Assembly (NCBI GenBank): GCA_945864145.1
Contig: CAMBAN010000006.1
Coordinates: 1 to 51,177, forward strand
Direction: 5' to 3'
Length of the DNA: 51,177 bases
Origin: an uncultured Lachnospiraceae bacterium
GTDB taxonomy: Bacteria > Bacillota > Clostridia > Lachnospirales > Lachnospiraceae
In this document: piece by piece, positions 1 to 51,177 of the stretch
How positions within the stretch are numbered: position 1 is the first letter of the stretch
Layout: each line of letters opens with the position of its first letter
Notes under the pieces: generated by a model
What the model was told of the DNA's origin: nothing
Databases searched by the model: none
What the model saw: only the letters and a program-made list of their open reading frames with translations
Made by a program: the position numbers and the translations under genes

Positions 1-266
1 CAATTCTCTACCAACATGTTTTCCTGTGGCACATAGCCGACTCTTGTACGAAAATCCTCTTTTTGGGCTGCTTTGCCAAAAAAAAGCACTTCTCCTGCAC
101 TCTGCTTTTTTATTCCTGCAAGCACCTGTAGCAATGTGGATTTTCCACAACCATTATCTCCGAGTACAGCCATACATGCCCCCTGTGGCACCGAAAAGGA
201 AATAGTATCTATAATTTTTCTTTTCCCGTAGCTACAGGACAGTTCTTTTACCTGCACACTCTCCAT
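1..266 (-). CDS. ABC transporter ATP-binding protein (partial, N-terminal 88 residues)
   Basis: The gene starts at an ATG at 266 on the minus strand and runs off the left edge of the window. The visible residues show a typical ABC nucleotide-binding domain: a Walker A motif GDNGCGKST at about residues 36-44, and a Q-loop segment with VGYVPQEN near residue 80. The protein would bind and hydrolyse ATP to energise a membrane permease. The signature motif and Walker B lie outside the window, so substrate and direction of transport cannot be read. The very short N-terminal lead-in suggests a stand-alone ATPase rather than a permease fusion. The upstream gene on the same strand is the Rep_3-type gene, separated by two hairpins, so this gene probably has its own promoter. 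Confidence 0.85.
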   Translation of the reverse strand, partial: MESVQVKELSCSYGKRKIIDTISFSVPQGACMAVLGDNGCGKSTLLQVLAGIKKQSAGEVLFFGKAAQKEDFRTRVGYVPQENMLVEN

Positions 267-307
267 ACTTCTATTATCCTTTCCATCTATCGTTTTCGTC
301 AATAGAA

Positions 308-333
308 AAGAGTTTGCTCAGCAGCAAACTCTT
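308..333 (-). terminator. Hairpin between rep gene and ABC ATPase gene
   Basis: A perfect 11-bp stem (AAGAGTTTGCT / AGCAAACTCTT) closes a 4-nt loop. Read on the minus strand it is followed by a short T-rich stretch (TTTTC). It lies downstream of the Rep_3 gene terminator and just upstream of the ABC ATPase gene, so it may be a second terminator or a leader hairpin. Confidence 0.5.
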
Positions 334-367
334 GGTTCAACTACATACGAGCAATTTCCTATTACAG

Positions 368-401
368 AAAAAAAGCATAAGCCTGCACCTATGCTTTTTT
401 T
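368..401. terminator. Bidirectional rho-independent terminator after rep gene
   Basis: An A-rich arm and a matching T-rich arm form a stem around GCATA/TATGC, with a 10-nt loop and U-tracts on both strands. It begins a few bases after the stop codon of the minus-strand Rep_3 gene. Confidence 0.75.
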
Positions 402-405
402 AATT

Positions 406-1485
406 CTAATTCGATAAAATCTGTTGCTCAAACTGTGCAAAATCCATCTGTGAATAGGCTGTATTCAAGTCTTCATTATTCCACTTGTTGCTATTCTTTG
501 CAGTAAGCTTCGTTGGCTCATTATACCCATTTTTCAGGATACTCAGCACATATCCGACCTTATTATCTACATTTTTGCGAAGTGTATAATTCAATATTTC
601 AAAAAGCTGCTCCTTTGTTCTTTCATTTTTCCTGGCAGTTCTTAAAATATCCTTTGCCTCCTTTACAGAGCAGTCAAAGAGCTCAATAATCTCCTGCTCT
701 TCCTCCGTAGCGACAACAGATTCCCCATTCTTTTCAATTGTCTCATACTCTACAATCGTTCTGTTTCGGTTGACCTTTTTTACTTTAAATTGCACTGCGC
801 CGATACTTTGCTGACCACTTGGCAGCTTTTCATAAATCAGCTGATATTCAAAGGAAATATCCGTATTTCCATTTATTTCTTCATAAGGCTTGTCCAAAAT
901 CTCACGCTTTACATTTCCATTTGCATAAGAATCCGGGATTTTCATCATTTTTCGAAGCTCCGAAAACTGTATGATGAAATTTCCACCATTAAAGTTCTCT
1001 CTATCCTTTAACAAATAATAAAGTCTCTTAGAATACTTTTTGGACAAGTTTAGCGGATACTCGATGCGGTAATAAGCTCCCTGTTTTGCAGACATAATCA
1101 TCTGCTTTACCTCCGGATGCAAATCCAGAACGATTTTGCTTCGTCCCTCATCTCCACGCTTTTTCTGATATTTAATCTTGCTGAACCAAGGATAATAGAT
1201 ATCTGTTCCTTCATCCTCTTTTAATCTGAAACCACAGCCCTCAAATTTTTTTACCGCTTTTTGTAAATAAGCATAGGCATTCGATTCATCCTGCAAATTA
1301 TACAAATGTTTTACATCACCAATATTGATTTCATATCTGGTATTTTCCTCTGTATCATCGCCTTCGCCTACAATACCAAGTAAAATATCAATAATGTCAT
1401 TTTGTCTGCGGTCCAAATCATATCTCGCTTCAATAATCGTCTGTGGTCTGAATGCGATTTCAGTACCGCCCCTTTTTTTCTTCAT
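406..1485 (-). CDS. Rep_3-superfamily replication initiation protein (RepB/RepA-like)
   Basis: This 359-residue protein has the features of plasmid Rep_3 (RepE/pi-type) initiators. A first winged-helix region lies at about residues 15-150 (start with IIEARYDLDRRQNDIIDIL, then YNLQDESNAYAYLQKAV). A second lies at about 150-245 (NLSKKYSKRLYYLLKDRENF and QFSELRKMMKIPDSY). Such proteins bind iterons and recruit the host helicase machinery. The start is supported by GAGGAAGG seven bases upstream. No iteron array or parAB genes are visible, so this is a lone chromosomal initiator gene, either from an integrated plasmid or domesticated. The C-terminal 13 residues closely match the C-terminus of the DnaD protein encoded at 7717-8904 (9 of 13 identical). 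Family assignment is confident; function on the chromosome is unknown. Confidence 0.8.
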   Translation of the reverse strand: MKKKRGGTEIAFRPQTIIEARYDLDRRQNDIIDILLGIVGEGDDTEENTRYEINIGDVKHLYNLQDESNAYAYLQKAVKKFEGCGFRLKEDEGTDIYYPWFSKIKYQKKRGDEGRSKIVLDLHPEVKQMIMSAKQGAYYRIEYPLNLSKKYSKRLYYLLKDRENFNGGNFIIQFSELRKMMKIPDSYANGNVKREILDKPYEEINGNTDISFEYQLIYEKLPSGQQSIGAVQFKVKKVNRNRTIVEYETIEKNGESVVATEEEQEIIELFDCSVKEAKDILRTARKNERTKEQLFEILNYTLRKNVDNKVGYVLSILKNGYNEPTKLTAKNSNKWNNEDLNTAYSQMDFAQFEQQILSN

Positions 1486-1513
1486 GCAAAAACCTTCCTC
1501 ACTTCAATCTAAG

Positions 1514-1556
1514 CACCTGTCCCCTTACAGGTGTATAACCCGAGAGACACTCTCTC
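1514..1556. promoter_or_regulatory. Two inverted repeats between rep promoter and rep start
   Basis: CACCTGT/ACAGGTG (arms 1514-1520 and 1527-1533) and GAGAGA/TCTCTC (arms 1542-1547 and 1551-1556) are perfect dyads. They lie in the leader of the Rep_3 gene just downstream of its likely -10 element, the place expected for autorepression by an initiator dimer. That role is inferred from position only. Confidence 0.45.
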
Positions 1557-1560
1557 TTTT

Positions 1561-1589
1561 ATAATAATCGAATTTTTCTCAAACGGCAA
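1561..1589 (-). promoter_or_regulatory. Candidate sigma-A promoter of the rep gene
   Basis: On the minus strand, TTGCCG (1589-1584) and TATTAT (1566-1561) are separated by 17 bases. The expected start of transcription falls at the GAGAGA dyad, about 70 bases before the rep start codon. Confidence 0.45.
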
Positions 1590-1622
1590 TCTATTTTTAT
1601 GTAAATCCGCGTTCTTTATCCT

Positions 1623-2894
1623 TTATCTGGAAAATAAACGCCCTACTTTTCGTCCAATATGCCTCTCTTCATTTTTAGCAAAAACAATTGTCTGCGTATG
1701 ATAAAGACTGAAATAACCGGAAAGCATATAGCTTGTTGCTATTGCAAGCAGGAAATAATATACATTTCCTATACCAAACAGTTCAATGGAAATCAGTAAG
1801 GATGCTACCGGGCAATTGGTCACACCACAGAAAACAGATACCATACCAATTGCTGCACAAAGCTGCACAGGTAACCCTAACATACCTGCCACAACGCAAC
1901 CAAAAGTCGCTCCGATAAAAAAGGAAGGAACAATTTCTCCACCCTTAAAGCCTGCTGAAATTGTAATCACCGTAAAAAGAAGCTTTAGTAAAAAAGCGAA
2001 AGTATGCGCATTTCCTGACAGGGCCTCCTCAATCACTTTCATACCGGTTCCCTGATAATCACTACTTCCTATTGCCAGATTTAAACCTACTAAAAGGAAG
2101 CTGCCAATGATAATTCTGATATATTTGTTGGGAATATGCTCGCGCATCAGTTTTTCACCCAATTGCAAGGCTACGCAAAAAGCAATACTTAAAACGGCAC
2201 AAAGGGTTGCAAGCACCAACACACGCCAGCCAAAAGAAATGTTTAAGGCATAGGTATCCGGTATCGGAAAAATTTCAGCCGGAATACCGCAAAAACGTAT
2301 CACACTGTACGCCGTCAGTGCTGCCAATATACAAGGCACCAATGCTGCATAATGCATCATACCGATGCTTGCTACTTCTATGGTAAAGAATGCTGCTGCC
2401 ATAGGTGTCTGAAACAGTGCACCAAAAGCGGCAGACATACCACTCATAATCATAATTCTTTTATCATTATTGGAAAAGCGAAAAACACGTCCAATACCAT
2501 TTCCAAGGCTTGCACCCATTTGCAGGGCTGCACCTTCTCTACCCACAGAACCGCCACAAAAAATAGTAATGGCAGTAGAGCAGAAAATCAGGAAAGCCAG
2601 ACGAAAAGGCACTAAAACATCCTGTTCAATGCTTTTTATGACATTGTCTGTTCCTGTATCCTTTTCCATGCCACTTCTTTTATATAGGAAGACAATCAAA
2701 ATACCTCCAAGCGGCAAGGCCAGAAATGTATAGCTGTGTGCCTCACGAAAAACTGTCGCATATTGCAGACAATAAGCAAACACAGTTGCAAAAAGTCCTA
2801 CCAAAACCCCTGTGGCAATCCCCATGCCTGTCCATTTCAGATAGCTGATAACAGTCTCACGTAAATTTTCATAAATTTTTTCTCTTTCATCCAT
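1623..2894 (-). CDS. ClC-family chloride/fluoride channel or antiporter
   Basis: An integral membrane protein of about 423 residues with ten or more hydrophobic segments and ClC hallmarks: GGSVGREGAALQMGASLG, the helix-F motif carrying the gating glutamate; FKGGEIVPSFFIGATFG, the later selectivity-loop region; and VTNCPVASLLISIELFG. It would move halide ions, probably in exchange for protons because the gating Glu is present. It has no C-terminal CBS domains. The canonical GSGIP loop is replaced by GTDNV and GREGP is GREGA, so a fluoride-exporting ClC-F type is possible, although no fluoride riboswitch is visible upstream. The ATG at 2894 was chosen over a TTG at 2903, which is too close to the GAGGAG ribosome-binding site. 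Confidence 0.85.
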   Translation of the reverse strand: MDEREKIYENLRETVISYLKWTGMGIATGVLVGLFATVFAYCLQYATVFREAHSYTFLALPLGGILIVFLYKRSGMEKDTGTDNVIKSIEQDVLVPFRLAFLIFCSTAITIFCGGSVGREGAALQMGASLGNGIGRVFRFSNNDKRIMIMSGMSAAFGALFQTPMAAAFFTIEVASIGMMHYAALVPCILAALTAYSVIRFCGIPAEIFPIPDTYALNISFGWRVLVLATLCAVLSIAFCVALQLGEKLMREHIPNKYIRIIIGSFLLVGLNLAIGSSDYQGTGMKVIEEALSGNAHTFAFLLKLLFTVITISAGFKGGEIVPSFFIGATFGCVVAGMLGLPVQLCAAIGMVSVFCGVTNCPVASLLISIELFGIGNVYYFLLAIATSYMLSGYFSLYHTQTIVFAKNEERHIGRKVGRLFSR

Positions 2895-2926
2895 CGTAAA
2901 CAATCTCTCCTCATTTTCTCAAAAAA

Positions 2927-2949
2927 CGGGACATCATAATGATGTCCCG
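2927..2949 (-). terminator. spoVG terminator
   Basis: An 11-bp perfect stem (CGGGACATCAT / ATGATGTCCCG) with a one-base centre is followed on the minus strand by six T's. It lies 24 bases after the spoVG stop and just before the ClC gene. Confidence 0.85.
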
Positions 2950-2972
2950 CCCCCCACATTTTGATTTTTTAT

Positions 2973-3248
2973 TTAAACTGCCTCGTCCGGCTCAAGAAGT
3001 GCTTTTTCATAGCTTTCTAAAATGGTCTTCTGAATGGTTTCTCTTGTATTAGAGTTGATTGGATGAGCAATATCTCTATACTCTCCATCTGCTGACTTTT
3101 TGCTTGGCATAGCAATAAATAAGCCCTTTTCACCTTCGATAACCTTGATATCATGAACTACAAATTCATCATCAAGTGTAATGGAAACCACTGCCTTCAT
3201 TTTACCTTCTTTTGTTATTTTGCGAACGCGCACATCTGTAATTTTCAT
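2973..3248 (-). CDS. spoVG: Septation/sporulation regulator SpoVG
   Basis: The 91-residue product matches SpoVG throughout: N-terminal [11 protein letters not shown], the central [10 protein letters not shown], and the C-terminal region [13 protein letters not shown]. SpoVG is a small dimeric nucleic-acid-binding protein that affects septum formation and sporulation in Bacillus and broad regulation in other Firmicutes. The start has a strong AAGGGGG ribosome-binding site. It is 49 bp downstream of glgD on the same strand and ends in a clear terminator, so it may be the last gene of the glgC-glgD transcript or have its own promoter in the short gap. Confidence 0.95.
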
Positions 3249-3297
3249 TGATTAAGATCCCCCTTTGCAAGTCATACACTTATTTTACACAAACTTT

Positions 3298-4416
3298 TTA
3301 TAATACATATCTCTCATTCTTCTCTACCACTATTTTAATTTCATCGTTTCCGACGTAGTAGGAGTTTGCACGAATGGTATCACGGCTTTCGACAATACAG
3401 TTTTCAATGTGGGTGTTATCGCCAAGATACACATCATTTAAAATGATGGAGTTTTTAATGTAGCAGTTATTGCCTACAAATACCTGCTTGAACAGAATAG
3501 AATTCTCTACTGTACCATTTATGATACATCCACTGGAAATCAAGCTGTTCTTTATATGTGAACCTGGATTATATTTCGCAGGTGGCAGGTCATCAACCTT
3601 AGAGTAAATATCCGGATACGTTTTAAAGAAATAATTGCGAATCTCCGGTTTCAGGAAATCCATATTTGTTGCAAAATAATCTTCTACCGAAGCAATATTT
3701 CTCCAATAATTTTCAATTTTATATCCAAAAATTCTCTTTACATCTTTGTAACGGATGAGGATATCCTGAACAAAATCATATCTTCCTTCTTCCGCACACT
3801 GTTCCAACAGTTCAATCAACTGTCTTCTTCTGATTACGTAAATACCACAGGACACTGTGTGAGATTTCGCAATCACCGGTTTTTCTTCAAATTCTTCAAT
3901 ACGGCAATCCTCATTCATCTTAACGGTTCCGTATCTGCCCATATCTGTTTCTAAAGGCATATCCTTTACTACAACAGTAATATCAGCCTTTTTAGCGATA
4001 TGATACTCAAGTACTTTATTATAATCCATTTTGTAGATGCAATCCCCCGTTGCAATAACTACATATGGTTCATGACTTCTTTTCAAGAATAAAATATTCT
4101 GATACAGACAATCTGCGGTACCTCTGTACCAATTGCTGTTTTCCGGCGTTACAGTCGGTGTAAACACATATAAACCACCTTGCTTACGACCAAAGTCCCA
4201 CCATTTTGATGAACTTAAATGTTCATTTAAGCTTCTTGCATTGTACTGCGTAATGACTGCAACCTTCTGAATATGAGAATTGGACATATTACTAAGTGCA
4301 AAATCGATACTTCTGTAGCTGCCTGCAATCGGCATTGCTGAAATCGCTCTCTTATGAGAAAGCTCCTTCATTCTTCTGTTATTTCCACCTGCTAAAATGA
4401 CTCCTATTGCTCTCAT
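3298..4416 (-). CDS. glgD: Glucose-1-phosphate adenylyltransferase subunit GlgD
   Basis: This is the second, GlgC-like subunit of the ADP-glucose pyrophosphorylase found in Firmicutes, used for glycogen synthesis. The N-terminus keeps the nucleotidyltransferase start VILAGGNNRRMKEL but deviates from the GGQGSRL loop of GlgC. The middle carries WYRGTADCLYQN and the C-terminal part is a left-handed beta-helix of hexapeptide type (INGTVENSILFKQVFVG). In Bacillus GlgD boosts activity of GlgC rather than being active alone. The ATG at 4416 was preferred over the one at 4422 because AGGTGA lies about seven bases upstream. The glgC stop is two bases before this start, so translation is coupled. Confidence 0.93.
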   Translation of the reverse strand: MRAIGVILAGGNNRRMKELSHKRAISAMPIAGSYRSIDFALSNMSNSHIQKVAVITQYNARSLNEHLSSSKWWDFGRKQGGLYVFTPTVTPENSNWYRGTADCLYQNILFLKRSHEPYVVIATGDCIYKMDYNKVLEYHIAKKADITVVVKDMPLETDMGRYGTVKMNEDCRIEEFEEKPVIAKSHTVSCGIYVIRRRQLIELLEQCAEEGRYDFVQDILIRYKDVKRIFGYKIENYWRNIASVEDYFATNMDFLKPEIRNYFFKTYPDIYSKVDDLPPAKYNPGSHIKNSLISSGCIINGTVENSILFKQVFVGNNCYIKNSIILNDVYLGDNTHIENCIVESRDTIRANSYYVGNDEIKIVVEKNERYVL

Positions 4417-4418
4417 AC

Positions 4419-5687
4419 TCATTCACCTGCCTTTATTAATGTCTTGCCGCTGTCTAAAATGCCATCAGGATAATCAGCTGAGGTAGTTTCTCCGGAAACT
4501 ACTGCATTTTTTCCAATTTTAACATGTGGTGGAATAATACTTCTTTCACCAATTGTTACAATTCCGTGATTATAAATATTAGGCTGTGTCTCATTTTCTT
4601 TCTCAGGAAGAGTACCAAGCTGTGTATCTTCACCAATTTCTGTATATTCATCAATGATTGCCTTTTCAATCACACAATTATTACCTATCTGCGTCTGATT
4701 CATAATAATAGAATCTCTGACAACTGTTCCTTCCCCTATCACAACGCCGCATCCGATTACTGAATTATAAACCTGACCATATATTTCAGAACCTTCACCA
4801 ATAATACAACGCTCCACTACGCTGTTGGAAGCTATGTACTGTGGCGGCAGGATATCACTCTTTGTGTATATCTTCCAGTATTCTTCATATAAGTTAAACT
4901 CCGGAACAATATCAATCAGCTCCATATTGGCTTCCCAATAAGAATTTAACGTTCCAACATCTTTCCAATACCCATTATATTCGTAGCAATACATCGGTAC
5001 ACCATTTTCATGGCAATACGGAATAATATGTTTACCAAAGTCTAAGGCCGGCTGGTCTGCCTTTGCAATCAAAGCTTCTTTTAAGGTTTTCCAGTTAAAA
5101 ATATAGATACCCATGGAAGCTAAATTGCTTCTTGGATGCTCTGGTTTTTCCTCAAAGTCAATAATTTTCTTATTCTCATCTGTAATAACAATACCAAAGC
5201 GCTTTGCTTCCTCGATTGGCACCGGCATCGATGCAATTGTGACCTCTGAGCCGCTTGCTTTATGAAAATCAAGCATCACTTCATAATCCATCTTGTAGAT
5301 ATGGTCACCAGAAAGAATAAGGACATAATCAGGATTGTAATTTTCCATATATTCAAGATTTTGATATATGGCGTTTGCCGTACCTGTATACCATTCACTG
5401 TTTTCACTCTTCTCGTATGGCGGTAATACCGTTACACCACCGATATTACGGTCTAAATCCCACGCAATACCAATACCGATATGTGTGTTTAACTTTAACG
5501 GCTGATACTGTGTAAGTACCCCGACTGTGTCAATACCGGAGTTGATGCAGTTACTAAGTGGAAAATCGATGATACGGTATTTTCCTCCGAACGCCACTGC
5601 CGGTTTTGCCATTTTCGATGTCAGCACTCCCAGTCTTGAGCCCTGTCCACCTGCTAAAAGCATGGCAATCATTTCTTTCTTAATCAT
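4419..5687 (-). CDS. glgC: Glucose-1-phosphate adenylyltransferase catalytic subunit GlgC
   Basis: This 422-residue protein makes ADP-glucose from ATP and glucose-1-phosphate, the committed step of glycogen synthesis. The N-terminal Rossmann-like domain holds [16 protein letters not shown] at about residues 8-23, then [10 protein letters not shown] and a substrate-binding FEEKP segment. The C-terminal third is a beta-helix of hexapeptide repeats. The reading frame is open for 21 codons further upstream, but the start at 5687 is preceded by AGGGGTGA. It is first in the glgC-glgD(-spoVG) unit and is preceded by a good promoter and by a dyad overlapping the transcription start. Other usual glg genes are not in the window. 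Confidence 0.94.
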
Positions 5688-5709
5688 TTTGTCACCCCTA
5701 TAATGCAAA

Positions 5710-5760
5710 AAATCAGATAGGTAATATGTGAATTTTTTATGTTCACACAATATCCGATTT
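5710..5760 (-). promoter_or_regulatory. Nested inverted repeats in the glgC leader
   Basis: Outer arms 5710-5719 and 5751-5760 pair over 10 bp with one G-U, and inner arms TTCACA/TGTGAA (around 5730 and 5745) pair over 6 bp. On the minus strand the outer arm runs into a T-tract, so an RNA hairpin with attenuator shape could form. The predicted transcription start falls within the upstream arm, however, so the dyad could instead be a repressor operator. Confidence 0.5.
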
Positions 5761-5761
5761 G

Positions 5762-5790
5762 ATTATATCATGAATGATGGACAAAGTGAA
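5762..5790 (-). promoter_or_regulatory. Promoter of glgC-glgD
   Basis: On the minus strand, TTCACT (5790-5785) and a perfect TATAAT (5767-5762) are spaced by 17 bases. The predicted start near 5755 gives a leader of about 68 nt before the glgC ATG. Confidence 0.65.
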
Positions 5791-6057
5791 CATTTTTGCG
5801 CCTTTTTTCTTACGTTATCTTGTATTTATTTAAATTTCACAATAATTCAAAAATTGAAAATACTGTAAACTAACTTACACATTATATATCGGCTTCATCC
5901 GAAAAAAATTAACATAATTTCTGAAAATAATTATTTTTATCTGAATATTTTCTCTGGAGCAATTTAATTATTTTTTAAAATATATAGAAAAACCCTCTCA
6001 TTAGGTGTATGATAATATGACGTATTATTTTAGAGATAAACGGAGGTTTTATAATAG
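5791..6057. other. AT-rich divergent spacer between glgC and murC
   Basis: No gene is seen. The stretch is very A/T-rich. Close to murC it contains TATGAT-like sequence near 6007 and a GGAGG ribosome-binding site before the ATG at 6058; a convincing -35 element was not identified. Confidence 0.5.
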
Positions 6058-7437
6058 ATGTATCATATTGATTTTAAAAATCCTATCCACGTACACTTTA
6101 TGGGCATTGGCGGCATCAGCATGAGTGGTCTTGCAGAGATTTTGTTAGACGCTGGTTTTACAGTCAGTGGTTCTGATGCCAGGAAATCACCATTGACAGA
6201 ACATTTAGAAAATTTAGGTGCAACTGTTTTTTATGGTCAGTGCAAAGAAAACATCATTGACGGCATTGATCTCGTTGTCTATACCGCAGCAATTTCCAAA
6301 GATAATCCTGAATATGTGGAAGCCATGGCACAGGGAATTCCTATGATGCCTCGAGCAGATTTACTTGGACAGATTATGAAAAACTATAAAATGCCTATTG
6401 CCATCAGCGGTACCCACGGTAAGACTACTACTACTTCTATGATTTCAGAAATTTTACTTGCAGCAGATACTGATCCGACCTTATCTATCGGTGGTATCCT
6501 GAAATCGATTGGCGGAAATATCCGTGTAGGTGGTCCTGACTATTTTGTTACAGAAGCCTGTGAGTATACTAACTCTTTCTTAAGCTTCTTTCCCAAAATC
6601 AGTATCATTTTAAATGTAGAAGAGGATCATCTTGATTTCTTCAAAGACATCAACGATATCCGTAATTCCTTCCATACCTTTGGTAAGCTTCTTCCATCGG
6701 ATGGCTGCTTAATTATCAACGGAGATATTGACAAGCTGCCGGAGCTTACAGCTGATTTAGCCTGTAAAGTCGTTACCTTTGGTAAAAATGCTTCCTATGA
6801 TTACAGTTATACAGATTTGACCTTTGATGAACTCGGCCGTGCTACCTATACTTTATTAAAGAAGGGTATTGCAAGCGGTACTGTTTCTCTTGGTGTCGTA
6901 GGTGAGCATAATGTGATAAATTCCTTATCTGTTCTTGCACTGATGGATATTTTAGGTATTGACTCTGACATTGTCAAAAAGTCTTTAACAGATTTTCATG
7001 GTACAGACAGACGTTTTGAATATAAGGGCTGTGTGGACGGCGTAACTATTTTAGATGACTATGCGCATCACCCGACAGAAATTGCTGCGACCTTAACTGC
7101 TGCTGCAAATTATCCACATAAAAATATCTGGTGCGTGTTCCAGCCACACACCTATACAAGAACAAAGGCCTTTTTAAAGGATTTTGCGGTTGCTTTATCA
7201 AAAGCAGATAAGATTGTTTTGGCAGACATTTATGCTGCCAGAGAGAAAAACACCATTGGTATTTCCTCAAAGGATTTACTTGCTGAGCTCCAGAAACTAG
7301 GTAAGGAATGCTACTATTTCCCTACTTTTGATGAAATCGAAAAATTTTTATTAAAAAATTGTATCAACGGAGATTTGTTGATAACTATGGGAGCCGGAGA
7401 TGTTGTAAAAATCGGCGAAAATCTACTTGGACAATAA
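6058..7437 (+). CDS. murC: UDP-N-acetylmuramate--L-alanine ligase
   Basis: MurC joins L-alanine to UDP-MurNAc with ATP, the first amino-acid addition in peptidoglycan precursor synthesis, in the cytoplasm. The 459-residue protein has the three Mur ligase domains: the N-terminal UDP-binding loop HFMGIGGISMSG (about residues 13-24), the central ATP-binding GTHGKTTTT (118-126), and the C-terminal domain with DDYAHHPTEI. Length is normal for the family. The start follows CGGAGG. It is a lone murC, divergent from glgC. The DnaA-box region starts one base after its stop codon, and no terminator is seen between murC and the dnaD operon. Confidence 0.97.
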   Translation: MYHIDFKNPIHVHFMGIGGISMSGLAEILLDAGFTVSGSDARKSPLTEHLENLGATVFYGQCKENIIDGIDLVVYTAAISKDNPEYVEAMAQGIPMMPRADLLGQIMKNYKMPIAISGTHGKTTTTSMISEILLAADTDPTLSIGGILKSIGGNIRVGGPDYFVTEACEYTNSFLSFFPKISIILNVEEDHLDFFKDINDIRNSFHTFGKLLPSDGCLIINGDIDKLPELTADLACKVVTFGKNASYDYSYTDLTFDELGRATYTLLKKGIASGTVSLGVVGEHNVINSLSVLALMDILGIDSDIVKKSLTDFHGTDRRFEYKGCVDGVTILDDYAHHPTEIAATLTAAANYPHKNIWCVFQPHTYTRTKAFLKDFAVALSKADKIVLADIYAAREKNTIGISSKDLLAELQKLGKECYYFPTFDEIEKFLLKNCINGDLLITMGAGDVVKIGENLLGQ

Positions 7438-7455
7438 TTATCCACATTATCCACA
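7438..7455 (+). promoter_or_regulatory. DnaA-box pair (two perfect boxes in tandem)
   Basis: TTATCCACA occurs at 7438-7446 and again at 7447-7455, head to tail with no spacer, directly after the murC stop codon. This 9-mer is the consensus high-affinity DnaA box. Weaker matches lie nearby at 7486-7494 (opposite strand, one mismatch) and 7504-7512. Confidence 0.85.
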
Positions 7456-7580
7456 TTTTTGGAGGGAAAAATCCACTTTCAGAAATGTGGATATTTTTGT
7501 ATGAAATCCACATTTTGCATTTTTTCAAACACTTCCTGCAAAAGCCCTTTTTTCAAGGCTACAGCGATTACCTTTTTTCT

Positions 7581-7607
7581 TTATCCACATTATCCACATT
7601 ATCCACA
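7581..7607 (+). promoter_or_regulatory. DnaA-box triplet (three perfect boxes in tandem)
   Basis: TTATCCACA is repeated at 7581-7589, 7590-7598 and 7599-7607, a precise 9-bp direct repeat. It sits about 50 bp upstream of the likely dnaD promoter. Together with the pair at 7438-7455 it makes a cluster of five perfect DnaA boxes in 170 bp. DnaA control of the downstream primosome operon, or titration of DnaA, is the natural reading. Confidence 0.85.
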
Positions 7608-7654
7608 AGTGCCTCAAACCCAGTGTTTTCAAGGCTTTCAGGGTTTTCCACCTA

Positions 7655-7682
7655 TTGCTTTTTTCCAACTTTGTGTTACAAT
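7655..7682 (+). promoter_or_regulatory. Candidate promoter of dnaD operon
   Basis: TTGCTT (7655-7660) and TACAAT (7677-7682) are spaced by 16 bases, placing the start near 7689, about 28 bases before the dnaD ATG. The -35 match is weak, as expected for a promoter that may depend on an activator. Confidence 0.4.
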
Positions 7683-7716
7683 ACAGTTACTTTTAGATAA
7701 CAAGGACGGGGACACT

Positions 7717-8904
7717 ATGAATCGTATAAACATCTATCGTAATACACATAAGGAACAGACTGCAATTTCCAATTATTTTATTGATGAATTTATGCAGGAT
7801 GCAAACGATGCACAGTTAAAAATCTATCTTTTTCTTATTCGCATGATGAGCGCTAATCTCCCAACCAGCGTGACTGACATTGCGGATAAATTCAATTACA
7901 CAGAGAAGGATGTGCTTCGTGCTTTGATGTATTGGGAATCCAGACAGCTTTTAAGCCTGGAATATGATGCAGCGCATAATTTATCCGGTATTCAGGTCCT
8001 TTCCTTAGACAACCCTTATGAGTTGCAGCAGGCTACTGCACCTCGCATTACACCGGTACTTTCCTTTATCAGACCAGCTTCTGCTTTGACAGGCGTAAGC
8101 CCTGACAGAGGCACAGGCATGACTGCTCCCTCAGCTATGCCTGTTGGTAACGGTATGAGCATGAACAGTCAGCCCATGCGCACAAGCTATCCGGTGACTT
8201 CCTCCGTTACAGAATACCCTGTACAGGAATGTACCTATGAAAAGCCAAACTACAGCATGGATGACATTAAGATTTTTAAGAATAACGAAGAAGCACAACA
8301 AATTCTTTTCGTCACAGAGCAGTACATAGGCAGACAGCTTACTCGTTCCGATATGGAAACGATTCTTTTCCTATATGACCAATTAGGCTTCTCTGCTGAC
8401 TTGATTGACTATCTGGTACAGCATTGTGTAGAACGTGGCAAAAAGGATTTCCGATACATTGAAAAGGTTGCTATTTCCTGGGCTGAGCAAGGTATTACTA
8501 CTGCAAAGCAGGCACAAATGCTTTCCAAAAAGTATGACAAAAATGTCTATACTATCATGAAAGCACTTGGTAAAAATACTGCTCCGGCGCCAAAAGAGCT
8601 CGAGTACATCAATAAGTGGACAAATGAATACGGTTTCTTATTAGATGTCATTCAGGAAGCATGTGATAAGACTGTCATGACTACAGATACCCATCGCTTT
8701 GCTTACGCAGACGGCATTTTAAGCAAATGGTATCGTGCAGGCGTTCATCATAAGTCTGATATTGCCGCAGTAGACGCTTCCTTCCAGCAATCAAATGCAG
8801 CCTACCGCAACCAGAAGACGCAGGGTGCCAATAACAAATTTAACCAGTTTTCTCAGAATTCTTATGATTTTGCACAATTAGAAGAAAACATTTTAAGCAA
8901 TTAG
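7717..8904 (+). CDS. dnaD: DnaD-domain replication initiation (primosome) protein
   Basis: A 395-residue DnaD/DnaB-like protein. The N-terminal part (to about residue 100) is a predicted winged helix (LPTSVTDIADKFNYTEKDVL). After a Met/Pro/Thr-rich linker (about 110-175) come two DnaD C-terminal-type domains, the last ending in YADGILSKWYRAGVHHKSD, which fits the characteristic YxxxIxxxW motif. These proteins act between DnaA at the origin and loading of the replicative helicase. The ATG at 7717 follows AGGACGGGG; the open frame extends upstream through the DnaA boxes but lacks signals. The helicase-loader gene begins 15 bp downstream. The C-terminal 13 residues (YDFAQLEENILSN) echo the Rep_3 protein's end. 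Confidence 0.88.
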   Translation: MNRINIYRNTHKEQTAISNYFIDEFMQDANDAQLKIYLFLIRMMSANLPTSVTDIADKFNYTEKDVLRALMYWESRQLLSLEYDAAHNLSGIQVLSLDNPYELQQATAPRITPVLSFIRPASALTGVSPDRGTGMTAPSAMPVGNGMSMNSQPMRTSYPVTSSVTEYPVQECTYEKPNYSMDDIKIFKNNEEAQQILFVTEQYIGRQLTRSDMETILFLYDQLGFSADLIDYLVQHCVERGKKDFRYIEKVAISWAEQGITTAKQAQMLSKKYDKNVYTIMKALGKNTAPAPKELEYINKWTNEYGFLLDVIQEACDKTVMTTDTHRFAYADGILSKWYRAGVHHKSDIAAVDASFQQSNAAYRNQKTQGANNKFNQFSQNSYDFAQLEENILSN

Positions 8905-8919
8905 CCAAGGAGAAAGCAA

Positions 8920-9891
8920 ATGCCACTAAATAACAGTCAGTATAATGCAATTATCCGCTCTTACGAGGAAAAACAACGTAAATCAAGACATGCCTTAGAG
9001 GCAAATACGGAGCGAGTTTATCAAACCATTCCCGGCTTTGAAGAACTGGACAAACAGGTATCTGCTATCTCTATCGCTCATGGTCGCAGGCTCTTAAATG
9101 GTGACGACCATGCGCTTGAAGATTTGAAAATAAGCCTTAAGGAAATCGCAGTAAAGAAAGCGGCATTGCTTTCTGACTATGGTTTCCCTAAGGATTTTTT
9201 AGAGCCTGTTTATGAGTGTCCACTCTGCAAAGATACCGGCTACATAGGAAACCGTAAGTGCAATTGCTTCAGGAATGCTGAAATTGAACTTATCTACGAA
9301 CAATCCAACATTAAAAATCTACTAAAATCTGACAACTTCGACCATTTATCTTATGAGTATTATGACGGAGAAGACCTTACCCGCTTTCAAAAAGCTGTTC
9401 AAGAGTGCCAAAATTTCATTAAAACCTTTAATTCGGACTACCGCAATTTATTTTTTTATGGTACAGTAGGTACTGGTAAATCGTTTCTGTCCTGCTGTGT
9501 GGCAAGAGAACTGATAAATGCCGGAAAGCTTGTCATTTATTTTAGTTCTTCTCAGCTTTTTGAAGTTTTATCCAAATACACTTTTGACAAAGACAGTAAG
9601 GAAGCCACATCAGGCATTTATGAGGACATTTATGAATGTGATTTACTTATCATCGATGATTTGGGAACAGAACTCACAAATGCTTTTGTATCATCGCAGT
9701 TGTTTGCCTGCCTCAACAACAGACATCTTCGGAAAAAGGCAACGATTATTACAACGAATCTTTCCTTAGAGGAACTGCGTGACAAATACTCAGACAGAAT
9801 TTTTTCCCGTATCACCAGTAATTATGAGATGTATAAGCTCACCGGAAAAGATATCCGGATTACCAAGAAATTATTGTTGAACAGAAAGTGA
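8920..9891 (+). CDS. dnaI: DnaI/DnaC-like AAA+ replicative helicase loader
   Basis: This 323-residue AAA+ ATPase has the DnaI arrangement: an N-terminal helical region, a zinc-binding segment with CPLC (100-103) and CNC (114-116), and a C-terminal ATPase domain with Walker A GTVGTGKS (181-188) and Walker B LLIIDDLGTE (near 240). It would hold the replicative helicase open and deposit it on DNA at origins or stalled forks, with DnaD as partner. The gene lies 15 bp after dnaD with an AAGGAG ribosome-binding site and 10 bp before prs. It might be annotated as DnaC or ATP-binding protein; the loader role is strongly suggested by its neighbour. Confidence 0.9.
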   Translation: MPLNNSQYNAIIRSYEEKQRKSRHALEANTERVYQTIPGFEELDKQVSAISIAHGRRLLNGDDHALEDLKISLKEIAVKKAALLSDYGFPKDFLEPVYECPLCKDTGYIGNRKCNCFRNAEIELIYEQSNIKNLLKSDNFDHLSYEYYDGEDLTRFQKAVQECQNFIKTFNSDYRNLFFYGTVGTGKSFLSCCVARELINAGKLVIYFSSSQLFEVLSKYTFDKDSKEATSGIYEDIYECDLLIIDDLGTELTNAFVSSQLFACLNNRHLRKKATIITTNLSLEELRDKYSDRIFSRITSNYEMYKLTGKDIRITKKLLLNRK

Positions 9892-9901
9892 GGATTTCGC
9901 A

Positions 9902-11104
9902 ATGCCAGTTCGCGAAGAAAAAAGAAATCTTAATTCGATACCCGTTGGTTCCTTAGGTGTCATTCCTTTGGAAGGTTGTAAATCTCTTGGAGAAAAGGTA
10001 GATAATTACCTTGTAAAATGGAGAGCAGAACGTGAGAGTGAGCATAAAAACAGTCTTGCATTCTCAGGCTATCAGCGTGATTCTTACATCTTAAAGACAA
10101 AAGTGCCTCGTTTTGGTACAGGTGAAGCAAAAGGTGTTATTTTAGAATCTGTACGTGGCGATGACTTATATATTTTAGTAGATGTTGCAAACTACAGCTT
10201 AACTTATTCTCTTTGCGGACATGAAAATCATATGTCTCCGGATGATCATTATCAGGATTTAAAGAGAATTATCGCTGCTGTTGGTGGTAAGGCCAGAAGA
10301 ATTACCGTTATTATGCCTTATTTATATGAAAGCCGTCAGCATAAGAGAACTACCCGTGAGTCTTTAGACTGTGCTCTTGCATTACAGGAGTTGGTAAAGA
10401 TGGGCGTTGACAATATCATTACCTTCGACGCACATGACCCACGTGTACAGAATGCCATTCCTTTGAACGGCTTTGAAACAGTTTCTCCTACTTATCAGTT
10501 CATTAAGGGCCTCTTAAATCATGTACCTGATTTGACCATTGACTCTGACCATATGATGGTAATCAGCCCTGACGAAGGCGGTATGAGTCGTGCTATTTAC
10601 ATGGCAAACGTACTTGGTCTTGATATGGGTATGTTCTATAAGAGACGTGACTATACAAAGGTAGTTGACGGACGTAATCCTATCGTTGCTCATGAGTTCC
10701 TTGGCAGTGATGTAGAAGGTAAGGATATGTTAATTATCGACGACATGATTTCTTCCGGTGAAAGCGTATTAGAAGTTGCTGCCGCTTTAAAGGCAAGAAA
10801 AGCCGGCAGAATTTTCGTAGCTGCTACTTTTGGTCTTTTCACAGGTGGTTTAGCTGCTTTCGATAAGGCTTATGAAGAAGGTTTAATCGACAAGGTACTT
10901 ACCACAAACTTAATTTACCAGATGCCTGAATTACTGGAAAAACCATATTATATCAGTTGTGACATGAGTAAGTATATCGCTTACATCATTGATACTTTAA
11001 ATCACGATTCTTCTATCAGTGATTTATTAAATCCAAATGACAGAATTAACAGCATTTTGGAAAGATACAGAAACAAAGAATTAGATTGTCAGAAAAATAT
11101 GTAA
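9902..11104 (+). CDS. prs: Ribose-phosphate pyrophosphokinase
   Basis: The enzyme makes PRPP from ribose-5-phosphate and ATP for nucleotide, His, Trp and NAD synthesis. The 400-residue product is longer than the usual 310-320 and has an extended N-terminus. The core shows the binding-region FDAHDPRVQNAIPL and the PRPP loop MLIIDDMISSGES (about residues 277-289). The catalytic flexible loop region (YKRRDYTKV) is present. It is the third gene of the dnaD-dnaI-prs unit and is followed at once by a strong terminator. The pairing of PRPP supply with helicase loading may couple nucleotide precursor supply to replication, an inference from the operon only. Confidence 0.92.
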   Translation: MPVREEKRNLNSIPVGSLGVIPLEGCKSLGEKVDNYLVKWRAERESEHKNSLAFSGYQRDSYILKTKVPRFGTGEAKGVILESVRGDDLYILVDVANYSLTYSLCGHENHMSPDDHYQDLKRIIAAVGGKARRITVIMPYLYESRQHKRTTRESLDCALALQELVKMGVDNIITFDAHDPRVQNAIPLNGFETVSPTYQFIKGLLNHVPDLTIDSDHMMVISPDEGGMSRAIYMANVLGLDMGMFYKRRDYTKVVDGRNPIVAHEFLGSDVEGKDMLIIDDMISSGESVLEVAAALKARKAGRIFVAATFGLFTGGLAAFDKAYEEGLIDKVLTTNLIYQMPELLEKPYYISCDMSKYIAYIIDTLNHDSSISDLLNPNDRINSILERYRNKELDCQKNM

Positions 11105-11109
11105 TTAAA

Positions 11110-11143
11110 AGCAGTTTAGGATTTCCTAAACTGCTACTTTTTT
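11110..11143 (+). terminator. Terminator of dnaD-dnaI-prs
   Basis: A perfect 12-bp stem (AGCAGTTTAGGA / TCCTAAACTGCT) with a 2-base loop is followed by ACTTTTTT, six bases after the prs stop codon. Confidence 0.92.
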
Positions 11144-11175
11144 GCACTTCATAAAACAGACAGAGGGAAATAACT

Positions 11176-12382
11176 ATGGAAAAGAAGTTAAATATCAAAT
11201 ATGCCTTTACTCAGGGACTTTACTGGATGATATATTGTGTCTTTTTGGGCTACGCCAGTGTTTACCTGTTGGACAAAACATATACTAATACGCAAATCGG
11301 CTTTATTATGGCCACCGGATTTTTGTGTTCAATTTTACTGCAACAAATAGTCGCAGCTTATACAGACCGTTCTAATAAAGTAACTGTGCTTACTGTTACT
11401 TTGTTTTGTATTGCTTTTTTGCTGCTATTTTCTATCGTATTGCTTGCCGTCAGTAGAAAATCACCCCTTCTAACCTTTGCATTTATTTGCATTTATTTGC
11501 ATTTCTATTGTTATTATGCTGTTGCAGCCTCTGATTAATTCCATTAATTTCTACTTGGTTCATCGTGGCATTACCATGAACTTTGGTGTTGCAAGAAGCT
11601 TTGGTTCCCTTTTTTATGCCATTATCAGTGCTTTACTTGGTATTGCCTTAGTCACAAAAAGCACAGATTTTATCCCAAAGACAGGCCTGATACTCCTTGC
11701 TCTTTTCTTTGTATTACTGCTGTCTCTTTTCTTTGATGATAAAAAACTGGTATCTTTATCAAAAGAAAAAGAAGCTGACACCTCCTTGCAAGAGCACTTT
11801 TCTATCAAAGACTTCTGCTATCAGTATCGCTTCTTCTTTCTCTTTTTATCAGGTGGATTAGGCATGTTCTTTGGTCACACCACCATTAACAACTATTGTT
11901 ATCAAATATGCCTCCATGTAGGCGGAAACAGCGCCGATTTAGGAAATATTCAAGCATTTTCAGCAATCTTAGAGCTTCCTGCTATGATATTTTTCTCTCA
12001 GCTCAACAAACGTTTTGGATGTAGAAAGCTATTACAAATAGCAGCTTTTTTCTTTAGCGTGAAAATACTTATCACACTTTTTGCAGGCTCTGTACTATTT
12101 CTTTACATTTCCATGATTTTTCAAATGTTTGCTTTTGCTGTTTATATCCCGGGTTCTGTCCACTTTGTAGATGAAATCATGAGTAGCAAGGACGCTGTGA
12201 AAGGACAGGCCTTTGTCACAGGTATGATTACCCTGGCTAATCTGCTTGCAAGTATTTTGGGGGGCTTCTTAATTGATAACTTTGGTATTTCTGTTATGTT
12301 AACTGTTGGCACTATTGCCACACTATTTGGCACCATCGTATCTATTAGTGTACTTCACTACACCAAAAACAACTGCTTATAA
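11176..12382 (+). pseudogene. MFS transporter, frame interrupted at a 10-bp tandem repeat (possible phase-variable gene)
   Basis: A major facilitator superfamily permease in two overlapping frames. The first runs 11176-11538 (120 residues, start with GAGGG ribosome-binding site; TM1 LYWMIYCVFLGYASVYLL). The second continues from about 11477 to 12382 in the +1 frame and holds the remaining membrane segments. The frame change falls in TTTGCATTTA repeated 2.9 times at 11476-11504. Removing one 10-bp unit joins the frames into a 398-residue protein, the normal MFS length with about 12 segments. So this is either an off-phase of a slippage-switched gene, a recent mutation or an assembly error. Substrate unknown; the sequence resembles the LacY-like MFS group. 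The gene ends overlapping the convergent EIIC-like gene by 6 bp. Confidence 0.8.
11476..11504 (+). repeat. 10-bp tandem repeat, 2.9 copies, inside MFS gene
   Basis: TTTGCATTTA at 11476-11485, 11486-11495 and a 9-base third copy at 11496-11504. Ten is not a multiple of three, so each gain or loss of a unit shifts the reading frame. Confidence 0.93.
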
Positions 12383-13438
12383 ATCCAATTTTAAATCGTT
12401 TTCCTTTATCCAACCGATTTTACGGAAAAAGAGTCCAAATGCCCAGGCAAGAACTCCCGGAAGAAGGAAGCTGATAAAAATAAGTCCCATCCAGTCAAAG
12501 GCTGTAATTGCAGCCTTTGTACCTGCTGCAATATCATTTACCCAACCTGTATACACCCCGATTTGTCCAACCAATCCGCAGGTTCCCATTCCTGATGCAA
12601 CTGCTGCACCATTCATTTGTAATTTGAATATGCAGGTTGCAATCGGTCCAGTAATGGCTGAAGTCAAAATAACAGGCATCCATATTTTGGGATTTCTTAC
12701 AATATTGCCCATCTGGAGCATGCTGGTGCCAATTCCCTGTGCAAAAAGTCCTCCCCATTTATTTTCACGAAAGCTTAATACTGCAAAGCCAATCATATTG
12801 GCGCAACAGCCTGCTACTGCCGCACCACCTGCCAGTCCTGTAAGGCTTAAGGCTGCACAAATCGCAGCACTGCTGATTGGTAAAGTCAGTGCAATTCCTA
12901 CAACCACCGATATAATGATGCCCATAAAGAACGGCTGTAACTCTGTTGCCCACATGATAGCATTTCCTACCGCACTTGCTGCACTGCCGATTGCCGGTGC
13001 AAATACAAAAGCCAATATACATCCTACCATAATGGTTACAAATGGAGTCACAATAATATCTATTTTCGTTTCTTTGGAAACTGCTTTTCCAAACTCTGCA
13101 GCAAAAATGGTTACAAAAAGAACCGCTAACGGACCGCCGGCGCCACCTAAGGTATTGGCCGCACCACCAACTGCCACAAGAGAAAATAATACAAGTGGCG
13201 GGCAATGTAATGCATATCCAATTGCAACAGCCATGGCTGCACCTGTCGCTGATTTTGCATAACCGCCTATTGTCACAAGAAGCTCTATACCAAGCTGTTC
13301 TCCTAAGGTTGCAAGGATAGTGCCTATTAACAAAGATGCAAATAAGCCCTGCGCCATAGCTCCCAATGCATCAATTCCATAACGCTTTGCTGAAATCTCA
13401 ATGTCTTTTCGTTTTAAAAAACTTTTAATCTTTTCCAT
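12377..13438 (-). CDS. PTS EIIC-type membrane protein, PfoR-like
   Basis: This 353-residue, very hydrophobic, Gly/Ala-rich protein matches the PTS_EIIC_2 family, which includes PfoR, a protein linked to toxin gene expression in Clostridium perfringens. Typical stretches are ALGAMAQGLFASLLIGTIL near the N-terminus, GGAANTLGGAGGP, and TGPIATCIFKLQMNGAAVASGM. About ten membrane segments are expected. It lacks the cytoplasmic phosphorylation domains of complete PTS permeases, so transport by phosphotransfer is not shown. The ATG at 13438 was chosen because GAGGAGAAG precedes it; a longer open frame begins at 13468. It converges on the MFS gene and diverges from queT. Confidence 0.8.
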   Translation of the reverse strand: MEKIKSFLKRKDIEISAKRYGIDALGAMAQGLFASLLIGTILATLGEQLGIELLVTIGGYAKSATGAAMAVAIGYALHCPPLVLFSLVAVGGAANTLGGAGGPLAVLFVTIFAAEFGKAVSKETKIDIIVTPFVTIMVGCILAFVFAPAIGSAASAVGNAIMWATELQPFFMGIIISVVVGIALTLPISSAAICAALSLTGLAGGAAVAGCCANMIGFAVLSFRENKWGGLFAQGIGTSMLQMGNIVRNPKIWMPVILTSAITGPIATCIFKLQMNGAAVASGMGTCGLVGQIGVYTGWVNDIAAGTKAAITAFDWMGLIFISFLLPGVLAWAFGLFFRKIGWIKENDLKLDL

Positions 13439-13534
13439 GTCTCTTCTCCTCGTTTCTATTTTACACATGTATTTACATATGTAAAGTCACTTGAATAGTG
13501 TATCACAGGAAGTAAAGAAAAGAAAGTAAAATTC

Positions 13535-13562
13535 TTGACTTTTTACCTTTTTCCAGTATAAT
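13535..13562 (+). promoter_or_regulatory. Strong sigma-A promoter of queT
   Basis: TTGACT (13535-13540) and a perfect TATAAT (13557-13562) are spaced by 16 bases. Transcription should begin near 13569, giving a leader of about 95 nt before the queT start codon. Confidence 0.8.
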
Positions 13563-13567
13563 TGTAC

Positions 13568-13658
13568 GTCGGGGCTTCGGGTATACGCCCCACACGGTCA
13601 GTTCGAAACCTTCCTGACCGGTTGCGATATTCGCACAGTAAACAAAACTAAAGGAGAA
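13568..13658 (+). promoter_or_regulatory. Structured queT leader, candidate queuosine-precursor (preQ1) riboswitch
   Basis: The leader starts at the predicted transcription start and forms three local stems: GGGGC/GCCCC (around 13571 and 13587), CGGTCAG/CTGACCG (around 13595 and 13613), and TTGCGA/TCGCA (around 13622). An A-rich segment AAACAAAACTAAAGGAG then carries the ribosome-binding site. QueT genes are often controlled by preQ1 riboswitches, so this is a likely riboswitch. It does not match my recollection of the class I consensus, and I cannot assign a class. Confidence 0.55.
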
Positions 13659-13664
13659 ATGTCT

Positions 13665-14156
13665 ATGAAAAACAAAAAAGTCTTATTCTTAACCCAGGCA
13701 GCAATGATTGCTGCTTTGTACATTGTATTGACCTATTTTATCAATGCATTCAATCTTGCGAGTGGTGCCATTCAGGTACGTATTTCGGAAGCATTAACCA
13801 TTCTTCCTGTATTTACACCAGCTGCCATTCCAGGGCTCTTTGTCGGCTGCTTATTAAGCAATAGTTTAACAGGATGCATGCCTTTGGATATACTTTTCGG
13901 AAGTCTTGCTACCTTAATCGGAGCTTTTGGCACACGTGCTTTACGTAAGCATCAATGGCTTGCTCCTCTTCCGCCAATTCTTGCAAATACTATCATAGTA
14001 CCTTTTATACTATCTTATGTTTATCATTTTGAAGGCAGTTTGCTTTATTTTGCAGTAACAGTAGGTATCGGTGAAATACTGTCCTGCGGTGTTCTGGGTA
14101 TGATTTTATATTTTGCATTGCAAAAACAGGCAAATAGGATTTTTCAAACGCTTTAA
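13665..14156 (+). CDS. queT: QueT-family queuosine-precursor transporter
   Basis: A 163-residue membrane protein with five to six hydrophobic segments, matching the QueT family (ECF-type substrate-binding component for queuine or preQ precursors). Typical stretches are MIAALYIVLTYFI, the conserved QVRISEALTILPVF at about residues 38-51, and CLLSNSLTGCMPLDILFGSLAT. It would take up the precursor for the queuosine modification of tRNA anticodons, using a shared ECF energising module encoded elsewhere. The ATG at 13665 is preferred to the one at 13659, which lies only two bases from GGAG. It has its own promoter and structured leader and ends in a bidirectional terminator. Confidence 0.9.
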   Translation: MKNKKVLFLTQAAMIAALYIVLTYFINAFNLASGAIQVRISEALTILPVFTPAAIPGLFVGCLLSNSLTGCMPLDILFGSLATLIGAFGTRALRKHQWLAPLPPILANTIIVPFILSYVYHFEGSLLYFAVTVGIGEILSCGVLGMILYFALQKQANRIFQTL

Positions 14157-14182
14157 TTTAAAAATAAATACCTATTCATTTA

Positions 14183-14215
14183 AAAAGCAGGTTCGATATT
14201 CCCGAACCTGCTTTT
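14183..14215. terminator. Bidirectional terminator between queT and flgJ-like gene
   Basis: A 13-bp perfect stem (AAAAGCAGGTTCG / CGAACCTGCTTTT) with a 7-nt loop lies between the two convergent genes, with A/T tracts on both sides. Confidence 0.9.
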
Positions 14216-14224
14216 AAAGTCTCT

Positions 14225-14629
14225 TTATTCTTCTGAAGCTACTGCTGTTGCTTTTTCCAAATCCTCTGGTGAAATGCTGCTGTATTGCCGTTTCATTTGC
14301 TCATACAATGTTTGTGCAATGCCAAGCCCATTTTGGTCAGTTGCCATTGCTGTCATTTCCTGAATCGCTGAATCTTTAAAATAATCCACCATTTTTGAAG
14401 CATAACTGTTTTCTTCTTCATCAGAAAACAATTTCGTCGATTCTATCATAGTATCAAAAACCTGCTCCAGAAAATAGGATTCAAAGCTTTTACAAGCCTC
14501 CATCAATTCCTCATCGGAAGCTGTTTCCAAATTTGTATTATTTAATGTATTGGAAATAGCACTTGCTTTGTCCGTTGCCTGATTGGTTAAATAATCTGCA
14601 TACAAAGAACTCATTCCATTAACTTCCAT
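14225..14629 (-). CDS. Rod-binding protein, FlgJ N-terminal domain-like
   Basis: A 134-residue protein with the FlgJ rod-cap type signature: DEELMEACKSFESYFLEQVFDTMIEST (about residues 38-64) and MVDYFKDSAIQEMTAMATDQNGLGIAQTLYEQM. It matches the N-terminal rod-binding domain of FlgJ and lacks the muramidase domain, as is usual outside Proteobacteria. It would assist assembly of the flagellar rod outside the membrane. It is the last gene of mbl-flhO-flhP-flgJ and is 28 bp from flhP. The C-terminal tail is rich in Glu and Ser. The ribosome-binding site (AGGGTG) is modest. Confidence 0.8.
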   Translation of the reverse strand: MEVNGMSSLYADYLTNQATDKASAISNTLNNTNLETASDEELMEACKSFESYFLEQVFDTMIESTKLFSDEEENSYASKMVDYFKDSAIQEMTAMATDQNGLGIAQTLYEQMKRQYSSISPEDLEKATAVASEE

Positions 14630-14657
14630 CTCTCAACACCCTGCCTTTCCTGCTATC

Positions 14658-15473
14658 TTACTTTTTCAGTGCATTGGCAGACTGAAGCATTTCATCAGAA
14701 GTTGTGATAACCTTGGAATTCATTTCATAGGCACGCTGTGCAACAATCAAATTAACCATTTCATCTGCAATCTGAACATTAGAACCCTCTAAGTAACCTG
14801 ATTTTAAGGTACTCTTTTTCAGATTTTCCTCTGTATTTTCATTTAGAGCATTACCACTGGCCTCTGTTTGCTGATACATACTGTCCCCAACCTTCAAAAG
14901 ACCTGCCGGATTGCTGAACTGATACAAACCAATCTGAAAATCCAGCTTCTTGGAAACACCATCCTCATCAGGATAATATAACTCACCCTTGGAGTTTATC
15001 GTAACTTTGGATGCTACGATTCCATCCTCTAACACAATAGGCTCACCGGTTGTACTAAGTACCGGCTCACCATCTGAATTTGTCAATGTCATTCCATCAG
15101 TACCTACAGCAAAAATGAAACGTCCATTTCTGGTATAGTATGTATTTCCATCCTCTCCCTGAATAGCAAAGAAACCATCACCATTAATTGCAAAATCTGT
15201 GTCAATTTCTGTTGCAGTCATATTACCCTGTGTAAAAACTGACATGATAGAAGAGTTTCTAACACCAAGTCCTACCTCTGCACCAATTGGCTTCTCTTCT
15301 CCATTTGCTGTCGTTGTCTTTGTCTGAATGGTCTGATATAACAAAGATTTGAATTCCATAACCTCTGTTTTATATCCGGTCGTATTTACATTTGCCAAAT
15401 TGTTTGAGATGTTGTCAACGTTTAACTGCTGTGCGTTCATACCTGTTGCACCTGTCCATAAGGATCTTACCAT
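14658..15473 (-). CDS. flhP: Flagellar hook-basal body protein FlhP (FlgG-type rod protein)
   Basis: A 271-residue axial flagellar protein. The N-terminal motif LNVDNISNNLANVNTTGYK (about residues 18-36) and the C-terminal helix MVNLIVAQRAYEMNSKVI (about 237-254) are the paired coiled-coil ends shared by FlgE/F/G. The central variable region forms the D1 domain. Order behind mbl and flhO matches the Bacillus mbl-flhO-flhP locus, where FlhO and FlhP are the distal rod proteins. The ATG follows TAGGAGG. The two rod genes are related and separated by 31 bp. Confidence 0.92.
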   Translation of the reverse strand: MVRSLWTGATGMNAQQLNVDNISNNLANVNTTGYKTEVMEFKSLLYQTIQTKTTTANGEEKPIGAEVGLGVRNSSIMSVFTQGNMTATEIDTDFAINGDGFFAIQGEDGNTYYTRNGRFIFAVGTDGMTLTNSDGEPVLSTTGEPIVLEDGIVASKVTINSKGELYYPDEDGVSKKLDFQIGLYQFSNPAGLLKVGDSMYQQTEASGNALNENTEENLKKSTLKSGYLEGSNVQIADEMVNLIVAQRAYEMNSKVITTSDEMLQSANALKK

Positions 15474-15504
15474 ATCTGCCTCCTATTCCTCGTCAAAACG
15501 ATTA

Positions 15505-16287
15505 TTAAATCCTACCAAGCTGATTTGCTGAAATCTGCAGCGAATCATCATAGGTGGTAATTAATTTCTGGTTTGCATCGTAGTGTCTCTGAATACTAAT
15601 CATGTTGACCATTTCTGATACAACAGAAATGTTTGCCATTTCCAAATAGCCTCCATGCACCTTTGTGTTTGTTGCATCCTTTGCAACAGCACCTTCCTTG
15701 GCATCCCACATCGTCTCACCGTAATGGGTCAGATAGTTCGTATCCTCGAACTCAGTCAATTTTATTTTAGTAACGAGGGTGTTGTCCTGATAAATGGAAC
15801 CATCCTCTTTGATAACGGTATTTGCGGATGTTGTCGATAACTGAATTCTCTTGTCGTTGGCATCTAATACATAGTCACCATCATCAGTTACCAGATAGCC
15901 ATCCTTTGTTAGCGTAAAGCTTCCGTCACGCGTATATTTGGTAGAAGTCTCTCCAGCCTTGTTGGTAAATTCAATATTAAAAAATCCATCACCTGACAAT
16001 GCCAAATCAAAGGTATTTCCTGTTTCTTTGAATGAGCCCTGACTAAAATCCGTATAGGTTTCACCAATTTTTACACCTAAACTCATATTCCCAAGCTTTT
16101 TTACCGCATTGGGATTTTCTGATGTATCTTTTATTTTTACCGCCATTACATCTGAATAAGCCTGTGCTGTGGAACCTTCCTTTTTAAATCCGGTCGTATC
16201 CGCATTTGCAAGGTTATTCGATAAGATATCTAGTCTATACTGCTCATTTAACATGCCAGTATATGCTGTATAAAGACCTCTAAGCAT
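15505..16287 (-). CDS. flhO: Flagellar hook-basal body protein FlhO (FlgF/FlgG-type rod protein)
   Basis: A 260-residue rod protein with the N-terminal motif LDILSNNLANADTTGFKKE (about residues 19-37) and the C-terminal MVNMISIQRHYDANQKLI helix. The central LSGDGFFNIEF stretch is also typical of FlgF/FlgG proteins. It would form part of the flagellar rod, exported by the flagellar type III apparatus and so lacking a Sec signal. The ribosome-binding site AGGAGG is strong. Position between mbl and flhP supports the FlhO name over FlgF; the two names describe the same family. No other flagellar genes are in the window. Confidence 0.9.
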   Translation of the reverse strand: MLRGLYTAYTGMLNEQYRLDILSNNLANADTTGFKKEGSTAQAYSDVMAVKIKDTSENPNAVKKLGNMSLGVKIGETYTDFSQGSFKETGNTFDLALSGDGFFNIEFTNKAGETSTKYTRDGSFTLTKDGYLVTDDGDYVLDANDKRIQLSTTSANTVIKEDGSIYQDNTLVTKIKLTEFEDTNYLTHYGETMWDAKEGAVAKDATNTKVHGGYLEMANISVVSEMVNMISIQRHYDANQKLITTYDDSLQISANQLGRI

Positions 16288-16334
16288 TTTGTTCCTCCTG
16301 TTGTGGGGTCTGTTCCACTTTCAGAGGCAGGATA

Positions 16335-17330
16335 TTATATGTCTTCTCTGTATCCGGCAAGGAACTCTACGTATTTACCTGTTCCAATGGCAACTGCTGT
16401 CATTGGATCTTCTGCTGTCATTGTATTGATGCCTGTTCTGGACTCGATTAAATCCTCTAATCCGCGAAGAAGGCTTCCACCACCTGTAAGCACGATACCG
16501 CGGTCTGCAATATCTGCCGCAAGTTCTGGCGGAGTTCTCTCCAATACGCTGTGAATCGTATCAATGATTTGAGAAGTTGTTTCACGTAAAGCTTCCTCTG
16601 TCTCCTCAGAAGATACTCTGATGGTCTTTGGAAGACCTGTTACAAGGTTACGTCCTCTAACGTCCATGTAATCTACTTCTGCTCTCTTGAAAGCTGACCC
16701 AATCTTAATCTTAATGTCCTCTGCTGTTCTCTCACCAATCAAAAGATTGTGTTTCTTTCTCATATAACGGACGATTGCTTCATCAAAGTCATCGCCTGCT
16801 ACCTTGATAGATGCACTGACTACTGTTCCTCCAAGTGAAATAACCGCTATATCCGAAGTACCTCCTCCGATATCTACAATCATATTTCCACATGGCTTGC
16901 TGATATCGATACCTGCTCCGATAGCAGCTGCAATTGGCTCCTCAATAATAGAAACATCTCTTGCACCAGCCTGGAAGGTAGCATCCTCTACAGCCTTTTT
17001 TTCTACCTCTGTTACACCACTTGGCACACATACGGCAATTCTTGGCTTACGGAATGTTTTCTTACCAAGTGCCTTCTGAATGAAGTGCTTCATCATCTGC
17101 TCTGTAACATGGTAGTCTGAGATAACACCCTGACGTAACGGTCTTACAGCTACGATATTTCCCGGTGTTCTACCTAACATTAATCTTGCATCTTCTCCGA
17201 TGGCTTTTATTTTATCTGTATCTTTATCGAAAGCTACAACTGACGGCTCTTTTAATACTACACCCTTTCCACGGATGTATACTAATATACTTGCTGTTCC
17301 AAGGTCGATTCCAATGTCTGTGTACTGCAT
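16335..17330 (-). CDS. mbl: MreB-family rod-shape protein Mbl
   Basis: A 331-residue bacterial actin. It shows the phosphate-1 loop DIGIDLGTASILVY (about residues 5-18), the conserved EPSVVAFD, the phosphate-2 motif NMIVDIGGGTSDIAVIS, and the adenosine-binding GIVLTGGGSLLRGL near residue 284. It polymerises under the membrane and guides the elongation machinery for rod shape. Full length for the family. The neighbouring flhO and flhP on the same strand match the Bacillus mbl locus, which favours Mbl over MreB. The start follows AAAGGGG about 10 bases upstream; the long A/T-rich region upstream likely holds its promoter. Confidence 0.92.
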   Translation of the reverse strand: MQYTDIGIDLGTASILVYIRGKGVVLKEPSVVAFDKDTDKIKAIGEDARLMLGRTPGNIVAVRPLRQGVISDYHVTEQMMKHFIQKALGKKTFRKPRIAVCVPSGVTEVEKKAVEDATFQAGARDVSIIEEPIAAAIGAGIDISKPCGNMIVDIGGGTSDIAVISLGGTVVSASIKVAGDDFDEAIVRYMRKKHNLLIGERTAEDIKIKIGSAFKRAEVDYMDVRGRNLVTGLPKTIRVSSEETEEALRETTSQIIDTIHSVLERTPPELAADIADRGIVLTGGGSLLRGLEDLIESRTGINTMTAEDPMTAVAIGTGKYVEFLAGYREDI

Positions 17331-17709
17331 GGCACTTTGCCCCTTTCTTTATAGTTATAGGTTAACTTTATCTATTTTCATTATTCCCAATGATAGCATT
17401 TTAAACATACTAAGTCATTATAACCTAAACTATCCAATTTTCAAAGAGGTTTGCACGTTTTTTTACAATAAAAACACAAATAGATTTTGTCCATCTGCCT
17501 GTTATATCGGCTCGTTTACCATAATACTTTATACTTTTCATAAAATATTATGTTAATTTATTATATAATCTTTTTATTGTGTTTGTAAATATTAATTGTA
17601 AGAACATTTGCATAATTAATATAAAATCGTCGCACTAATAATAATTCCGTTCCAATAGTTACCTTTCCATATCCAGAAGTCCTTTGAAATAGGAATTTAT
17701 ATAGATTCC
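17331..17709. other. AT-rich intergenic region upstream of mbl
   Basis: No gene is seen here. The stretch is strongly A/T-rich and includes several TATAAT-like hexamers, consistent with the mbl promoter region and the non-coding end of the decayed gene next to it. Confidence 0.5.
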
Positions 17710-18388
17710 CTACATAAGATATTCTCTGATGATAGCTTCTACCAACACAGGATCCAAAGGTCTGCTACTGCTTTCATGAGATAGTATAAGCTGTTTCCCA
17801 GGAAAGATTCCGTTTTTTTCATATCGCGTAATTCTGTCCATAGCGTGTTCCAGGTATTTTTAATTTTTTAAGTTTATTGGCAATAATCAGCTCTGACTTT
17901 GAACGAACTAAATCCTCACCTTCTGTCTGATATATATTTATTGCATTTCCTATATCTTTTTTCTTATATTCCTGGTTAATCCACTTCCGTGCATACGCTT
18001 CATCTGACAGTTCAACAGGCTCAATCAGTTCTTTACGCTCCGCTATATAATTATCATAGATTTTTCTAATTCCATCTTCACTATATGTTTTTATCATTTT
18101 TCTTATTTGAGTAAGCTCTTTTTGCATTGCAAGAATTACTTTTCTATCATATTCTTTTTGTGCAAGACTACATATGACGTCCATGTCATTTTTTTGTAAG
18201 TAGATTCCATTTGGTTCCGTATCTTTTGTTACTTTATAATACTGTACTTTCTTTGTCCTTGAAATTTTCAGATATCCATCCGGAGCTTGATTATCTCTGC
18301 TTTGCACCAGCTCCAGATATTTCTCCAGTTCAGTTTCTCTCTCCTGCATCGCAGCCTGAATTCCACTCTTTTTTATTGATCCATTCAT
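17710..18388 (-). pseudogene. Decayed gene with internal deletion and frameshift (nuclease-like protein family, unnamed)
   Basis: An intact frame runs from 18388 to 17819 (189 residues: a coiled Glu/Lys-rich start, a DGYLKISRTKKVQYYKV segment near residue 37, and RSKSELIIANKLKKLKIP near the end). In another frame, 17855 to 17710 encodes AMDRITRYEKNGIFPG, then KQLILSHESSSRPLD and VEAIIREYLM before a stop. From memory of related full-length proteins of about 300 residues, these are the N-terminal and C-terminal parts. The middle, which carries a predicted PD-(D/E)XK-type core, would be deleted, with a frameshift at the junction near 17855. I cannot name the family. The start has GGAG ten bases upstream. 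The product is probably non-functional. Confidence 0.6.
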
Positions 18389-18496
18389 GTTTTTGATTAC
18401 TCCATTCTCTATTTTCTTGATTATCCAATGTTCTACACCTCTCTATCCCAATCTCCAACAAGTTAATTGGTCCTCTTTTCAACTCTATTAAAGCAA

Positions 18497-18820
18497 AATC
18501 AGAGGGTATAGCTTTTTTTGAAGCTTTCCCTCTGCCCTGTTTGCTCGCAAATCCACCTTTCAATCACCCGTATTAGCTATTTTTTATACTTTCCCTCTGA
18601 CTTCTTTCAGCAACAATGAAAAACTGGGCAGAGGGAAACACCATAATCAACTGATTACATCTGCCTCTTTCTACGCTCAATAATGAAACGGGCAGAGGGA
18701 AGAAGGAAAAAATGTGACATACATCTGATTTTTCTTATTTCATTTTCATTTTTGGGCAGAGGGAATGTACATTTTTCTTGTCTTACCTCTGAATTTACTA
18801 TTTTTTTATTTCATTTTTGG
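18497..18820. repeat. Degenerate 64-65 bp tandem repeat array with a hairpin core
   Basis: The core GGGCAGAGGGAA occurs at 18626, 18690 and 18754, exactly 64 bp apart. A diverged copy (AATCAGAGGGTA) sits two periods earlier at 18497. In the same period, CTCTG-type segments lie with their CTG at 18532, 18597, 18661, 18725 and 18789. In the best unit, TTTCCCTCTG and CAGAGGGAAA form an inverted repeat. A last, decayed unit ends near 18820. No open reading frame with signals was found from 18389 to 19077. Confidence 0.65.
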
Positions 18821-18972
18821 AAATAAACGAGTGAATCACTCTGGAATCATAGAAACGTAGCAATCATAACATGCCAAATAACTCTTGTCCATAAAAAATT
18901 TTTACATTTCGCGTGAACATGTATCCTGCCATAGGCTTAAAATGGAGCGTAAAATAACTCTCTAAACAGCGA

Positions 18973-19002
18973 ATAAGCCGCAACCTTACGGAAGCGGCTT
19001 AT
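18973..19002 (-). terminator. Hairpin downstream of the histidine kinase gene
   Basis: A 9-bp stem (ATAAGCCGC / GCGGCTTAT) closes a 12-nt loop, about 75 bp after the kinase stop codon. There is no good T-tract on either strand, so terminator function is uncertain. Confidence 0.4.
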
Positions 19003-19077
19003 ATATTTGCAAAAATCTGAAATTAGCTTTAATAAAACATTCGAAAGCATGGTCAAAAAGCCCATTCGCTCAACAAG

Positions 19078-21258
19078 CTACCACCTAATCACTACTTTAA
19101 ACAAATCTCCATCTACTGCGACTGAAAGCTTTCCTCCCTGTGCTTCGGTAAAGCTTTTTGCTATTGCAAGCCCAAGCCCTGAGCCTTCTGTATTTCTTGA
19201 GCTGTCTCCACGGACAAATCGTTCGGTCAGTTCTTCCGGTGAAACACTCAATTCTTCTGCAGATATATTTTTGATACTGATTTGTACATGCTCTTTGCTA
19301 TCAGAAGAATTCTGTCTATCTTCTTCATTTACCTTTTCTACCTGTATATAAACACGGCTGCCTTGCATAGCATATTTTTGAATATTTACAAATAAATTTT
19401 CAAAAATACGATAAGTCTTTTGCGGGTCCAGGGATAAAATCACTTTTTCCTCCGGCAGATACCATCTTAGGTCTAGCTGTCTTTGTTCAAATTTATCCAT
19501 ATGCTCGACACTTACCTGCTTAATCAGATTTACCACATCTACTTCAGTCAGATTGAGAGATATATTGTTACTGGTCGCTTTACTTACTTCAAAAAGGTCT
19601 TCAATCAACACCTTTAGTCGCAATGATTTTTGAGATAATGTCTCCACATACTCTTTTCTTTCTTCCTCTGTAATGTCCTCTTTTTTCAATAGCTCTACAT
19701 AGGTTGTAATTGCTGTCAGTGGTGTTTTTAAATCATGAGAAACATTTGTAATCAGCTCTGTTTTCATACGCTGACTTTTTACTTCCTCATCAACTGCTCT
19801 CTTAAATCCAAAACGTACCTTTTCCAGTTCCTCCTTTAGTGGTTCAAAGACTCCTACATCCTCTGTAATAGTAGTATTCAAATCTCCTTCTGCCATCCGG
19901 TTTATGCCATGTAATAAGGTCTGATAGTCTTTTCCGATTCTCTTATAATATTTTTGGAGGAAGAAAAATAGTCCCAACGAATATACAGCAAGTACAAAGA
20001 CACCCATGACCCACAAAGCTGAAATCAATGCAAGAATAATAAAGTTAATGATAACCAGTTTCACGATTGTTTTCATGGTTTTATCACTAAAATCAATATG
20101 TGCAATTTCTTCCTTTAACTCCTTGTATTTCTTCTTTGCCCATGGATAAATCTGATAGAAAAAGCTATATTGACAGATATACTCTTTTATTCCAAGGGTA
20201 AATACCGGACGTATAAATCGGAGAGACAGATACCAAATGCCGTAAATGGAAAACAGAGCCATCACGCTGCAACTAAACCATGACAAGATTTCACTTGTAG
20301 TTTCCATACTGCTTCCATCATGGATTAAATCAATGATACCCTCTTCACACATGGCAATTACGAAAAATACACCAACAAAAGCAGCTTCCATCAGATACCA
20401 CTTTTTCGGTCTTTCGAGTACCGGGTTCATCCGCTTACTTGTCATAAACAGCACAAGCAGTGCAACAATGGCCAGCATAGTAATATAAAGTGTAATGGCT
20501 CCCTCTTGGGTATAGGCATCTACTATCGTGGAATAATGCGTTCTATAGGAATAATTCCATAAAGAAACTTTATCTGATGAAGTCCTTGGAACCGCATAGA
20601 TAACAGAAAAGCCTGTTGGCATTTTTATCCTATTTAAAATATCTGTGTCATAAGGATCCAGACTTTGCTTACTTATCTGTACCAATGATTTTATGACAAG
20701 GTCTTCTCTTTTTTCATTTGTGCTGAAAATACCGTCTACGCTCACCGCGCCTTTCTCATCAAAGGTTATCTGGAAAATATCGCTGTATGCATTTATCAGT
20801 TCATTGGTTTCTGCTTTATCCACGCCATAAGAAACAGCATTTTCAAGACTTCTTGCCGTATTTTTTGCATTATCGCCTGTATTTTTGTCATAGCAATAAT
20901 AGTCTATCAACAGAGAATACTCTTCAAACTCCTGTTGCCAGTCATATAATATATTGGAAATCATATCTTCATATTCTTCCGTGTCCTCGCCAACAAAAAG
21001 CTCTTCTATCGTAATATCACTATTCCTTTGCGCAGCTTCCAAATACAACACAAAACATTCATGATAAAGAGCTGTCAAGAGGTCTGTATTAACTTCATCT
21101 ATATCTGCTGCATTTTCATTTGTTTGATCAATACGATTTTCTGCCCGATATATAATATCCGGGAAAAAAGCTACGCTCACTATAGAAAGTAGCACCAATA
21201 TCACTACTACAAAAATAATTTTTGCCTTAAGGCTGTTTTTCAATTTTGTAACCAACAC
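19078..21258 (-). CDS. Membrane sensor histidine kinase with multiple transmembrane segments
   Basis: A 726-residue kinase paired with the response regulator upstream. A first membrane helix (about residues 12-32) and another near 258-278 bracket an extracytoplasmic sensor region of about 220 residues. At least four more hydrophobic segments follow to residue 435, unusual for a simple two-helix sensor. After a HAMP-like linker comes HisKA with SHDLKTPLTA (His at about 508) and HATPase_c with FENLFVNIQKYA (N box) and GSGLGLAIAKS (G box). It starts at a GTG with AAAGGTGG upstream and overlaps the response regulator by 32 bp. Signal unknown. Confidence 0.88.
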   Translation of the reverse strand: MLVTKLKNSLKAKIIFVVVILVLLSIVSVAFFPDIIYRAENRIDQTNENAADIDEVNTDLLTALYHECFVLYLEAAQRNSDITIEELFVGEDTEEYEDMISNILYDWQQEFEEYSLLIDYYCYDKNTGDNAKNTARSLENAVSYGVDKAETNELINAYSDIFQITFDEKGAVSVDGIFSTNEKREDLVIKSLVQISKQSLDPYDTDILNRIKMPTGFSVIYAVPRTSSDKVSLWNYSYRTHYSTIVDAYTQEGAITLYITMLAIVALLVLFMTSKRMNPVLERPKKWYLMEAAFVGVFFVIAMCEEGIIDLIHDGSSMETTSEILSWFSCSVMALFSIYGIWYLSLRFIRPVFTLGIKEYICQYSFFYQIYPWAKKKYKELKEEIAHIDFSDKTMKTIVKLVIINFIILALISALWVMGVFVLAVYSLGLFFFLQKYYKRIGKDYQTLLHGINRMAEGDLNTTITEDVGVFEPLKEELEKVRFGFKRAVDEEVKSQRMKTELITNVSHDLKTPLTAITTYVELLKKEDITEEERKEYVETLSQKSLRLKVLIEDLFEVSKATSNNISLNLTEVDVVNLIKQVSVEHMDKFEQRQLDLRWYLPEEKVILSLDPQKTYRIFENLFVNIQKYAMQGSRVYIQVEKVNEEDRQNSSDSKEHVQISIKNISAEELSVSPEELTERFVRGDSSRNTEGSGLGLAIAKSFTEAQGGKLSVAVDGDLFKVVIRW

Positions 21259-21940
21259 CCCACACCACCTTTAAATATTTTGGTTCTTTTGGATTTATTT
21301 CTATTTTATCTCTGATATTTCTTACATGCACCATAATGGTATCTGTATTGATAGCCTTTTCATTCCATACCCTTTCATAGATTTCCTCTGCGGAATACAC
21401 ACGCCCAGGTGTTTTTATCAGCAAGTTTAAAATCTTAAATTCTATGGGCGTCAGCTTGGTAGGTGTGCCATCTACCAACACTTCTTTTGTTTCTTCATTC
21501 AGTTCAATACCACCTACAATATGGACATGCTCTTTATTTTGCTCAGCGCCAATGCTGCATCGGTTCTGAAATCTTGTGTAACGGCGTATCTGTGAATTCA
21601 CGCGTGCCATCAGCTCCAATGGTGTAAACGGTTTTGTCACATAATCATCTGCGCCGATATTGAGTCCCATGACTTTGTCTGTTTCTTCTGACTTTGCTGA
21701 CAGCATGATAACCGGAAAATCATATTTTTCCCGCAGCTTCATCGTCATGGTCACACCATCCATGCGCGGCATCATGATATCTACAATCGCAAGATGAATT
21801 TCTTCCTTTTCTATGATTTCCAGTCCTTCTACACCATCCGCTGCTTTAAATACCTGATAGCCCTGACTTTTCAAAAATATCTCTATGCCGTTTCTGATTT
21901 CTTTATCATCTTCTACAATTAAAATATTGTATGTACTCAT
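21227..21940 (-). CDS. OmpR/PhoB-family response regulator
   Basis: A 237-residue two-component regulator. The receiver domain (1-120) holds the acidic pair in LIVEDDKE (D11/D12), the phosphoacceptor D54 in AIVDIMMPRMDG and the conserved Lys in DDYVTKPF. The C-terminal winged helix (about 145-235) has PIEFKILNLLIKTPGRVYS and the DNA-recognition region TIMVHVRNIRDKI. It would be phosphorylated by the overlapping histidine kinase and then bind DNA. The start follows AAGGGG. It lies 30 bp from the glycosyltransferase gene, so the pair may be co-transcribed with that gene and the DedA gene and might regulate envelope functions. Confidence 0.93.
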   Translation of the reverse strand: MSTYNILIVEDDKEIRNGIEIFLKSQGYQVFKAADGVEGLEIIEKEEIHLAIVDIMMPRMDGVTMTMKLREKYDFPVIMLSAKSEETDKVMGLNIGADDYVTKPFTPLELMARVNSQIRRYTRFQNRCSIGAEQNKEHVHIVGGIELNEETKEVLVDGTPTKLTPIEFKILNLLIKTPGRVYSAEEIYERVWNEKAINTDTIMVHVRNIRDKIEINPKEPKYLKVVWGVGYKIEKQP

Positions 21941-21970
21941 GTGATTACCCCTTGTTTTTTTGTATCAATT

Positions 21971-23182
21971 TTACTGTTTTACGAATACTTTTCTATTCCA
22001 CGAAAAGAGTATATCACATCTTTGTACCTGAGCACACACCTTTCCATAGCACTCCTGTGCCTGTCTGGCAACCTTATCCTCCGAAAATGACATAGCTGTC
22101 TTTTTTGCCTCTTCTGACATATATACATATCTGTCGATATCCAGCATAAGTTTATCGATACTTTTTGCCCAAAGAAGCGGGTGTTCTGAGGTCAGCATGC
22201 CGTTTTCCCCGGATTTTACAACATCTCGTACTCCGGTTGCATTGACTGCAACTACAGGTGTACCTTGCGCCATTGCTTCTAAAATAACAATACCTTGTGT
22301 TTCTGATTTTGAGGAAAATAAAAACGCATCAGAGGCTGCATAATAATTTTTTATTTCTTCATTTGGCATATTCCCAAGTAAAGATATATTTTCACTTAAC
22401 CCCCTTTCTGCAATTTCTTTTTGCAAAACTTCTCTCTGTGGACCATCCCCTATCATGATGTAATGGAAGCTCTTCCCCTTTTGCGCTAACATTTGTTTGA
22501 GTTCCTGTAGTCCTTGCAGTTGAAAAATCAGATTTTTCTCCTTTGCTAAGCGGGAAACAGTACAGAACAGAAAATCTGCTTTGGCAAGATAGTTGCTTCT
22601 GATTTCCATTACCCTTTGTTTCTCTGCCTGAAAGCCCGTATTTGGTATTCCTGTCGGTAAAATTGTGACATTTGTGTCAGTTATCCTTTTTTGTAATAAA
22701 TGCTCCTTGATTTCCGGTGTCGGTGCTATCAACATGTCGCAATTTTGACAAAACCAAGTGAGATATCTTTGCATGCCACCTATATGGTTTTCTACTGTTT
22801 TCAATCCTTTGATATAATAAAGATATTCTTCATAACGGGTATGATAGGTAAATACCACCGGAATACCAAGCTTTTTCTTTATCCTTAATGCAATATTTCC
22901 CACTAATGCGGGATGGTGGACGTGTATCACATCTATTTGCAGCTCTTTTACCTTTTCTTCAAACAGCTTTGTGCATACATTTGGTATCGGAGCACCTGCA
23001 ACTGCTATTGGAAAGGAAGGATACCTTATCACATAGGGTTCATCCTGCTGGTTTGGATAAGTTGGTGCAAAAACATATACCTCATGTCCCAGCTTTCTCA
23101 AACTTTCAGACAAATGCTCTATAGAAATCGGAACGCCTCCGATATATGGCTTATAATTGTTTGTAAACATTGCGATTCTCAT
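21971..23182 (-). CDS. GT4-family glycosyltransferase
   Basis: A 403-residue GT-B-fold enzyme of family GT4. The N-terminal domain begins MRIAMFTNNYKPYIGGVPIS and contains VIHVHHPALVG. The C-terminal domain has the nucleotide-sugar motif: FLFSSKSETQGIVILEAMAQG with the second Glu of EX7E (about residues 290-312). Similar proteins make glycolipids such as monoglucosyl-diacylglycerol or transfer sugars to cell-surface lipids; the acceptor cannot be decided. The ATG at 23182 was chosen because AAGGAGGTG lies eight bases away, closer starts being too near. It is 13 bp from the DedA gene, supporting an envelope-related unit. Confidence 0.85.
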   Translation of the reverse strand: MRIAMFTNNYKPYIGGVPISIEHLSESLRKLGHEVYVFAPTYPNQQDEPYVIRYPSFPIAVAGAPIPNVCTKLFEEKVKELQIDVIHVHHPALVGNIALRIKKKLGIPVVFTYHTRYEEYLYYIKGLKTVENHIGGMQRYLTWFCQNCDMLIAPTPEIKEHLLQKRITDTNVTILPTGIPNTGFQAEKQRVMEIRSNYLAKADFLFCTVSRLAKEKNLIFQLQGLQELKQMLAQKGKSFHYIMIGDGPQREVLQKEIAERGLSENISLLGNMPNEEIKNYYAASDAFLFSSKSETQGIVILEAMAQGTPVVAVNATGVRDVVKSGENGMLTSEHPLLWAKSIDKLMLDIDRYVYMSEEAKKTAMSFSEDKVARQAQECYGKVCAQVQRCDILFSWNRKVFVKQ

Positions 23183-23195
23183 TTTCATCACCTCC

Positions 23196-23705
23196 TTACG
23201 CTATCATTTTCATCACCATATCACCGAGGAAATAGCCGGCTCCTACAAAAACTAAATTCCACACAACAATTCCAAAGGTTGAGCTAATCATATATTTTTT
23301 AATATCCATACGGATGACTCCTGCCGGAATGGAAATCAGCGTTCTAACCATAGGAATCAGCTTACTTATAAAAATGCCTATGCTTCCTTTTTTCCTTAAA
23401 AAATCCATTTTTTCTTCTATTACTTTTTTCTGGTTTGGAAAATGACTGTAGTATTTCTTTAAAAAAACTTCTCCACCACCTCGACCGAACCAATATAAAA
23501 TCATACTGCCGGTCAGTCCTGCTGCCACTGTGATAAGCAGGGTAACAAAAAAGTTCATCTCTCCTTTTGCAGCCCACACGCCCGCTAAGGGCATGATTAC
23601 GCCTGCAGGAAACCCTGGAAGATTCATATATTCTAACAGTACGATGATAAAGATTGCGATTGAACCATAGGTTCTGAGGTAATGCATAATTAGGTCTGCA
23701 TTCAT
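23196..23705 (-). CDS. DedA-family membrane protein
   Basis: A 169-residue DedA protein (SNARE-associated/VTT fold). It shows the family core: EYMNLPGFPAGVIMPLAG, the ISKLIPMVRTLISIPAGV motif with the conserved Arg (about residues 113-130), and four to five hydrophobic segments. DedA proteins act in lipid flipping and envelope homeostasis; recent work on the family links them to undecaprenyl-phosphate and phosphatidylethanolamine scrambling. Adjacent glycosyltransferase and two-component genes suggest shared envelope regulation. The ribosome-binding site GAAGGAA is present about 8 bases upstream. Confidence 0.9.
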   Translation of the reverse strand: MNADLIMHYLRTYGSIAIFIIVLLEYMNLPGFPAGVIMPLAGVWAAKGEMNFFVTLLITVAAGLTGSMILYWFGRGGGEVFLKKYYSHFPNQKKVIEEKMDFLRKKGSIGIFISKLIPMVRTLISIPAGVIRMDIKKYMISSTFGIVVWNLVFVGAGYFLGDMVMKMIA

Positions 23706-23804
23706 TTGATAGATTCCTTCTTTCGTTTTTGTTGTATGTGTTTATATTAATGGAAAAAATGGAAAAATAAGTGCAGGAAAAACGAAAGATTTTCTTAAGA
23801 TTTG

Positions 23805-23959
23805 GTAACTATTCAGAGCCATGCGAATTTATGAAAATCAGCCCGAGTAAGCTTGCTTACAGAGGACTGATTTCATAAATTCATATGGCGAGAAGCCATA
23901 CATGAGCAAAAGGAAAGCTTCGAAGAAGCGATTTTGCGAATGGGGCTCTGAATAGTTAC
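23805..23959. mobile_element. Non-coding palindromic (MITE/REP-like) element
   Basis: Perfect 16-bp terminal inverted repeats (GTAACTATTCAGAGCC at 23805-23820; its complement at 23944-23959) enclose 123 bp without any coding frame. Inside is a long stem at 23825-23882 (arms beginning GAATTTATGAAA) with a smaller GTAAGC/GCTTAC hairpin at its tip, plus an ATGGC/GCCAT hairpin near 23885. No obvious target duplication or transposase was seen. It may be a MITE or a structured intergenic repeat. Confidence 0.55.
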
Positions 23960-23980
23960 AAAATTTTAAAGATGAGGGAC

Positions 23981-24257
23981 GCGAGCGTGGCTTCGCAGCT
24001 CGCTGGGGAAAACAACGGGAGGAATTGGGTTTGGTTTGATGTAATTAGGCAACGCAGCGCGAGCGTGGCTTCGCAGCTCGCTGGGGAAAACAACGGAAGG
24101 AATTGGGTTTTGTTTGATGTAATTAGGCAACGCAGCGCGAGCGTGGCTTCGCAGCTCGCTAGGGAAAACAACGGAAGGAATTGGGTTTTGTTTGATGTGA
24201 TTAGGCAACGCAGCGCGAGCGTGGCTTCGCAGCTCGCTGGGGAAAACAACGAAAAAA
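23981..24257. repeat. 78-bp tandem repeat array (about 3.5 copies)
   Basis: GCGAGCGTGGCTTCGCAGCT recurs at 23981, 24059, 24137 and 24215, exactly 78 bp apart, and the whole unit is nearly identical between copies (a few substitutions). Each unit contains a GCGAGC/GCTCGC inverted repeat. The period is a multiple of three, so frames stay open on both strands; no ribosome-binding site supports translation. Confidence 0.92.
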
Positions 24258-24306
24258 CGTGATAGAAATAACAGCCTGGCAACGGAAGAAAGACTGCACT
24301 ACTTCT

Positions 24307-24437
24307 GAGCAATGCCAACCTCAAACGTCTCCGCCGTTTTCGGTCGCGTGCTTCGCTTCTCCCTGACGGAAAATATGAGCAATGCCAACCTCAAATCCGT
24401 GCTTCGCACTTCTTTTCGGTCGCGTGCTTCGCACTAT
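24307..24437. repeat. Intergenic repeats downstream of glnA copy 1 (two 70-bp units)
   Basis: GAGCAATGCCAACCTCAAA begins at 24307 and 24377, each followed by GGTCGCGTGCTTCGC. The same units recur after the second glutamine synthetase gene at 28231-28465, so this is a locally spread repeat. Confidence 0.85.
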
Positions 24438-24498
24438 AAAAATAAAAGGAAAGCCCTTGTTTCGTGCAAGCACGAACTTGGGCTTTCCTTCTATTTTT
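24438..24498 (-). terminator. glnA copy 1 terminator (long hairpin)
   Basis: A long stem (arms AAAAATAAAAGGAAAGCCC and its complement with one G-U on the minus strand), with an inner TTCGTGC stem, lies 11 bp after the stop codon. The corresponding hairpin after glnA copy 2 has a compensating change, which supports RNA structure. Confidence 0.85.
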
Positions 24499-24509
24499 GC
24501 ATTGCTCAA

Positions 24510-26621
24510 TTATACCTCGAACATCAATTCTCCGTATGTTGGCATTGGCCATACGCTGCTGTCTACAAGCATTTCGAGTTTGTCGACTGGGGTACGTAAT
24601 GCTTCCATAGCAACTTTTACTGAGTCTTTGTAATAGAATGCCTGAGCTTTTACATCTTCCATTGCTGCAGCTTTTGCAGTTTCTGCTTCCAATGTCTTTA
24701 AAGCTTTTCTAGCTTCTGCAAGGAGTCCGTCTACTTCTACTAACAGGTCTGCCTGTGAAGCACCTGTTGCACCTGCTTCTTTTACTGCAAGTACTGTATT
24801 TGCAAGTTCTCCTGTGTAAGCAGCTACTGCCGGGATGATATCCTTTCCTGCCATATCAATCATAGTTAATGCTTCGATGTTGATTGTCTTTGCATAGGTT
24901 TCGTAGATAATTTCTTCACGAGACTCTAATTCTACCTTTGTAAAGATACCGAACTTCTCGAATAACTTAACTGCTTTATCTGTTGTTAATGTAGAAGCTG
25001 CTTCAATCATAGACTTGATGTTTGGAAGTCCTCTTCTTTCAGCTTCTGCTACCCATTCATCTGAGTATCCGTTGCCGTTGAATACGATTCTCTGATGCTC
25101 TGACATATACTTTTTGATTAAATCATGTACAGCTACATCAAAGTCATCAGCCTTCTCCAATACGTCTGCTGCTTCGCTGAAGGCTTCTGCAACGATTGCA
25201 TTTAAGGTTGTATTTGGTGAAGCAATAGAATCTGCAGAACCAACCATACGGAACTCAAACTTGTTTCCTGTGAATGCGAATGGTGATGTTCTGTTTCTGT
25301 CTGTTGCATCTTTTACTAAATCAGGAAGTGTAGATACACCTGTCTCTAATTTTCCACCCTGTTTTACGCTTGATGCGTCACCTGTTTCGATTAACTGTTT
25401 TACAACATCTTCAAGCTGTTCACCAAGGAAGATAGAGATAATTGCTGGTGGTGCCTCGTTAGCACCAAGTCTGTGGTCATTACCAACATCTGATGCAGAC
25501 TGACGAAGTAAATCAGCGTGTGTATCAACAGCTTTCATGATACAAGCAAGTACCAATAAGAACTGAATGTTCTTGTTTGGTGTATCGCCCGGCTCAAGAA
25601 GATTTACACCATTATCAGTTGTAATAGACCAGTTGTTGTGCTTACCGGAACCATTTACGCCAGCGTATGGTTTTTCATGTAATAAGCATCTCATGTCATG
25701 CTTTTCAGCGACTCTCTTCATAGCTTCCATAACTAACTGGTTGTGGTCTACTGCGATGTTTGCTGTTTCATAAATTGGAGCTAACTCATGCTGTGCAGGA
25801 GCTACTTCGTTGTGCTGTGTCTTTGCTGTTACGCCTAATTTCCAAAGCTCAACATTTAAATCCTTCATGTATGCGCCTACACGCTCTCTGATTACACCAA
25901 AATAATGATCTTCCATTTCCTGTCCCTTAGGAGCCGGAGCACCGAATAATGTACGTCCTGCAAACATAAGGTCTTTTCTCTGGAAATATAAATCCTTATC
26001 TACAAGGAAATATTCCTGTTCTGGTCCTACAGATGCTGTAACCTTTGTAGCCCCTGTATTACCAAATAATCTCACGATACGAAGTGCCTGTTCACTTAAA
26101 GCTTCCATAGAACGAAGTAATGGAGTTTTCTTATCCAATGCTTCTCCTGTGTATGAGCAGAATGCTGTAGGAATGCAAAGGATTGTGCCACAGCCGGATT
26201 CCTTTAAAAATGCCGGAGATGTAATATCCCATGCTGTATATCCTCTTGCTTCAAAAGTTGCACGAAGTCCGCCTGAAGGGAAAGAAGAAGCATCCGGTTC
26301 ACCTTTAATTAACTCTTTACCGGAAAATTCCATAATCATTTTTCCTTCGCTATCCGGATGTGCTACGAAAGAATCATGTTTTTCAGCGGTGATACCAGTT
26401 AGTGGCTGGAACCAATGTGTATAATGTGTTGCACCGTTTTCAACAGCCCAATCCTTCATTGCTTTTGCAACTACATCTGCTGTAGCCATAGAAAGCTCTC
26501 CACCATGTTCCATAACTCTTGTTACTTCCTGAAAAACTTTTTTAGGAAGTCTTTCTCTCATTTTTGCAACAGTAAACACTTTAGATGCAAAAATGTCTTC
26601 AACGTTTAATAATTCACTCAT
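24510..26621 (-). CDS. glnN: Glutamine synthetase type III, copy 1
   Basis: A 703-residue type III glutamine synthetase, which makes glutamine from glutamate, ammonia and ATP. Motifs are intact: [10 protein letters not shown] near residue 67, [10 protein letters not shown] (199-208), [12 protein letters not shown] (321-332), and [15 protein letters not shown] (380-394). Length is normal for the class. The start follows GTGAGGA about 10 bases upstream. A related second copy lies 2 kb upstream with aroA between. All three genes are on the same strand and each of the glutamine synthetase genes ends in the same long hairpin. This copy looks like the normal enzyme; the symbol glnA is also used. 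Confidence 0.94.
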
Positions 26622-26693
26622 TGTATATCCTCACTTTCCTAATACATTCATTATCATTTTGCTGTGACAGTTCTTGTCAATCACGCAAAAAAA

Positions 26694-26722
26694 GTGCTCC
26701 AAAAAAAAACCTTTTGGAACAC
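26694..26722 (-). terminator. aroA terminator
   Basis: On the minus strand GTGTTCC pairs with GGAGCAC, extended by A/T pairs, and is followed by seven T's. It lies about 100 bp after the aroA stop. Confidence 0.8.
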
Positions 26723-26823
26723 CTTTGTTCATTTTTACTTATTCAATTGATACAACTACAATAACTGATTCAAGCAAAAAAATCAATACCATTTTTTATC
26801 TTTTTGCAATTTCTGAAAAAAAC

Positions 26824-28155
26824 TTATTTTTTCATTTGTCGTACTGTATCCTCGAGCACATCAAAATATTGGGCAAAGGTCTTTTTACAGCACATTGGAT
26901 TTTTTATGACTACACCATCTGTCTTTAAGCCTGTCAGTGCAAATGCCATGGCAACTCTATGGTCTTCATACGTTTCCAGCTCGCAGCCCTTCATCTGCCC
27001 CGGGAAAATAGTGACAAAATCCTCACCCTCTTCTACTTTTAAACCTAAAGCAGAAAGATTATGTACAATCGCATGAATTCTATCACATTCCTGTAACCGA
27101 ATATGTCCAATTCCGGTTATGGTGATTGGTCCATCTGCAAAGGGAGCAATCGCAGCCAAAGTCAATGCCTGATCTGAAAAAGCAGACATATCTACGGTAA
27201 AATTACCGGATAATCTGTCTGTTCCTTTCAGAAGCAAATCTTTTTTATCGGAGACGTGCAAACCATCTACCGTACATCCCATTTTTTCCAAAAGGTATAA
27301 AAAGGCCACATCTCCCTGCAGCATCTTGTTATGTACGCCCTTTACTTTTATCTTTGCACCCGCAATCGCACCTAACGCATAAAAATAAGCAGCTGCAGAC
27401 ATATCCGGTTCTATATCGTATTGAAGCGGATGAAACTTTTCTTTTCCTGATAGAATATAAAAAATCTGCCCATCCTTTTCTCTTTTATCCGCATGGACTC
27501 CAAAATCCTTCATCATTTGTGCCGTCAAATCCACGTAGCTTAATCCATGCGAACCGACAACATGAATACAAATATCCTCTGTCAGAGTACCGGCAGCAAT
27601 CAGTAAGGCACTTAAAAACTGAGAGCTTTCATCAATATTTACTGTCATTTCTGTGGGGGCAACTCCATTTGTACCTATGATGTAAAGAGGAAAATGTCCC
27701 TCTTCTTCCAAACATTCGACTGTCGCACCAGCGTTTCGAAGTGCACTGATTAATGGTTGCATCGGTCTTTTTTTCATCTGTTCAGAGGAACGGACTGTGT
27801 ACTCTCCCTCTGAAAATGCTAACATGGCAACTAAAAATCTGGCTGCTGTTCCTGCACTTCCTACATATATTTCCGCTTTTTTGTTTGGAATCTTTCCACC
27901 AAACCCGGTGATTTTGATATTACTTCCTAGCACACCGTCTGCTTCTTCAGCTACCGGAAATCCCAATTCCTTCAGGCAGGTAAGAAAATGTCTTGCGTCA
28001 TCACTTGTCAGGCATCCATTTAAGCTACTTGTCCCATCAGCCATCGCCGCAAGCAGCAAAGCTCTGTTTGTAATGGACTTAGAGCCCGGAACTGCCACTT
28101 CTGTCATTTTTTCTGTATCTATATTTCGAAGGCATTTTACTACATAGTTATCCAT
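26824..28155 (-). CDS. aroA: 3-phosphoshikimate 1-carboxyvinyltransferase (EPSP synthase)
   Basis: The 443-residue enzyme condenses shikimate-3-phosphate with PEP in the shikimate pathway for aromatic amino acids. The N-terminus has VPGSKSITNRALLLAAMADG (about residues 21-40) and the middle has GSAGTAARFLVAMLAF, the PEP-contact region. The C-terminal half contains DMSAAAYFYALGAI and EDHRVAMAFALTG, the conserved final motif. The frame is open 37 codons upstream into repeat sequence, but the ATG at 28155 follows TAGGAG and starts MDNYVVKCL. It stands between two glutamine synthetase genes, an unusual setting. Length is slightly above the usual 427. Confidence 0.95.
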   Translation of the reverse strand: MDNYVVKCLRNIDTEKMTEVAVPGSKSITNRALLLAAMADGTSSLNGCLTSDDARHFLTCLKELGFPVAEEADGVLGSNIKITGFGGKIPNKKAEIYVGSAGTAARFLVAMLAFSEGEYTVRSSEQMKKRPMQPLISALRNAGATVECLEEEGHFPLYIIGTNGVAPTEMTVNIDESSQFLSALLIAAGTLTEDICIHVVGSHGLSYVDLTAQMMKDFGVHADKREKDGQIFYILSGKEKFHPLQYDIEPDMSAAAYFYALGAIAGAKIKVKGVHNKMLQGDVAFLYLLEKMGCTVDGLHVSDKKDLLLKGTDRLSGNFTVDMSAFSDQALTLAAIAPFADGPITITGIGHIRLQECDRIHAIVHNLSALGLKVEEGEDFVTIFPGQMKGCELETYEDHRVAMAFALTGLKTDGVVIKNPMCCKKTFAQYFDVLEDTVRQMKK

Positions 28156-28230
28156 AAAGTATGCTCCTACTTCCTTTTCATGCAAATTATAGTCTTCATC
28201 ATAACATATTTCCAACATTCTTTCCAGCCC

Positions 28231-28465
28231 GCAATGCGCAACCTCAAACGTCTTCGCTGTTTTCACTCCGCAATGCGCAACCTCGAATCCGTGCTTCGCA
28301 CTTCTTCTCGGTCGCGTGCTTCGCCTCCCTCACGGGAAGATTGAGCAATGCCAACCTCAAACGTCTTCGCCGTTTTCGGTCGCGTGCTTCGCCTCCCTCA
28401 CGGGAAGATTGAGCAATGCCAACCTCAAACGTCTTCGCCGTTTTCGGTCGCGTGCTTCGCACTAT
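28231..28465. repeat. Intergenic repeats downstream of glnA copy 2
   Basis: GCAATGC-led units begin at 28231, 28270, 28345 and 28413. The last two are spaced 68 bp and are near-identical, each with AACCTCAAACGTCTTCGCCG. Between them sits CTCCCTCACGGGAAGATT. They match the units at 24307-24437. No coding frame here has a convincing start. Confidence 0.85.
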
Positions 28466-28526
28466 AAAAATACAAGGAAAGCCCTTGTTTCGTGCAAGCA
28501 CGAACTTGGGCTTTCCTTGTATTTTT
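28466..28526 (-). terminator. glnA copy 2 terminator (long hairpin)
   Basis: Same hairpin as at 24438-24498, here with a perfect AAAAATACAAGGAAAGCCC outer stem. Compared with copy 1, both arms changed together, so pairing is kept. Confidence 0.88.
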
Positions 28527-28537
28527 GCATTGCTCAA

Positions 28538-30649
28538 TTATATCTCGAACATCAGGTCTCCATATGTAGGCATTGGCCATACGGCGCTATCGACGAGCAT
28601 TTCGAGTTTGTCGACCGGGGTTCTTAATGCTGTCATGGCTACATCGACAACATCTTTATAATAGAATGCTCTTTCTTTGGCATTCTTGATTTTTGTAGCC
28701 TGTGCGGTACATTCTTCCAGATGAGTCAAAGCTTTCTTTGCTTCAGCAAGGAGGCTGTCTACCTGGATAAGTAATTCTGTCTGTGCGGTTGCAGGTGCAC
28801 CGGCTTCTTTTACTGTCACTACGGTATTGGCTAAGTCACCAGTGTATGCTGCAACTGCAGGGATAATATCTTTACCGGCCATATCTATCATAGTCAGTGC
28901 TTCGATATTAATTGTCTTTGCATAGGTTTCATAAATAATCTCTTCACGGGACTCTAACTCTACCTTGGTAAAAATACCAAACTTTTCAAAAAGTTTTACT
29001 GCCTTCTCTGTTGTAAGTGTTGGTGCAGCTTCAATGGTTGACTGAATATTTGGAAGTCCTCTTCTCTTTGCTTCCTCATACCATTCCTCAGAGTATCCGT
29101 TTCCGCTGAATAAGATTCTCTGATGCTCTGTCATATATTCTTTAATCAAATCATGCACAGCCATATCGAAATCTTCTGCCTTTTCCAAGCGGTCCGCAGC
29201 TTCACAAAATGCTTCTGCAACAATGGCATTGATGGTTGTGTTTGGTGAAGCAATAGAGTCAGAAGAACCTACTGTTCTGAATTCAAATTTATTTCCTGTA
29301 AATGCAAACGGTGAGGTTCTGTTTCTATCTGTGGCATCCTTTACAAAGTCCGGAAGTGTAGATACACCTGTTGCAAGCTTTTCTCCCTTTTTCGCACTTG
29401 ATGCAACACCTGTTTCCACAAGCTGCTTTACAACATCCTCTAACTGTTCTCCAAGGAAAATGGAAATAATAACAGGTGGTGCCTCACTGGCTCCTAATCT
29501 GCGGTCATTTCCTACATCTGCTGCAGACTGACGAAGCAGGTCTGCATGCGTATCAACAGCTTTCATAATACATGCAAGAACCAGTAGAAACTGGATATTT
29601 TCATTTGGTGTTTCACCTGGCTCTAACAGGTTGATACCATTATCTGTAGTAATAGACCAGTTATCATGCTTTCCGGAACCACTCACACCTTCATACGGTT
29701 TTTCGTGCAATAAGCATCTCATATCATGCTTTACAGCAACTCTCTTCATGGCTTCCATAACTAACTGGTTGTGGTCTACTGCAATGTTTGCAGTTTCATA
29801 AATTGGAGCCAATTCGTGCTGTGCAGGAGCTACTTCATTATGCTGTGTTTTTGCAGTAACACCTAATTTCCACAATTCCTCATTTAAATCTTTCATATAT
29901 GCGCCGACACGTTCTCTGATGACGCCAAAATAATGGTCTTCCATTTCCTGTCCCTTAGGCGCCGGAGCTCCAAACAGAGTACGTCCTGCAAACATCAAAT
30001 CTTTTCTTTGTAAAAATAAATCTTTATCAACTAAAAAGTATTCCTGTTCTGCACCTACGCTGGCAGTAACCTTTGTTGCTTCTGTATTTCCAAATAAACG
30101 GACAATTCGAAGTGCCTGTTCATTTAAGGCTTCCATAGATCTTAAAAGTGGAGTTTTTTTATCGAGTGCTTCCCCTGTATAAGAGCAGAAAGCAGTAGGG
30201 ATACAAAGAGTCACACCACATGCTGACTCCTTTAAAAATGCCGGAGATGTGATATCCCATGCTGTATAACCTCTTGCTTCAAAGGTTGCTCGAAGTCCAC
30301 CGGATGGGAAAGAAGAAGCATCAGATTCACCTTTAATGAGCTCTTTTCCGGAAAAATCCATAAGCATCTTTCCTTCTTCATCAGGGTGTGTTACAAATGC
30401 ATCATGTTTTTCTGCTGTGATTCCTGTTAATGGTTGGAACCAATGCGTATAGTGTGTTGCGCCATGTTCAACAGCCCAGTCTTTCATCGCTTTTGCAACT
30501 ACATCCGCTGTAGCCATAGAAAGTTCTCCACCATGTTCCATAACACGGATTACTTCCTGAAATACCTTTTTGGGCAATCTTTCTCTCATTTTTGCCACTG
30601 TAAATACGTTTGATGCGAATAATTCTTCCACATTTAGCAATTCGCTCAT
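28538..30649 (-). CDS. Glutamine synthetase type III, copy 2 (diverged active-site motifs)
   Basis: A 703-residue paralogue of the neighbouring glutamine synthetase, mostly identical by eye along the whole length. Five changes fall in motifs that copy 1 keeps: P200 to A in GPEQE, N323 to S and N329 to D in NGSGKHNNW, and H383 to R and N388 to S in [12 protein letters not shown]. Fold and length are intact, so it is likely expressed, but activity or specificity may differ; a regulatory role or an altered substrate is possible. GTGAGGAAG lies about 10 bases before the ATG at 30649; a GTG 15 bases earlier is less likely. The gene has the same 3' hairpin and repeats as copy 1. Confidence 0.9.
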
Positions 30650-30803
30650 TATCTTCTTCCTCACTTTCGGTATATAGAAATTGTGTAAAACTACAATCTA
30701 ACTTATCATACCATATCAGGCGCTATATTGCACAGTCGTGAATACTACCCAATGTTTATTTTAGTAACATATTCCTATAAACATTTTGCACAAAAGCATC
30801 AAA

Positions 30804-30830
30804 AAAGAGTCAGCCAAAGGCTAACTCTTT
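30804..30830 (-). terminator. Terminator overlapping the U32 gene stop codon
   Basis: A 12-bp stem with one G-U (AAAGAGTTAGCC / GGCTGACTCTTT on the minus strand) and a 3-base loop is followed by T's. Its upstream arm contains the stop codon of the U32 gene. Confidence 0.85.
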
Positions 30831-32056
30831 ACACGCATAATATCGTACTGGTCCGGTTTTACATCAAGCTCTACAAAAAGCTCCTGCTTAGAATGAGGAC
30901 AACTCTCCACAGGCTCACCATCTTCGTTGTACATGCCAAGCACCTTAGCCGGCACATTACTTCCATCAGGCTTCATGATTTCAATGGTGTCTCCTACACA
31001 GAACTTATTTCTCTGCTGGAATTTTGCATACCCACGTTCATCAATATATGCCACAATTCCCAAATAAATATATTCGTTTACATAAGTATTGCTATCATAT
31101 ATCTGGGTATCCACCGTCGGCTTTCCAAAATAGAAACCGGTCGTAAACTGTCTGTAGGTACACTTTCCGATTTCCGCCTTATACCACTCCATATTTTCAC
31201 GGTAGGTTTCCTCGGAAGTAAAATAGTCATCTATTGCCTTGCGATAAGTTCTTGCTACACAGGCAACATATAAAGCTGTTTTCATACGACCCTCAATTTT
31301 CAAGCTGTCAATTCCTGCATCCACAAGCTCCGGTACATGCTCTATCATGCACAAATCCTTAGAGTTGAAAATATAGGTACCTCTTTCATTCTCATAAACA
31401 GGCAGATATTCTCCCGGTCTTTTTTCCTCTACCACAGAGTATTTCCAACGGCATGGATGTGTGCAGGCTCCCTGATTTGCATCTCTTCCCGTAAAATAGT
31501 TGGAAAGCAGGCATCTGCCTGAGTAGGAAATGCACATCGCACCATGGATAAAGCTTTCAATCTCCATTTCATCCGGAATATGTGCTCTGATTTCCTTGAT
31601 TTCAGCAAGTGAAAGCTCTCTTGCTGACACGACACGTTTCGCACCAAGCTTCCACCAGAAAAGGTAAGTCTGATAATTGGTGTTGTTTGCCTGCGTAGAA
31701 ATATGAATCTCTATTTCCGGGCAAACCTCCTGGGCAATCGTAAACATACCAGGGTCTGAAATAATCAAAGCATCCGGCTTGATGTCCTTTAATTCCGTAA
31801 AATAAGCTCTTGCTCCATCCAAATCATCATTATGGGCTAAAATATTAGCTGTAACATATACCTTAACTCCATGCTCATGCGCAAAGGCAATACCCTCACG
31901 CATGTCCTCTGATGAAAAATTCTTTGCATTGGCACGAAGTCCAAAGGCTTCTCCACCGATATAAACAGCATCTGCGCCAAAAATAACGGCTGTTTTCAAT
32001 ACTTCCAGGTTACTTGCCGGAATCAACAGCTCCGGTTTTTTTCTTTTATTACACAT
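30821..32056 (-). CDS. Peptidase U32 family protein (RlhA/TrhP-type rRNA or tRNA hydroxylation)
   Basis: A 411-residue U32-family protein, the YrrO type of Bacillus. It opens with PELLIPASNLEVLKTAV and carries the family signature around CISYSGRCLLSNYFTGRD, NQGACTHPCRW (about residues 170-206). The four Cys there probably bind an iron-sulfur cluster. Members such as RlhA and TrhP act in prephenate-dependent hydroxylation of 23S rRNA or tRNA wobble uridine rather than as proteases. It is the last gene of the mtaB-ireB-ruvX-DUF1292-rnj-mltG-yrrM run; its start codon lies 3 bp after the methyltransferase gene, with GGAGAAG as ribosome-binding site. Confidence 0.85.
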   Translation of the reverse strand: MCNKRKKPELLIPASNLEVLKTAVIFGADAVYIGGEAFGLRANAKNFSSEDMREGIAFAHEHGVKVYVTANILAHNDDLDGARAYFTELKDIKPDALIISDPGMFTIAQEVCPEIEIHISTQANNTNYQTYLFWWKLGAKRVVSARELSLAEIKEIRAHIPDEMEIESFIHGAMCISYSGRCLLSNYFTGRDANQGACTHPCRWKYSVVEEKRPGEYLPVYENERGTYIFNSKDLCMIEHVPELVDAGIDSLKIEGRMKTALYVACVARTYRKAIDDYFTSEETYRENMEWYKAEIGKCTYRQFTTGFYFGKPTVDTQIYDSNTYVNEYIYLGIVAYIDERGYAKFQQRNKFCVGDTIEIMKPDGSNVPAKVLGMYNEDGEPVESCPHSKQELFVELDVKPDQYDIMRVKS

Positions 32057-32059
32057 CTG

Positions 32060-32707
32060 TTACTTCTCCAATTTTGTAGATAATGTGACGCCATCTGCAA
32101 GTGGCAAAATCACTGTTTCGAGTTTCTCATGATGAGTCAGGGCATATAAATATTCTCTCATACGATTATGTATGGTTCTGTTTCTCCTGGTAATGGCATA
32201 TTTTGACTCAATGATATCGCCATCCTGCAAAATATTATCAGAAACCAATAAACCGCCCGGCTCCAATAATCTTAAGATATCAGGCAGGAAATGAATATAC
32301 TGTCCTTTGGCAGCATCCATAAAAATAAAGTCAAAGGTTTCCTGTAAATCAGAAAGGACCTCGGTCGCATCTCCTTCTATCAAAGTAATGCTATCCTGTT
32401 TCCCTGCCTTTTTAAAGTTTTCCTTTGCTAAAGGTATCCTTTTTTCATATTTTTCTATCGTGGTAATATGACATCCTTCAGGGGCATACTCGCTCATGAA
32501 TAACGCAGAAAAACCAATGGCCGGTCCGACCTCCAGAATTTTCATCGGTTTCCCCCATGACATGAGAAACCGTAATAAACTCTGCATCTGTGGTCTGATA
32601 ATCGGTACATTGGTCTCTTTTGCATATTTTTCTAATTCATGTAAATACGGCGGATTGCCACAATCAAAGGAATGAATAAAAGTCATCATTCTTTCGTCTG
32701 TAATCAA
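32060..32707 (-). CDS. Class I SAM O-methyltransferase (YrrM/TrmR-like)
   Basis: A 215-residue methyltransferase of the type 3 (catechol-O-methyltransferase-like) fold. It has the SAM-binding MKILEVGPAIGFSALF (about residues 60-75) and the metal-binding DFIFMDAAKGQYIHFL region. In Bacillus the neighbour-related YrrM (TrmR) methylates tRNA uridine-derived 5-hydroxyuridine at the wobble position. That fits the U32 (TrhP-type) gene directly after it, since the two enzymes act in sequence. The start is a TTG at 32707, with GGAGG eight bases upstream, overlapping the mltG-like stop by four bases (TTGA); a longer frame starts at 32740. Confidence 0.85.
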   Translation of the reverse strand: MITDERMMTFIHSFDCGNPPYLHELEKYAKETNVPIIRPQMQSLLRFLMSWGKPMKILEVGPAIGFSALFMSEYAPEGCHITTIEKYEKRIPLAKENFKKAGKQDSITLIEGDATEVLSDLQETFDFIFMDAAKGQYIHFLPDILRLLEPGGLLVSDNILQDGDIIESKYAITRRNRTIHNRMREYLYALTHHEKLETVILPLADGVTLSTKLEK

Positions 32708-33090
32708 TTTTCTACCTCCGTGGTATCCTCTGTCGCACACAGCACTTCCAGAATCTCTTCCATAGACATAGACGTACTTAGCTCGTAAGAGCCCGGCTGT
32801 ATCTCATCCTCACTCTCAGAAAGCTTTGCTAAAATAATAAATGCTGTTGCATCACGAATGATACCCTTTTCCTCTAACAGTTTTCCAACATCTCCCGAAT
32901 CCTGCATTTCTGAAATGGTAACACTTACAGTCCTTCCTTCTCCCTCTGAGACGGGAATATCTGCAAACAGTTGAAAACCAAAATCATAAGCAGATACCGC
33001 AGCTTTAAAAACAAATATAATCACAACTGCCGCAATCGCTATTTTAATTATCATACCTGTAACAGCACCCAAAAGCTGCTTTACGTTCAT
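32704..33090 (-). CDS. Short MltG/YceG-like membrane protein, N-terminal region only
   Basis: A 128-residue protein with one N-terminal membrane helix (about residues 10-32), then a compact domain resembling the LysM-like N-terminal part of MltG (VSVTISEMQDSGDVGKLLEEKGII and the later IQPGSYELSTSMSMEEIL). The catalytic lytic transglycosylase domain of full MltG is absent. MltG normally cuts nascent glycan strands near the membrane. Short forms are found in this position in clostridia by my recollection, so this may be a natural variant, not a broken gene. The ATG at 33090 follows GGAGGAG. The methyltransferase start overlaps its end. Confidence 0.7.
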   Translation of the reverse strand: MNVKQLLGAVTGMIIKIAIAAVVIIFVFKAAVSAYDFGFQLFADIPVSEGEGRTVSVTISEMQDSGDVGKLLEEKGIIRDATAFIILAKLSESEDEIQPGSYELSTSMSMEEILEVLCATEDTTEVEN

Positions 33091-33121
33091 AATGTCTCCT
33101 CCCATCCAGAACCGGTTACCC

Positions 33122-34795
33122 TTAAATCTCCATAATAATCGGTAAAATCATTGGTCTGCGCTTTGTCTTTTTCCATACAAATTCACCTAAGGTATCTTTT
33201 ATTGTACCTTTGATTTTACCCCAGTCTGTGACATTTTTCTTAAGGCAATTCAATACAGCCTTTTCAATGACCTTTCTTGCTTCCTCCATCAGTTCATCAG
33301 ACTCCTTCACATAAACGAAGCCTCTTGAAACAATATCCGGTCCTGCAAGCAGTTCACTGGATGCTGCATCTAAAGACATAACAACAATCAGAATACCATC
33401 TTCTGCCAAATGCTGTCTGTCTCTTAATACTACATTTCCGACATCACCAACACCAAGACCATCTACCAGCACCGTTCCGACCGGTACTTTTCCTGTCACT
33501 GCTGCACCATTTCCATCTAAGGAAAGAACCTCTCCGGAGCTTAAGATAAAAACATCCTCTTTATCATAGCCTAAGTCCATTGCAATCTTGGCATGTGCCT
33601 TTAAATGCTTGTATTCACCATGCACAGGAATCGCATATTTGGGCTTTGTCAACGTATATATCAGCTTAATTTCTTCCTGACAAGCATGTCCTGAAACATG
33701 GGTATCCTGGAAAATAACATCTGCACCCTTCTTAAAGAGTTCATTAATTACCTTGGTAACAGCCTTTTCATTACCAGGAATCGGGCTGGAAGAAAAGATA
33801 ACGGTATCGCCCTTTCCAATAGAAATCTTTTTGTGCATGCCATTTGCCATACGGCTCAAAGCTGCCATGCTTTCTCCCTGACTTCCTGTTGTAATGATAA
33901 CAGTCTTGTCCTTTGGATAATTTTTCAGTTTTTCTATATCAATCAAGGTGTTCTCAGGAATACTGATACGATTGAGATTCGATGCTGTCTCTATAATATT
34001 TACCATACTTCTTCCTTCGACCACAACTTTTCTGCCAAATTTATATGCAGTATTAATAATCTGCTGTACTCTGTCTACATTAGACGCAAAAGTCGCAATG
34101 ATGATTCTTGTTTTCTTATGGTCCTCAAATAAAGTGTCAAAAACACTTCCTAACGTTTTTTCAGATGGGGTAAATCCCGGTCTTTCTGCATTGGTACTGT
34201 CACACATTAAAGCAAGTACGCCTTTTTTTCCAAGCTCTGCAAAGCGCTGTAAGTCAATGGCATCTCCAAAAACAGGTGTATAATCTACCTTAAAATCTCC
34301 GGTGTGTACTACAATTCCTGCCGGAGAATAAATGGCAAGTGCCGCTGCATCTACAATACTGTGGTTTGTTTTGATAAATTCAATTCTAAAGCAGCCTAAA
34401 TTGATATTCTGTCCGAATTTAACCACTTTTCTTCTGACATTATGCACAAGATTGTGCTCGGTAAGCTTATTTTCAATAATACCCATTGTCAGTTTTGTTG
34501 CATAGATAGGTACATTCATTTCCTTTAACACATAAGGGAGTGCACCGATATGGTCCTCATGACCGTGTGTAATGACAAAACCCTTTACTTTGTCTGCATT
34601 TGCCTTTAGATAGGTAATATCAGGGATTACCAGGTCAACACCCAGCATATCGTCCTCCGGGAAACTCAGACCGCAATCCACAACAATAATACTGTCTTCG
34701 TACTCAAAGGCAGTAATGTTCATACCAATCTGCTCAAGACCACCTAAAGGTATGATTTTGAGCTTTGATGTATTTTCTGTTTTATTCTGTTTCAC
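33122..34795 (-). CDS. rnj: Ribonuclease J
   Basis: A 557-residue metallo-beta-lactamase/beta-CASP ribonuclease with exo- and endonuclease action on RNA, central to mRNA decay and rRNA maturation in Firmicutes. It contains FVITHGHEDHIGALPYV (the HxHxDH zinc motif, about residues 73-89), the VVHTGDFKVD motif, and later VSGHACQEE in the beta-CASP part. The C-terminal portion includes the VIFSSSPIPGNE strand and the late KRRPMILPII end. The GTG at 34795 has GGAGG five bases upstream; another GTG at 34807 is too close. It is between the DUF1292 gene (14 bp) and the mltG-like gene. Confidence 0.93.
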   Translation of the reverse strand: MKQNKTENTSKLKIIPLGGLEQIGMNITAFEYEDSIIVVDCGLSFPEDDMLGVDLVIPDITYLKANADKVKGFVITHGHEDHIGALPYVLKEMNVPIYATKLTMGIIENKLTEHNLVHNVRRKVVKFGQNINLGCFRIEFIKTNHSIVDAAALAIYSPAGIVVHTGDFKVDYTPVFGDAIDLQRFAELGKKGVLALMCDSTNAERPGFTPSEKTLGSVFDTLFEDHKKTRIIIATFASNVDRVQQIINTAYKFGRKVVVEGRSMVNIIETASNLNRISIPENTLIDIEKLKNYPKDKTVIITTGSQGESMAALSRMANGMHKKISIGKGDTVIFSSSPIPGNEKAVTKVINELFKKGADVIFQDTHVSGHACQEEIKLIYTLTKPKYAIPVHGEYKHLKAHAKIAMDLGYDKEDVFILSSGEVLSLDGNGAAVTGKVPVGTVLVDGLGVGDVGNVVLRDRQHLAEDGILIVVMSLDAASSELLAGPDIVSRGFVYVKESDELMEEARKVIEKAVLNCLKKNVTDWGKIKGTIKDTLGEFVWKKTKRRPMILPIIMEI

Positions 34796-34809
34796 GTAAA
34801 CCTCCACAC

Positions 34810-35067
34810 TTAAATGAAATCTATATCATCAAGCATGCTCTCAAAGACGCCTGAAACAGCTTCGAATTCTGCGTCATCCTCTACCATAGCATAAACGCGT
34901 TCCTCCGAATCTGAGCCAGTTACATCCTTTAAGATGTATGCTTCACCTTCTTCGTCCTCTTCTGCATCCGTTACCAAAATATAAGTAACACCTGTGATTG
35001 TTGTTTGTTCCAACACATAAAAATCTACTGCTTCTTCTCCATCCGGAGTAAAGGTAATCTTATCCAT
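34810..35067 (-). CDS. DUF1292 protein (YrzB-like)
   Basis: A very acidic 85-residue protein of the DUF1292/YrzB family. It has the family features: an N-terminal ITFTPDGEEAVDFYVLEQTTI, a central ILVTDAEEDEEGEAYILKD, and a C-terminal DDAEFEAVSGVFESMLDD. Function is unknown. In Bacillus and many clostridia it sits next to ireB and ruvX, as here. The start follows GAGGAAAGG. The downstream rnj start is 14 bp away. Confidence 0.88.
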   Translation of the reverse strand: MDKITFTPDGEEAVDFYVLEQTTITGVTYILVTDAEEDEEGEAYILKDVTGSDSEERVYAMVEDDAEFEAVSGVFESMLDDIDFI

Positions 35068-35085
35068 AAATTACCGTACCTTTCC

Positions 35086-35523
35086 TCATGAATTCTCCTG
35101 ACTGTTCTTCAGCCAGTCCAAATATCCTTGCAAAATAAAAACTGCCGCTATTTTATCAACGTGTTCTTTTCGTTCTTCACGTCTGATACCGGCTTCTATC
35201 ATTGCTTTATCTGCTGCTACTGTAGTTAATCTTTCATCCCATAAATGTACACTAAGACCTGTTCGTCTCTCAAGCATGTCTTTAAAGGCGAGAGTTTTTT
35301 CTACGCGTTCGCCCAGTGTATCATTCATGTTCTTCGGATAGCCAAGAACAATCTCCGTTACCTCATATTCCACAATCAATTCCTAGATTCTGGCACAGGT
35401 CTGACGAAGCTTATCCTCTGACTTTCTTCGAACAATCTCTATCCCCTGAGCGGTAATGAGCAGAGGGTCACTTATGGCAACACCTACCGTCTTTGACCCA
35501 AAATCCAAACCCATTATTCTCAT
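35086..35523 (-). pseudogene. ruvX: Holliday-junction resolvase-like RuvX, interrupted by an in-frame amber codon
   Basis: The intact frame starts at an ATG at 35523 with AGGAG upstream. It encodes [20 protein letters not shown], then a segment to residue 46, and continues from residue 48 with [19 protein letters not shown] to the end at 35086 (145 codons, normal RuvX length). Codon 47 is TAG at 35385-35383; all other codons on both sides are in one frame. A Glu (GAG) would fit this position in my memory of homologues. RuvX/YqgF acts in 16S rRNA end maturation and is usually important. The 3' part could be re-initiated at the TTG at 35379, giving 97 residues. Alternatives are sequencing error, readthrough or true loss. 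Confidence 0.8.
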
Positions 35524-35535
35524 GTAAATCTCCTA

Positions 35536-35826
35536 TTAATCCGCTTGTCCGTTCCCATCCCAGCCAGATGATAAAATATACGCTTTGAGCATTTCCTCTA
35601 CGAGTTCGTCTCGCTCTACCTTCATAATCAATGCTCTTGCATTTTTGTGGCTGGTAATATAGGTGGGATCCCCCGACATAATATAACCCACAATCTGGTT
35701 GACCGGATTATACCCTTTCTCTGTTAAAGCAGCATAGACGGAAGCTAAAACTTCTTTTACAGTAGAGGCTCCTTCGATTTCCTCTGGCACAAGTTGTATA
35801 TATTGTGTGCGTGTCATATCTTCCAT
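35536..35826 (-). CDS. ireB: IreB-family regulatory phosphoprotein (UPF0297/YrzL)
   Basis: A 96-residue protein with the conserved core [36 protein letters not shown] (shown by pieces at about residues 22-56) and [16 protein letters not shown]. IreB in Enterococcus is phosphorylated by the Ser/Thr kinase IreK and affects cephalosporin resistance. Some ancestral names are YrzL and UPF0297. Start at 35826 follows GGAG about 10 bases upstream. It is directly upstream of ruvX (12 bp), the order seen in Bacillus. Confidence 0.92.
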
Positions 35827-35897
35827 AATTCCATGCTCCTCTCCAAATTAGTATTTTATGTCTGCACATCCTATCATAACGTATTTTTTCTGAAAAT

Positions 35898-37295
35898 TCA
35901 ATCCATGTATAAAATATCTTTTTCCAGTACGCCTGTTATTATACCTGTAAGCATTTGATTTTGTCCGTTTTCTTTTGTCAGGAAAATAGTTTTCCCTTTT
36001 TCAATATCATCTGCTATTTTATATTCTTTATCTGTTTCTACAGCAACTTTTACATATTCCTTTGTGTGTCCAAGCCAATAGCTCTTTCCCTTAATCTCTT
36101 TTTCTTCCTCTAAAAGAACAGTTGTTGTTTTATTAAAGTAATAAGCTCTGAATTCCTCAGAATCCCTTTCATCCATAGTCAAAAGCACATCACTTCTCTT
36201 TGCTTTTACAGGCTCCGGTATCTGTCCATCCATAATGGCTGCTTTGGTGCCCTTTCTCTTTGAATACTTAAATACATGCATTTCATAAAAACGCACCTGT
36301 TCTAAAAAGGCTTTCGTCTGTGCAAATTCTTCTTCTGTTTCTCCCGGAAATCCAACAATAACATCTGTTGTGATTGCAGGATGCTCAAAATATTTTCTCA
36401 ATAAAGTAACACCCGTTACAAATTGCTCCGGTGTATAATGTCTGTTCATGCGCTTTAAGGTTGCCTCACAACCGCTCTGTAAAGAGAGGTGAAAATGAGG
36501 ACAAATGCTTCTAAGCTTTGCGATTCCCTTTACAAATTCTTCTGTTACAATTCTAGGTTCTAAGGAGCCAAGTCTTAATCTCTCAACACCTTCGATTTTG
36601 TCAATTTCCTGTAGTAGCCTTAAGAATTCATAATTTGTCTCCAGACCATAGATAGCTCTTGTTTCTCCTTCTTTTTGCAGGAAATCCAGACCATAAGAGC
36701 TGATATGGATACCGGTCATAACAAACTCACGATAACCAATGGCTGTAAGTCCTTTAATTTCCGTAAGGATATCTTCCATTTTTCTGCTTCTGACTCTTCC
36801 TCTGGCATAAGGAATCAGACAATAGGTACAGAACTGATTGCAACCATCCTGAATTTTGATGTATGCCCTGGTATGTTCCTGTGTCCCAGTCAGCTTCATC
36901 TCTTCATACTCGTCTGTATGATTGATATCAATTACGTTTTCCTCTGTCACACCCTCCATATAATGCTCCAAAATCGTAACCAAATCCTTCTTTTTATTGT
37001 TACCAATCATCAAATCTACTGCATCATCACCGCGCACACCCTCTGTATCAGACTGTACATAACAGCCCACTGCTACAACGATGCCCTCCGGGTTCGTCTT
37101 TTTGGCTTTATGAAGCATCTGACGGCTTTTTCTGTCTGCAATGTTGGTTACTGTACATGTATTAACAATATAAATATCTGCCTTTTCCTCAAAAGGTACT
37201 ATCTCATATCCGTGTTTTTTCAGTTCCTGCAGCATCGCATCCATCTCGTAAGAGTTCACTTTGCAGCCAAGATTGTGAAAAGCTACTTTTTTCAT
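35898..37295 (-). CDS. mtaB: tRNA (N6-threonylcarbamoyladenosine(37)-C2)-methylthiotransferase
   Basis: A 465-residue radical-SAM methylthiotransferase that converts t6A37 to ms2t6A in tRNAs reading ANN codons. It has three Cys for the auxiliary cluster (C11, C47, C78), and the radical-SAM CxxxCxxC as C152, C156, C159 in GCNQFCTYCLIPYARGR. A TRAM-like domain ends the protein. The N-terminal KKVAFHNLGCKVNSYEMD is typical of MtaB rather than MiaB. It is 71 bp upstream of ireB. Its start follows AGAGGAA. Confidence 0.94.
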   Translation of the reverse strand: MKKVAFHNLGCKVNSYEMDAMLQELKKHGYEIVPFEEKADIYIVNTCTVTNIADRKSRQMLHKAKKTNPEGIVVAVGCYVQSDTEGVRGDDAVDLMIGNNKKKDLVTILEHYMEGVTEENVIDINHTDEYEEMKLTGTQEHTRAYIKIQDGCNQFCTYCLIPYARGRVRSRKMEDILTEIKGLTAIGYREFVMTGIHISSYGLDFLQKEGETRAIYGLETNYEFLRLLQEIDKIEGVERLRLGSLEPRIVTEEFVKGIAKLRSICPHFHLSLQSGCEATLKRMNRHYTPEQFVTGVTLLRKYFEHPAITTDVIVGFPGETEEEFAQTKAFLEQVRFYEMHVFKYSKRKGTKAAIMDGQIPEPVKAKRSDVLLTMDERDSEEFRAYYFNKTTTVLLEEEKEIKGKSYWLGHTKEYVKVAVETDKEYKIADDIEKGKTIFLTKENGQNQMLTGIITGVLEKDILYMD

Positions 37296-37389
37296 GCATT
37301 TTCCTCTCTACTTTTTGTTACATTAGTTGACTTTTCCATGATTACCATTTATTATTAATCTATAAAGAAGGTAAAAGGAGGTAGTCAAA

Positions 37390-37620
37390 ATGAAGACTGT
37401 ACAGATTTCTTTAAATTCAATCGATAAGGTAAAGTCATTCGTAAATGATATTACAAAATTCGATTACGATTTTGACCTTGTATCCGGAAGATATGTCATT
37501 GATGCAAAATCTATCATGGGTATCTTCAGCTTAGATTTATCCAAGCCAATCGACTTGAATATTCATGCTGAAGGCAACACAGATGAAATCATGACTGTAT
37601 TAAAGCCATACTTAATCTAA
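37390..37620 (+). CDS. HPr-family protein lacking the phospho-histidine
   Basis: A 76-residue HPr-fold protein. The conserved second half is present (GRYVIDAKSIMGIFSLDLSK, with the Ser46-like serine followed by IMGIF). The N-terminal phosphorylation site of true HPr (GIHARPA-type, His15) is not there; the region reads SIDKVKSFVND. So it cannot carry the PTS phosphate in the usual way and may act as a regulatory or structural relative (Crh-like). It has a strong AAGGAGG ribosome-binding site, is a single-gene unit, and is followed by a palindrome (37623-37640) and a terminator. Similar small HPr relatives are common in clostridia by my recollection. Confidence 0.85.
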   Translation: MKTVQISLNSIDKVKSFVNDITKFDYDFDLVSGRYVIDAKSIMGIFSLDLSKPIDLNIHAEGNTDEIMTVLKPYLI

Positions 37621-37622
37621 GA

Positions 37623-37640
37623 TTAACATTTTAATGTTAA
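37623..37640. repeat. Perfect palindrome after the HPr-like gene
   Basis: TTAACATTTTAATGTTAA (8-bp arms) begins two bases after the stop codon and is followed by TCTTTCGAAAGA, another palindrome. The true terminator comes about 50 bp later, so these may be RNA-stabilising hairpins or operator-like sites. Confidence 0.6.
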
Positions 37641-37674
37641 TAAATCAATCTTTCGAAAGAACAAGACAAAACAT

Positions 37675-37699
37675 CACCAGGCTTTCACCTGGTGTTTTT
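37675..37699 (+). terminator. Terminator of the HPr-like gene
   Basis: A 7-bp stem (CACCAGG / CCTGGTG) with a 6-nt loop is followed by five T's. Confidence 0.85.
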
Positions 37700-37724
37700 G
37701 TTTTCCTAAGAGCAAAAATGCTCT

Positions 37725-38912
37725 TTAATCATTCCATTTTACTTCGATAATTTCATCTGTATCCAGTGCAGCCTGTACCAATTCGTCAATCTTTTCTTCC
37801 AGATTTTTCTCATGAATTCTGATAACATTTAAATTCGGTTTTGTTACCGGATGCTTTGCTACGAAAATAGTACAGCAGTCTTCATATGGTAAAATAGAAG
37901 TTTCATAGGTGTCAATTTTCTTGGAAACATCAACAATATCTTCCTTATCAAAACCAATTAACGGACGGTACACAGGAATGGTACATACATCATTGGTAGC
38001 CATTAAAGACTGCATCGTCTGAGAAGCTACCTGTCCAATACTTTCTCCTGTAATCAGTCCTAATGAACCTGTTTGCTGCGCAATATGCTGTGCGATGCGC
38101 ATCATATATCTTCTCATAATGATAGTCAGCTCATCATGCGGACATTTTTCATAAATATATAACTGAATATCTGTAAAATTGATAATATGCAGATTAATCG
38201 GTCCACTGTACTTAGACACAATTTTAGCTAAGTCAACGACCTTCTGCTTTGCACGCTCACTGGTATAAGGCGGTGCATGGAAGTAAACTGCATCAATCTT
38301 TACACCGCGCTTAGAAATCATGTAGCCTGCTACCGGTGAGTCAATACCGCCTGACAAAAGTAACGTGCCCTTACCGTTTGTACCGATTGGCAGTCCACCC
38401 GGTCCCGGAATAACAGTAGAATATACAAAAATCTTTTCACGGATTTCGATGTGAAGCATCACGTCCGGCTTATGCACATCTACCGAAAGCTCCGGAAATG
38501 CCTGTAATAGTGCTGCACCAATATCTGCATTGACCTCCATGGACTCCTTTGGGTAGTTCTTTCTTGCTCTTCTTGTTTCTACCTTGAAGGAAAAGTTTTT
38601 ATCAGGGTAGACCTTATCCATATAAGAAACTACCTCCCTGGCTAAGGTCTCAAATCCCTCATCTTCAAGCTTTACAACAGGACAAATGCCCCAAATACCA
38701 AATACTGTTTTTAAATTCTCTACTACTTCATCAAAATCAAACTCTGATAACGCATTCACATAAATTCTTCCTTGTGTTTTTGTTACCTCGAATTCACCTT
38801 CGCAACGCTCCAACGCATAGCGAATCTGATCACAAAGTCTGTCTTCAAAAATGTATCTGTTCTTTCCTTTTACGCCGATTTCAGCGTACTTAATTAAAAA
38901 TGATTTGTACAT
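37725..38912 (-). CDS. thiI: tRNA 4-thiouridine synthetase ThiI
   Basis: A 395-residue ThiI without the rhodanese domain of enteric ThiI. An N-terminal ferredoxin-like and THUMP region is followed by the PP-loop ATPase site LLLSGGIDSPVAGYMISKRG (about residues 184-203). It adenylates U8 of tRNA and adds sulfur to make s4U. Firmicute ThiI without rhodanese receives sulfur from a dedicated cysteine desulfurase, and one is encoded immediately upstream (25 bp), as in Bacillus nifZ-thiI. The start follows AAAGGAT. The conserved Cys near TILPYEDCCTIF (about residue 344) may take part in sulfur transfer. Confidence 0.94.
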   Translation of the reverse strand: MYKSFLIKYAEIGVKGKNRYIFEDRLCDQIRYALERCEGEFEVTKTQGRIYVNALSEFDFDEVVENLKTVFGIWGICPVVKLEDEGFETLAREVVSYMDKVYPDKNFSFKVETRRARKNYPKESMEVNADIGAALLQAFPELSVDVHKPDVMLHIEIREKIFVYSTVIPGPGGLPIGTNGKGTLLLSGGIDSPVAGYMISKRGVKIDAVYFHAPPYTSERAKQKVVDLAKIVSKYSGPINLHIINFTDIQLYIYEKCPHDELTIIMRRYMMRIAQHIAQQTGSLGLITGESIGQVASQTMQSLMATNDVCTIPVYRPLIGFDKEDIVDVSKKIDTYETSILPYEDCCTIFVAKHPVTKPNLNVIRIHEKNLEEKIDELVQAALDTDEIIEVKWND

Positions 38913-38937
38913 AAAAATCCTTTCTCACAAATGAACA

Positions 38938-40092
38938 CTATTTGCGGACATATCGACGCAGCATCGGAATAATCGTCTGAAGCTGCTGTAGGGTATAATC
39001 AATCTCTTCCTCCGTTGTATAAGCACTAAAGCTGAAACGAAGTGTTGAGTCTAAAAACTGCTTTTCTACGCCGATTGCTTTTAAGGTTGCTGAAATAGAC
39101 GGCTTATTGGAAGCACAGGCGCTTCCCGCGGAAACATAAATGCCCTTATCCTCTAAGGCATGAAGCATAACCTCGCTTCTGACGCCCTGAACAGATACGC
39201 TTACTACATGCGGTGCACTGTCTCTGCCTGTTTTTCCGTTAATCTTTATGCCCTCAATTTTACATACACCATCAATGAAACGCTGCTTAATACTATATAA
39301 ATAGTCCATTTTCGCATCAAAATTGCAATAGGCTTCTTCTGCTGCCAACGCCATGCCTGCAATACCCGGCACATTTTCCGTACCAGAGCGCATTCCCTTC
39401 TGCTGACCGCCACCAAAGATAATCGGCTTTATTTTTACCTTTTCATTGATATACAAAAAGCCTACTCCTTTGGGACCATGAATTTTATGAGCGCTGACAG
39501 ATAACAGGTCTATATTCATCTTTTTCGGGTAGATTTTACTCTTACCAAATCCCTGTACTGCATCCACATGAAACAGCGTATTGGGATTCATTCGTTTTAT
39601 CAGTTCTCCTGCCTGTGCAATCGGCTGTAACGCGCCTATTTCATTATTTGTATGCATGATAGAGACTAAAATGGTTTGTCTGGTCATCGCTTTTTCCAAA
39701 GCAGCAAGCGATACAACTCCGTCCTTATCCACCGGCAAGTACGTAATCTGAAATCCCTGTTCCTCTAAAAATGCACAGGTCTGTAAAATAGCCGGATGTT
39801 CAATCTGCGTAGTAATAATATGTCTGCCTTCTCTGCAATGCGCCATGGCAACACCGATTAAAGCAATGTTATCAGACTCTGTACCTCCTGAAGTAAACAG
39901 AATCTCTTTTTCCTGCACCTTTAAAAGCTTCGCAATCGTTTCTTTTGCTTTACGCAGATATTTTTCTGCTTCTACACCTTTATTATGCATACTGGAAGGA
40001 TTACCATAATCCTCACACATGATTTGAGTCATCAATTTTGCTACATCCGGCAAACATCTGGTAGTCGCCGAATTGTCTAAATAAACTTCCAT
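38938..40092 (-). CDS. nifZ: Cysteine desulfurase (NifZ/IscS-type)
   Basis: A 384-residue PLP enzyme that removes sulfur from cysteine to form a protein persulfide. The N-terminus has YLDNSATTRCLPDVAKLM, the PLP-binding Lys lies in SAHKIHGPKGVGFLY (about residue 203), and the active Cys lies in SAGSACASNKPS (about residue 327). Followed at 25 bp by thiI, so its main client is probably ThiI, as for NifZ in Bacillus. The start follows AAGGAG. A perfect 9-bp inverted repeat sits 67 bp upstream in the promoter region. Confidence 0.92.
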   Translation of the reverse strand: MEVYLDNSATTRCLPDVAKLMTQIMCEDYGNPSSMHNKGVEAEKYLRKAKETIAKLLKVQEKEILFTSGGTESDNIALIGVAMAHCREGRHIITTQIEHPAILQTCAFLEEQGFQITYLPVDKDGVVSLAALEKAMTRQTILVSIMHTNNEIGALQPIAQAGELIKRMNPNTLFHVDAVQGFGKSKIYPKKMNIDLLSVSAHKIHGPKGVGFLYINEKVKIKPIIFGGGQQKGMRSGTENVPGIAGMALAAEEAYCNFDAKMDYLYSIKQRFIDGVCKIEGIKINGKTGRDSAPHVVSVSVQGVRSEVMLHALEDKGIYVSAGSACASNKPSISATLKAIGVEKQFLDSTLRFSFSAYTTEEEIDYTLQQLQTIIPMLRRYVRK

Positions 40093-40158
40093 TCGTTAAT
40101 CCGCTCCTTTATGAGGAACCAATTTACATTAGTTTCTGTATTTATTCTATCATATGAA

Positions 40159-40179
40159 AGGAAACGATTTTCGTTTCCT
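40159..40179. promoter_or_regulatory. Inverted repeat upstream of nifZ-thiI
   Basis: AGGAAACGA and TCGTTTCCT are perfect 9-bp arms with a 3-base spacer, next to TATGAT/TAGAAT-like -10 sequences on the minus strand. It is in a suitable place for a repressor operator. The remaining gap (40093-40298) holds no gene. Confidence 0.5.
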
Positions 40180-40251
40180 AAACTTAGGCAACATTTTTAT
40201 CATAACAAAAGAACCCTCGCTTTGCAATCCCCAAATCAGTGCACTTAAAAA

Positions 40252-40274
40252 GGAGAGTGCCAAAAACACTCTCC
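40252..40274 (-). terminator. fucO terminator
   Basis: An 8-bp stem (GGAGAGTG / CACTCTCC) with a 7-nt loop is followed by T's on the minus strand, 25 bp after the fucO stop. Confidence 0.88.
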
Positions 40275-40298
40275 CTGAAAAACCTTCCCACTTTTTGA

Positions 40299-41447
40299 TT
40301 ACAATAAGGACTCATAAAGTCTTGTAATGTCTGCAACACTTGTTTCCTTTGGATTACCAGGTCTGCATGCATCGTCATATGCTGACTGAGCAAGGAATGG
40401 AATATCTTCTCTCTTAACGATTTCCTTTAAGTCTGCAGGAATACCAACATCGGAAGATAACTGCTTTACTGCATCAATGGCAGCCTTTCTGTACTCTTCC
40501 TGTGTCATATCATCTACGCCCTTCACACCCATAGCTCTTGCGATTTCACGATATTTCTCACCTGTTGCTTCTGCATTATATTCCATAACGGTTGGAAGAA
40601 TAATCGCATTGGCAATACCATGTGGAGTATCATACAATGCACCAAGTGGATGAGCCATAGAATGCACAATGCCAAGACCTACGTTTGAAAAGCCCATACC
40701 TGCTACGTACTGACCAAGAGCCATGCCCTCGCGTCCTTCCGGTGTATTGGCAACTGCACCACGTAAAGAGCGGGAAATAATCTCAATTGCCTTTAAGTGG
40801 AACATATCTGATAATTCCCATGCACCGGCTGTAATATAGCCTTCAATTGCATGTGTCAGTGCATCCATACCTGTTGCTGCTGTTAATCCCTTTGGCATAG
40901 AAGCCATCATCTCAGGGTCAATAAATGCTACAACCGGAATATCATGTGGGTCAACGCATACCATTTTTCTATTTTTCTCAACATCTGTAATAACATAGTT
41001 GATAGTTACCTCTGCTGCAGTTCCTGCTGTAGTAGGTACTGCAAAGATTGGTACACACTTATTCTTGGTATCCGCTACACCCTCTAAAGAACGGACATCT
41101 GCAAATTCAGGATTGTTGATAATAATACCAACTGCCTTTGCAGTATCCATAGAAGAACCTCCACCGATTGCAACGATATAGTCAGCACCGGAAGCTTTAA
41201 ATGCAGCTACACCGGTCTGTACATTCTCAATTGTTGGATTTGGCTTAATATTAGAATATAACTCATAGGAAAGTCCTGCTTTATCTAATACATCAAGTAC
41301 CTTCTTTGTTACGCCAAACTTGACTAAGTCAGGGTCAGAGCATACAAATGCTTTTTGGAAAGCACGTGCCTTTGCCTCGTCTGCAATGCTCTGAATAGCA
41401 CCAGCGCCATGATAAGAAGTTTCATTTAAAATAAATCTGTTTGCCAT
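40299..41447 (-). CDS. fucO: Lactaldehyde reductase / iron-containing alcohol dehydrogenase
   Basis: A 382-residue group III Fe-dependent alcohol dehydrogenase, the same length as FucO of E. coli. NAD-binding shows as ADYIVAIGGGSSMDTAKAVG (about residues 88-107). The metal ligands lie in TGMDALTHAIEGYI (near 195-205) and HSMAHPLGALYDTPHG (around 260-275). It would reduce lactaldehyde to 1,2-propanediol or oxidise similar alcohols. No fucose or rhamnose catabolic genes are adjacent, so it may serve general fermentation. It has its own terminator and is not in an obvious operon. Confidence 0.9.
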   Translation of the reverse strand: MANRFILNETSYHGAGAIQSIADEAKARAFQKAFVCSDPDLVKFGVTKKVLDVLDKAGLSYELYSNIKPNPTIENVQTGVAAFKASGADYIVAIGGGSSMDTAKAVGIIINNPEFADVRSLEGVADTKNKCVPIFAVPTTAGTAAEVTINYVITDVEKNRKMVCVDPHDIPVVAFIDPEMMASMPKGLTAATGMDALTHAIEGYITAGAWELSDMFHLKAIEIISRSLRGAVANTPEGREGMALGQYVAGMGFSNVGLGIVHSMAHPLGALYDTPHGIANAIILPTVMEYNAEATGEKYREIARAMGVKGVDDMTQEEYRKAAIDAVKQLSSDVGIPADLKEIVKREDIPFLAQSAYDDACRPGNPKETSVADITRLYESLL

Positions 41448-41558
41448 AATTGTAAGTAACCCTCTCTTTCCTTGTAATATATTACAATGTTAGCAAAACA
41501 AATCACGAACTTCAACCCAAAACAAGGCTATCTTTTATACAAAATGACCATATATTTC

Positions 41559-43490
41559 TTATTGAATACTACCATCTCTGTACGCCTCTAACAAAAGCTG
41601 TAAATCAGCAATGTTCTCCAGCAATTCTTTTCCTTTGTCTGTATCCCTAATCATCACACGCTGTGGCTCTATTTCAAAAAAGTTGGATTCCGAGTCAATA
41701 TCTGCATTTTCCATGAGCGCCATATGAATACTCTGAAACGGCTTATGTGCCTTCAAACGCATACCATGGGAATTGTAAATCAAGGTATACCCTGCAATTC
41801 CTGTCTGCTTCTGATAAGCCTTGCAAAAGCCTCCATCTATGACAATCAGTTTCTTATTTGCCTTGATTGGTGACTCGCCACTGGAAACCTGTACCGGGGT
41901 ATGTCCATTGATGATATGGGACTGTTCAGACTCTAACCCAAACTCTGACAGTATTTTTTTGCAGACCTCCTCTTGTAAATAGAAATGATAGTAGGGATTC
42001 TTTTCTTCTTCCCATGTACTCTCATCCTTTAAAAATGCACGTTCAAAGGTTTTTACATTTCTGCCGGAAAGAGGCGATTTTTTCCCACACCATAAATACC
42101 ACATAAAGTCTAATTCGCTTCTTCCGCCCTGGAAAAAAGCAAGTCTGGCCATTTTCTGGGCATAATCCATATAGGCCTTTCCCGTGTATTTGACTCCATC
42201 AATCACAAGACCATCAAATTCTCCCTTTTCATCTAGAGGAATACAGCCATGAAACAACAGGTTTCCATTATAGCAGCGATAAATACTACCCTTTTCATAC
42301 AAAAATCTCACATGCTTTTGCAAAACGGCACTCTTTAGAAAAGATTCCCTTAGTTGGTCAATCAGTTCATACTCAGCCTCTGTCAACTCATAAGGGTCAA
42401 AGCGGTTAATGGTCGGAAAATAATTATCCTGCATGGCATATTCCCTGTCATTTATTTTCACCGTTCCCTGCATATAATTGATTTTATCTAACAGTAGTCT
42501 GTCCTGCATATCGTATTCCGGGTGTCTCATAATGACCTGTCCCTCCAGCTTGAAAAGAAGCACGGAAACTGCCTTTAACGCCGCTTTCATAGGCGTCATT
42601 TTAGGATAAGTTCTCTCTGCAAACAAAACCAGTGGTCTCAGACTGATTCCATAGGTATTTTCCAGAATTTCCATATTGTTGTACTTCATATTGTTACGAA
42701 GAACGTTTACGATACATGCTTCACTTCCGCAGGCTGCACCCATCCACAAAATATCATGGTTTCCCCATTCAATATCCAGGGAATGATACTTCATCAAAAG
42801 CTCCATGATTTCATCTGCATGACTTCCTCTGTCAAAAATATCTCCTACTATATGCAAATGGTCTACCGCAAGACGTTTAATCAGAATGGCAAGTGCCTCA
42901 ATAAAGGCATCCGCACTCCCGATATCAATAATGGTATCCATAATTTTTTCATGATAGACTGACTGGTTGTTATCCTCATCAGGCTGCGCATGCAAAAGCT
43001 CATCAATGATATAAGAAAATTCCTCCGGTAATGCTTTTCTTACCTTGGAACGCGTATATTTGGAAGAAAGGAGCTTTGCCAGTGTCACCAGTCTTCCTAA
43101 ATTCTCCTTATACCACTGCGGTGTCAGATTTTCCTTTTGCTTTAAAAGCTCCAGTTTTTCTACCGGATAATACACTAACGTACAGATTTCCTGTCTTTCC
43201 CCAGCAGTCATGGAGTCCATAAAAAGCATATCTACTTTTTCTCTGATAACTCCTGCTGCATTATTTAATATATGGTGGAATGCTTCATATTCCCCATGCA
43301 AATCACTCATAAAGTGTTCTGTTCCTTTGGGCAGATTAAGAATCGCCTGTAAATTGATAATCTCCCTGCAAACAGCCGGAATACTTGGATATTCCTTTGC
43401 CAGTAATGATAAATATTTTCTCTTTTCTTCCGAAAAAGAAATCCCTTCGCTCTCACTTTGTGTCTTTCTTCTCAATACCTCTAAATCCAC
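41559..43490 (-). CDS. fbp: Fructose-1,6-bisphosphatase class III
   Basis: A 643-residue metal-dependent phosphatase that hydrolyses fructose-1,6-bisphosphate in gluconeogenesis. Class III (Firmicutes) FBPases are calcineurin-fold: FMSDLHGEYEAF (about residues 61-72), HIVGDIFDRGSHADEIMELL (about 213-232) and EWGNHDILWMGAACG (about 240-254). Length agrees with Bacillus Fbp. It starts at a GTG with AAAGGAG upstream. The uncharacterised gene at 43513-44082 lies 22 bp upstream in the same direction, so the two may be co-transcribed. Confidence 0.95.
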   Translation of the reverse strand: MDLEVLRRKTQSESEGISFSEEKRKYLSLLAKEYPSIPAVCREIINLQAILNLPKGTEHFMSDLHGEYEAFHHILNNAAGVIREKVDMLFMDSMTAGERQEICTLVYYPVEKLELLKQKENLTPQWYKENLGRLVTLAKLLSSKYTRSKVRKALPEEFSYIIDELLHAQPDEDNNQSVYHEKIMDTIIDIGSADAFIEALAILIKRLAVDHLHIVGDIFDRGSHADEIMELLMKYHSLDIEWGNHDILWMGAACGSEACIVNVLRNNMKYNNMEILENTYGISLRPLVLFAERTYPKMTPMKAALKAVSVLLFKLEGQVIMRHPEYDMQDRLLLDKINYMQGTVKINDREYAMQDNYFPTINRFDPYELTEAEYELIDQLRESFLKSAVLQKHVRFLYEKGSIYRCYNGNLLFHGCIPLDEKGEFDGLVIDGVKYTGKAYMDYAQKMARLAFFQGGRSELDFMWYLWCGKKSPLSGRNVKTFERAFLKDESTWEEEKNPYYHFYLQEEVCKKILSEFGLESEQSHIINGHTPVQVSSGESPIKANKKLIVIDGGFCKAYQKQTGIAGYTLIYNSHGMRLKAHKPFQSIHMALMENADIDSESNFFEIEPQRVMIRDTDKGKELLENIADLQLLLEAYRDGSIQ

Positions 43491-43512
43491 GATATACTCT
43501 CCTTTGTCCGGA

Positions 43513-44082
43513 TCATGCCTTACTTCCGAAATCTCCGTTTGTGAGTCTTCCTCCGTAGCTTCCCGGACCGATGTCCTTTCCTATAATGCTGTGGCAGCCT
43601 GATTTATCATAGGAGTACAATAAATATGCCTCCTTCCTGCTGCAATCCAATTTGTCATATGCCCGGTTTCCTTTATTTTTTGCTGAACCGGTATCTTCCA
43701 TACAATCCTGAAAAGAATTCCTTTTCTCTTCTTTTTTCTTTTTTGTATGTTCCTTCGCATTTTCTTTTTGCTTCTGAACAATGTGGCTTACTTCTACGAC
43801 TTCCTTTACCTCTGACAATTCTTCCTTCTTTGTCCGGGTTGATGATTTTCCCTGCAGTGGTATTTGTGCCACAAGAACAGGCACTACGCTTTCCATATAA
43901 ATTGCAAGAGCTTCCTCCATGCTCATACCTGCTTTTTGTATGGGATGCAATAGTTTTTCTTTCTTTTTTGCTGCCTGCACAGCAAGGATATCATCTATTT
44001 TTGAAAGTCTGTGAAGCAGCTGACGCTCCTCTAGCCTCCTGCTGTGCATACGTTTGCCCACCTCCATGTGTGCTGCCTTCAC
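43513..44082 (-). CDS. Uncharacterised Lys/Glu-rich protein
   Basis: A 189-residue protein I do not recognise. Residues 15-45 form a likely amphipathic helix rich in Lys and Leu (LHRLSKIDDILAVQAAKKKE), then MSMEEALAIYMESVVPVLVA, and a long Lys/Glu coiled region at about 82-125. The C-terminal quarter is low-complexity and of doubtful origin. The GTG at 44082 has no clear ribosome-binding site; the ATG at 44049, 9-11 bases after GGAGGTG, may be the true start. It is directly upstream of fbp. No signal peptide or membrane helix was noticed. Function unknown. Confidence 0.5.
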   Translation of the reverse strand: MKAAHMEVGKRMHSRRLEERQLLHRLSKIDDILAVQAAKKKEKLLHPIQKAGMSMEEALAIYMESVVPVLVAQIPLQGKSSTRTKKEELSEVKEVVEVSHIVQKQKENAKEHTKKKKEEKRNSFQDCMEDTGSAKNKGNRAYDKLDCSRKEAYLLYSYDKSGCHSIIGKDIGPGSYGGRLTNGDFGSKA

Positions 44083-44252
44083 GACAAATCCATTTTTAGG
44101 TATTTCGGATTTTTATTTTGCAAACGTTAGCTATTTTCTCTTTTTAATCAATATTCAGTTTTTTTTATAATATTATGTAATTTATCTGTTTTCTTATTTT
44201 TTCAAACATGTTAAGATATTTAGTAGTGAGTTCTTTGAAAGGAGTTTTCCCC

Positions 44253-44588
44253 ATGATTAATGAGCAAAAGTTAGAGCAGCATTATCAATCACTTCCATCT
44301 GAAACCTTACATATCATTCGTGACGAATATAAATGGAACTATGATGAATTTGATGTTCCTAATCAAACACAGTTAAAACTGATTGAAAAAATCTTAAGTC
44401 TGCGTGGTGAAAGTCTCGAGGTTCGTGTAAACAAAAAAATCCTGTTTTTGTGCAAATGCGGTCAGAGCCGTATTGTGCAGTCTAACGTTCCTGAGGACAA
44501 AATCAAAATGTTTATTTTTGAGCAGTATAATGTACCTTGCAGCAAATGCAAAAATGTAAACATGTACACCTGGAAATATATGGATTAA
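44253..44588 (+). CDS. Small zinc-ribbon protein, uncharacterised
   Basis: A 111-residue protein whose second half has a four-cysteine zinc-ribbon: FLCKCGQ (around residue 68) and PCSKCKNVN (near residue 98). The N-terminal half is helical. The open frame begins 45 bases earlier, but the ATG at 44253 has AAAGGAG eight to nine bases upstream. It could bind nucleic acid or a partner protein; I do not recognise the family. It is a single-gene unit facing the bactofilin gene, separated by a bidirectional terminator. Confidence 0.75.
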   Translation: MINEQKLEQHYQSLPSETLHIIRDEYKWNYDEFDVPNQTQLKLIEKILSLRGESLEVRVNKKILFLCKCGQSRIVQSNVPEDKIKMFIFEQYNVPCSKCKNVNMYTWKYMD

Positions 44589-44606
44589 ACCTGTTACGTT
44601 TTTAAC

Positions 44607-44636
44607 AAAAAAACCGTCGCTCCTGCGACGGTTTTT
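44607..44636. terminator. Bidirectional terminator
   Basis: AAAACCGTCGC and GCGACGGTTTTT form an 11-bp stem with a TCCT loop between two convergent genes. Confidence 0.93.
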
Positions 44637-45179
44637 CTATGATACATTTCTTCTATTTTTTTCTTTCGCCTGTAATTTTTCTGTTCCATTTACTACCTTT
44701 GCTTTTTTTGTCTCCGGAAACATCTGGTTTAAGTCAATGTCCGCATAACATAAGGAGCAATTACCATGAAGCGCTGCTCCATTGGTGACCTTAATGGTCT
44801 TTGCTTTTATATCACTGTCAATGATTGCCTGTGCGCCAACAGTTATATTACCCTTGATATCAAGATTGCCCTGAATGGCTCCATCAACTTCCAGACTTTT
44901 TGCTTCGATATTTCCTAGCACTACTGTATTTTCACGAATGGCTACGCCTTGTTCACACTTTATCTGTCCTTCTATGAACGAATCCTTGGTCTCCAGTTCA
45001 TTTACGGTAAGATTCCCTTCTACATTTCCGCACAAATGCACTCTGTCATTAGAAACGATGTCTCCTTGAATGGTTCCATACATCTCAAGCTGACCTTTGA
45101 TTTCAATGTTTCCTTTAATAACTGTTCCTTTTGGGATAACAGCAACTTGTCCTGACATTCCTCTTTCCATATCGTCCAT
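44637..45179 (-). CDS. Bactofilin (polymer-forming cytoskeletal protein)
   Basis: A 180-residue bactofilin with the repeating beta-helix pattern: GTVIKGNIEIKGQLEMYGTI, GDIVSNDRVHLCGNVEGNL, VVLGNIEAKSLEVDGAIQGN, and so on to about residue 140. Flanking tails are short and charged. Bactofilins polymerise without nucleotides and organise cell-shape or wall-synthesis sites. Two pairs of Cys in the C-terminal half (GNCSLCYADI) are a slight oddity. The start at 45179 follows AAGGGG. The gene stands alone, with the terminator at 44607-44636 serving its 3' end. Confidence 0.9.
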   Translation of the reverse strand: MDDMERGMSGQVAVIPKGTVIKGNIEIKGQLEMYGTIQGDIVSNDRVHLCGNVEGNLTVNELETKDSFIEGQIKCEQGVAIRENTVVLGNIEAKSLEVDGAIQGNLDIKGNITVGAQAIIDSDIKAKTIKVTNGAALHGNCSLCYADIDLNQMFPETKKAKVVNGTEKLQAKEKNRRNVS

Positions 45180-45436
45180 AACCCCTTCCTTTTACCTGAA
45201 AATCCACTCCTCCACATTACATAATGGATTTCCATAATCCTATTTAATCGTATTTACAGCAAAAAATCAACTATTATTGTTAAATTTTTTCATATTATTT
45301 GTTATATCTGTCTAATGTAAGTTAATACTATCACAGCGACATAACTGACCTCTCATATTTTTTTAAAATTGTACATTTCTAAATAGTCACTTTTGAGTAT
45401 ACTGAGTACAAACGTAAGAGAAAGGATTGAAACATC

Positions 45437-46021
45437 ATGAAACAAAATAACAAAGTATATAAAATCGCCTTGACAGGCTTAATGGCAGCCCTGTCCTATG
45501 TCGTATTTACCTTTTTGCAGATTAAAATCACCCTTCCTGGCGGAGATGCAACCAGTATCCATTTAGGAAATGCCGTATGTGTACTCGGCGCTCTCTTACT
45601 TGGCGGTGTGTACGGAGGTATCGGTGGTGCTATCGGTATGACAATCGGTGATTTGCTTGACCCTGTATATATTACTTATGCTCCAAAGACTTTTATTTTG
45701 AAATTCTGTATCGGTCTTATCACAGGACTTGTTGCTCATAAGCTTGGAAAGATTTCTACTTCCAATGATAATAAGCACGTATTAAAATGGACTATTATTG
45801 CAGCTGTCAGTGGTTTATTATTTAACGTCATTTTTGACCCACTTGTAGGCTATTACTACAAATTGCTTATCCTTGGAAAACCAGCTGCAGAGTTGACCTT
45901 AGCATGGAACGTAACAGCTACTTCTATCAACGCAGTTACTTCAACCATCGTTTCTGTCGTTGTTTATATGGCTCTTCGTCCTGCAATGCGTAAAGCTGAT
46001 TTATTACCGGAAATTAAATAA
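45437..46021 (+). CDS. ECF transporter S component
   Basis: A 194-residue membrane protein with about six hydrophobic segments, matching vitamin-binding S components of energy-coupling factor transporters. It has the N-terminal KIALTGLMAALSYVVFTF, a GGVYGGIGGAIGMTIGDLLDP segment (about residues 56-75) and LKFCIGLITGLVAHKLG. It would capture a small cofactor or precursor outside the membrane and use a shared EcfAAT module encoded elsewhere. Ligand is not readable; no riboswitch was recognised in the 257-bp upstream gap (45180-45436), which holds only a TATACT-like -10 near 45398. Start follows GAAAGGAT. Confidence 0.88.
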   Translation: MKQNNKVYKIALTGLMAALSYVVFTFLQIKITLPGGDATSIHLGNAVCVLGALLLGGVYGGIGGAIGMTIGDLLDPVYITYAPKTFILKFCIGLITGLVAHKLGKISTSNDNKHVLKWTIIAAVSGLLFNVIFDPLVGYYYKLLILGKPAAELTLAWNVTATSINAVTSTIVSVVVYMALRPAMRKADLLPEIK

Positions 46022-46031
46022 GTATTTTCAC

Positions 46032-46069
46032 AAAAAAGTGGCGTTCTTTCACAGAATGCCACTTTTTTT
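46032..46069. terminator. Bidirectional terminator between ECF gene and rsmE
   Basis: AAAAAAGTGGCGTTCT pairs with AGAATGCCACTTTTTT (one G-U) with a 5-base loop between convergent genes. Confidence 0.92.
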
Positions 46070-46076
46070 AACTCTT

Positions 46077-46835
46077 TTATTCTTCTAACTGATACATAAT
46101 CCACGCCATCACAGTCATGCCGGCTGTTTCTGTACGTAAAATTCTTTTCCCAAGTGTAATGGGTTCCATACCAAGTGCTTTTGCATCGGCAATTTCCTGC
46201 TCTTCAAAGCCACCCTCCGGTCCTATGAAAACTGCAACTCTGTCTCCCGGTTTTACAGACTCAATCAGTCTTCTTGTGCCCTTCATACCTGTAGCGTCTT
46301 CTAACGTACCCTCCATCTCGTAGGGCACCAATTTACACTCCATCCGGGATGCGTAGGAAAGTGCTTCTTTAAAGGTCATCACCTCATGTACCTGCGGTAC
46401 AATACCACGCTTACTCTGTTTCGCAGCAGCCTCTGAAATCCCCTGCCATCTGGCTATTTTGGACTTAGCCTTTTTTTCATCCAGCTTTACTACACAGCGC
46501 TTCATAGCAACCGGAACAATTTCATAGACACCAAGCTCTACCATTTTCTGAATGATAAACTCCATCTTATCACCCTTAGGAAGTCCCTGAAACAAATACA
46601 CCTTTGCCGGAAGCTCCACGCCGTCTTCTTTGATAAAACGAAGCTCACAGCGGATACTATCCTCACCAAGCTCCGCAATGCCACAGCGATAGTCCCTGCC
46701 ATCTATGCCATTACTGATACTGATTTCATCTCCTGCCTTCAAACGTATGACATTTTTGATATGATTGACATCCTCACCGATAATCACTACTTCCTTTTCA
46801 GAAATCTGAGAAGGCTCCACAAAAAAATGATACAT
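46077..46835 (-). CDS. rsmE: 16S rRNA (uracil(1498)-N3)-methyltransferase
   Basis: A 252-residue SPOUT methyltransferase for m3U1498 of 16S rRNA. It shows the N-terminal PUA-like region (MYHFFVEPSQI), then FIIQKMVELGVYEIVPVAM and the SAM-knot motif RVAVFIGPEGGFEEQEI (about residues 194-210) with LGKRILRTETAG near the end. It is 21 bp downstream of prmA, a common pairing in Firmicutes. The ATG at 46835 follows AGGAAGG. Confidence 0.94.
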   Translation of the reverse strand: MYHFFVEPSQISEKEVVIIGEDVNHIKNVIRLKAGDEISISNGIDGRDYRCGIAELGEDSIRCELRFIKEDGVELPAKVYLFQGLPKGDKMEFIIQKMVELGVYEIVPVAMKRCVVKLDEKKAKSKIARWQGISEAAAKQSKRGIVPQVHEVMTFKEALSYASRMECKLVPYEMEGTLEDATGMKGTRRLIESVKPGDRVAVFIGPEGGFEEQEIADAKALGMEPITLGKRILRTETAGMTVMAWIMYQLEE

Positions 46836-46856
46836 ACATACTTACCTTCCTAATTT

Positions 46857-47825
46857 TTACATCGGTTTGCGTGCAGTTACACTTACCCATTCACCTTGAT
46901 AGGTTACCTCTAAAATCTCAAGTCCTGCTGCCGTTACTGCATCTCTTACTACCTGTTCCTTATCATTGATGATACCGGAAGTAATATATACAGCACCCGG
47001 TTTTAACTGATTGATAATCACAGGTGTCAGCGGTACTAACACATCTGCAAGAATATTTGCGACAACAATGTCATATTTCTCATAGCCAACCTTATCCTGC
47101 ACTGCCTTATCCGTAATGATATTTCCAATCATCATATCAAAGCTTTCCGGAGAAATATGGTTTACCTCCATATTTTCACGCACAGCCTCTACTGCACATG
47201 GGTCAAGGTCTGTACCTACTGCATGATGAATACCGTACATCAAAGAAATAATCGCTAAAATACCGCTTCCGGTTCCTACATCCAAAAGCTCAGTTTCCGG
47301 CGTAATATATTTTTTTAACTGTCTGATACAAAGCTGTGTGGTCTCATGCATACCTGTACCAAAGGCTGTACCCGGGTCAATATGCAAAATCTTTTTATCC
47401 TTATCTTCTTCCTTTACCTCTTCCCAGGATGGAATGACAAGTAAGTCATCGATATAGAACTGATGGAAATACTGCTTCCAGTTATTTATCCAGTCAATAT
47501 CCTCTGTTTCAGAAACTAAAACACTACCCTCTCCAACATCCATAAACTGGCGTAAATCATCTAACTCACGTTTAATATTGGAAACAACTTCTTCTGTATC
47601 CACCTGATTATCCTCGCTTTCCTCTACAAAAAAGCTCAGGTATGCGATACCATCATCCTCCGGTCCATCCGGAAGAATATCTACAAACATCTGCTCCTTC
47701 TCTAACGGAGTCAAAGGAATTTTATCCTCAATCTGAGCACCTTCCAAACCAATATCATATAAGGTGCTGATAATAATATCTTCAGCATCTGTAATTGTCT
47801 TTACCGTAAATTTTTTCCACTTCAT
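46857..47825 (-). CDS. prmA: Ribosomal protein L11 methyltransferase
   Basis: A 322-residue enzyme that methylates ribosomal protein L11. The C-terminal SAM domain has LLDVGTGSGILAIISLMYG (about residues 183-201), the VVANILADVLVPL motif and HIDPGTAFGTGMHETTQLC before it. The ATG at 47825 has AGAGAGG about nine bases upstream; a longer frame starts at 47852. It lies between dnaJ and rsmE, as is common in Firmicutes, where dnaK-dnaJ-prmA-rsmE form a conserved run. The dnaJ terminator upstream separates it from the chaperone genes. Confidence 0.93.
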   Translation of the reverse strand: MKWKKFTVKTITDAEDIIISTLYDIGLEGAQIEDKIPLTPLEKEQMFVDILPDGPEDDGIAYLSFFVEESEDNQVDTEEVVSNIKRELDDLRQFMDVGEGSVLVSETEDIDWINNWKQYFHQFYIDDLLVIPSWEEVKEEDKDKKILHIDPGTAFGTGMHETTQLCIRQLKKYITPETELLDVGTGSGILAIISLMYGIHHAVGTDLDPCAVEAVRENMEVNHISPESFDMMIGNIITDKAVQDKVGYEKYDIVVANILADVLVPLTPVIINQLKPGAVYITSGIINDKEQVVRDAVTAAGLEILEVTYQGEWVSVTARKPM

Positions 47826-47926
47826 ATCATCAAACCTCTCTTTATCCCTCAAATTTTATCTGATTATGCTCGCTTTGTAAAGATAAATATGCTACTTCAC
47901 TATCTGAGTAGAAACCCTAAGCAAAA

Positions 47927-47962
47927 AAATCCTGTAGCCATCGCCTGATGACTGCAGGATTT
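47927..47962 (-). terminator. dnaJ terminator
   Basis: A 16-bp stem with one mismatch and a wobble (AAATCCTG...CAGGATTT) is followed by T's on the minus strand, 28 bp after the dnaJ stop. Confidence 0.88.
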
Positions 47963-47990
47963 GTATTTTACTACTTGGATTATCCTTTTT

Positions 47991-49166
47991 CTATTTGAAG
48001 AACTTTCTCTTCTTATCTTTCTTTTCGTCGCCAGAATTATCTTTGCCTTCCATATTTTTTACTGCTTCTAAGGAATTACCGCTTTCCTGGTCAAATTTCC
48101 TCAGTAAATCCTTTGCTTCATTAGAAAGCTTATCGGGAACCTGTACAACCAAAGTTACATAGTGGTCACCGCGAATATCCTTGTTTCTTAAAGATGGAAC
48201 ACCTTTGCCACGCAGTCTGACACGCGTATCTGTTTGTGTACCGGCTTTCACATCATAAACAACCTTACCGTCTACTGTATCAATGACTACTTCACCGCCT
48301 AATGCTGCAATTGGGAAGGAAATAGGTACAGTTGAGAAGATATTCATATCCTGTCTCTGGAAAATTGGATGTCTTTCTACAATAACCTCAACCAATAAAT
48401 CTCCTCTTGGTCCTCCATTTACACCTGGCTCACCTTTATCTCTGATTCTGACACTTTGACCATTATCAATACCAGCCGGAATGGAAACCTGAATCTTCTT
48501 GCGGCTCGCAATGTATCCGCTTCCATGACAATCCGGACATTTATCCTTAATCACTTTACCTGTTCCGCCACAATCAGGACACACCTGAGAATTACGGATT
48601 GTACCAAATGGAGTCGAATGCTGGGTTACTACCTGACCTCTACCACCGCACTTATGACAGGTTTCCGGAGAAGTACCTGGCTTTGCACCTGTTCCATTAC
48701 AGGTTTTACATGTATCCTTTAAAGTTAATTCAATTTCCTTGTCTACACCAAAAACAGCCTCTTCAAAAGTGATGCTTACACTGGTACGGATATTGGCACC
48801 TTTCATCGGACCGTTGTTTCTTGCGCCACTACTTCTGCCGCCGCCAAAGAAATCACCAAAAATATCACCAAAAATATCAGAAAAATCTCCGCCTCCAAAA
48901 TCAAAGCCACCGAAGCCACCTCCGGCTCCACCACCTTCAAATGCAGAATGTCCGAACTGGTCATACTGGCGTCTCTTGTCAGGGTCGCTAAGGATTGCAT
49001 AAGCCTCTGAAGCCTCTTTAAACTTCTTTTCAGCCTCTGCATCACCAGGATTCATATCAGGGTGATACTTCTTTGCAAGCTGTCTATATGCTTTTTTAAT
49101 GGAAGCATCATCAGCGCCTCTGTCAACGCCTAATACCTCATAATAATCTCTTTTTTGTTCTGCCAT
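47991..49166 (-). CDS. dnaJ: Chaperone DnaJ (type I Hsp40)
   Basis: A 391-residue DnaJ. The J domain (about residues 5-70) has [16 protein letters not shown] with the HPD motif; then a Gly/Phe-rich segment (about 75-115). Four CxxCxGxG zinc repeats follow ([24 protein letters not shown] and CPDCHGSG, about 148-214), and then the C-terminal substrate-binding domains. It delivers unfolded clients to DnaK and stimulates its ATPase. ATG at 49166 follows AAAGGTG; an upstream GTG frame begins at 49175. It is downstream of dnaK, with terminator-like hairpins between them. Confidence 0.96.
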
Positions 49167-49228
49167 CGTTTTCACCTTTCAAATTATGCACGGAGAATAG
49201 TTTATTATTTACCTTGCATTTAACGAGC

Positions 49229-49254
49229 AAAAAAATGCCCTTACGGCATTTTTT
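49229..49254 (-). terminator. dnaK terminator
   Basis: AAAAAAATGCC pairs with GGCATTTTTT around a 5-base loop, with T's following on the minus strand. It lies 68 bp after the dnaK stop and before dnaJ. Confidence 0.8.
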
Positions 49255-49278
49255 CCGCATAAAGTTTTCGTGTTTCCC

Positions 49279-49301
49279 AGTGCTGTACTAAGTACAGCAC
49301 T
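49279..49301. repeat. Perfect palindrome downstream of dnaK
   Basis: AGTGCTGTACT / AGTACAGCACT (11-bp arms with one central base) lies 21 bp after the dnaK stop codon, before the terminator. It has no T-tract, so it might be an RNA-stabilising hairpin protecting dnaK mRNA or an operator-like site. Confidence 0.6.
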
Positions 49302-49321
49302 TTAGAAACCACTCTTCATGA

Positions 49322-51177
<1,856 letters not shown>

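Follow-up and report, generated by a model that had tools for sequence, protein, structure and literature searches.

A spacer-free DnaA-box array between murC and dnaD in Lachnospiraceae, helically phased to the predicted dnaD promoter

A pair and a triple of head-to-tail DnaA boxes lie between murC and dnaD in a 51,177-nucleotide stretch of a contig from an uncultured Lachnospiraceae bacterium (hereafter the window). The array is conserved at this locus in the genus and in most of the family loci sampled, and it holds a constant helical phase to the predicted dnaD promoter. From comparison of these sequences, the element is probably a control region through which DnaA acts on the dnaD-dnaI(-prs) operon, with activation likelier than repression. 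If so, the amount of helicase loader would be governed by the initiator itself across a large gut-bacterial family, by means of a compact phased circuit. In the open-licence literature we found no earlier report of a phased DnaA array before dnaD: by title and abstract, no paper dealt with a DnaA-box array upstream of dnaD, and there was none on DnaA boxes together with hibernation promoting factor (hpf), or on murC-dnaD in Lachnospiraceae; a paper that did combine DnaA boxes with Lachnospiraceae was, judging by title and abstract, on another subject.

Layout and conservation of the element

The sequence-only reading had described five perfect boxes on a 9-bp pitch, as a pair and a triple, ahead of the primosome genes. 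A scan of the window bore this out to the base, with exact copies of TTATCCACA starting at 7438, 7447, 7581, 7590 and 7599, all five on the + strand. The element has two modules between murC and dnaD, the pair right after the murC stop and the triple before the predicted dnaD promoter. The features are as follows.

6058..7437, + strand: murC (TIGR01082 murC equivalog, above cut-off), found ahead of dnaD in 40 of 40 family loci
7438..7455, + strand: proximal module, a head-to-tail pair of DnaA boxes on a 9-bp pitch, beginning at the first base past the murC stop
7448..7500, + strand: RNA hairpin with U-tract, likely the intrinsic murC terminator (RNA fold)
7486..7494, - strand: inverted box ATATCCACA, one mismatch
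7581..7607, + strand: distal module, a head-to-tail triplet of DnaA boxes on a 9-bp pitch, its end 69 bases from the predicted -10
7655..7660, + strand: weak -35-like hexamer TTGCTT
7677..7682, + strand: predicted -10 TACAAT, with TG two bases ahead
7717..8904, + strand: dnaD-like primosome gene (PF07261, TIGR01446)
8920..9891, + strand: dnaI/dnaC-like helicase-loader ATPase gene (NF005304 above cut-off; IstB/DnaA-type AAA); its match to the DnaI model NF006505 is below that model's own cut-off
9902..11104, + strand: prs-like gene (NF005299 and TIGR01251, above cut-off)

A sixth exact copy of TTATCCACA lies at 7110, within murC. At up to one mismatch the count in the window rises to 30, where 100 shuffles average 16.8 and reach at most 27. 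No such box in the window overlaps the predicted -35 or -10. A promoter scan with a stricter threshold returned zero + strand promoters in 7300-7800.

The sequence-only reading had also suggested that the motif be counted across the genome, which is a draft (83% complete, 205 contigs) in which box counts are lower bounds. Exact TTATCCACA was found 57 times, five of these being the murC-dnaD boxes, and the reversed control pattern 24 times. Two sites have tandem pairs with the 9-bp pitch, murC-dnaD and upstream of hpf (C29:3078-3095). The oriC region ahead of dnaA has four perfect boxes and none at this pitch. In sequence the murC-dnaD boxes agree with the DnaA consensus, as well as with the perfect boxes at oriC in this genome, whose DnaA carries the DnaA helix-turn-helix domain PF08299. 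The array is a DnaA-box cluster outside oriC (array on contig C6, dnaA on contig C2); with dnaA not beside it, a second origin or identity with oriC was set aside.

The genus set comprised 38 genomes, 35 of them with a dnaD match, and the murC-dnaD region was read in 34; G006, which carries the dnaD end only, was left out. With up to one mismatch per 8-mer, a tandem run is present between murC and dnaD in 34/34 loci. The distal run is present in 32/34 at one mismatch and in the other two (L026 and L031) when two mismatches are allowed, and the proximal run in 33/34 at one mismatch, the exception being L029, whose region the script delimited differently. Exact tandem pairs occur in 32 of the 38 genomes, 93 pairs in total, whereas the reversed control gives 0 in 38. 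By our own count 60 of these pairs are at murC-dnaD, 27 belong to an hpf-type element (hpf was identified for 26, and one is at a contig end) and 6 are elsewhere, including dnaA and galE-like neighbours.

Spacer-free tandem boxes had been called unusual, and within the genus this holds: the 9-bp pitch separates 60 of 61 exact same-strand neighbours within 30 bp at murC-dnaD, compared to 1 of 13 close neighbours before dnaA (29 regions, 134 boxes). The double DnaA box of Escherichia coli is alike in being paired and in binding more than one DnaA, but the passages of PMC11317965 that treat it give a preferred gap of 2-3 bp, where the murC-dnaD array has 0 bp. The difference bears on how DnaA packs on DNA, and packing on these tandem arrays may, judging from the spacings, be different.

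The family set held 150 genomes, with an exact pair in 99, a DnaD match in 148 and an HPF match in 143. Among the matches listed there are 150 pair rows from 69 genomes, which the script assigned to dnaD (87), hpf (27) or neither (36); re-sorted partly by eye, these last 36 fell to murC-dnaD (4, one of them at a contig end), dnaA (10), an hpf-type composite (18) and elsewhere (4). We then sampled 40 dnaD loci from 40 genera, of which 35 represent roughly every fourth genome and 5 were picked for having no exact pair (G112 and G128 were excluded as they had no dnaD position, and G092, at a contig edge, was replaced by G094). A tandem 9-bp-pitch run is exact in 21/40 and present at one mismatch in 33/40 (28/35 and 5/5), with 7/40 lacking one at that threshold; 20 dinucleotide shuffles of the family loci gave 0. 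A chance cluster was set aside on the basis of these shuffles and those of the window.

Beyond the family, contigs of species genomes (84,980 species) were searched for three tandem boxes with any first base. At least 118 stretches carry an exact triple. Among the 118 matches listed, 91 adjoin murC and dnaD: 90 have the order murC-array-dnaD, and in one (L141) both genes are present with dnaD not downstream. The others have murC only within the available stretch (2), dnaA (2), hpf (1), dnaD only (1) or no query match (21). Titles in the dnaD group are mostly of Lachnospiraceae, or of a genus that we take to belong there. At the level of the order, 38 of 116 genomes have an exact pair, and in several other families two pairs stand at a distance of about 160 bp, which is the same layout as judged from pair positions.

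According to the sequence-only reading, a specific regulatory role would be unlikely if relatives kept dnaD without the array; with a tandem run retained before dnaD in 34/34 genus loci and 33/40 family loci, this comparison did not refute the role. Two features by which DnaA-regulated promoters are recognized are seen here: the boxes adjoin the dnaD promoter, which is predicted, and they are conserved together with dnaD, with the exception of L141.

Helical phasing to the predicted promoter

For every distal array, a simple score was used to predict the -10 that follows it, and the spacing between the two was measured in bases. The distances from the triple fall into classes of 49, about 59 and about 70 bases, which are one helical turn apart; the window has 69. 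Values (loci in brackets) for the family, available for 26/40 loci, are 49 (5), 58-59 (7), 68-71 (9), 77-79 (3), 94 and 222, and for the named loci, 59 of 62, they are 47-49 (14), 55-60 (22), 69-71 (21), 78 and 139. The main test dropped rows having no distal array, only two boxes, or a -10 beyond 90 bases. With at least three boxes and less than 90 bases, 17 family loci gave R 0.94, where 200 shuffles had a mean of 0.32 and did not exceed 0.60; for 58 named loci R was 0.82, with 0.33 as the highest null value. A finder given no bonus for a -35 or for TG returned R 0.94 (17/18 family loci) and 0.77 (56/59 named loci), and TG precedes the -10 in 17/18 family and 49/59 named loci when the finder has no TG bonus. 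A later test took 38 listed stretches that had not been used, of which 28 are murC-dnaD loci, a few from genomes already in the genus set; R was 0.81 at 10.5 bp, with values of 49-50 (7), 57-60 (5), 65 (1), 69-71 (14) and 79 (1).

In order to account for relatedness, the family, first named and genus loci were pooled (106 rows, some genomes occurring twice) and thinned by MurC identity. At 79, 51 and 32 rows, the last being under 68% MurC identity, the array-to--10 distance kept R values of 0.86, 0.84 and 0.80, which 0 of 3000 jitters reached in each case. The distance from pair to triple is phased as well (R 0.74, 0.74 and 0.70 in 67, 40 and 24 rows; jitter null 0/3000 at 24 rows), with a best period of 11.2-11.35 bp, nearer 11.3 than 10.5, so that looping is possible, though short of proven. 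In the thinned sets the distances from array to ATG and from -10 to ATG are unphased, being reached by 710 to 2651 of 3000 jitters. In the unthinned set these controls gave R 0.27 and 0.26, reached by 20 and 23 of 3000 jitters, a signal which we take as relatedness.

Members of a clade inherit their spacing. A quick MurC tree built from 92 rows calls for at least 11 changes between spacing classes; its well-supported branches alone force fewer, namely 2, 5 and 4 for classes 69, 59 and 49. By eye, a CTATTTTC-like block next to the -10 is common to many loci of all classes and the remainder of the spacer varies. A -35-like hexamer follows the end of the triple at 47 bases in 24 of 34 genus loci.

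As a separate observation, four of the 19 loci with 49-base spacing (L104, L148, L156 and L159) carry an exact inverted box TGTGGATA within 25 bases past the triple, and other loci of this class have near matches to it.

Proposed control by DnaA and alternative explanations

The phasing speaks for stereospecific action of DnaA on dnaD-dnaI, with activation as the likeliest mode, rather than for a site of titration alone. DnaA would bind the triple and contact RNA polymerase from one fixed face of the helix; from the downstream edge of the triple to the predicted transcription start there are about 62, 72 or 82 bp. The class I activator CRP has sites at -61.5, -71.5 and -82.5, which likewise step by helical turns upstream of the promoter; a triple edge near -62, -72 or -82 upstream of a weak -35, here known from predicted positions, looks like a class I-like arrangement. 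The proximal pair, phased to the triple, would probably assist by DnaA-DnaA contact over a short loop, while its second box would also terminate murC transcription. With the three genes presumably read as one operon, helicase-loader supply would then track the initiator. A wider and less likely version of this scheme can be offered tentatively: a stereospecific DnaA complex that reaches from the murC terminator as far as the dnaD promoter may work as a class I-like activator, by which the initiator may set its own loader supply, and through the sister hpf array ribosome hibernation may respond to that signal too, in much of Lachnospiraceae.

Control of replication genes by DnaA has precedents. 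In the portions of the review PMC8203912 available to us, Caulobacter dnaQ and dnaB (the helicase), which have predicted DnaA boxes, are placed in the DnaA regulon. Such promoters resemble the present one in having boxes near the promoter of a replication gene; here, by comparison, the boxes precede the dnaD/dnaI loader operon and are free of spacers, there are two phased modules, and the layout is widespread in the family. The main text of PMC4447404, on B. subtilis DnaA binding in vitro, does not contain dnaI or yvyD in the portion consulted, and its dnaD passages there do not concern a binding target.

The main rival of the same kind as activation is repression, in which DnaA would silence the operon through a loop between pair and triple. 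The mutual phasing of the two modules at a period of 11.2-11.35 bp agrees with it. However, the boxes in the window leave the predicted -35 and -10 free, the triple stands well clear of the -35-like hexamer in most genus loci, and the weak -35 fits an activated promoter; since a poor -35 together with an extended -10 makes activation likelier, we regard repression as rather doubtful.

The sequence-only reading had left the choice between a direct handle on the primosome genes and a titration site. The former is supported by the conserved runs and the promoter phasing, whereas a pure sink leaves that phasing unexplained. Were the array a site of DnaA titration or inactivation, like datA or the Bacillus clusters, its placement before dnaD would be incidental. 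Parallels exist: E. coli datA and DARS sites, like B. subtilis DBCs, are DnaA-box clusters outside oriC, and PMC5295017 reports, in the sections seen, that removal of six DBCs leads to early initiation and that datA needs IHF and promotes DnaA-ATP hydrolysis; promoter phasing of the DBCs goes unmentioned in those sections. Exact boxes are more numerous at murC-dnaD (five) than at oriC (four), a second conserved array exists at hpf, and dnaA lies about 153-666 kb from dnaD in five of the six genomes having both on one contig (3.3 Mb, measured along the contig, in the sixth, G139). L141, Hominisplanchenecus murintestinalis, also speaks for this explanation. Its murC and array are inverted between glgC and dnaD (L141:2788-7188), the exact pair and triple are retained after murC, the array faces glgC, whose start is some 330 bp away, and dnaD has no tandem pair ahead of it. 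Considering this inversion and the hpf-type arrays before other genes, some arrays may serve a purpose beyond the next promoter. Yet a transcription factor requires a fixed face relative to the promoter and a sink requires no rotational position with respect to the -10, and the phasing there is strong, with ATG distances unphased once the set is thinned. We therefore consider pure titration improbable for the murC-dnaD array and retain DnaA-responsive control of dnaD-dnaI as the preferred reading. Weighing against this reading are L141, the 7/40 family loci with no run at one mismatch, the clade-wise inheritance of spacings, and a dnaD promoter that is predicted and that the stricter scan does not list.

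It is very unlikely that a different protein with a DnaA-like consensus occupies the array; the pitch departs both from the E. coli gaps (PMC11317965, in the passages cited above) and from the local oriC, but the boxes are exact TTATCCACA in a genome whose own DnaA has the PF08299 domain.

The proximal pair does appear to have a further use. The hairpin at 7448..7500 folds at -23.2 kcal/mol (z -4.4 and -5.9), its left arm being the second proximal box and its right arm the inverted box at 7486..7494, and a U-tract follows, which is the make-up of an intrinsic terminator; a simple terminator scan restricted to loops of 3-8 omitted it. The proximal pair is found in 96 of 133 loci (some genomes counted twice), and in 47 of these an exact inverted partner lies no more than 60 bp away. 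In 46 of the 47 the nine bases past the inverted box hold at least five T. Flanking base pairs of the hairpin are present in 20/47, a weak covariation which was not counted as support. It is likely that the second proximal box doubles as a terminator arm, ending murC transcription. That the boxes are maintained solely for this is scarcely credible despite the strong hairpin and the T-rich run, given that the triple and the first proximal box sit beyond the hairpin, about half of the pair loci have the inverted partner and fewer than half of those the flanking pairing, and locus counts point to triples being retained without a hairpin.

The hpf-type array and further observations

Tandem boxes also recur ahead of hpf. 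In 40 family hpf loci an exact run lies within 700 bp upstream in 14/40 and a run at one mismatch in 24/40, against 0 in shuffles, and zero runs lie on the opposite strand in these 40 loci. An alignment of genus loci places the array about 200 bp before an hpf promoter-like site. The conserved element (L003:3025-3120, ahead of hpf at 3372; also L282-L309) has the order TTATCCACA, about 30 bp, TTATACAC, the tandem pair, about 50 bp, GTTTTGT, about 55 bp and TTGACA. GTTTTGT, which resembles what we take to be half a LexA box, is 49-52 bp past the pair in 21 of 32 loci, at 41 in one, at 29-30 (about two helical turns less) in two, and was not found in 8. The composite element also occurs before genes other than hpf, often after NlpC/P60-like genes. 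At Rfam gathering scores there were zero matches in the window and two tRNAs only in 20 hpf-type and related loci, and a known structured RNA was set aside on this result.

A third box group, made up of TATCCACATGTTTATGCACAATATCCACA and variants of it, precedes a galE-like gene found a few kb past dnaD on the opposite strand (L146:5139-5167); it is listed in several genus members, and its sequence was read in L146 only.

Finally, the window encodes a Rep_3-type replication initiator (406-1485, - strand) ending in DFAQFEQQILSN, which by eye is much like the DnaD end DFAQLEENILSN. From this likeness, the initiator may imitate the tail of DnaD and in this way attract partners for helicase loading.
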